Source: a virus. Taken from it: a stretch of DNA of 26,158 bases. The notes beneath the pieces are model-generated. The model was not told where the DNA came from and did no database searches. It saw nothing but the letters and a program-made list of their open reading frames with translations. The stretch lies in IMG/VR virus record IMGVR_UViG_3300042346_000474, positions 1-26,158 of that record. The stretch is one strand, 5' to 3'. The translations under genes and the position numbers were made by a program. Shown piece by piece: positions 1 through 26,158 of this stretch; positions within the stretch are counted from its first letter, which is position 1; every line of letters begins with the position of its first letter.

Positions 1-1025
1 GCTGTCTGCTGATTGCCAGCGGCGAGGTCGGCGGCGTACTGGGATTCTGGGGAGAAAGTCCTAGGGCCGATGTTGCTGGCAAAGCCGCTAGCGAACTGTT
101 GCTGACCGATGCCAGCCGTAAAGGCGCCGCTCTGGCGTCCAAGGACGGCTTGGAAGGGGTCAGCGATGTTAGCCTTATTCAGGCCCATGACGGCGGAGGC
201 ATTGGTCATAGCGGCGGCACGGCGGTCTTCGGCCATCTTGTAGGTGTTCAGAATCTCGGAGATGCTACCCTGAGACCCAAGAGCCACTCCTCGGGCTGAA
301 GCGGCGCCTCGGGCCGTCTGGACGGCAAGGCGCTGTTGCGACGCGGTAAGGGTTCCAGCGCCAGCCGACTTAAGGTTTTCGAGGGCTTGCCGATTGAGTT
401 CCTCAAGAAGACCCTTGGAGCGCGGGTCGGCGGAAAGGTACGCCTCGGACGCGCGGAGTCCAAGGTCTTCGACCGCCTTGATATCAGCCTCACGCTGTTG
501 GCGCTGGGTGTAGATATCCGAGCGGCTCATGGAGGGCATGATATCCTTCTCGAGAATCTCCATCAGGCCACGGTCAGAAAAGGCCGCAGGGTCTGGGGGA
601 GTAGATGCAACCAGTTTAAGGCGGTCCCATTCTTCCTGAGGGATACTACCACCCTCCGCGAGAATTGCTTTATAACGGCGGTCAAAACCACCAGTAAGGA
701 CGTTTCGGGTGTTCTCTCCGAGAAGAACTTCACGCAGTCGGAGCGGGCCTTCCTTGTTCGCCTCTAGGAGTTCGGCGGCGCGCTTCTGCTCGGCAAGGGC
801 GACGTTGTACTCCTGCTTAGATGCGTCCGAAAGTTCTTCGTAAGAGACCCGACCAAGCAAAGTGTTGCGGTAACCGCCTAGGGTAAGGCGTTGCATCTTG
901 GGGGTGAACGCCGCTTCTGCCGCAAAGACAGAGGGCGCCATCTGGACCTGCGCCCGCAGGTTCCCCATGGTATCGGTGTAGTAATCCCGCGGGGGCGGGG
1001 TCTCTGGGCCTTTTCCTCCGCCCAT
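1..1025 (-). CDS. Probable virion protein, 5' part only (runs off the window)
   Basis: An open frame reads from ATG at 1025 to the window edge without a stop, giving about 341 N-terminal residues (MGGGKGPETPPPRDYYTDTM...). ATG lies 1 bp after the TGA of the upstream gene. The N-terminus is rich in Gly and Pro. From about residue 60 it is Glu/Lys/Arg/Ala/Leu-rich and looks long-helical. The later part is low-complexity Ala/Ser/Gly/Gln-rich, with stretches such as GAASARGVALGSQGS and FTAGIGQQQFASGFASN. I recognise no catalytic motif. Its place after nozzle and fibre genes, and its helical Ala/Gln-rich composition, suit an internal (ejection) or tail-associated virion protein. That role is inferred from position and composition, not homology. 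The C-terminus lies outside the window. Confidence 0.8.
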   Translation of the reverse strand, partial: MGGGKGPETPPPRDYYTDTMGNLRAQVQMAPSVFAAEAAFTPKMQRLTLGGYRNTLLGRVSYEELSDASKQEYNVALAEQKRAAELLEANKEGPLRLREVLLGENTRNVLTGGFDRRYKAILAEGGSIPQEEWDRLKLVASTPPDPAAFSDRGLMEILEKDIMPSMSRSDIYTQRQQREADIKAVEDLGLRASEAYLSADPRSKGLLEELNRQALENLKSAGAGTLTASQQRLAVQTARGAASARGVALGSQGSISEILNTYKMAEDRRAAAMTNASAVMGLNKANIADPFQAVLGRQSGAFTAGIGQQQFASGFASNIGPRTFSPESQYAADLAAGNQQT

Positions 1026-1026
1026 G

Positions 1027-1455
1027 TCAGTTCAGAACCTCCGCGCCTTTGATTAATTTACCTGCGATGTCGTGAGCCTTCATAGTGGTGTAGGAGCCTC
1101 GACGAACCGCGATGGTCGTCTTCTTGTCCTTAAATCGCTGGAGGAACCCATGGGCGAGAAGTCTCGTCGAATCGGTGTCCGTTGAGGCAAGTTGGGCAAC
1201 AAAAACACAACTTTTCCCTTTAGGAGCCTTCCAGTTAAAGTGAGCGTATGCTTCGTCCTCGTCGCACTCATAGGCGATTAGGACTCCAGTAATGCCGAAG
1301 TCAGGGTCGGTCGCCCACATGATATTGCCCTCTAGAGCCTGAAAAGCGATGTACTGTTTCAGGCTTTCCTCATCTCGAAAGCCAGCATCACCGAGGGATT
1401 CCCAGCCTACCTTTGCGATTACGAACTCAATGATTTGGTCGAGCGGGTTAATCAT
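1027..1455 (-). CDS. GNAT-like small phage protein (142 aa)
   Basis: The ATG overlaps the stop of the fibre gene (ATGA, 4 bp), so translation is probably coupled. The pattern resembles a compact acetyltransferase (GNAT) fold: an N-terminal helix (DQIIEFVIAKVGW), a strand with ITGVLIAYECDED, a central strand CVFVAQLASTDTDS, a helix LLAHGFLQRF, then a strand TTIAVRRGSY. A clear acetyl-CoA pyrophosphate loop (Q/RxxGxG/A) is not visible, so enzymatic activity is uncertain. Small GNAT-fold proteins are known in structural modules of T7-like and related podoviruses, some of them virion-associated or assembly factors. The gene is certainly coding; the fold is inferred from pattern and context. Confidence 0.72.
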   Translation of the reverse strand: MINPLDQIIEFVIAKVGWESLGDAGFRDEESLKQYIAFQALEGNIMWATDPDFGITGVLIAYECDEDEAYAHFNWKAPKGKSCVFVAQLASTDTDSTRLLAHGFLQRFKDKKTTIAVRRGSYTTMKAHDIAGKLIKGAEVLN

Positions 1456-2795
1456 ACGTAGATTTCGTGAGCGTGTCCTACGCTAAGGCCAGTCTCGTTA
1501 TCAATGGAGCCAGCGGTGGCCGCTGACCTATTCAAGTGGAACGTAACAGTTCTGTTATTCGCGGCTCGGAAGTGAACGGAGTACGTGCATGAAACAGCGA
1601 GCGTGTTGAAATCAACAATCTTGATTCTACGTGTGCTCGGGGTAGTTCCCTCGTTGGTATCGTAAGTGCCTCCAGTAACTCCAGACCAAGTGTTGTTAGA
1701 CGCATCAACGGAGTCAGGAAGAGCGACAGCAACACCAGCGCCAGTGCCAGAATTGGGGGTTCTGGTAACAACGAAAGCCATGTCTGCTTCACCGTTCCAT
1801 GCCTCACCGTGGATTGCCCAATCTAGGACGACAGTATTCCCAGCCTTCTGAGGAGTGAACGTGATGTCCAGTTGCGTAATCTTAGTTCCGTTTAGATTAG
1901 CAGTGTTCTGAACGCCGCCCCAACCAGACGTGAGAACCGCTTGCGCGCGGGTCTGGACGAAGTAGTCGTAGCGAGGCTTGATGGCCGCGTTGTTAAGGGT
2001 TGGCGGCAAAAGGAAATTGCAAAGCGAACGGAACTCCGCGACGCCCATTACGCGGAGGCGTGACAAATAGGACAGTTCACGAACGCGGAAACTTACGCGG
2101 CGCACCGTAACGGCTGTGCTGGTATGGGCAACGGTAGCGTTCGCAGGAAGCGTGATGTTGATGGTGTTAAGGCCAGTAACAGAAAACGACTCAAACAGGC
2201 CGCTAAACTCTGCGGTAGGACCAGTAATCTCAATCGGCATGTTACTGAGCAGTCCATGATTACCAGTAAAGGTAAACGTGATGATAGGGCTACCTACAAT
2301 GGAGGACAAGTTCGCGACTCGGCTCTGCCCGAGCACGTCCATGTTTTCCTTAACCTCGAAAGGACCGCTTGCGATTTCTGTCTTGGTAAGGTTGGTTCGG
2401 CTATTGAGGCCAGAGAAGATAGAAACCGAACCATTAGAAGCCGCCTCGAGTACAAGCCCACCGCCGCCGACAGTCTCAATCTTAAGGTTAGAATTAGTCT
2501 GGTTCTGGCTGATGGACATTTGTCCCTGCTCAATCGGCTCAATCGACTGAGCCTTAAGCGGAGACAGGGACGAGCCTACGCCACGAACCTTGTCGATAGA
2601 AATGGCAACCAGCGAATCGGTAGCGGCTTCGTACCCGAGTATAAGGTCTGTTCCTTCAAGCGCATTACTGGCAGGGGGCTGAGAGAAGACGGCATCCTTA
2701 TCAAGCGACGTGTCGGTGACCAAAGAGTTCAACTTGGCCGCGGTGACCAAGTCGTTATTCTGGAAGATGGTGGTAGTGTTCTTAAGTTGGCTCAT
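1452..2795 (-). CDS. Tail fibre / receptor-binding-type virion protein (447 aa)
   Basis: The protein starts MSQLKNTTTIFQNNDLVTAAKL. A short N-terminal segment followed by a Ser/Thr/Asn-rich, beta-strand-rich body is typical of phage fibres. Residues of about 100 to 230 alternate polar and hydrophobic positions (SNGSVSIFSG, NTINITLPAN). The C-terminal third (about 290 to 447) looks like a separate beta-sandwich and ends in RTVTFHLNRSA...VGHAHEIYV. No enzymatic depolymerase motif is seen. It starts with an ATGA overlap on the nozzle gene, where short-tailed phages often encode fibres. It probably forms trimers attached to the tail hub and contacts the host surface. Both statements are inference from composition and position. 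Confidence 0.75.
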   Translation of the reverse strand: MSQLKNTTTIFQNNDLVTAAKLNSLVTDTSLDKDAVFSQPPASNALEGTDLILGYEAATDSLVAISIDKVRGVGSSLSPLKAQSIEPIEQGQMSISQNQTNSNLKIETVGGGGLVLEAASNGSVSIFSGLNSRTNLTKTEIASGPFEVKENMDVLGQSRVANLSSIVGSPIITFTFTGNHGLLSNMPIEITGPTAEFSGLFESFSVTGLNTINITLPANATVAHTSTAVTVRRVSFRVRELSYLSRLRVMGVAEFRSLCNFLLPPTLNNAAIKPRYDYFVQTRAQAVLTSGWGGVQNTANLNGTKITQLDITFTPQKAGNTVVLDWAIHGEAWNGEADMAFVVTRTPNSGTGAGVAVALPDSVDASNNTWSGVTGGTYDTNEGTTPSTRRIKIVDFNTLAVSCTYSVHFRAANNRTVTFHLNRSAATAGSIDNETGLSVGHAHEIYV

Positions 2796-4651
2796 TTCTC
2801 GGATTTGGTAAGGCGTCCGCCAGTGGTAGCGTCAATGCTCATGCTTTTGATAATCGGTTGGCCGTCCAACGTGTTTATCGTGATGTCAGCCGCAAAGCCT
2901 CGTTTACCAATGGCGACGCGCCTGATGGATTCCTCCTGACCGCTGGACGTAAAGGTGTCGGTGATAGCCTCGGAATCTGGGCTGTAGACAGTGACTAGAG
3001 TCTCGATAGCACAATTGCCGTCGTACTCCAGTTCTACTGCCGTACTAGAGAACCGCTTCTCATGGCTGGTGCCATAGGTAAACTTACGGCTCTTGATAGA
3101 GCCTTGGACTGGGTAGAAGCGCCGAGCCATGGTATTCAAATAGAAACCATAGTTGTTAGGAGCGGGTAGGCCAGTGGCCCCCAATTGGGCTGGCAGGACA
3201 GTGATTCCTAGGGCGTCCACGTCGTCTCCTACGGCGTTTTCTTCCATCAGGTAAATACCTTGGCTGGAGACGCAGAACAGCCGCTTGCGGTCGTCCAGAA
3301 CGCATTCCAGCAGGTTGTTGATTGTGAACTTGGGGATGCTTTCCGTCGGCTGTGCCGCGGGGAAAGTATCCACGGACTCCCACGCTTTGTTTAGGCTGTT
3401 AAAAATAATGATGGTATCGTTCCCAGCGTCGCTGAGGGGGATAGCCATGTATAGGCGGTTGCTGTGGTAAATGCCTACCGCCTTGTCGGATATTGAACGT
3501 TTAATGTTCTGAATGACATCGTTAATAGGGGCGGACAGAGGCTCGATGCTGTTAATCAACCTGAGGTCCAATTGAGGTTCCAGAAGGTACACGCCGCCGT
3601 CGCTGAGGAAGAACACGAACCTGCCAGCGTTAACGATAGCCTTAGGGCCTACGGCGCCGAAGGCATTGGTAAGCGTCTGGATGAAGGACGTCGTGTCAGG
3701 CCCTTCCCCTGTGGCAAATTGCTGGTTTTCAATTTTAGCCCTAAAAACCCCATTGCGCTGAAAGATGAGGAACTCGTTATCTGCCCAAGGGGTAAACCCG
3801 ACGATTCGGTCGTAGGCGCCTTGGTTAATGGTAAACTGCCCAAAGGTCAGGTCCCACATGTTATAGTCGAGGTAGTCCGAGGCCGCAATCTTGTCCCTGT
3901 CGCGTTTAACAATCACGCGGTTGCCGTAGAACATGCCTACCTCGCATGGAGGGAAGTTGGCGTCTACGCCCTCAATGTCTCCTTGAGTGACGATTTGAAC
4001 GGCACCGCTACCAGCCCATGCCAGCGGAGACTTTCCCTTCTGGAAGACGCATGTTCCAGTGTGGTTGTTGGTGGCTGGGGCCGTAAGAGTATAACGGAAC
4101 GTATTGGTCGTTACGTTGCTGATTATGTAAGAGCCGTGCGCGTACGTATGGCCAGCCACGCTAGACATGATGACCTCGTCGCCGTTCTGTAGGCCATGGC
4201 TGTTGAACGTGACCGTTGCGGTAGTTCCTCCGTTGGTAAGAACGATACTGCCAGTCCTAGGTTCGGCTGGCTCCCCGCGCAGGATAAACAGGTGGTCTAT
4301 AGCCTGAAACACCATGCCTTTATCAGAGGCAGACACTGGGCGAGGTAGTACGAAAAACTGAGTGGTTCCATTGGTGTTAGGGTCAAAGATGTAAAGCCTG
4401 TTGCTAGTGACCACGGCAATCTTTTCGACCCCGCTCTTGGTCACATAAACGCATGACATGAGCGGCGTCAGGCCGAGCAAGTCAGCGGGCGTTACGTTCT
4501 TGTTCCCTCTACGGATAGAGGCATGCCCGCGCTCAAGGCGCGTGTTTTGGGAATACTGAAGGTACTGAGGCTTAAGCATAGAGGAGTTCGTGCGGCTTTC
4601 AAAGCCCACGAATCCTCCGTCTACATCCTGCTTGTACTCAGCATTAGGCAT
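2792..4651 (-). CDS. Tail nozzle / tail tubular protein B-like (619 aa)
   Basis: I chose ATG at 4651 (MPNAEYKQDVDGG) because it overlaps the previous stop as TGATG. The longer frame up to 4729 only reads into the upstream gene. The N-terminal part (about 15 to 60) has the layout seen in podoviral nozzle proteins, with Gln/Asn/Arg/Gly-rich SQNTRLERGHASIRRG. It is followed by repeated beta-blades (KIAVVTSNRLYIFDP, GMVFQAIDHLFILRG, NEFLIFQRNGVFR, RFVFFLSDGGVYLL). The motif KIAASDYLDYNMWDL matches the surface-exposed stretch of such proteins. Length is in the 600 to 800 aa range of T7 gp12-like and P22 gp10-like nozzles. It would form the distal hexameric tube that DNA passes through. The family is clear by pattern; a profile search would settle which subtype. 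Confidence 0.8.
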   Translation of the reverse strand: MPNAEYKQDVDGGFVGFESRTNSSMLKPQYLQYSQNTRLERGHASIRRGNKNVTPADLLGLTPLMSCVYVTKSGVEKIAVVTSNRLYIFDPNTNGTTQFFVLPRPVSASDKGMVFQAIDHLFILRGEPAEPRTGSIVLTNGGTTATVTFNSHGLQNGDEVIMSSVAGHTYAHGSYIISNVTTNTFRYTLTAPATNNHTGTCVFQKGKSPLAWAGSGAVQIVTQGDIEGVDANFPPCEVGMFYGNRVIVKRDRDKIAASDYLDYNMWDLTFGQFTINQGAYDRIVGFTPWADNEFLIFQRNGVFRAKIENQQFATGEGPDTTSFIQTLTNAFGAVGPKAIVNAGRFVFFLSDGGVYLLEPQLDLRLINSIEPLSAPINDVIQNIKRSISDKAVGIYHSNRLYMAIPLSDAGNDTIIIFNSLNKAWESVDTFPAAQPTESIPKFTINNLLECVLDDRKRLFCVSSQGIYLMEENAVGDDVDALGITVLPAQLGATGLPAPNNYGFYLNTMARRFYPVQGSIKSRKFTYGTSHEKRFSSTAVELEYDGNCAIETLVTVYSPDSEAITDTFTSSGQEESIRRVAIGKRGFAADITINTLDGQPIIKSMSIDATTGGRLTKSEK

Positions 4652-5301
4652 CAGTAGGGCGGGTTGTTCATATTGTCCGCCGTGTAGAAACCGCCGTTGC
4701 CGTCCAAGTAGACATAGCGGTAGTACCAACTCATTCCATCGTAGAACTGGTTAGAAGCCCCTACAGGGTTGTCCCAATTACCAACATAATTAGGACCATT
4801 GGCTGAGTAATAAGAGGTGCTAGAAGATGAGGTAAAAGTCGTGCCATTGACATCATCCCAGTACCCCAGCGTAGTGTAATTTGTAACACTGCTTCCAACA
4901 TCAGGGTTGCCACTCAATGTTATCCAATTCCCCATCGAATCGTAGAAATCGTAGTTATACGAGTTCTGGAAAGTGCCTCCAGAAACAGAATGGATTAATG
5001 CTCCGTTCAAGTTCCAAGGCCACCATTTGTTAGTGCCGTAGTGGTAAACCAAAACAAACGGCCCACTAATGGGAATCGGATGGTTCCAATTAATTCCTGC
5101 ACTGTTCACCTTCTGATTAATAGACGGCGCTACATTGTTCACGATGTAAGTCTGCACCGCACTAAGCGTCTGCATCGGGTTGCCAGTAGAGGGGACGCTG
5201 GAAGCCGTGATGGCGTTCAACTGGTTCTGGGTAATCTCATTACCCACCTCGACCACGTTGGTCGGTATTTGGGTGCTAGGCCCTGAAATAGTAATTCCCA
5301 T
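4651..5301 (-). CDS. Aromatic-rich virion-associated protein of unknown function (216 aa)
   Basis: Starts at ATG 5301, overlapping the previous stop (TAATG), and ends overlapping the nozzle start (TGATG). The N-terminal 70 residues are Asn/Thr/Val/Gln-rich and probably helical (NEITQNQLNAITASS, LSAVQTYIVNN). The C-terminal 140 residues are very rich in Tyr, Trp, Asn, Gly and Ser (NKWWPWNLNG, SYNYDFYDSMGNWITL, YDGMSWYYRYVYLDGNGG), with a loose alternation of aromatic strands and Asn/Gly turns. This composition is common in adhesins and carbohydrate-binding tail proteins. By eye the DNA is more AT-rich than neighbouring genes. I recognise no family. A tail-tip or receptor-binding accessory is plausible given its place between adaptor and nozzle. 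Confidence 0.7.
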   Translation of the reverse strand: MGITISGPSTQIPTNVVEVGNEITQNQLNAITASSVPSTGNPMQTLSAVQTYIVNNVAPSINQKVNSAGINWNHPIPISGPFVLVYHYGTNKWWPWNLNGALIHSVSGGTFQNSYNYDFYDSMGNWITLSGNPDVGSSVTNYTTLGYWDDVNGTTFTSSSSTSYYSANGPNYVGNWDNPVGASNQFYDGMSWYYRYVYLDGNGGFYTADNMNNPPY

Positions 5302-5603
5302 TAGGAGTTCGCGTACGCGATGTGGACCTGAGTGTCGGCGGCAGAGGAGATGAGGCGGACAGTGCCGTTGTAGTTCTCCTGAGTGATGCTACCAAGCGGG
5401 GGAATGCGAATGCCTACGGCACCAGTGTCGGCGAAGATGGCCTGTACGGTGGCTGTGGCGGAAGTGTTCTGGACGACCAGAGCAACGCGGCGGGTGCCAG
5501 CAGGAGCGGTGGGCAGTACCTGAACGGCGGAGGTGCCGACAGTCGTGTCAGCGTGGACATAGCCTTTGATAAAGGCTCCCTGATAGGATACGTTTTTGCT
5601 CAT
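5301..5603 (-). CDS. Small beta-rich structural protein (100 aa)
   Basis: Starts at ATG 5603 just past the adaptor stop and ends in a TAATG overlap with the next gene. The sequence alternates strands (RRVALVVQNTSATATVQAI, GIRIPPLGSITQENYNG, DTQVHIAYANS) and looks like a single small beta-sandwich. The segment IPPLGSITQENYNGTVRLISS resembles small proteins in many phage structural modules, where a proline-glycine turn precedes a conserved strand. No cysteines or catalytic residues are present. A head-decoration, stopper or tail accessory role is possible. I cannot assign one, and the call rests on fold-like pattern and position. Confidence 0.7.
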   Translation of the reverse strand: MSKNVSYQGAFIKGYVHADTTVGTSAVQVLPTAPAGTRRVALVVQNTSATATVQAIFADTGAVGIRIPPLGSITQENYNGTVRLISSAADTQVHIAYANS

Positions 5604-5604
5604 T

Positions 5605-6366
5605 TTAGTAAGACGAAATAAAGTTGATACGGCGAATCTGGCCCTGCTGGCGTAGTTCCTTGTCGAACTCCATTTCCAGCATGGCGCTGGCGTCCGACTC
5701 CGCCTTCTGGGCGTCTTCGTACTGCTGTTCGGAGCGTAGGAAGTCCGCGTATACGCCGCGGCTCAGGTACGTGCCAAAGATGTAAGGCACTTCTATCTTT
5801 TCCCAGAAAGCAGAATTAGTAGGAGTAATGGAGGAGTTTACGTCCTGCTTGGCTTTGAAGAAGTTACCATAGTGAGGCTTGCCCTCAATAGGCATGTAGG
5901 TGCCAGTCTCGGAGCCAGTGTCGAAGTATACGTAAGCGCCAGCCTTGTAAGGGATGCTCTTGTAGAGTTCGCCTTGGATATCGGGGCGCTTGAATCGGTA
6001 TTCAACCCAGTACTTATCGGCGTCCGTAGTCTGGACGACAATCTTGTCCATCCCAGCGATGGTAGTAAGGGCGTAATTCTTGTAGACTGCCTGAGTAGTC
6101 GCCAGAGGGTTCTGGCTGTACACGCCGACGATTTCACCAGCGTCCGCAGGTACGGTCATGCTGGTGACATTGTTAGCGTCCTTGGTGACGCTTAGTTCCG
6201 AGTAGACGGTCAGGCTGTGCCAAGGGTACGCTTCCCAAGCCATGCGGAGGCGCTGGTTGCAGAACTGGCGAATAGTTCGGAAGTTCTGGTCTGAGATGTT
6301 GGATACGTCGTACCCACACAGGTTGATTGCGTCCAGAAGGACGGTGCTGAAATCTACGGTTCTCAA
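5605..6366 (-). CDS. Head-to-tail adaptor / tail tubular protein A-like (253 aa)
   Basis: The start is TTG at 6366, forming a TTGA overlap with the upstream stop; no in-frame ATG lies near. The N-terminal half is helical with an aromatic patch (FCNQRLRMAWEAYPWHS). A beta insertion follows (NNVTSMTVPADAGEIVGVYS). The C-terminal helical part reads IPY-type then helix: VPYIFGTYLSRGVYADFLR, EQQYEDAQKAESDASAML, ending RQQGQIRRINF. A C-terminal helix with conserved tyrosine, Arg-Gly and Ala-Asp, then QQGQxRR, is familiar from adaptor proteins of short-tailed phages, related in role to T7 gp11. It would form the dodecameric ring between portal and nozzle. The following nozzle gene supports this. TTG is a rarer start and worth noting. 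Confidence 0.72.
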   Translation of the reverse strand: MRTVDFSTVLLDAINLCGYDVSNISDQNFRTIRQFCNQRLRMAWEAYPWHSLTVYSELSVTKDANNVTSMTVPADAGEIVGVYSQNPLATTQAVYKNYALTTIAGMDKIVVQTTDADKYWVEYRFKRPDIQGELYKSIPYKAGAYVYFDTGSETGTYMPIEGKPHYGNFFKAKQDVNSSITPTNSAFWEKIEVPYIFGTYLSRGVYADFLRSEQQYEDAQKAESDASAMLEMEFDKELRQQGQIRRINFISSY

Positions 6367-6740
6367 GAAAGTGAACGGCCAAACTGGTCGACGATTCCGC
6401 TAGCCTTTCGGCCTTGGACGACGACTTGAGTCTTGGTCGTGGTTTTGACGAATAGTTCTGGGTTGTGCTTACGCATGTAAGCAAGGAAGCCCTTATCGGA
6501 CCAACAGCCCTTGCCTAGTTTCATTTCCCAGAAGTGCCACACGTCAGGAGGGACCCGCATCATTAACTGACCGAGTCCCTCCACCGTGTTAGCCTTTCCG
6601 CTGTGATTAAAAGCGGCTCGGCGACGAACCGCGGCTTCGTTTTGGACCTTTCGGATGTTCCAGCCGTTGATAAGTTCCTGATGCAACTCCTTGAGAAGTT
6701 GCTCTGGGACCCCTTTGGCTAGTTCAAGCGAAAGGTCCAC
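6363..6740 (-). CDS. Small protein between capsid and adaptor genes (125 aa)
   Basis: The start is GTG at 6740, six bases past the capsid stop; the gene ends in a TTGA overlap with the adaptor. The sequence is mixed helical: an acidic N-terminus (DLSLELAKGVPEQLLKELHQ), a basic middle (NIRKVQNEAAVRRRAAF), then WHFWEMKLGKGCWSDKGFLAYM and a Thr/Lys/Val-rich tail (KTTTKTQVVVQGRK). No known domain was recognised. In this position phages encode head-completion or connector proteins, but the sequence itself does not show that. Coding status is well supported by tight packing between two clear genes. Confidence 0.68.
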   Translation of the reverse strand: MDLSLELAKGVPEQLLKELHQELINGWNIRKVQNEAAVRRRAAFNHSGKANTVEGLGQLMMRVPPDVWHFWEMKLGKGCWSDKGFLAYMRKHNPELFVKTTTKTQVVVQGRKASGIVDQFGRSLS

Positions 6741-6746
6741 GTTCGA

Positions 6747-7901
6747 TTAGAAGTCGAACTTGCCGAAGAGGAGCGGGTTGTGGATGCAAAGACCCAGAAC
6801 CATCTCGATGGCGTTGCGGGGGCCACCACCGTTGTCGGTCAGTTCAATGACCTCAGCGATGTTGCCGCCGTAGCGAACTTCGACGTGCTCGAACGGAATC
6901 ACGAAACCCTTGTCGAGGTCAGGCGTGAAGTCACCGTAGGTGCCGCTGGCAGGGTTGGTATCGAGGCTACCGAGCCAGTTGGAGACGTGGAGGTTGTACT
7001 GGCCGAAGTCGCCTTGGAAGACGTCGATGTACTGGGTGTAGGTCGACTCGCCGCCTTCGCGCAGGGTGCGGATGGGGCTGGAGGACTGGGCCACGCCATT
7101 CGGGGTCGTGTAGACGAGGTTCGAGAACGCGCGCTTCAGGTTGACCGCGACGAGGGCGTCGTAGGTCTTGTTCTGACCGCTCTGCTTGTACTGGGCGGTC
7201 AGGAGGTCCTGAACGTGCGACTCGTTAAGAGCCGAAGGGCCAGCACAGACGTTGGCGTTAGCGACGACGCGGCTGGTGCCGCTGATGGTCTTCGTCGACG
7301 AGGCGGCGATGATGTTGTCGGCAGGGACGCAGTAGTCGTCAGGAACAGGGAGGGTGGTGTCCTTTTCCCACTTGGTCTTGGTCCAAGAGTCCAGAGCGCG
7401 GGTGCGGTAGCCAACGGAGCCGTTGTCAGCCTGAGCAGTCTGGTTCGAGGTGAGGGCGACTTCGACGTCGCGCTTCATCGCGAGCATGGCCTTGGCCATC
7501 TGGCGGGAGCGCTCAGAAGCGACGCCAGCAACCTTGACCATGTTGGACTCCGTCAGTTTAGACACACCGAACTTGCGGCGGAAAATCTGAGGGTAGGCCG
7601 CGAGGGTAGCACGGTAGCCGATGGTGTACTGGTCCATCTTAGCGCCGCCAGCCGTGTCGCCAGTGAGCGACTCGTCGGTGCCGTCGATGACAGGCATGAC
7701 GCGGGGGTCGGGGTTCTTGTCAACCTGCCACTGGAACAGGGTGTTCGACGGTTCGGCACCTTTGCGGGCCATGGTGGTGAAGGGGGTGTCCTTCGCGTCC
7801 ACCATCGTAATCATATCAGCAATATCCTCGCGGCGACCGACGCGATTAGCCTCATTGGCGTTCTGATAGTTTCCAAGGTCACGTTCAAATAAGCGTCCCA
7901 T
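6747..7901 (-). CDS. Major capsid protein, SU10 / DUF5309-like (384 aa)
   Basis: The N-terminus RREDIADMITMVDAKDTPF, followed by MARKGAEPSNTLFQWQVDK, is the typical opening of the SU10-like (DUF5309) group of HK97-fold capsid proteins: bacterial-type 'V.P.DTPF...' then a strand into the E-loop region. The length of 384 aa fits. A helix rich in Arg/Met/Lys (ASERSRQMAKAMLAMKRDVE) corresponds to the spine helix. The C-terminal half contains paired strands (GQYNLHVSNWLGS, GFVIPFEHVEVRYGG) and ends NPLLFGKFDF. It forms the icosahedral shell. The scaffold gene lies immediately upstream, as usual. The start is ATG at 7901 with leader AACCTCCAAACAAAATACT and no Shine-Dalgarno. Strong expression is expected but not visible in sequence. 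Confidence 0.85.
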   Translation of the reverse strand: MGRLFERDLGNYQNANEANRVGRREDIADMITMVDAKDTPFTTMARKGAEPSNTLFQWQVDKNPDPRVMPVIDGTDESLTGDTAGGAKMDQYTIGYRATLAAYPQIFRRKFGVSKLTESNMVKVAGVASERSRQMAKAMLAMKRDVEVALTSNQTAQADNGSVGYRTRALDSWTKTKWEKDTTLPVPDDYCVPADNIIAASSTKTISGTSRVVANANVCAGPSALNESHVQDLLTAQYKQSGQNKTYDALVAVNLKRAFSNLVYTTPNGVAQSSSPIRTLREGGESTYTQYIDVFQGDFGQYNLHVSNWLGSLDTNPASGTYGDFTPDLDKGFVIPFEHVEVRYGGNIAEVIELTDNGGGPRNAIEMVLGLCIHNPLLFGKFDF

Positions 7902-7933
7902 AGTAGTATTTTGTTTGGAGGTTTAACCGACAA

Positions 7934-8932
7934 CTAACGACCGAGTTTCAACTCGATGAGCGACGCCAAATCATCCTTTGAACCAGTCTTAAGGAACCGA
8001 CTCTCCACTTCCGAAACATTCTTAGTGTTGGAATGCATACTCGGGCTAGCAGAGGGGCGACTGGGCTGAATAGGAGCACGACGAGGCTGGGACGCGGAAC
8101 TAACTACCTTCTTCGCCTGACGCGCTTGCATACCGTAGACGAAGTCTCCGATAACAAGTTTATAGTCAGGGAACTCAGTGAGTTCTGGGAAGTTCTTCAG
8201 GAGTGCAACTGCCGTTTGGTACTCCTTAGTATCCTTTTTCTTCCACCACGGATATTCATTCTCCGCGACTGGGTCGAAGCGCCTACGAGCGTTGAGGAAC
8301 TGAACTTGCTCGGGAATGTTGGTTTCAAGGTCTTTCATGGCCTGAACCTTCATTCGACGAACTTCCGATTCCTCGACATGCACAGTAGTGCCGTCAGCCT
8401 TTGCAACCTCACCGCCGTACGGATTCTCTTCGCACCAGTCGCGAACCTGACGAGCCTGTTCGATGGCCTTTTGAAGGGCGGCGTCGTCAGTCAGCGTTCT
8501 GAACGGATTTTTCGTACGCGGAGAAGCGGGGATGGCTTCCTGCTTGTTTCGCGCTTCCTCAAGTTCCTTGCGAAGTTTATCGGCTTCCGCTTCGGCCTCA
8601 CGGCGCTTGGCGGTAATCTTGTCGATTCGCTTCTGGATATGCTTGGGGATACCTTCTTCCTGTTCCGAATCATCCTCGCGGCTACCTGCCACGTTCTCGG
8701 ACGAATCATTGTCAATGCCACGGCCCAGAATGGACGCCTCGGCTAGAGGGTCGTCGATTTGGTATCCTTGGTCTTCCGCCGTCTTGTTCTCGGACTCGGC
8801 GGCGTCCGTCTGTGGCGAACTGGACAGCACAGAGGAGTCTAGTAGAGAGGCAAGCCCCTCCACGTCCAGAGCGCCAGTTTCGCTCTGGTTGATTCGAGGG
8901 CTTTCACCCTTGTTGTCGTTTTCGGTAGTCAT
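7934..8932 (-). CDS. Capsid assembly scaffolding protein (332 aa)
   Basis: Highly charged and low in aromatic residues. The first 110 residues are Asp/Glu/Ser-rich (SSSPQTDAAESENKTAEDQG, GSREDDSEQEEGIPKH), followed by a strong coiled-coil-like helix (KITAKRREAEAEADKLRKEL, continuing EEARNKQEA). The C-terminal part is basic and ends VSEVESRFLKTGSKDDLAS with a short helix. This acid, coiled-coil, basic-tail layout directly upstream of the capsid gene is characteristic of scaffolding proteins, which bind the capsid protein through the C-terminal helix and leave before packaging. I saw no protease motif, so release without cleavage is likelier. Confidence comes from composition and position together. 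Confidence 0.8.
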   Translation of the reverse strand: MTTENDNKGESPRINQSETGALDVEGLASLLDSSVLSSSPQTDAAESENKTAEDQGYQIDDPLAEASILGRGIDNDSSENVAGSREDDSEQEEGIPKHIQKRIDKITAKRREAEAEADKLRKELEEARNKQEAIPASPRTKNPFRTLTDDAALQKAIEQARQVRDWCEENPYGGEVAKADGTTVHVEESEVRRMKVQAMKDLETNIPEQVQFLNARRRFDPVAENEYPWWKKKDTKEYQTAVALLKNFPELTEFPDYKLVIGDFVYGMQARQAKKVVSSASQPRRAPIQPSRPSASPSMHSNTKNVSEVESRFLKTGSKDDLASLIELKLGR

Positions 8933-9064
8933 GCGGTTTAATGTCCAGCAAGCGGACGGTCAGGGTTTAACGCTCCCAGAAGCGAAGAGACTTTTTTGAA
9001 AAAATTACCGCCGCGTCAACAGGGGCTAGCCTGTAGTGCCATTTCGGGCATGCTTTGGTAAGGT
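8933..9064 (-). promoter_or_regulatory. Leader region upstream of scaffold and capsid genes
   Basis: This 132-bp gap precedes the scaffold and capsid genes, whose products are needed in large amounts. On the minus strand it contains TTGACG (9019-9014) and, 10 to 22 bp farther, an AT block with the palindrome TTTTTTGAAAAAA (plus strand 8992-9004) in an otherwise GC-rich sequence. A promoter here is plausible. However, the hexamer at 17-bp spacing is AAAAAG, a poor -10, so the assignment is weak. The palindrome could instead be a protein-binding site. No Rho-independent terminator is evident. Confidence 0.3.
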
Positions 9065-9328
9065 TTACTCAGACTCAGGTATGTTGAACTCTTTTCGGGC
9101 CTGAGCGCGCATTTCCACCAAGTGGTTCTTGATATCAACCATAGCGTCTGCTCTGCCGCATGCGTGAGCGCGTTCGGCATCGCTTTGGTTGCTACGGATA
9201 GCATTGGCTACTTCCAACTCGATGAAAGTGTCCATAATGCGCATCGTGGCGGTCCAAGCCTTGTTTTCGCCTTTGAAGGCTAGGCTTTCTAGGGTTTCCC
9301 GAGTAGCGGTGAAGTTTGGCTTTTCCAT
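9065..9328 (-). CDS. Small helical protein between portal and scaffold genes (87 aa)
   Basis: Starts at ATG 9328, eight bases past the portal stop. The sequence is almost entirely helix-forming: TRETLESLAFKGENKAWTAT, IMDTFIELEVANAIRSN, ADAMVDIKNHLVEMRAQARK, ending FNIPESE. No cysteine pairs, signal peptide or membrane segment is visible. I do not recognise a family. Small helical proteins at this position sometimes assist head assembly, but that is only positional inference. No gene follows for 132 bp. Confidence 0.65.
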   Translation of the reverse strand: MEKPNFTATRETLESLAFKGENKAWTATMRIMDTFIELEVANAIRSNQSDAERAHACGRADAMVDIKNHLVEMRAQARKEFNIPESE

Positions 9329-9336
9329 GGGTCAAA

Positions 9337-11790
9337 TTACATCGGCTGGGGCATGGGGGGAGCCTCGGCGCCTTCGGGAGGCATCTGCTGGGGCGGCTGA
9401 CCGCCTCCCTGCATCTGCTGTTGGACCATGGCGATAGCCTGTTCCTGCGGGACGCCTTGGGAGACCAGTTCTTGGACCATGGCTTCCATCTGCATGCGCA
9501 TATCGCCTCCAGCGACCTGTTGCTGTTGCGCCTGAGCCATCTGCTCCTGCTGGGCCAAGCCTTCTGCGCCAAAGTCTGCCTGAGCCTGAGACTTGCCCTC
9601 TCCTCGGGCCTTCTGGGCCTCTTTGGCCTGTTCGATGAACCCTTTGACCTGTTCGGCAAGGGAAGTTCCTTGGGGAGCCACGCCAGTGCGCCCAGTCTGC
9701 TTGTTCTGCTCCTGCTGGACCGACATGGTGAGGTTCTGGACGTAAGTCTGGAACAACTGCTGGAACAACTGGTCGCCCTGAAGCGCCTGTTGAGCCTTGG
9801 GGTTCTGCTGGAGAATCTGCTGGGCCAGTTGAATCTTGGACTGTGCCGAAGGGTCGGATTCGACAAGTTGCGGGGCGTTGCCAAGCAACATGAGGCCAAT
9901 GTCGGTCTGGACGTCTCGGAACATCTTCTGGGACGCCTGTTCAGAGTCGGTGATGAGGTCCTTGCCGAGGTCAGGGCTGATGGCCTCAATGACCTTCTTG
10001 AGCAACTTGGTTCGGTCAATTACGCCGCCAGAATCCAGAGGAACGGCGAACTTGGTAATAGCGTCCAACTTTTCCATGACGAGGTTCGTGTCGACCTCGC
10101 GGACGTCGAACTTGATGAAGAAGTCAAAACCGCCGTGAATCTCGCTGGCGTTAGACGGAAGGTCCACGCCGCAGATGCGAACCTTCTCCTGCGGGGTCAG
10201 GTACTGAAGAGCCAACGCGAACACCTGCTGATAGATTTCAGTCCAGCAAGACAGCCAAGAATTGACCAGCGTCTGCTGGAGCAACTGGGAGCGAACGTCT
10301 TCAACGTACTTAGACGTCAGGCCGTAATAAGCCGCATGCTGAGCCTCTACGCGCTCAATCATGCTAAACGCTACCTGAGGATTGCCAGCGGGCGGTTCGA
10401 GGAACGTGTAATCGTCCTTGGAAGTGACAGGCAACTGAACAGCAGGTCCAAGGCGGTTGAGGGCGCCGATGCGCTTGCTTACGCGGAGCGGCGGCAGGGT
10501 TTCAATCGCGGTACGGTCGCGAAGCGAGTCATGCTGGGCCTTGATTTCGTCTTGGTCGGTTCGGCTGACCTCGGGAATGCCTCGGGACTCCATGATAGCG
10601 CGCCGAATCCATTCGCGGCGGAAACCGACAAACGGATACTTGCCGTGGTAGTAGTCTAGAATCTCATGTTTTCCGTAGGAATTGTTTCCGACCTGCGGTG
10701 AAAACACAGTGTAGTAAATGGCTGGGATGCCCTCGTCGTTAATCTGGCGGGCATAGGAATACACGATTTCAATCATGTTGCGGCCGCGCCACACGTTCGT
10801 CGTGAGGACGTTGGTAACAGGCGTCAGGCTAGGGTCATTGTACATCGACGCTTTGCCGATGCTGGCACAAGCCTGTTCAATGAAGTCGCTGGACCAGCCG
10901 TCCGTATGTTCCATGGCCCTGACTTCAACCTCGGTCAGGAAAGTTCGGCGGAAAATTACGCGCGCTCGGTTAAGGTCAGTGGTTTCCTGAGGGAACGTAA
11001 CCTCGTCGTAAGGCTTGAGGGCGGTGACGCAGGGTGCGTTGCTGAAGACGTAAGGCTCTTCAATCTCCGCCGCGCCTTCTTCTCGGAGTTGTCGGACCAT
11101 CTTCTTGCAGTCGCTGACCTTGGCGTTGTTCATTACGGCGGAAAGCATCTGGGCAAGGTAATCGTCGTTTTCCGCGTCCATGATGAGTTCAGGCAGTTTG
11201 CTGAGGACGCCTTCGGGGTCCTGCTCGGCCTGAAGTTCGGAAATGGCCGTCAGGTCATCCATGGTGACCTTCTGGCGGCGCAAAGCCGTCTGCTGGTCCC
11301 AAGTGACGTGGAAAACAGTCCAGCCGTACTGAAGGGCGTACTGGGCGGCAAGGTAAGCCTCCTGATACATTTCGCGGCTCTGGCGGCTTTCAAGGAGCCA
11401 GCGCATGAGGTTGCCAGCCGAGGAAGCGTTCGCGGCATCTTCCGAGGTCACGCCGCTGACGCGCAAGACACTGCGCTGGAAAGCGGTAATAAGAAGGGAC
11501 GTCAGGTCATTGATAGTTCGGTCAACGAGGCGGACGCGGACGTCTGAGGCGCCTTCCCACGGCATGGCAGGGTTGCCGTTGCCGCGCGGGTCGCTGTGCT
11601 TTTTTCCGTCGTCGGTCTGCCCAGCCCATCGGCAGAACCGAATATCGTCCATGGCCGCGAGGCGGTCGAGCGACGAGCCGTTGTACAGGCTGTCGTTAAA
11701 CTCGCGGATAAGGTTATCGACGTCAGGCTTCTTGGAAGCCTGAGCGGTGGCGTCAACCGTGCGACTGCCCTTGGGGTATAGAGGTTTCAT
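9337..11790 (-). CDS. Portal protein, long podoviral type (817 aa)
   Basis: The start is ATG 11790, which lies inside the end of the preceding small HTH gene (38-bp overlap). The N-terminus shows a typical portal opening: a helix (DVDNLIREFNDSLYNG), RFCRWAGQTDDGKKHS, then WEGASDVRVRLVDRTINDL. Further portal-like features are LAAQYALQYGWTVFHVTWDQ, a strand-rich middle with the aromatic clip/stem area (YYTVFSPQ, HGKYPFVGFRREW), and SRTDQDEIKAQHDSLRDRT. The C-terminal 170 residues are extremely Gln/Ala/Met-rich, and the last 50 are Gln/Pro/Gly/Met-rich, like the barrel tails of long podoviral portals. The length exceeds P22 gp1 (725 aa). It makes the dodecameric DNA channel at one capsid vertex, docking terminase and then adaptor. 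Confidence 0.85.
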   Translation of the reverse strand: MKPLYPKGSRTVDATAQASKKPDVDNLIREFNDSLYNGSSLDRLAAMDDIRFCRWAGQTDDGKKHSDPRGNGNPAMPWEGASDVRVRLVDRTINDLTSLLITAFQRSVLRVSGVTSEDAANASSAGNLMRWLLESRQSREMYQEAYLAAQYALQYGWTVFHVTWDQQTALRRQKVTMDDLTAISELQAEQDPEGVLSKLPELIMDAENDDYLAQMLSAVMNNAKVSDCKKMVRQLREEGAAEIEEPYVFSNAPCVTALKPYDEVTFPQETTDLNRARVIFRRTFLTEVEVRAMEHTDGWSSDFIEQACASIGKASMYNDPSLTPVTNVLTTNVWRGRNMIEIVYSYARQINDEGIPAIYYTVFSPQVGNNSYGKHEILDYYHGKYPFVGFRREWIRRAIMESRGIPEVSRTDQDEIKAQHDSLRDRTAIETLPPLRVSKRIGALNRLGPAVQLPVTSKDDYTFLEPPAGNPQVAFSMIERVEAQHAAYYGLTSKYVEDVRSQLLQQTLVNSWLSCWTEIYQQVFALALQYLTPQEKVRICGVDLPSNASEIHGGFDFFIKFDVREVDTNLVMEKLDAITKFAVPLDSGGVIDRTKLLKKVIEAISPDLGKDLITDSEQASQKMFRDVQTDIGLMLLGNAPQLVESDPSAQSKIQLAQQILQQNPKAQQALQGDQLFQQLFQTYVQNLTMSVQQEQNKQTGRTGVAPQGTSLAEQVKGFIEQAKEAQKARGEGKSQAQADFGAEGLAQQEQMAQAQQQQVAGGDMRMQMEAMVQELVSQGVPQEQAIAMVQQQMQGGGQPPQQMPPEGAEAPPMPQPM

Positions 11791-11953
11791 TTAGTTTGAT
11801 GTGTTGAATAAGTTCGTCTCGGTAAAATCGGTGATGGCCACCCTTGGTGACATACGTACGGAGGGTGCCGTCCTTGCGAAGCCTGTCGAGGTATCTTACG
11901 GACAGGCCAGTGAGTTGGGACGCGGCTTTGCGCGATAGGAGGGGGGGTGTCAT
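11753..11953 (-). CDS. MerR/excisionase-type helix-turn-helix protein (66 aa)
   Basis: ATG 11953 lies one base past the large-terminase stop. Residues 5 to 52 form a complete HTH_17-type domain: LLSRKAASQLTGLSVRYLDR (helix-turn-helix), then LRKDGTLRTYVTKGGHHRF (wing) and YRDELIQHI. The pattern 'AA..LG.S...L.R....G.L......GGHRRF' is that of excisionase and MerR DNA-binding domains. The 3' end overlaps the portal start by 38 bp, in another frame. No integrase is in the window, so excisionase activity is unlikely to be its job. It could regulate the late operon or, being small and DNA-binding next to terminase, recognise packaging DNA; that last idea is speculation. Confidence 0.75.
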   Translation of the reverse strand: MTPPLLSRKAASQLTGLSVRYLDRLRKDGTLRTYVTKGGHHRFYRDELIQHIKLNETSIPQGQSHG

Positions 11954-11954
11954 G

Positions 11955-13556
11955 CTAGTAGGAAAATGGGTCCGTGCCTTTGTAGGTTCGCTCGTCTTCG
12001 TATTCTGGATTCATGACCGCTAGATAGCGCAAGCAGTCGATAGGGTCCTTCGAGCACCCCTTTTGGCCGTCGCGGCCAGTCCACTCGCGGAGGCAGTAAA
12101 TCAGGTTCTGGCACTTGTCAGAGATGTACACGCGCGGCTGGTTCACACTGCTAATCGGCTCATTGGGGTCGTAGGCCAGCCAGTCGTTAATCATGCCTAC
12201 GCCCTCCTCAATCACGATGCCGCTGGCTGGAACGAGGAACATAGGGTCGTCCCCGCTGGAAAACAGGTCGATGACGCTGGTGCCGTGGTCCATTCCTGCC
12301 GCCTGTGCCGCCCCAGCGCGCGGGTCGACGTAGCGCTCGATGATTGTCTCCTTACCCTCGAGGGAGCGTATCAAGTGTTTATAGTCCGTCAGCCCTCGGC
12401 CAGAGTTCATGGTCTGGGCTGGCCCCATCTTGCCGTCTGGCTTCTCTGAGGCCAAAGCCCACTCTCCGACGGTCATGTCTGGCCATTCCCTGTAAACGTA
12501 GCGCGTACCGTCTTCTGTGATGCGCATCCACAGCATAAACCAGTTTCTGGCGCCAGCAGGGTCACACGCGAAGTAGTTGACGCCCTCCGCAGGGACTTTG
12601 TCGCTGGGGATGACGTGTATGTCGTTGAAACGTGGGAATTGGTTGCCTTGGAGTGATTCAGCCCACCCATAGGCTCGAATCTTCACCTCATACTGGGTTC
12701 TGCCGCTCAGGCTCTTCGCCAGTTGGTCAAATGGGTTGTAGGGGTTGAACTCGGAGAAGAACCACATGGCTATCGCACCCTTGCGGACGCATTTGGCGAT
12801 ATACGGCATCTGGCCGCTCGGGCAGTTAGTGACGTTGCGCGAATTGTCCAAAAGTCGCGCGGGCTTGGATTCAATGATGCGGGAACCAGCCAAATAGTCC
12901 TTAACGACGTTAGTATAGCCTGTGATAGGCGTAAAAGTGACGAGCAACTTACCTTTTCGCGTGATATTGCGGAAGCGGAGCGTCTCTACCCAGTCAAGAG
13001 GCACAAGTTCGTCGCACCAGATGAAATCTGTCTCGCCGCCCTCGATAACGGTGCGGTCCTGAGCATAATTCATGAAAAAACACTGGCTTCCGTTCGGCAA
13101 AACGAAGGAGTTCTCCGAAAATCCGTTCTTTTGCGTGTACGAGATGTTCGTAACGCGCGTTTTTTTCACCTGCTTCAGTTCCGCGGGCAAATATTTCCAA
13201 ACAATGCTCTGTTGCATCTGAATGGACGACTGGGAAGTCGTGTGAAGGCACCAAACACGGCTGTTTGGCTTGTTTACGAGCGTGTACACGACCCGCTTTG
13301 CCGCGTATTCGGTCTTTCCCGCGCGGTTGCCCCCGCTTAGGAGCATTTCGTCGTTCTCGTTCAACAGCCTATCGGCGTCTTTCCAATAGAAAGGCTCGTA
13401 CCCATGGCGGTATGGGTCCGATTTCTCCGCTTCAATCTTATCCTCCCGCAGTTGCAGGAGGTTTAACACATACTCCTCACCATGCTTGCCTACCAATTCG
13501 CGGATTTTGTCCGCGCTAGGTGCAACAAGTACAGGGTGAGGAGTAAGGTTAAGCAC
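11955..13556 (-). CDS. terL: Terminase large subunit (533 aa)
   Basis: Packaging motor and headful or cos nuclease. Walker A is GGNRAGKT (residues 75-82). Walker B with catalytic Glu is DFIWCDE (177-183). The coupling motif is LVTFTPITG (205-213). The RNase H-like nuclease domain follows, with acidic residues visible in FACDPAGARN (D332), RYVDPRAG (D411) and CSKDPIDCLRYL (D504). All expected motifs are intact. The start is GTG at 13556, overlapping the upstream stop by 8 bp; the next in-frame Met (residue 71) is just before Walker A and too late. The protein ends at TAG 11957-11955, one base before the HTH gene. It hydrolyses ATP to pump DNA into the prohead through the portal encoded just downstream. 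Confidence 0.93.
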   Translation of the reverse strand: MLNLTPHPVLVAPSADKIRELVGKHGEEYVLNLLQLREDKIEAEKSDPYRHGYEPFYWKDADRLLNENDEMLLSGGNRAGKTEYAAKRVVYTLVNKPNSRVWCLHTTSQSSIQMQQSIVWKYLPAELKQVKKTRVTNISYTQKNGFSENSFVLPNGSQCFFMNYAQDRTVIEGGETDFIWCDELVPLDWVETLRFRNITRKGKLLVTFTPITGYTNVVKDYLAGSRIIESKPARLLDNSRNVTNCPSGQMPYIAKCVRKGAIAMWFFSEFNPYNPFDQLAKSLSGRTQYEVKIRAYGWAESLQGNQFPRFNDIHVIPSDKVPAEGVNYFACDPAGARNWFMLWMRITEDGTRYVYREWPDMTVGEWALASEKPDGKMGPAQTMNSGRGLTDYKHLIRSLEGKETIIERYVDPRAGAAQAAGMDHGTSVIDLFSSGDDPMFLVPASGIVIEEGVGMINDWLAYDPNEPISSVNQPRVYISDKCQNLIYCLREWTGRDGQKGCSKDPIDCLRYLAVMNPEYEDERTYKGTDPFSY

Positions 13557-13740
13557 CTTTAGAACGACGGTATTTCTTACTGTAGTTCCTATGGTACTCT
13601 TTGTTGCTCGGCAAAGAAGCAGACGACTTCAAGGTCGGGGTCTTCTTCCGCATCTGGAACTTAATCGCAGAGTCGTAATAGGACTTAACCTTTGCGTAAC
13701 GCCGCGTGGCGTTTCGGCTGGAGTTCCTTGCCTCGAACAT
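13549..13740 (-). CDS. Small basic protein upstream of terminase (63 aa)
   Basis: ATG 13740 overlaps the previous stop (TAATG) and the gene runs 8 bp into the terminase start. The product is strongly basic (RNSSRNATRRYAKVKSYYDS, KFQMRKKTPTLK, HRNYSKKYRRSKGA), with many Lys, Arg and Tyr and few acidic residues. This suggests nucleic-acid contact. No family is recognised. The position directly before terL would suit a small-terminase-like or packaging accessory, but the sequence is too short and featureless to say so. Tight coupling on both sides supports it being a real gene. Confidence 0.62.
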   Translation of the reverse strand: MFEARNSSRNATRRYAKVKSYYDSAIKFQMRKKTPTLKSSASLPSNKEYHRNYSKKYRRSKGA

Positions 13741-13913
13741 TAGTCCTTTTTCTCGTTCTTGATGACGTCAGACCACTTGGTCATGTAGTTCTTGTAGTCA
13801 TCAACCTTATCCATGGCGCGGAGCGCCTTGGTCTTGTTGTTGCGGACGACGAAGAACGTACCAGCGGCACCGACAGCGACACCGACGAGGAAGGAAAAGA
13901 CGACGGTTAGCAT
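13740..13913 (-). CDS. Small single-span membrane protein (57 aa)
   Basis: The frame from ATG 13913 to TAA at 13740 encodes MLTVVFSFLVGVAVGAAG..., a clean hydrophobic segment at residues 2-23. A basic stretch (RNNKTKALRAM) and a charged, probably cytoplasmic tail (DYKNYMTKWSDVIKNEKKD) follow. Its TAA overlaps the next ATG (TAATG). It is not a signal-peptide protein, because no mature domain follows. A one-span protein of this size just upstream of terminase could be a holin, antiholin or i-spanin. Class III holins are single-span with a charged tail, but so are many other phage proteins. The lysozyme of this phage lies 10 kb away in the early region. Confidence 0.65.
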   Translation of the reverse strand: MLTVVFSFLVGVAVGAAGTFFVVRNNKTKALRAMDKVDDYKNYMTKWSDVIKNEKKD

Positions 13914-13975
13914 CGCTTACCTCCTCGAACAGGCTTGTTCATCTTGGACTTTTTGGGCTTTTTGTTTTTACTCAT
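13907..13975 (-). CDS. Very short, highly basic ORF (22 aa)
   Basis: ATG 13975 sits inside the last codons of the Gp88-like gene (8-bp overlap), and its TAA overlaps the start of the membrane-protein gene by 7 bp. The peptide MSKNKKPKKSKMNKPVRGGK ends in Arg-Cys. It holds ten Lys/Arg residues and no acidic residue. The overlap on both sides matches the way other genes of this operon are chained, which is the main argument for it. It may only be a coupling cistron that carries ribosomes from one gene to the next. There is no homology I recognise. Confidence 0.38.
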   Translation of the reverse strand: MSKNKKPKKSKMNKPVRGGKRC

Positions 13976-14615
13976 TGGGGGGAAGTTTATTGCGCTTGGA
14001 GTTCTCGACTAAGGCAAACGAGCCGCCTCGGCGCATGGCATGGAAATCGTTCATATCGACAGGAAGACCTCGGGATGCGGCCTCTTCCTCGGACTGTACC
14101 ACCATGGCAAACCGCAGGTTGTGCTGTTCGATAAGAAAATCGCTACGACCGCCGTACGAAGCGGTCATGGCTAGGTTGACTGGTATTTCGTTCTTACGTG
14201 CCACCCAGAAAGGCAGGGACTTGGTAAACGCCCAGAACTGAACGGTCGGTCGCTTTCGGCAGACCTCGAGCCAAGCGTCAAAATAGTTCTGGCTAAAGAA
14301 GTCACCGCCTCCATGGATACGAACATGCGTCGCTTTATTCGGGAGTGCTTCGAGCAACATCCGTACAATTTCTCCATGGTTAAGGTGCTTGAGACTATCA
14401 AAGTTATCCCACACCTGCTTGCGCACGGCTGGGTAGCGCTCAACGGTAGCGGAGTAGCATCGGAATACTTGGTCCTTACCGTTTACAATTTTGCCAGTCT
14501 CACGGTCGGCAAATGCTTGGCATTCCTTGGCCTGAGGGCAGGACCATCCGCTGGGCAGGTTGAATGACCATGTACCTTTGGGCAGGTAAGAGTTACCTTT
14601 GGTAAACTTAATCAT
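13968..14615 (-). CDS. Gp88-like phage protein (215 aa)
   Basis: I chose ATG 14615 (MIKFTKGNSYLPKGTWSFNL) because it overlaps the upstream stop as TGATG; a longer frame to 14660 only reads into that gene. The N-terminal 'LPSGWSCPQAKECQAF' followed by 'VFRCYSATVERYPAVR' matches the start of the protein group named after mycobacteriophage gene product 88. The middle shows VRIHGGGDFFSQNYFDAW and VQFWAFTKSLPFW, which in that group form a conserved core with His, Gly and Asp. C42 and C48 (CPQAKEC), C69 and other Cys could bind metal. The biochemical role of the group is not established as far as I know. Here the gene opens the packaging operon. Confidence 0.7.
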   Translation of the reverse strand: MIKFTKGNSYLPKGTWSFNLPSGWSCPQAKECQAFADRETGKIVNGKDQVFRCYSATVERYPAVRKQVWDNFDSLKHLNHGEIVRMLLEALPNKATHVRIHGGGDFFSQNYFDAWLEVCRKRPTVQFWAFTKSLPFWVARKNEIPVNLAMTASYGGRSDFLIEQHNLRFAMVVQSEEEAASRGLPVDMNDFHAMRRGGSFALVENSKRNKLPPNE

Positions 14616-15073
14616 CAGAACTTCCCCCTGTAGCGCGGGTTGCGCATGGGTATCCACCACTTGGTGTACGAGCCGCCTGTGCGGGCTTCACACTTCATAC
14701 CCTTCATCCATTTGGACGAATCCTTCACCCTCATAATCACCTTCTCGCCCCCTTCGGCAAGAGCCTCGACGAGGTAGGGATTGCGGGGCAACACCCGAAT
14801 GACAGTGAGGGTGCGAATCTCGGCGCCGTCAGGCGCCGACGCGATTTTTTTTGGGGCCACTTCTTCGGTTTTCAGGCCGAGGTGAGCGGAAATCTTGGCC
14901 ACCCCAGAGGGGCGGAGCCACATCGGGCGCATGGGTTCGGGCTTGCTACCCTCCTCCCGAAAGTAGTCTTCGGCGTCGAGCACCTGCTTGCGCAGGTCGG
15001 ACAGCGCCTTGCGTTGCATGCCCAGTTGCTTGGCCACGTCAGCCTCGCGTACAGGCGCATCGGGTAGTTCCAT
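14615..15073 (-). CDS. Putative DNA-binding protein at the head of the packaging operon (152 aa)
   Basis: First gene after the non-coding switch region; ATG 15073 is preceded by TTAGTTAGGTCC and no Shine-Dalgarno. Residues 1 to 35 look like a helix-turn-helix (VREADVAKQLGMQRKALSDL, then RKQVLDAEDYF). A Pro/Ala linker follows. The C-terminal part (about 88-152) contains LTVIRVLPRNPYLVEALAE, KVIMRVKDSSKWMKGM and WWIPMRNPRYRGKF, a small beta domain with conserved Asn-Pro and Pro-Arg turns that I have seen in phage proteins without a named role. A late-operon regulator or small-terminase function would fit its place, but nothing proves either. Confidence 0.72.
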   Translation of the reverse strand: MELPDAPVREADVAKQLGMQRKALSDLRKQVLDAEDYFREEGSKPEPMRPMWLRPSGVAKISAHLGLKTEEVAPKKIASAPDGAEIRTLTVIRVLPRNPYLVEALAEGGEKVIMRVKDSSKWMKGMKCEARTGGSYTKWWIPMRNPRYRGKF

Positions 15074-15095
15074 GGACCTAACTAAATGGGGCTAG

Positions 15096-15411
15096 TATGA
15101 CACACTGCAAGCCTCCTTTTGCCAAATTATTTCTTCTGGTTGAATGCGTAGGGGTAACCGCGGGCGATTGCTCATCAGACCCCCCCCACCCCCTATGACA
15201 CTTATGACGTAGGTGGCTATGACAGGCGCCTATGACACTAGGGGCTATGACAGTGTATGACACTGATGGCTGGCAGGGCTATGACACTGGTATGACAATC
15301 GTAACTGTCGTAACCGTATGACACTGGCATGGTTCGGGCGCAGGGGCCTAGGAGGGCCTAGGAGGCGGGCTTGGGCTAGGGGCTAGGCACTGAGCCGTGC
15401 ATGCTATGACA
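15096..15411 (+). repeat. Eleven copies of TATGACA/TATGACG (iteron-like cluster)
   Basis: The heptamer begins at 15096, 15194, 15203 (TATGACG), 15218, 15231, 15246, 15256, 15280, 15291, 15317 and 15405, all on the plus strand. Many extend to TATGACACT. Eight lie within 104 bp, with start-to-start spacings of 9, 15, 13, 15, 10, 24 and 11, then 26 to the ninth. A given 7-mer is expected about once in 16 kb per strand. The same TATGACACT appears on the minus strand upstream of three early promoters (plus-strand AGTGTCATA at 16595, 17769 and 19658). It is likely a recognition site for a phage-encoded protein. Confidence 0.75.
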
Positions 15412-15599
15412 ATGGCCTTGTAGGGGCCTCAGCGCTATTCTTTTGGGGTATTGCCACTGTGGTCTGGGGCATCCGAAGGATGGGTGGGCTAGGTAGGGCT
15501 AGGCTGGTGCTAGGCGGGCCTGAGGCTGGCGCACGTGGCGCAGGGCCGAGCAGGGCGGCTGAGGGGCCTAGGAGGCGCTACAGGGGCTTGGGATAGGTT

Positions 15600-15619
15600 G
15601 GGGGTGGGTGAGGGCTGGG
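15600..15619 (+). other. G-quadruplex-type motif
   Basis: Four runs of three or more G separated by 1, 3 and 2 nt: GGGGGTGGGTGAGGGCTGGG. A further GGGG lies at 15624-15627. This fits the canonical four-tract pattern with short loops. It is on the strand opposite to the coding strand. Surrounding sequence is also G-rich, so the motif could partly be a by-product of strand composition. It may pause replication or transcription in the switch region. Confidence 0.5.
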
Positions 15620-15682
15620 CTGGTGGGGTTGGAGGGCGTGGCGGGCGCGCTGGGGTGGCTGGCGTGGTCTGGGCATGACGAA

Positions 15683-15704
15683 GCCCTGCTGTGGTGGGCA
15701 GGGC
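15683..15704 (-). terminator. Hairpin 30 bp after the last early gene
   Basis: A perfect 7-bp stem GCCCTGC / GCAGGGC (15683-15689 with 15698-15704) with an 8-nt loop, starting 30 bp beyond the stop at 15734. On the minus transcript no U-tract follows (the next bases are TTCGTCATG), so classical Rho-independent termination is doubtful. A related inverted repeat with the same CCCTGC core lies after another early operon at 17790-17851, which supports a shared function. Confidence 0.4.
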
Positions 15705-15733
15705 CTCGGTGGCGGGCGACTGGCGCGGGCGGC

Positions 15734-16492
15734 TTACTCGGCGCTCTTGAGGACGGCGTCGATGGTCTGGTCGACGTGGTCGCGGGCGGCGTGGGCGTCG
15801 GCGGAGTAGAACGCCTTGATGACGTCGGCGAGGACCTCAGCGGCCTTCCAAGCCTTGCTGAAGGCGTGGGCGTCGATGGACTCGTACGGCAGGTTGGTGG
15901 AGGTCAGGTTGAAGCCTTCGGCGGTGACGCGCACAGGGCTGAAGGTGGTGACCTTCGGGTTGCCGTCGCGGTCGACGTAGGCGCGGCTGAACTCGACCTC
16001 GAAGGACGAGAGGGCGCTGGTGTAGCCCGCTTGGATGTTCACGCGGATGCCGTCGAACTCGCCGAAGCCAGTGGCGTTGTCGATGACGATGGAGCGGACC
16101 TGCTTCCAGTCCTTCTGCTCAACGGAGCGGCGGAAGGCGCGGGCGATTTCGACGATGCCAGCGACGCGGTGGAAGTCGACGTTGAGGCGGGCGCTGGCGC
16201 GCTGGAGGGCGGCGTCGACGGCGGAGTCGAGGAGGGCGACGTCGATGACGGCGAGCGCCTCAGCCTTGGCGGCGGCGAGCACCTCGTACGACTTCTCGTC
16301 GGCGTCCTTGGCCGCTTCGTAGGCGGGCTTGGTCGCGGCGATGAGCAGGTCGCGGGACTTGTTGCGCTTCGACAGCGACTGGGCGGCGTCGAACGCCTCG
16401 AACGCGGCCTTGCGGGCGAGGGAGGATTCGACGCGAGCGCGAGCGGCGTTGATGAGGGCGGTGGTGTTGATGGCGGTGGTGATGTTGTTCAT
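15734..16492 (-). CDS. Early-region protein of unknown function, alanine-rich (252 aa)
   Basis: The start is ATG 16492 (MNNITTAINTTALINAARAR). It follows the shared leader ending CAACACACACCATG, and the frame's longer extension to 16567 runs through the promoter. The first 140 residues are Ala/Glu/Lys/Asp-rich helices (ESSLARKAAFEAFDAAQSLS, YEVLAAAKAEALAVIDVALL). The central part has strands (VRSIVIDNATGFGEFDGIRV, LSSFEVEFSRAYVDRDGNP). The C-terminus returns to helices. No cysteines or known catalytic motif. It is the last gene before the switch region and sits alone behind one of the four repeated promoters, so expression is probably controlled together with the other early units. Function unknown. 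Confidence 0.75.
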   Translation of the reverse strand: MNNITTAINTTALINAARARVESSLARKAAFEAFDAAQSLSKRNKSRDLLIAATKPAYEAAKDADEKSYEVLAAAKAEALAVIDVALLDSAVDAALQRASARLNVDFHRVAGIVEIARAFRRSVEQKDWKQVRSIVIDNATGFGEFDGIRVNIQAGYTSALSSFEVEFSRAYVDRDGNPKVTTFSPVRVTAEGFNLTSTNLPYESIDAHAFSKAWKAAEVLADVIKAFYSADAHAARDHVDQTIDAVLKSAE

Positions 16493-16538
16493 GGTGTGTG
16501 TTGGTTTGGTGGTTGATGTCGCTCGGGGCGACGAGGGG

Positions 16539-16567
16539 AATAGAACAGGTGTTCGAGGGTGGGTCAA
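16539..16567 (-). promoter_or_regulatory. Repeated early promoter/operator, copy A
   Basis: Minus strand: TTGACC (16567-16562), 17-bp spacer, TCTATT (16544-16539). The palindrome GAACACCTGTTC (16554-16543) overlaps the spacer end and the first bases of the -10. The predicted start of transcription is about 40 nt upstream of ATG 16492. Of the four copies its -10 is closest to TATAAT. TATGACACT lies farther upstream at 16603-16595. A repressor on the palindrome would block RNA polymerase. Confidence 0.65.
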
Positions 16568-16614
16568 GCGCTCAGGTGAGATTTCTTTGGCTCGAGTGTC
16601 ATAGGGTCTGGCGC

Positions 16615-17688
16615 TCAGGCTTGGCTGGCCTTGAGCACCTTCTTGTCGGCGGGGGTGAGGGTGGGGCGGGAGCCGAAGTAGAACCCAGCGTCCTCGGTGG
16701 CCTCGACGGTGACGACGAAGGTCACGGTGCGGCCGACGAGGATATCGCGCTCAGTGCGGTCCGTGGCGTTGTAGATGGCGTTCCAAGCGGCGGTGTGGCC
16801 CTCAGGGTCCTGCACGGCCCACAGGCTGGCGAGGTCGCTCGGGAGGCTGGTCCAGACCTTGCGCTGGTCGGCGAGGCGGACGAGGTACTTGCGCGTGGTG
16901 CCGAAGTCGTTGGTCTTGTCCTTGAACGACAGGACCTCAGCGGTGATGGTCACGCGGCCGCTGAGCGGCGCGAGCGTCGACAGGCTGGCCTTGAGCGCGG
17001 CGGCGCTGGAGGCGCGCTCACGGAGGCGCTGGAGGTTGGCGGCGGCGAACTCGCGCGACTTGGTCAGGCCGCTGACGAGCAGGGCGCGCTGGCCGTCGCT
17101 GACCTTCCAGTCGTACTTGCGGGAGCGCACGGCGATGTCGCCGAGTATGCGGACGCCGCGGAAGATGGCCTTGGAGACTTCGTCGCCCTCGAGGCTGTCG
17201 ACGGACACGCCGAGGCGGGCGCACTCGCGCGCCTTGACCTTGGCCCAGTTGTTGTCGTCGGCGTCCTCGAGCGCGGCTTCGAGCGCGTCGTGCAATTCGG
17301 CGTCGGTGTCGGCGAGCGCGATGAACGCGGCGTCGCGGCGCTGGCGCTCGCGCACGGCGGCGGCGGACTGGCGCAGGGCCTTGAACTTGAAGTCGCTGTT
17401 GCTCAGGCCGAGGCGGTTGTCGGCGCAGGTGTGGCCGATGGTGATGTAGGTCGACGTGGGCTTGTGGAGCGCGACGCCGATGTAGCGCGCGTACGAGCCG
17501 CAGTGCTGGCACTGGCAGGGAAGCCAGTCGGCGTTGAAGTAGCGCTGGGCGGCTTCGTGCGCTTCGCGGGCTTCGTCCTCGAGGCCGTCGTACTGGTCAG
17601 CGCGCGTGTCGAACACGCCGACGAGACGGTAGTCCTCGGGCTTGAAGTTGCTGGGATTGTGGATGCTGGCGGTGGTGTTGTCGTTCAT
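16615..17688 (-). CDS. Zinc-finger protein with C-terminal OB-like domain (357 aa)
   Basis: ATG 17688 follows the leader AACCCACCCACCACC. Residues 55-90 hold a zinc-binding cluster: LPCQCQHCGSY (C58, C60, C63) and IGHTCADNR (H86, C88), adjacent to a phage-typical 'YITIGHTCADNRLGL' segment. A helical, Asp/Glu/Arg-rich middle (about 100-235) follows. The C-terminal 100 residues (GRVTITAEVLSFKDKTNDFG, TRKYLVRLADQRKVWTSLPS, GRTVTFVVTVEATEDAGFYF, then SRPTL) form a beta domain like the one that follows such zinc clusters in many phage proteins. The OB-like label is inferred from strand pattern. The known examples are uncharacterised; nucleic-acid binding is the natural guess. It forms a single-gene unit behind promoter copy B. 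Confidence 0.78.
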   Translation of the reverse strand: MNDNTTASIHNPSNFKPEDYRLVGVFDTRADQYDGLEDEAREAHEAAQRYFNADWLPCQCQHCGSYARYIGVALHKPTSTYITIGHTCADNRLGLSNSDFKFKALRQSAAAVRERQRRDAAFIALADTDAELHDALEAALEDADDNNWAKVKARECARLGVSVDSLEGDEVSKAIFRGVRILGDIAVRSRKYDWKVSDGQRALLVSGLTKSREFAAANLQRLRERASSAAALKASLSTLAPLSGRVTITAEVLSFKDKTNDFGTTRKYLVRLADQRKVWTSLPSDLASLWAVQDPEGHTAAWNAIYNATDRTERDILVGRTVTFVVTVEATEDAGFYFGSRPTLTPADKKVLKASQA

Positions 17689-17712
17689 GGTGGTGGGTGG
17701 GTTGAGGGCTGG

Positions 17713-17741
17713 AGTGGAACAGGTGTTCCAGTCGGTGTCAA
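17713..17741 (-). promoter_or_regulatory. Repeated early promoter/operator, copy B
   Basis: Minus strand: TTGACA (17741-17736), 17-bp spacer, TCCACT (17718-17713), with GAACACCTGTTC at 17728-17717. The -35 lies in GGTGTTGACACC, itself almost palindromic. TATGACACT lies upstream at 17777-17769, and CCTAGG between. The expected transcript leader to ATG 17688 is about 18 nt. Confidence 0.68.
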
Positions 17742-17789
17742 CACCTAGGCCCCACTTTCGTGAGGCCCAGTGTCATACGGCCTGAGGAG

Positions 17790-17851
17790 CCGCCCTGCTG
17801 TCCACCGCCGCGCTTCGGCTAGGCTGGTTGGGGGCGTGGTGTGCAGGGCGG
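17790..17851 (-). terminator. Long-loop inverted repeat after an early operon
   Basis: A perfect 9-bp inverted repeat CCGCCCTGC / GCAGGGCGG (17790-17798 with 17843-17851) begins 8 bp after the stop at 17859. The 44-nt loop contains a smaller GCCG/CGGC stem, so the whole could fold as one extended hairpin. No U-tract follows. Position and the shared CCCTGC core with the hairpin at 15683 suggest termination or transcript processing. Confidence 0.4.
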
Positions 17852-17858
17852 TCCAAGG

Positions 17859-18158
17859 TCATAGGTCGGTGCGGGGGCCAGCGGCCTTCAGGAGGGCCAG
17901 CGCGGCCTCGGCGTCGACCGCATCGTCGACGTCCTGCGCGTAGCCGCTCGCCCTGCACCGTTCGTTCAGGTCCACGACGCGCAACTCCAGCCGCGCGACG
18001 TCGCGGGCGTGGAGGGCGTTCCAGAGGGCTTGGCGGGCCACCTGCTGGTCAGCGATGGAGCCGTAGCGATGGGCGTGGAGTTCGTCGGCCTGAGCCGCGT
18101 AGGCGGCTTGCACGGCGCGCTCGAGCGCGGCCTTGGCTTTGGCGGTGTCTTCGCTCAT
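17859..18158 (-). CDS. Small helical early protein (99 aa)
   Basis: ATG 18158 lies three bases past the preceding stop. It is Ala-rich and helical throughout: EDTAKAKAALERAVQAAYAA, QQVARQALWNALHARDVARL, ELRVVDLNERCRASGY, and a final DAVDAEAALALLK. One Cys, no membrane segment, no known motif. It is the last gene of the unit that starts at promoter copy C. An inverted repeat follows its stop. Possibly a coiled-coil inhibitor-type early protein, but nothing in the sequence shows a target. Confidence 0.7.
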   Translation of the reverse strand: MSEDTAKAKAALERAVQAAYAAQADELHAHRYGSIADQQVARQALWNALHARDVARLELRVVDLNERCRASGYAQDVDDAVDAEAALALLKAAGPRTDL

Positions 18159-18161
18159 GGC

Positions 18162-18515
18162 TCAGAGGGCTTCGTCGAACTGCTCGACGGCGTAGATGTA
18201 GCCCCTGCCGTTCGGCGTGGGGAACGCGACGAGGCGCGTGTGGATTCGCTCGAGCGGCCTGAGGCCGAGCGCGACGTCGTCGGCGGTCTGGTCCTCGAGC
18301 CAGCGCAGGAGCGCGTGGCGCGCGGCGGCGTCATGGTTGTCCGAGGGCTTGCCCTCGTAGGACCACGACACGTAGGCGCGGCGGACGGCCTCGTCGCCGA
18401 AGCGCACGGTGGCCACGACGCGGGCGCCGCGGGTGTTGGTCGGCCCGCAGTACTGCGTCGTGACGCTCAGGCGCACGTGGTTGATGGCGTAGGTGATGTT
18501 GATGGGATGCTTCAT
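18162..18515 (-). CDS. Early protein of unknown function (117 aa)
   Basis: ATG 18515 follows the shared leader CAACCCACCAACCCAGCAAC. The product is MKHPINITYAINHVRLSV..., with beta strands in the first half (RLSVTTQYCG, ARVVATVRFGDEAVRRAYVS, then WSYEGK), a helix (NHDAAARHALLRWLEDQ) and a strand-rich end (TRLVAFPTPNGRGYIYAVEQ). It looks like a small alpha/beta protein; I recognise no family. Second gene of the copy C unit. Confidence 0.72.
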   Translation of the reverse strand: MKHPINITYAINHVRLSVTTQYCGPTNTRGARVVATVRFGDEAVRRAYVSWSYEGKPSDNHDAAARHALLRWLEDQTADDVALGLRPLERIHTRLVAFPTPNGRGYIYAVEQFDEAL

Positions 18516-18557
18516 GGTGTTGCTGGGTTGGTGGGTTGATGGAAAGGGAGGGAGCGC

Positions 18558-19571
18558 TCAGGCGCTCCACTTCTCGAGGGTGGCTTCGTCTTCGTGGCTC
18601 GAAGCGATTTCGCGCGTGGGCCACTGGTTGAACGCCTTGCCGTACTTGCTGAAGTTCACGATGCACTTGGTCTCGAAGCGGTACTGGTGCGAGCCGCAGG
18701 TGACGGTGATGATGGCGCCGTCCCAGATGGCGTTGTTGTCGGACGTCGACGCGGTCACGGTGACCTTGGTCTCGCCAGTGGCGAGGTGATGGCGGGCGAT
18801 GGTGCGGTCGGCGACGCGGTAAGCGTACGTGCCGACGACGAGGTCGGCGTACTGCGTGGCGACGGCGCGCAGGTGGCGCTCGGTGTTGGCCTCGGTCTTC
18901 AGGACGCGGTCAGCGGCAGGGGTGCGGTAGGAGTCCTCGGCGTCGACGAGCAGGGCGCGCTCGGCGTTGAACTCGATGGCGCGCTCGCGAGCGGTGCGCG
19001 AAGCGGAGTAGTGCCAGAAGTCGCTCCACGACTTGCCCGAGCGGTACGTGCCTTCGCACGACTGGTAGGCGACGTCCTTCGCGGGGTTGGCCTCGACGAA
19101 CTTCACGAACTCGGCGCGGAGGGCGTTGGCGGCGGAGACGAGCGCGCGGGTCTTGCGCTCGGCGATGTAATCGCGGACGACGGACAGCGACGCGGCGATG
19201 AGGTTCGCGCTCGGCGTGACGAGGCGGACGCGCTCTTTCTGGTCCTTGGCCTTGCTGGCCTTAGCGGCCTTGCGCTCAGCCTTGGCGGCGTCCTCGATGC
19301 GCTTCTTGGGCAGACGCTCGGCCTTCTCGGCCCAGTCGCGGCACTTGCAAGCGAGGTCCCACTGAGCGTAGGCGTCGGAGCCGTAGGAAGCCTTGCCAGC
19401 GTCCTGAGCGGCGCGGTAGATGGCCTCGCACTCCTTGGCCTTGACGCGCAAGAGCGGGGCGACCGCGGTGAGCACGTCGCTCGCGAGGTCCCAGAACTGC
19501 TTGGGCTTGAGGGTGAGCACGATGTCGGCGGTGACGTTCGTGGCGGTGATGTTGGCGGTGTTGTTGTTCAT
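18558..19571 (-). CDS. Early protein of unknown function (337 aa)
   Basis: ATG 19571 follows ACCAACCCAAAAAATACC. The N-terminal two thirds are helical and highly charged. They include a Cys-containing stretch (AQWDLACKCRDWAEKAERL) and a Lys/Ala-rich run (KRIEDAAKAERKAAKASKAK) that may be a coiled coil or nucleic-acid-binding arm. The part around 165-190 has SCEGTYRSGKSWSDFWHYS; SGKS resembles a fragment of a P-loop but lacks the preceding GxxxxG, so I do not call it an ATPase. The C-terminal 80 residues are beta-rich (ETKVTVTASTSDNNAIWDGA, IITVTCGSHQYRFETKCIV). First gene behind promoter copy C. Function unknown. Confidence 0.75.
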   Translation of the reverse strand: MNNNTANITATNVTADIVLTLKPKQFWDLASDVLTAVAPLLRVKAKECEAIYRAAQDAGKASYGSDAYAQWDLACKCRDWAEKAERLPKKRIEDAAKAERKAAKASKAKDQKERVRLVTPSANLIAASLSVVRDYIAERKTRALVSAANALRAEFVKFVEANPAKDVAYQSCEGTYRSGKSWSDFWHYSASRTARERAIEFNAERALLVDAEDSYRTPAADRVLKTEANTERHLRAVATQYADLVVGTYAYRVADRTIARHHLATGETKVTVTASTSDNNAIWDGAIITVTCGSHQYRFETKCIVNFSKYGKAFNQWPTREIASSHEDEATLEKWSA

Positions 19572-19619
19572 GGTATTTTTTGGGTTGGTGGATTGCGCCG
19601 CTCGGGGCGACGTGATGGG

Positions 19620-19648
19620 AGTGGAACAGGTGTTCGACTGGACGTCAA
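19620..19648 (-). promoter_or_regulatory. Repeated early promoter/operator, copy C
   Basis: Minus strand: TTGACG (19648-19643), 17-bp spacer, TCCACT (19625-19620), with GAACACCTGTTC at 19635-19624. The -35 starts only 4 bp after the upstream gene's TAG. The accompanying TATGACACT (19666-19658) is embedded in that gene's last codons (Tyr-Asp-Thr-Arg-stop). The leader to ATG 19571 is about 42 nt. Confidence 0.68.
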
Positions 19649-19651
19649 CAC

Positions 19652-20029
19652 CTATCGAGTGTCATACGAGGCGCGCTCCAGCAGGGCGCTCAGGCGGGCG
19701 GTCGGGACCGAGGCCCAGAGGCACTGGCCCGCTTCGTTCAACAGGTCGACGCGCTCGGCAGGGTACGACGGCGGGCCGCAGAGGCCCTTGTACGCCGCGT
19801 ACAGGCGCTCGCCCTGCTCAGGGGTAGGTCCGATGTCCCTAAGCCTGAAGGCTGGCACGTAGCCGCTCACGACGAGCGCGCCGCCTAGGCGGCTGAGCGA
19901 TGTCGACACGGCGATGCCGTCGAGCGGCAGGGGGACAGCGCTGAACGCATACAGGTCGGCGAAGTCAGACAGACGGCCCAAGGCGCTGGCGCGCGCGAGG
20001 GCGTCGATTGCTTTGTCGCCGTTGCTCAT
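19652..20029 (-). CDS. Early protein of unknown function (125 aa)
   Basis: The start ATG 20029 (MSNGDKAIDALARASALGRL) overlaps the preceding stop (ATGA). The longer frame to 20170 is Arg-rich shadow sequence. The protein has helices (RLSDFADLYAFSAVPLP) and a hydrophobic strand region (ALVVSGYVPAFRLRDIG), then PTPEQGERLYAAYKGLCGPP and a C-terminal helical part. No recognised motif. The final codons contain the TATGACACT element. It is the last gene of the copy D unit. Confidence 0.72.
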   Translation of the reverse strand: MSNGDKAIDALARASALGRLSDFADLYAFSAVPLPLDGIAVSTSLSRLGGALVVSGYVPAFRLRDIGPTPEQGERLYAAYKGLCGPPSYPAERVDLLNEAGQCLWASVPTARLSALLERASYDTR

Positions 20030-20220
20030 TCGTCGCCCTCGTCGAGACCGAGGTAGGCTTGCAGGGCTTCGACGTGGCGGCACGTCTGGCCCGAGGTGAG
20101 GTAGAGGTGCGGCTCGGCGGCGACGGCCTCGAGCACGACGTGCAGGTCGGCGTCGTCGTACTCGTCCCACCGCTCAGGCTGGCTGAGGATGGCGAAGCAC
20201 CCGATGTGATTGTGGCTCAC
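20026..20220 (-). CDS. Small acidic early protein (64 aa)
   Basis: The start is GTG at 20220 inside a GTGA overlap with the previous stop; the gene ends in an ATGA overlap. It is acidic, with a mixed pattern: MSHNHIGCFAILSQPERWDE, DADLHVVLEAVAAEPHLYL and a C-terminal helix HVEALQAYLGLDEGDE. Two Cys and five His residues occur, but no ordered metal site is evident. Unknown function. Its coupling on both sides supports it as a true gene. Confidence 0.65.
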   Translation of the reverse strand: MSHNHIGCFAILSQPERWDEYDDADLHVVLEAVAAEPHLYLTSGQTCRHVEALQAYLGLDEGDE

Positions 20221-20468
20221 TGAGCACCTCCCTTCGTGATGCGTTCCCAGTGGGCGAACTCGATGGCCGCGAGTTCGGCCGCGACGCTGTCGAGTTCGGC
20301 TTCGGCCTTGGCGCGCTCGGTCGGGCTGATGTAGTCGTCGCCCGCGTTGCCGAGGGTGCCGTCGACGAGCGCCAGAAGGCGCACGTGGCGCTCCAGCAGG
20401 TGCTGGTAGCGCGGGGTGTTTTCCGCGGCGATGCGCGCGGCTTGGTGGTGGTTGATGTTATCGGTCAT
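20217..20468 (-). CDS. Small helical early protein (83 aa)
   Basis: The start ATG 20468 (MTDNINHHQAARIAAENTPR) follows the leader CCAACCCACCCACCACC. A longer frame to 20834 is Arg-rich shadow sequence over the next gene. The product is helical with heptad-like Leu spacing (RYQHLLERHVRLLALVDGTL, ERAKAEAELDSVAAELAAIE) and could form a coiled coil. Second gene of the copy D unit, 20 bp after the first. Function unknown. Confidence 0.72.
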   Translation of the reverse strand: MTDNINHHQAARIAAENTPRYQHLLERHVRLLALVDGTLGNAGDDYISPTERAKAEAELDSVAAELAAIEFAHWERITKGGAQ

Positions 20469-20488
20469 GGTGGTGGGTGGGTTGGAGG

Positions 20489-21001
20489 TTAGCGGGCGTT
20501 GACGTGGAAGCGGAAGGCGGCGTCGCGGATGGCCTCGACGATGCCGATGGAGGCGGTGACGAACTCGATGCGCTCGGCGCTCGGGACGCCGACGGCGGCG
20601 GCGCGCTGGACGCGCTCGAGGTAGGCAGTGACCTTGTTGTCGGCGGCTTCCTGAGCGGCTTCGTCGGCGTCGTAGAAGGCGTCCTTCTCTTCGTCGGTCA
20701 GCGTGGCGAGGTGAGCGCGCTCGGCAGTGTAGTCGGAGCCGAACTTCGTGGCGCCGTAGGCGGCGACGCGCGGGAAGTCCTCGACCTTGACGTCGGTGGT
20801 CAGCACGTACTGGTTGTTGACCTTGTCGGTCCACGTCTGGACGAGGACCTGAGCGTGAGCGTCGAAGGAGACGCCGTCGTCGGTCGTGCCGTAGAAGTGA
20901 ACCTTGTAGACGTACTTCGAGCCGTCGAAGTAGCGGGACTCGGCGTCGTACTTGGTGGTGTCGACTTCGGCGTTGGTGATGGTGTTAGGGATGTTGGTCA
21001 T
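20489..21001 (-). CDS. Early protein of unknown function (170 aa)
   Basis: The start ATG 21001 (MTNIPNTITNAEVDTTKYDA) is placed right after the shared leader ACCCACCAAACACC. The longer frame to 21061 crosses the promoter. The first 75 residues form a beta-rich unit with alternating aromatics (RYFDGSKYVYKVHFYGTTDD, DAHAQVLVQTWTDKVNNQYV, LTTDVKVEDF). The second part is helical and acidic (LTDEEKDAFYDADEAAQEAA) and ends in SIGIVEAIRDAAFRFHVNAR. No known family. First gene of the copy D unit. Confidence 0.75.
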   Translation of the reverse strand: MTNIPNTITNAEVDTTKYDAESRYFDGSKYVYKVHFYGTTDDGVSFDAHAQVLVQTWTDKVNNQYVLTTDVKVEDFPRVAAYGATKFGSDYTAERAHLATLTDEEKDAFYDADEAAQEAADNKVTAYLERVQRAAAVGVPSAERIEFVTASIGIVEAIRDAAFRFHVNAR

Positions 21002-21026
21002 GGTGTTTGGTGGGTTGGAGGTGAAC

Positions 21027-21055
21027 AGTGGAACAGGTTTTCTAGTGGGTGTCAA
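21027..21055 (-). promoter_or_regulatory. Repeated early promoter/operator, copy D
   Basis: Minus strand: TTGACA (21055-21050), 17-bp spacer, TCCACT (21032-21027). The palindrome is imperfect (GAAAACCTGTTC, 21042-21031), with one changed base in the upstream half-site. No TATGACACT lies directly upstream. Control may therefore be looser than at copies A to C. The leader to ATG 21001 is about 19 nt. Confidence 0.62.
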
Positions 21056-21073
21056 GCGCAAGGCCCCGCGCCC

Positions 21074-21850
21074 TTATCGGGCGGCAGGGAGGTTGAGCGC
21101 GGCCACGGCCTCGAGGACCGCGAGGGCCTCGGCGTGGCTGAGGTCGGAGAACGAGACCGAGGTGTAGACCGAGTCCTTGCGGCTCTTGGTCTCGACCGAC
21201 GGCAGGACGTGCTTCAGGTCGGCGACGGTCTTGGCCACCTTGGCCTGAGCGGCGCGGTTCTCGACGGTCTCGTTCGCGTTCTTCTCGAGGCGGGCGACTT
21301 CTTCCGCGGCGCGCTCGATGCCCTCGAGCAGGGTGAGGCCAGACTGAGCCGCGGCCTTGCGGATGGTCGCGACCTTGATGACTTGGTCCTTGAAGCCGCG
21401 CTGGGCGGTGCCGACGCGAGTGTCGTTGCGGTCGTCCTCGCGGACGTCCAGAGACGGCAGGGTGACGTTCAGGTCGTGACGCTCGCCGCGGGAGCCAGTG
21501 CGCGTCGTGTGCAGGAGGACCTGCGCGACGGTGACCAGATTGCCGTAGCCGCGGACGACCTCGCGCTGGACGCCGTAGGCGGCGTTCTCGTAGATGCCAG
21601 CGCCGATGGCGTTCAGCGCTTCGTGGCGCTTAGCGAGGTCGGCGATGGCCTTGGAGATATCGGCTTTGACGGTCCAGCCGCAGGGCCAGCCAGCGCCGCC
21701 CTTGACTTCGACGACCTCGAGCGTCACGCCGTGCGGGGCGTTGTCGAGGAACTGGCCGACGATGGCGTCGCGGATGACCTCGAAGGCGAGGTGCTGGGAT
21801 TCGGTCGTCTGGACGTCAGACGAGGTGATGGTGGTGTTGATATCAGGCAT
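21074..21850 (-). CDS. Early protein of unknown function (258 aa)
   Basis: ATG 21850 (MPDINTTITSSDVQTTESQH) follows a leader ending CCAACATACCCACC. It combines an N-terminal helical part and strand (HLAFEVIRDAIVGQFL, GVTLEVVEVKGGAGWPCGW), a helix-rich middle (SKAIADLAKRHEALNAIGAG), strands (NLVTVAQVLLHTTRTGSR, RHDLNVTLPSLDVRED) and a long C-terminal coiled-coil-like helix (LLEGIERAAEEVARLEKNAN). No motif recognised. The upstream 99 bp lack the GAACACCTGTTC palindrome but contain GGTGTTGCAC, similar to the -35 surroundings of the other units. The promoter is therefore related at most. Confidence 0.75.
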   Translation of the reverse strand: MPDINTTITSSDVQTTESQHLAFEVIRDAIVGQFLDNAPHGVTLEVVEVKGGAGWPCGWTVKADISKAIADLAKRHEALNAIGAGIYENAAYGVQREVVRGYGNLVTVAQVLLHTTRTGSRGERHDLNVTLPSLDVREDDRNDTRVGTAQRGFKDQVIKVATIRKAAAQSGLTLLEGIERAAEEVARLEKNANETVENRAAQAKVAKTVADLKHVLPSVETKSRKDSVYTSVSFSDLSHAEALAVLEAVAALNLPAAR

Positions 21851-21949
21851 GGTGGGTATGTTGGTTTGGTAATGATTGGCCGAGGCGGTATTGCCCCGAC
21901 GTCATGCACCGTACCACTCATGCCCCACCGTGCAACACCGATTTTCGAT

Positions 21950-22168
21950 TTATGACACTTTTCCAGAAATGCCCTCAGAATCGGCCTTGGCGCCCTTTGC
22001 GCCGACGAGGCTTGGCCTACCTAGGCCAGCCCTCAGGACCTGCCGTACGGCGGCAGGGAAGGCCAGTCCTAGGCGCGTGGCCAGCCGCTGGATGTCAGCG
22101 GCCTCGTCGGGGTGCAAGCGCACCTGACGCCACTCGCGCGCGGGCGGCGTCTTAGAACGGAACGTCAT
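21950..22168 (-). CDS. Ribbon-helix-helix-like small protein (72 aa)
   Basis: ATG 22168 lies within the last codons of the Rad52-like gene, giving a 17-bp overlap in another frame. Residues 12-50 read EWRQVRLHPDEAADIQRLAT then RLGLAFPAAVRQVLRAGL: a short strand followed by two helices. That is the layout of ribbon-helix-helix DNA-binding proteins, where the strand contacts DNA as a dimer. The tail is Gly/Ser/Lys-rich. It is a reasonable candidate for the regulator of the palindromic operators just downstream, but no evidence links them. Its last codons (Val-Ser-stop) include TGTCATAA. Confidence 0.62.
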   Translation of the reverse strand: MTFRSKTPPAREWRQVRLHPDEAADIQRLATRLGLAFPAAVRQVLRAGLGRPSLVGAKGAKADSEGISGKVS

Positions 22169-22949
22169 CGCTCGGCTCCTCCTCGGTGAGCGTGAACGCC
22201 TTGCCAGCCATGCTCGCGTCGAGCGCGGCGCGGAACGCTTTGTCCTTATCGCTGATGCGGTCCTTGTACGGCTTCGGCTGGTAGTTGTCCTGCCACCACT
22301 TCAAAGAAGCCGCGGGCAACGAGCCAAGCGTCTTCCCCTGTTGCTTTCCGAAAGGGATGACGACGCTCCTCCAGTCGCCAGCGTCGGCGGTCGGCGTCAC
22401 GACAGGCGCGGGCGCGGGGCGCGACGTCTGCATCGGAGCGAGGTGGTCGTCGACGACGTAAGCGGTGACACGCTCGGCGGCGCTCAGGCTCGGCGGGTCC
22501 CAGCGGAACTTGGTGCCACTCTTGGTCTTGCCCTGATGCTTGCCGCGGTCGCTGACGATGGCCCACGCCTCGGGCAGGTCGTACAGGTAACGGCCGATGC
22601 CGAGGTTCACGACGGCCCGCTTCATGGCGCCGCTCGCCGCGGACTTGAAGGGGTCGATGTCGTCAGCCTTGTTCAGTTCGACTTCGCACGACCCAGTGAC
22701 CGAACGGCCAGCGGTCGTGATGGTCACGACGCATACGGCCGAGGTGCCGATGTTGTGGAACTCCTCGCGGTGCGACCAGTCGAGTCCGAAGACTTCGTCC
22801 AGACGCTCCATCGCGGAGCGGTTGTCGATGTAGGCGAGGATTCGCGCCCACACGGTGCCGTCCTGCTTGTCACCGCACGATTGGATTCGCCACTCGATGC
22901 GGTCTTCGGGGAAGGGCGCCCGAAGTTGGTTGATGATGTCGTTGCTCAT
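22152..22949 (-). CDS. Rad52/Rad22-like single-strand annealing protein (265 aa)
   Basis: Recombination mediator that anneals complementary single strands. Residues 1-130 match the Rad52/22 family: FPEDRIEWRIQSCG, ILAYIDNRSAMERLDEVFGL, DWSHREEFHNIG, DDIDPFKSAASGAMKRAVVN and LGIGRYLYDLPEAW. A Pro/Ala linker (about 165-190) is followed by VVIPFGKQQGKTLGSLPAAS, then LKWW. This is the 'PFGK.KGK.L..LP...L.W' pattern of the small domain at the C-terminus of ExoX-like nucleases. The tail ends PSDDVPF, closely resembling the acidic SSB tip (DDDIPF) used to recruit partner proteins. ATG 22949 is preceded by CTAATCTCCCAACC. It overlaps the following gene by 17 bp. The annealing assignment is good; the role of the two C-terminal elements is inferred. 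Confidence 0.85.
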   Translation of the reverse strand: MSNDIINQLRAPFPEDRIEWRIQSCGDKQDGTVWARILAYIDNRSAMERLDEVFGLDWSHREEFHNIGTSAVCVVTITTAGRSVTGSCEVELNKADDIDPFKSAASGAMKRAVVNLGIGRYLYDLPEAWAIVSDRGKHQGKTKSGTKFRWDPPSLSAAERVTAYVVDDHLAPMQTSRPAPAPVVTPTADAGDWRSVVIPFGKQQGKTLGSLPAASLKWWQDNYQPKPYKDRISDKDKAFRAALDASMAGKAFTLTEEEPSDDVPF

Positions 22950-22959
22950 GGTTGGGAGA

Positions 22960-23172
22960 TTAGTCGTCGTGGCGCAGGATGAGGCCGTTGACGGCGAGGC
23001 CGTCGATGTTGTAGTCGGCGTACTCGTACGCCTCCTCGATGGTCCAGTCGTTCATGGCGGTCAGGACCTTGATGATGCGCGAGTACGAATACACAGGTCG
23101 CTCATGCTTGTCGTGGTTGATGATGGCCGCGTCGAACTGAGCGCGCGGCTCGAGGTACAGGGCTGGCTTCAC
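22960..23172 (-). CDS. Small conserved phage protein (70 aa)
   Basis: I favour GTG 23172, giving a GTGA overlap with the SWIM gene like the other junctions. ATG 23208 would make an 82-aa protein but needs a 40-bp overlap. The core AQFDAAIINHDKHERPVYS, then YSRIIKVLTAMNDWTIEEAY and EYADYNIDGL, is a pattern I know from small phage proteins near replication genes: 'FD.A......VYS...II..L.....T.EEA.E...YN..G'. Their function is unknown to me. The product is acidic and probably globular. It is followed after 10 bp by the Rad52-like gene. Confidence 0.7.
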   Translation of the reverse strand: MKPALYLEPRAQFDAAIINHDKHERPVYSYSRIIKVLTAMNDWTIEEAYEYADYNIDGLAVNGLILRHDD

Positions 23173-23450
23173 TGCTCGTTTATTTCGCTGGTTGCTTTTA
23201 GGGCGCATAGGAAGATGTCGGTGACCGCGTTGCGGGCGGTGAGGATGTGCTTGCACCTGAACTTGGCCGACTGCTCGGCGCGCTCGGCGCGCGTCGCGGC
23301 ATCGAGGGCAGGGAGCAGTTTGAACTGGAAGTGCTCGCATGAGCACTCGCCAATCATGTCGTTGGCCAGCAGGTCGACGAGATGGGCTTCGTCTTTCTTG
23401 GAAGACTTGAACAGGTACCGCGTCGGGCTGTCGTAAACCTTGAAGTCCAT
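23169..23450 (-). CDS. SWIM-type zinc-finger protein (93 aa)
   Basis: ATG 23450 overlaps the previous stop (TAATG). Residues form a CxC...CxH zinc-binding signature: GECSCEHFQFK (C36, C38) and KFRCKHILTARN (C66, H68), spaced 27 residues. The family is SWIM, seen in transposases, helicases and small phage proteins that bind nucleic acid or partners. The protein is little more than the domain, with a basic N-terminus (RYLFKSSKKDEAHL). Its place in the recombination operon suggests DNA metabolism. SWIM-containing Shu2-type partners of recombinases exist in eukaryotes, but direct similarity is not claimed. Confidence 0.72.
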   Translation of the reverse strand: MDFKVYDSPTRYLFKSSKKDEAHLVDLLANDMIGECSCEHFQFKLLPALDAATRAERAEQSAKFRCKHILTARNAVTDIFLCALKATSEINEQ

Positions 23451-23908
23451 TAGAACGGCGACGGCATGTCCTCCAGTCTGACGAAGTTCTTCACTGGGAT
23501 ATGGATGACTGGTTCGATGTCTTGGTCATCCCCTCGGCTGTTGGTCGTGCGGCCGTCCCAAGTTATGGCTTGGGTGCGCGTGTCGTTCACGGTGAACCTG
23601 TAGCAGTAGATGCCGTCGGTCCAAGCGACGATGACGACAGCGGGCTTCGCGGTCAGGGCTTCGTAGCGGACGAGCGTCATGGCTTTCTCGAGCGACGTGA
23701 AGAACGTGCCGAACCTGAAGCGCTCGAAGTTCTTGCCGCGCACCTCGGCCCAGCCGACCACGTGGTCGTTCGGCGCCGTGACGGTGTAATCAATCTTGTA
23801 GTACTTCGGCGTCTTCCTGCACGACACGCCCCAGACGGCCTCGACGTGCTCGATGGCACGTTGCTCGTTTGCTAGGTGGTCTTTGGTCTCGTAGGTAGGG
23901 CGGCTCAC
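23450..23908 (-). CDS. PD-(D/E)XK nuclease-like protein (152 aa)
   Basis: The start is GTG 23908 in a GTGA overlap with the lysozyme stop. The layout after an N-terminal helix (HLANEQRAIEHVEAVW) is KYYKIDYTVTA, then HVVGWAEVRGKNF, a helix EKAMTLVRYEALT and strands AVVIVAWTDGIYCYRF. This resembles the core of PD-(D/E)XK-type nucleases: Asp at the end of the first strand, then WAEV.GK in place of (D/E)XK. The third residue of that motif is Arg, with Lys two residues on, so activity is uncertain. It ends RLEDMPSPF. Phages often carry a small protein of this fold next to annealing proteins. Fold assignment is moderate. Confidence 0.65.
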   Translation of the reverse strand: MSRPTYETKDHLANEQRAIEHVEAVWGVSCRKTPKYYKIDYTVTAPNDHVVGWAEVRGKNFERFRFGTFFTSLEKAMTLVRYEALTAKPAVVIVAWTDGIYCYRFTVNDTRTQAITWDGRTTNSRGDDQDIEPVIHIPVKNFVRLEDMPSPF

Positions 23909-24333
23909 AGTTTGCTGATTGCGTTCTTAGTCGTGGCGGGGACGCGGCTCAGGTCGTAGCCAAGTTGGCGGAACCGACCGAGGCCGCAGTTCCACGCGGC
24001 ATAGACTTCGCCAGCGGTGGGCTGACGGCCGAGCGCCTTGGCGAGCGAGCGCTCGAGGTAGGTAAGGTACGTGCGGGCGTACTCCTTGGACTTGGAGTAG
24101 TCGCGCGCGGCGTAGTAGGGCCAGACAGGCTGGCCGCTGGCCTTGCGCAACTGGGAGGTGTGCTCCCATCCGATGGACCAGAACTGGAACGCGCCGACGG
24201 CCTTGCCGTTGTCGCCGATGGCGCTGGCGCGGTTGTTGCTTTCCACGTACGCGACGCGCTCGAGGAACTGGTCAGTGATGGCCGTAGCGTGAGCCGCCGC
24301 GGCGCTGAGGAGTAATGCGATGATGTATTTCAT
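23905..24333 (-). CDS. Secreted SLT-type lysozyme / lytic transglycosylase (142 aa)
   Basis: I chose ATG 24333 (MKYIIALLLSAAAAHATA), which gives a clean signal peptide; the longer frame to 24354 adds seven residues before it. Cleavage is likely after AHA or ATA (residues 16-18). The mature part begins ITDQFLERVAYVESNNRASA with E31 in the 'ESNN' catalytic context. GKAVGAFQFW follows, then YAAWNCGLGRF near residue 111, the AxN-type motif of this fold. It cuts peptidoglycan glycan strands. It lies inside the replication operon and not next to a holin, so it may serve host lysis or another cell-wall step. A TTGACG lies 40 bp upstream but implies a near-leaderless transcript, so I do not call a promoter. 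Confidence 0.8.
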   Translation of the reverse strand: MKYIIALLLSAAAAHATAITDQFLERVAYVESNNRASAIGDNGKAVGAFQFWSIGWEHTSQLRKASGQPVWPYYAARDYSKSKEYARTYLTYLERSLAKALGRQPTAGEVYAAWNCGLGRFRQLGYDLSRVPATTKNAISKL

Positions 24334-24375
24334 GGTGGATACGTAATGGTGCAATGTGGGGCTTTTGCGTCAACC

Positions 24376-25068
24376 TCAACTTTGCGTATTAGCGCTGACC
24401 GCGTCGAAGAACTCCCTGAGCCGCGCGACGAAGGCCGCACCTGTCTCAGGCTCGACGAAGCGGGCGCCTAGCGCCGCGCCGTTGTGGTTCGTCGTGATGA
24501 TGGTCGGCAGGGCGTTGGCCGTGCGCTCGTCAATCAGTTGGAACAGGATGGAGCCAGTGCGCTCGGTCGTCTTCTCCTTGCCGAGGTCGTCGATGAACAA
24601 CAGTTCGTCCTTGCACCACTGGTCGACGATGCGGTGCCACGTGCCGCGAGTGTAGCCCTCGGCCAGTTGGAACTCGACGTCCCTCATGCTCAGGTGCGTG
24701 ACCTTAGGCAGGGGGTGGAGGCGCTTGCAGATATGCCACGCCGTCCTGCTCTTGCCAGTCCGCGTCGTGCCGTGGATGAGCAGGTTGCCCTTGCCTGTCA
24801 GCGGCGTCCAGTTGCGGGCGATGTCGGCGAGCCGCGGGCTGAGGCGCTCGAGGTCGGTGTCCCTGTAGAGCGGCGGCACGGACAGCGGCGGGGTGCTGTT
24901 AGCCACGCGGCGAATCTCGCTGGCCTGAGCGTCGACGTCAGCCTTGGCTAGGCAGTCGGCTTTGCCGCAGACCTCGGGCGCCTTGAACGTGATGTGTCCG
25001 AAGGCAAGGCCGCGCGTCTCGACGCCGCAGTACAGGCAGTTGCCAGTGTTGTGATTAGAAGTCTCCAT
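24376..25068 (-). CDS. DnaC-like AAA+ helicase loader (230 aa)
   Basis: Loads the replicative helicase on DNA melted by the initiator. An N-terminal zinc cluster has CLYCG (C11, C14) and EVCGKADCL (C34, C39). The AAA+ core has Walker A GTTRTGKS (100-107), Walker B LLFIDDLG (156-163) and sensor 1 TIITTNHNG (189-197). The final Arg in FVARLREFF suits an arginine finger or sensor 2. The usual GxxGxGKT P-loop has Thr-Arg inserts (GTTRTGKS), a common variant. ATG 25068 overlaps the initiator gene by 14 bp, like O and P genes in lambdoid phages. The helicase itself is not in the window and may be the host's. Confidence 0.85.
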   Translation of the reverse strand: METSNHNTGNCLYCGVETRGLAFGHITFKAPEVCGKADCLAKADVDAQASEIRRVANSTPPLSVPPLYRDTDLERLSPRLADIARNWTPLTGKGNLLIHGTTRTGKSRTAWHICKRLHPLPKVTHLSMRDVEFQLAEGYTRGTWHRIVDQWCKDELLFIDDLGKEKTTERTGSILFQLIDERTANALPTIITTNHNGAALGARFVEPETGAAFVARLREFFDAVSANTQS

Positions 25069-25759
25069 GGTCGTTAGCGGTCAGGGTTTTCTTGGTGGGG
25101 GTGGTGGGCTTGCGAAGAGGGAAGAGTCCGTACCAGCCGTTGCGGATGGTAGCGCTCACGATGTCGACCGCGGCGGTCGCGTGGTCGGTGCCGCTGGCCT
25201 TGGCCTGAGCCGCGATGACTCCGACGTTCATCTCGAGAGAGCGCTGGGTCAGGGGACGCTTGATGTCGGCCCGATGATTCGCGAAGTCGGTGACAGCCTT
25301 GATGGTCCTCTCGTTCACATCCAATCCTTGAGCAATCAAAGCACCCTCAATGTTTATAGTATTATCTTCTTTCTTATTCTCTTTTCTATTGGTGGCGGTT
25401 TCCTGCCTAGGGGGCTGGAGGTTTTCCGCCTGAGGGGGGCGGAGGTTTTCCGCCGTGGAACTCTTCTTCAAGTCCCTGATGGCCTTGGCGTACACCGTCG
25501 TGATGCGGCGCTGGCCTGAGGCGTCCTGCTTTCGGATGATGACCCCGAGGGTCTCGAGCCGAGTGAGGTACTCCCTGACCTGACGCTCGCCGCAACCGAC
25601 GATGCCGCTCAGGTATCCGTTGGACGCCCAGCATCCCTCGCCGTTGTCGAGCGAGTCGATGATGGACGTCAGGACCTTCTCCGTCAGGCTCAGGTCATCC
25701 CTGAGGACGAGGTCACGCGGCACGAAGATGCCGACGAACTGTAGGCTAGGCTCCTTCAT
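25055..25759 (-). CDS. Replication initiator, lambda O-like (234 aa)
   Basis: ATG 25759 follows the previous gene in an ATGA overlap. The N-terminal winged helix (about 20-95) reads DDLSLTEKVLTSIIDSLDNG, CWASNGYLSGIVGCGERQVR, EYLTRLETLGVIIRKQD: the MarR-like helix pattern of phage replication proteins. A linker (TAENLRPPQAENLQPPRQ) and basic/acidic stretch (NRKENKKEDNTINIEG) follow. The C-terminal part (PLTQRSLEMNVGVIAAQAKA; VDIVSATIRNGWYGLFP) is the typical end, where 'GW.GLF' is conserved. The N-terminal domain should bind origin iterons and the C-terminal one the helicase-loader complex. The linker-coding DNA itself holds repeats and an AT-rich tract, listed separately. Confidence 0.8.
   Translation of the reverse strand: MKEPSLQFVGIFVPRDLVLRDDLSLTEKVLTSIIDSLDNGEGCWASNGYLSGIVGCGERQVREYLTRLETLGVIIRKQDASGQRRITTVYAKAIRDLKKSSTAENLRPPQAENLQPPRQETATNRKENKKEDNTINIEGALIAQGLDVNERTIKAVTDFANHRADIKRPLTQRSLEMNVGVIAAQAKASGTDHATAAVDIVSATIRNGWYGLFPLRKPTTPTKKTLTANDHGDF
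25333..25454. other. Putative replication origin inside the initiator gene
   Basis: Three related 14-bp repeats on the plus strand: GGCGGTTTCCTGCC (25394-25407), GGAGGTTTTCCGCC (25417-25430) and GGAGGTTTTCCGCC (25441-25454). Spacings are 23 and 24 bp, about two turns of DNA. Directly beside them lies a 57-bp AT-rich, strand-asymmetric segment (25334-25390; AGTATTATCTTCTTTCTTAT), which stands out in GC-rich sequence and would melt easily. Iterons next to an AT-rich region within the middle of an O-type gene are the organisation of lambda ori. The repeats fall in the Pro/Gln linker of the protein, which is free to vary. Confidence 0.6.
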
Positions 25760-26010
25760 GCGAGCACGATGGTTCGAGTCCTGCCGTCGTACTCGAAGCC
25801 AATCACGTACCCCTTCTGGCGCAGGGCAGTGACGGCCTCGGTGGCGTAACGCTTGGTCACGCCGAAGTACTCGGCAATAGTCGTGTTCTTGACGGTCACC
25901 TTGCCGTCCACCGCCAGCGCCCGCAGGTAAGCGAGCACCAGCACGTGGAAGGTGACGCCGAGGTCCTTCTTCTCGGCGATGCTGATGGTGAGGTGAGTAG
26001 GGTCGCTCAT
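25756..26010 (-). CDS. Small winged-helix protein (84 aa)
   Basis: ATG 26010 lies one base past the preceding stop and the gene ends in ATGA. Residues read SIAEKKDLGVTFHVLVLAYL, then VTVKNTTIAEYFGVTKRYAT, EAVTALRQKGYVIGFEYDGR and RTIVLA. A helix, the pair 'TIAEYFGVTKRYATEAVTAL' (a helix-turn-helix) and a beta wing ending in TRTIVLA make a compact winged helix. It could be a small transcriptional regulator or an accessory to the initiator next to it. Clear fold pattern, unclear role. Confidence 0.72.
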   Translation of the reverse strand: MSDPTHLTISIAEKKDLGVTFHVLVLAYLRALAVDGKVTVKNTTIAEYFGVTKRYATEAVTALRQKGYVIGFEYDGRTRTIVLA

Positions 26011-26011
26011 G

Positions 26012-26158
26012 TTAGGAAACGAGGCTCACGTTTTGTACTTCGCTCGGGTACGAACTGAAGGTGTTAGTCTTGAGCGCGTTGGCCCAGCGGCGAATCAGTT
26101 CCCAGCGCTCAGCGCGCACCTTCTCGTAAGACGCCGCGTCGAGTTCCAGCAACTGGAC
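26012..26158 (-). CDS. Partial gene at the right edge (3' end only)
   Basis: An open frame enters from the edge and stops at TAA 26014-26012, one base before the next ATG. The visible 48 residues are VQLLELDAASYEKVRAERWE, LIRRWANALKTNTFSS and YPSEVQNVSLVS. An Arg/Trp-rich amphipathic helix is followed by a polar tail. No family can be given from this much. Confidence 0.6.
   Translation of the reverse strand, partial: VQLLELDAASYEKVRAERWELIRRWANALKTNTFSSYPSEVQNVSLVS

Follow-up and report, generated by a model that had tools for sequence, protein, structure and literature searches.

The window analysed here, a stretch of 26,158 nucleotides from a virus deposited in IMG/VR (IMGVR_UViG_3300042346_000474), carries on its minus strand four short groups of genes, each preceded by a candidate promoter in which TTGAC(A/C/G) is followed after 17 bp by TCCACT or TCTATT:

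16539..16567, minus strand: candidate promoter 1, TTGACC-17-TCTATT, with the exact palindrome GAACACCTGTTC at 16543-16554
15734..16492, minus strand: unit of promoter 1, one gene with no assigned function and with a relative in L089
17713..17741, minus strand: candidate promoter 2, TTGACA-17-TCCACT, with the exact palindrome at 17717-17728 and 7-bp arms (TGGAACA-CC-TGTTCCA)
16615..17688, minus strand: unit of promoter 2, a single phrog_4265-like gene that has a Cys-x-x-Cys/His motif and no assigned function and is kept in relatives
19620..19648, minus strand: candidate promoter 3, TTGACG-17-TCCACT, with the exact palindrome at 19624-19635
17859..19571, minus strand: unit of promoter 3, three genes (18558-19571, 18162-18515, 17859-18158) with no assigned function
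21027..21055, minus strand: candidate promoter 4, TTGACA-17-TCCACT, with GAAAACCTGTTC at 21031-21042, one change from the palindrome
19652..21001, minus strand: unit of promoter 4, four genes (20489-21001, 20217-20468, 20026-20220, 19652-20029) with no assigned function

All four sites were thus recovered where the original prediction had placed them, and its claims of a constant offset, of three perfect copies beside one with a single change, and of at least nine genes behind the promoters (4+3+1+1 open reading frames) held as well, the palindrome lying 8 nt from TTGAC each time. The pattern TTGAC-N8-GAA(C/A)ACCTGTTC has four matches, all on the minus strand, and no further one in the window. 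The palindrome itself is present, yet it is an interrupted one, with 5-bp arms (GAACA and TGTTC) flanking CC that extend to 7 bp near 17717-17728; its right arm overlaps the extended -10, and thus is not evidence independent of the promoter. In 1000 dinucleotide shuffles, GAACACCTGTTC occurred 0.003 times on average and at most once, against three copies in the window, and TTGAC-N8-GA-N8-TC 0.2 times on average and at most twice, against four. Matches to a four-site matrix that were equally frequent inside genes, the outcome named beforehand as speaking against the sites, were not what we found: the sites themselves score 43-47 bits and the rest of the window reaches at most 10.6 bits, in a match that is the reverse reading of one of the four. 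A scan with the sigma-70 consensus missed these promoters, since TCCACT departs strongly from TATAAT, agreeing with it at only three of six positions. Sites 1 and 3 also have a 5'-leader sequence, CGTCGCCCCGAGCG, in common.

Phages with a terminase 76-87% identical to that of the window each carry two to eight promoters of the same design before differing genes, in several genomes on both strands. In G001-G006 and L091 this architecture stands ahead of several genes each, and a divergent leftward operon bears it on the other strand, with TCTAAT at -10, in G002-G005 and, by matching sequence, in G008. Across 30 sites in eight genomes, a TTGACA-like -35, a distance of 16-18 bp, a -10 hexamer and a preceding TG recur as in sigma-70 promoters. 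The hexamer reads TCYACT in the window type and TCTAAT in the leftward operons; distant relatives have TATACT or GATACT at this position, often with TG ahead of it.

Outside the -35 and -10, three bases are nearly invariant (T6 at 29, G8 at 30 and A10 at 29 of the 30 sites), at positions where sigma-70 promoters have no consensus. These left-arm bases mirror A21, C19 and W17 in and adjoining the -10, and thus delimit a putative 16-bp operator, TNGAACANNTGWTCNA, over the extended -10, with half-site centres 11 bp apart. Bases pair around the palindrome centre at 62%, compared with 6-41% at neighbouring centres. Two promoters of G005 have spacers of 16 bp, and in these the left arm has stayed at a constant distance from the -10 and not from the -35; L091 has exchanged the pair T9/A18 (GTACA-TT-TGTAC) despite spoiling its -10. 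The palindromes of relatives drift to GAACTTCTGATC or, in L091, to GTACATTTGTAC, and in several they are imperfect. Within single sites, covariation between the arms does not go beyond the consensus (142 pairs for own arms, 142.5 for swapped arms), and information per mirrored column is not significantly correlated, as one would predict for a right arm with a second role at the -10. When a matrix of the operator module was trained without the window, the window's four sites ranked first to fourth; by this ranking and by its conservation, a palindromic operator overlaps the promoter. A scan of IMG/VR for the composite site returned 83 contigs with one match each, approximately a rough chance estimate, only four of which belong to the phage family, and scans based on Erf, u3 or u2a yielded no further genomes of the clade. 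Judged from this comparison of sequences, the four sites are very probably promoters with a built-in operator for a shared regulator, as the original prediction had it.

The most attractive candidate for that regulator lies upstream:

21950..22168, minus strand: ribbon-helix-helix (RHH) protein of 72 aa, candidate regulator acting at the palindrome, encoded by the final gene of the Erf operon upstream

All eight genomes with this operator type carry its gene. The related loci with a different shared promoter spacer, some of which lack coverage of its position, yielded no copy, and a profile built from the eight genomes retrieved no additional member from a set of about 90 loci; as all carriers form one clade, this co-occurrence is confounded by descent. 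Invariant residues include W13, Q15 and R17, which alternate in the presumed strand, and the model shows an extended stretch followed by helices at 20-33 and 37-48. Fold and profile matches are mostly to RHH proteins (VapB, NikA, CopG, Arc), albeit weak (best E 0.05 and 0.17), and no Pfam model exceeds its cut-off. We regard a phage-encoded regulator as likely, and the identification of this regulator with the RHH protein as evenly balanced; of the two sources originally raised for a single regulator of all four units, host and phage, the phage is favoured.

Another set of features could provide an alternative or additional input:

14615..15073, minus strand: conserved 152-aa protein, HTH-like helices at the N-terminus and an OB-like fold at the C-terminus, candidate binder of TATGACAC boxes
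15096..15413, plus strand: cluster of nine TATGACA(C/A/G) boxes, just upstream of gene 14615-15073
16595..16603, minus strand: TATGACACT box upstream of promoter 1, at 36 nt from its -35
17769..17777, minus strand: TATGACACT box upstream of promoter 2, at 36 nt from its -35
19658..19666, minus strand: TATGACACT box upstream of promoter 3, at 18 nt from its -35

The operator might instead be bound by another phage protein, for instance this HTH/OB-fold protein, the RHH gene following the clade merely by descent. The genomes with the operator also keep the HTH protein, which, like a 93-aa Cys/His protein at 23169, occurs in most or all of them and is likewise still a candidate; its gene adjoins a regulatory-looking repeat cluster, and the case for the RHH protein is a co-occurrence within one clade. 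However, the HTH protein is also present in clades with quite different promoter spacers, and a better-matching target for it is the group of TATGACA boxes that precedes its own gene. We rate this assignment as rather unlikely.

We consider it still less likely that the site serves an activator or a phage-modified polymerase. The poor -10 might indeed need such help, and the second box, TATGACAC, precedes the -35 by 16-18 or 36 nt, a usual position for activators; the palindrome, in contrast, covers the -10 and the spacer, and proteins bound there usually obstruct polymerase. Furthermore, MerR-type activation operates on promoter spacers of 19-20 bp, whereas those found here measure 16-17 bp.

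A recent cassette duplication, which would have spread one promoter among the four units and left the palindrome as an accident, could account for the leader common to sites 1 and 3 and for the higher similarity among spacers of one genome (0.58, versus 0.33 between genomes). It is nevertheless improbable, as the left-arm bases are kept at 30 sites in eight genomes before unrelated genes, with additional copies on the opposite strand, whereas the spacer bases next to them vary; where the spacer is one base shorter, the operator module holds its place relative to the -10, and L091 retains a palindrome in different letters.

The host is probably a member of the Verrucomicrobia, a sequence-based assignment that relies on the indirect evidence of terminase relatives in metagenome-assembled genomes of the phylum Verrucomicrobiota. 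Control by host LexA as part of the SOS response had been put forward as possible: GAAC-N4-GTTC is the core of the LexA box of Firmicutes and Actinobacteria, and the phage site resembles such boxes in this core and in its location over a promoter. We read the verrucomicrobial motif directly upstream of lexA, where, in Verrucomicrobiota with a clear site (L237-L240), TGTTC-N4-(G/A)AACA lies about 30 nt ahead of the gene; this agrees with the arm order given in the original prediction, reversed with respect to the phage palindrome, and GAAC-N4-GTTC was found upstream of lexA in none of about 18 Verrucomicrobiota loci with an open reading frame. The check across the host phylum was equally negative, as the composite promoter-operator occurs in 0 of 195 Verrucomicrobiota genomes and all 14 host palindromes examined fall inside open reading frames, none being intergenic. 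With the phage site diverging among relatives, which is not expected under a fixed host LexA, and with no SOS gene context, we reject host LexA as an extremely unlikely regulator. A lysogeny repressor of the CI type was discarded as well, since no integrase (PF00589), S24 (PF00717) or HTH_3 (PF01381) domain was found in eight records, near-complete ones included.

The arrangement is reminiscent of phage P22, in which the RHH repressor Arc acts on Pant through an operator that lies between and over the -35 and -10, with half-sites about one turn apart. Here, too, a small RHH candidate would meet a palindromic operator over a phage promoter with similarly spaced half-sites; P22, however, has one such promoter as opposed to at least four, and the candidate resembles Arc at the level of the fold only, its binding being putative. 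In cluster A mycobacteriophages, one repressor likewise serves many sites per genome with a specificity that differs between groups, but these stoperators are asymmetric 13-bp sequences, bound by a monomer and also found away from promoters (PMC9283540), whereas the sites described here are palindromic and at promoters, and no lysogeny gene was found. Cluster K mycobacteriophages similarly carry inverted repeats before many small genes, with a consensus that varies by subcluster (SAS/ESAS); the 17-bp ESAS repeats have a variable spacer, are tied to translation starts and have no known function (PMC3203893), in contrast to repeats fixed to a -35/-10 pair.

We thus lean towards a model in which sigma-70 promoters with a 16-bp operator are controlled by one phage DNA-binding protein, most likely the RHH protein, that shuts down the nine genes. 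Given the promoter-like architecture observed, we infer that host RNA polymerase transcribes the units from four sigma-70-type promoters (TTGACA, 17 bp, extended -10 TGnTCYACT). The operator-like conservation places the putative operator over the spacer and the -10, and the RHH gene co-occurs with it, so that one phage-encoded dimeric or tetrameric protein, most likely that of 21950-22168, may be what binds there. Once bound, it would block polymerase, and repression of the nine-gene set would set in as infection proceeds, comparable to the action of Arc on Pant.

No promoters or regulators of this phage family were found in the literature searched, and the first report on a lytic Verrucomicrobia phage does not mention promoters (PMC4642752). 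The regulatory principle is a known one in an undescribed phage group; less expected is that, from one clade to another, the shared spacer is altered throughout the set. We tentatively suggest, as a possibility short of an even chance, that in every genome of the family one promoter recurs several times (up to about ten), its spacer forming a binding site specific to the clade (GAACANNTGTTC, CCCCCCTCCC, ACCCCACCCC, TCTGCA etc.), that this set is swapped between clades together with its regulator, and that the second shared box, TATGACAC, at its set distance upstream (16-18 or 36 nt), provides a further input. If true, this would offer a natural series on how the specificity of a multi-site regulon changes in phages without detected lysogeny genes. 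Probably, one phage regulator and not the host DNA-damage repressor switches all four gene groups together. What emerges is a defined promoter together with an operator and a single small candidate protein, all open to in vitro testing, with relatives that form a natural series of jointly changed operators and bear on the evolution of multi-site regulation.

The four sites were located at exactly the coordinates of the original prediction, on the minus strand that bears the main genes of the window, an entire virus record of 26,158 bp which is itself probably a genome fragment:

16539-16567, minus strand: promoter 1, ahead of one gene
17713-17741, minus strand: promoter 2, ahead of one gene
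19620-19648, minus strand: promoter 3, ahead of three genes
21027-21055, minus strand: promoter 4, ahead of four genes

Each reads TTGAC, 8 nt, GAACACCTGTTC and then (C/T)A(C/T)T, with GAAAACCTGTTC in place of GAACACCTGTTC at 21031, and has its -10 hexamer (TCCACT or TCTATT) 17 bp from the -35; the palindrome comprises CC flanked by 5-bp arms, which reach 7 bp at site 2. GAACACCTGTTC occurs three times in the window against a mean of 0.003 in shuffles, and TTGAC-N8-GA-N8-TC four times, where 1000 shuffles gave 0.2 on average and never more than 2. A matrix built from the four sites scored them at 43-47 bits and revealed no further site in the window; equal matching inside genes, which the prediction had named as its refutation, was not seen, the next best match reaching only 10.6 bits.

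The same design recurs in 2-8 copies each in related phage genomes G001-G006 and the related locus L091. Across 30 sites of eight genomes, the left arm keeps T6 (29/30), G8 (30/30) and A10 (29/30) and, less strictly, A9 (24/30) and A12 (22/30), mirrored by A21, C19, W17, T18 and T15, while positions 1, 2, 4 and 7 vary. Base pairing is 62 % at the palindrome centre versus 6-41 % at adjacent centres, and two G005 sites with a 16-bp spacer leave the distance from left arm to -10 unchanged. Furthermore, an 18-nt operator matrix, omitting the -35 and trained on genomes other than the window, ranked the window's four sites 1-4. L091 carries T9 and A18 in both sites (the better reads GTACA-TT-TGTAC), its -10 worsened in exchange, and L102 has GAATA-TC-TATTC at one site. 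Since no covariation between arms within sites was found over all sites, the operator argument stands on left-arm conservation, not on compensation. Distant relatives (L105, L106, L108, L111, L131) keep TTGACA-17-TATACT/GATACT/TAGACT, often preceded by TG, which marks TCCACT as the -10 position. In G002-G005 a divergent leftward operon is preceded by an extra copy on the opposite strand, whose -10 (TCTAAT) is the better one; G008 is identical in sequence there. By sequence comparison, promoters with an operator are well supported in the window.

The same strand encodes, upstream of the units, a lambda-O-like initiator, a DnaC-like loader, a lysozyme-like gene product, a PD-(D/E)XK nuclease, the Erf annealing protein and a putative 72-aa ribbon-helix-helix (RHH) protein; downstream come a conserved HTH protein and, after it, the terminase, portal and structural genes. 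The label "early" is presumptive, drawn from this gene order. The PHROG matches of the units' genes are limited to families of unknown function. Unit leaders and gene starts (21001-21026, 17689-17712, 19572-19619, 16493-16538) are C/A-rich, e.g. CCAACCCACCACCATGAACAACA..., and lack a Shine-Dalgarno sequence; the proteins begin with N/T-rich stretches. Coordinates and details of genes around the units:

21950-22168, minus strand: RHH protein, end of the Erf operon
14615-15073, minus strand: HTH/OB protein
13968-14615: GP88-family gene (Pfam PF17338, E 1e-37), among relatives compared found only in L089 and L091
11753-11953: 66-aa HTH_17/MerR-like protein between terminase and portal, conserved family-wide with identity up to 97 %

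What, then, binds the operator? The regulator is most probably encoded by the phage, and the RHH protein is the leading but unproven candidate. When about 90 loci were searched with a profile, it was found only in the window, G001, L091 and G002-G006, the set of genomes with this operator type, and in the genomes read its gene is directly followed by promoter-like sequence. Its model shows an extended segment and two helices, and by fold and by profile the protein weakly matches members of the RHH group, VapB, NikA, CopG and Arc among them; invariant residues include W13, Q15 and R17, alternating along the predicted strand. Half-site centres lie 11 bp apart, a distance that would suit one HTH dimer as well as a pair of RHH dimers; the HTH/OB protein is more widely conserved than the RHH protein, and TATGACAC boxes cluster upstream of its gene.

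Host LexA, whose control the original prediction had considered possible, was assessed in Verrucomicrobiota, a host lead resting on terminase relatives: a scan of IMG/VR gave more than 300 (80 kept), and those in cellular genomes fall mainly in MAGs of this phylum (Pedosphaera at 48 % identity, several in Opitutae and Verrucomicrobiales). As the prediction had stated, verrucomicrobial half-sites stand in the other order: where a clear site precedes lexA, about 30 nt upstream, it reads TGTTC-N4-(G/A)AACA, and GAAC-N4-GTTC preceded lexA at none of the loci checked. The composite site occurred in 0 of 195 Verrucomicrobiota genomes, and every palindrome looked at in MAGs lay within an ORF. A search of eight records turned up neither an integrase nor an S24 or HTH_3 repressor, which makes lysogeny control unlikely.

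The relative G003, which is 45.8 kb long with a 127-bp terminal repeat and is probably complete and circular, devotes about one third of its length to a single ORF of 4,621 codons (L171-L172, 29604-43469). Adjacent tRNA-Thr(tgt) and tRNA-Arg(tct) genes occur in L167 (1084-1233), L172 (4956-5105) and L182 (15059-15208); the window has no tRNA genes.

A second element, TATGACAC, lies 18/36 nt upstream of the -35 in the window and G001, 16 nt upstream at six G005 promoters and 16-18 nt in L102. TATGACA(C) boxes are found in the window (15096-15413, 16595, 17769, 19658, 21951), G001, L091 and G005-G008, clustering upstream of the HTH gene (7-13 copies) and standing singly at fixed distances of 16-18 or 36 nt upstream of many -35 elements on both strands. 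None occurs in G002-G004; repeats that contain GATC (AGATCAG, GGATCA) may replace them there. Ahead of the gene that in G001 corresponds to window gene 21074-21850, the sequence TATGACACTGCAACCGAACAATAGTTCTACT (L089 ~3011-3040; G001 7661 onward) seems to use the box itself as -35, paired with a GAACA-AT-AGTTC operator.

In the proposed mechanism, host polymerase would read the four promoters shortly after entry; RHH protein would then build up from the Erf operon and, on the palindrome over spacer and -10, shut the units, and a second factor at TATGACAC may assist or modulate. The regulatory principle is already known; the phage group is one for which no published regulation was found. Sister phages carry other promoters, with C-rich spacers, TTGACACCCCCCTCCC-(18)-TATAAC in L115-L117 (L115 6962-8183) and TTGACCACCCCACCCC-(18)-TAAATT in L126 (328-2726), each present 6-8 times. 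Spacer likeness in 12 genomes is 0.58 within versus 0.33 between genomes, a difference matched in 0 of 2000 label shuffles; CCCCCCTCCC is repeated in L115-L117 and ACCCCACCCC in L126, both non-palindromic. The common spacer is therefore clade-specific. Part of this pattern is due to common descent or duplication, and a change of regulator may account for the remainder.
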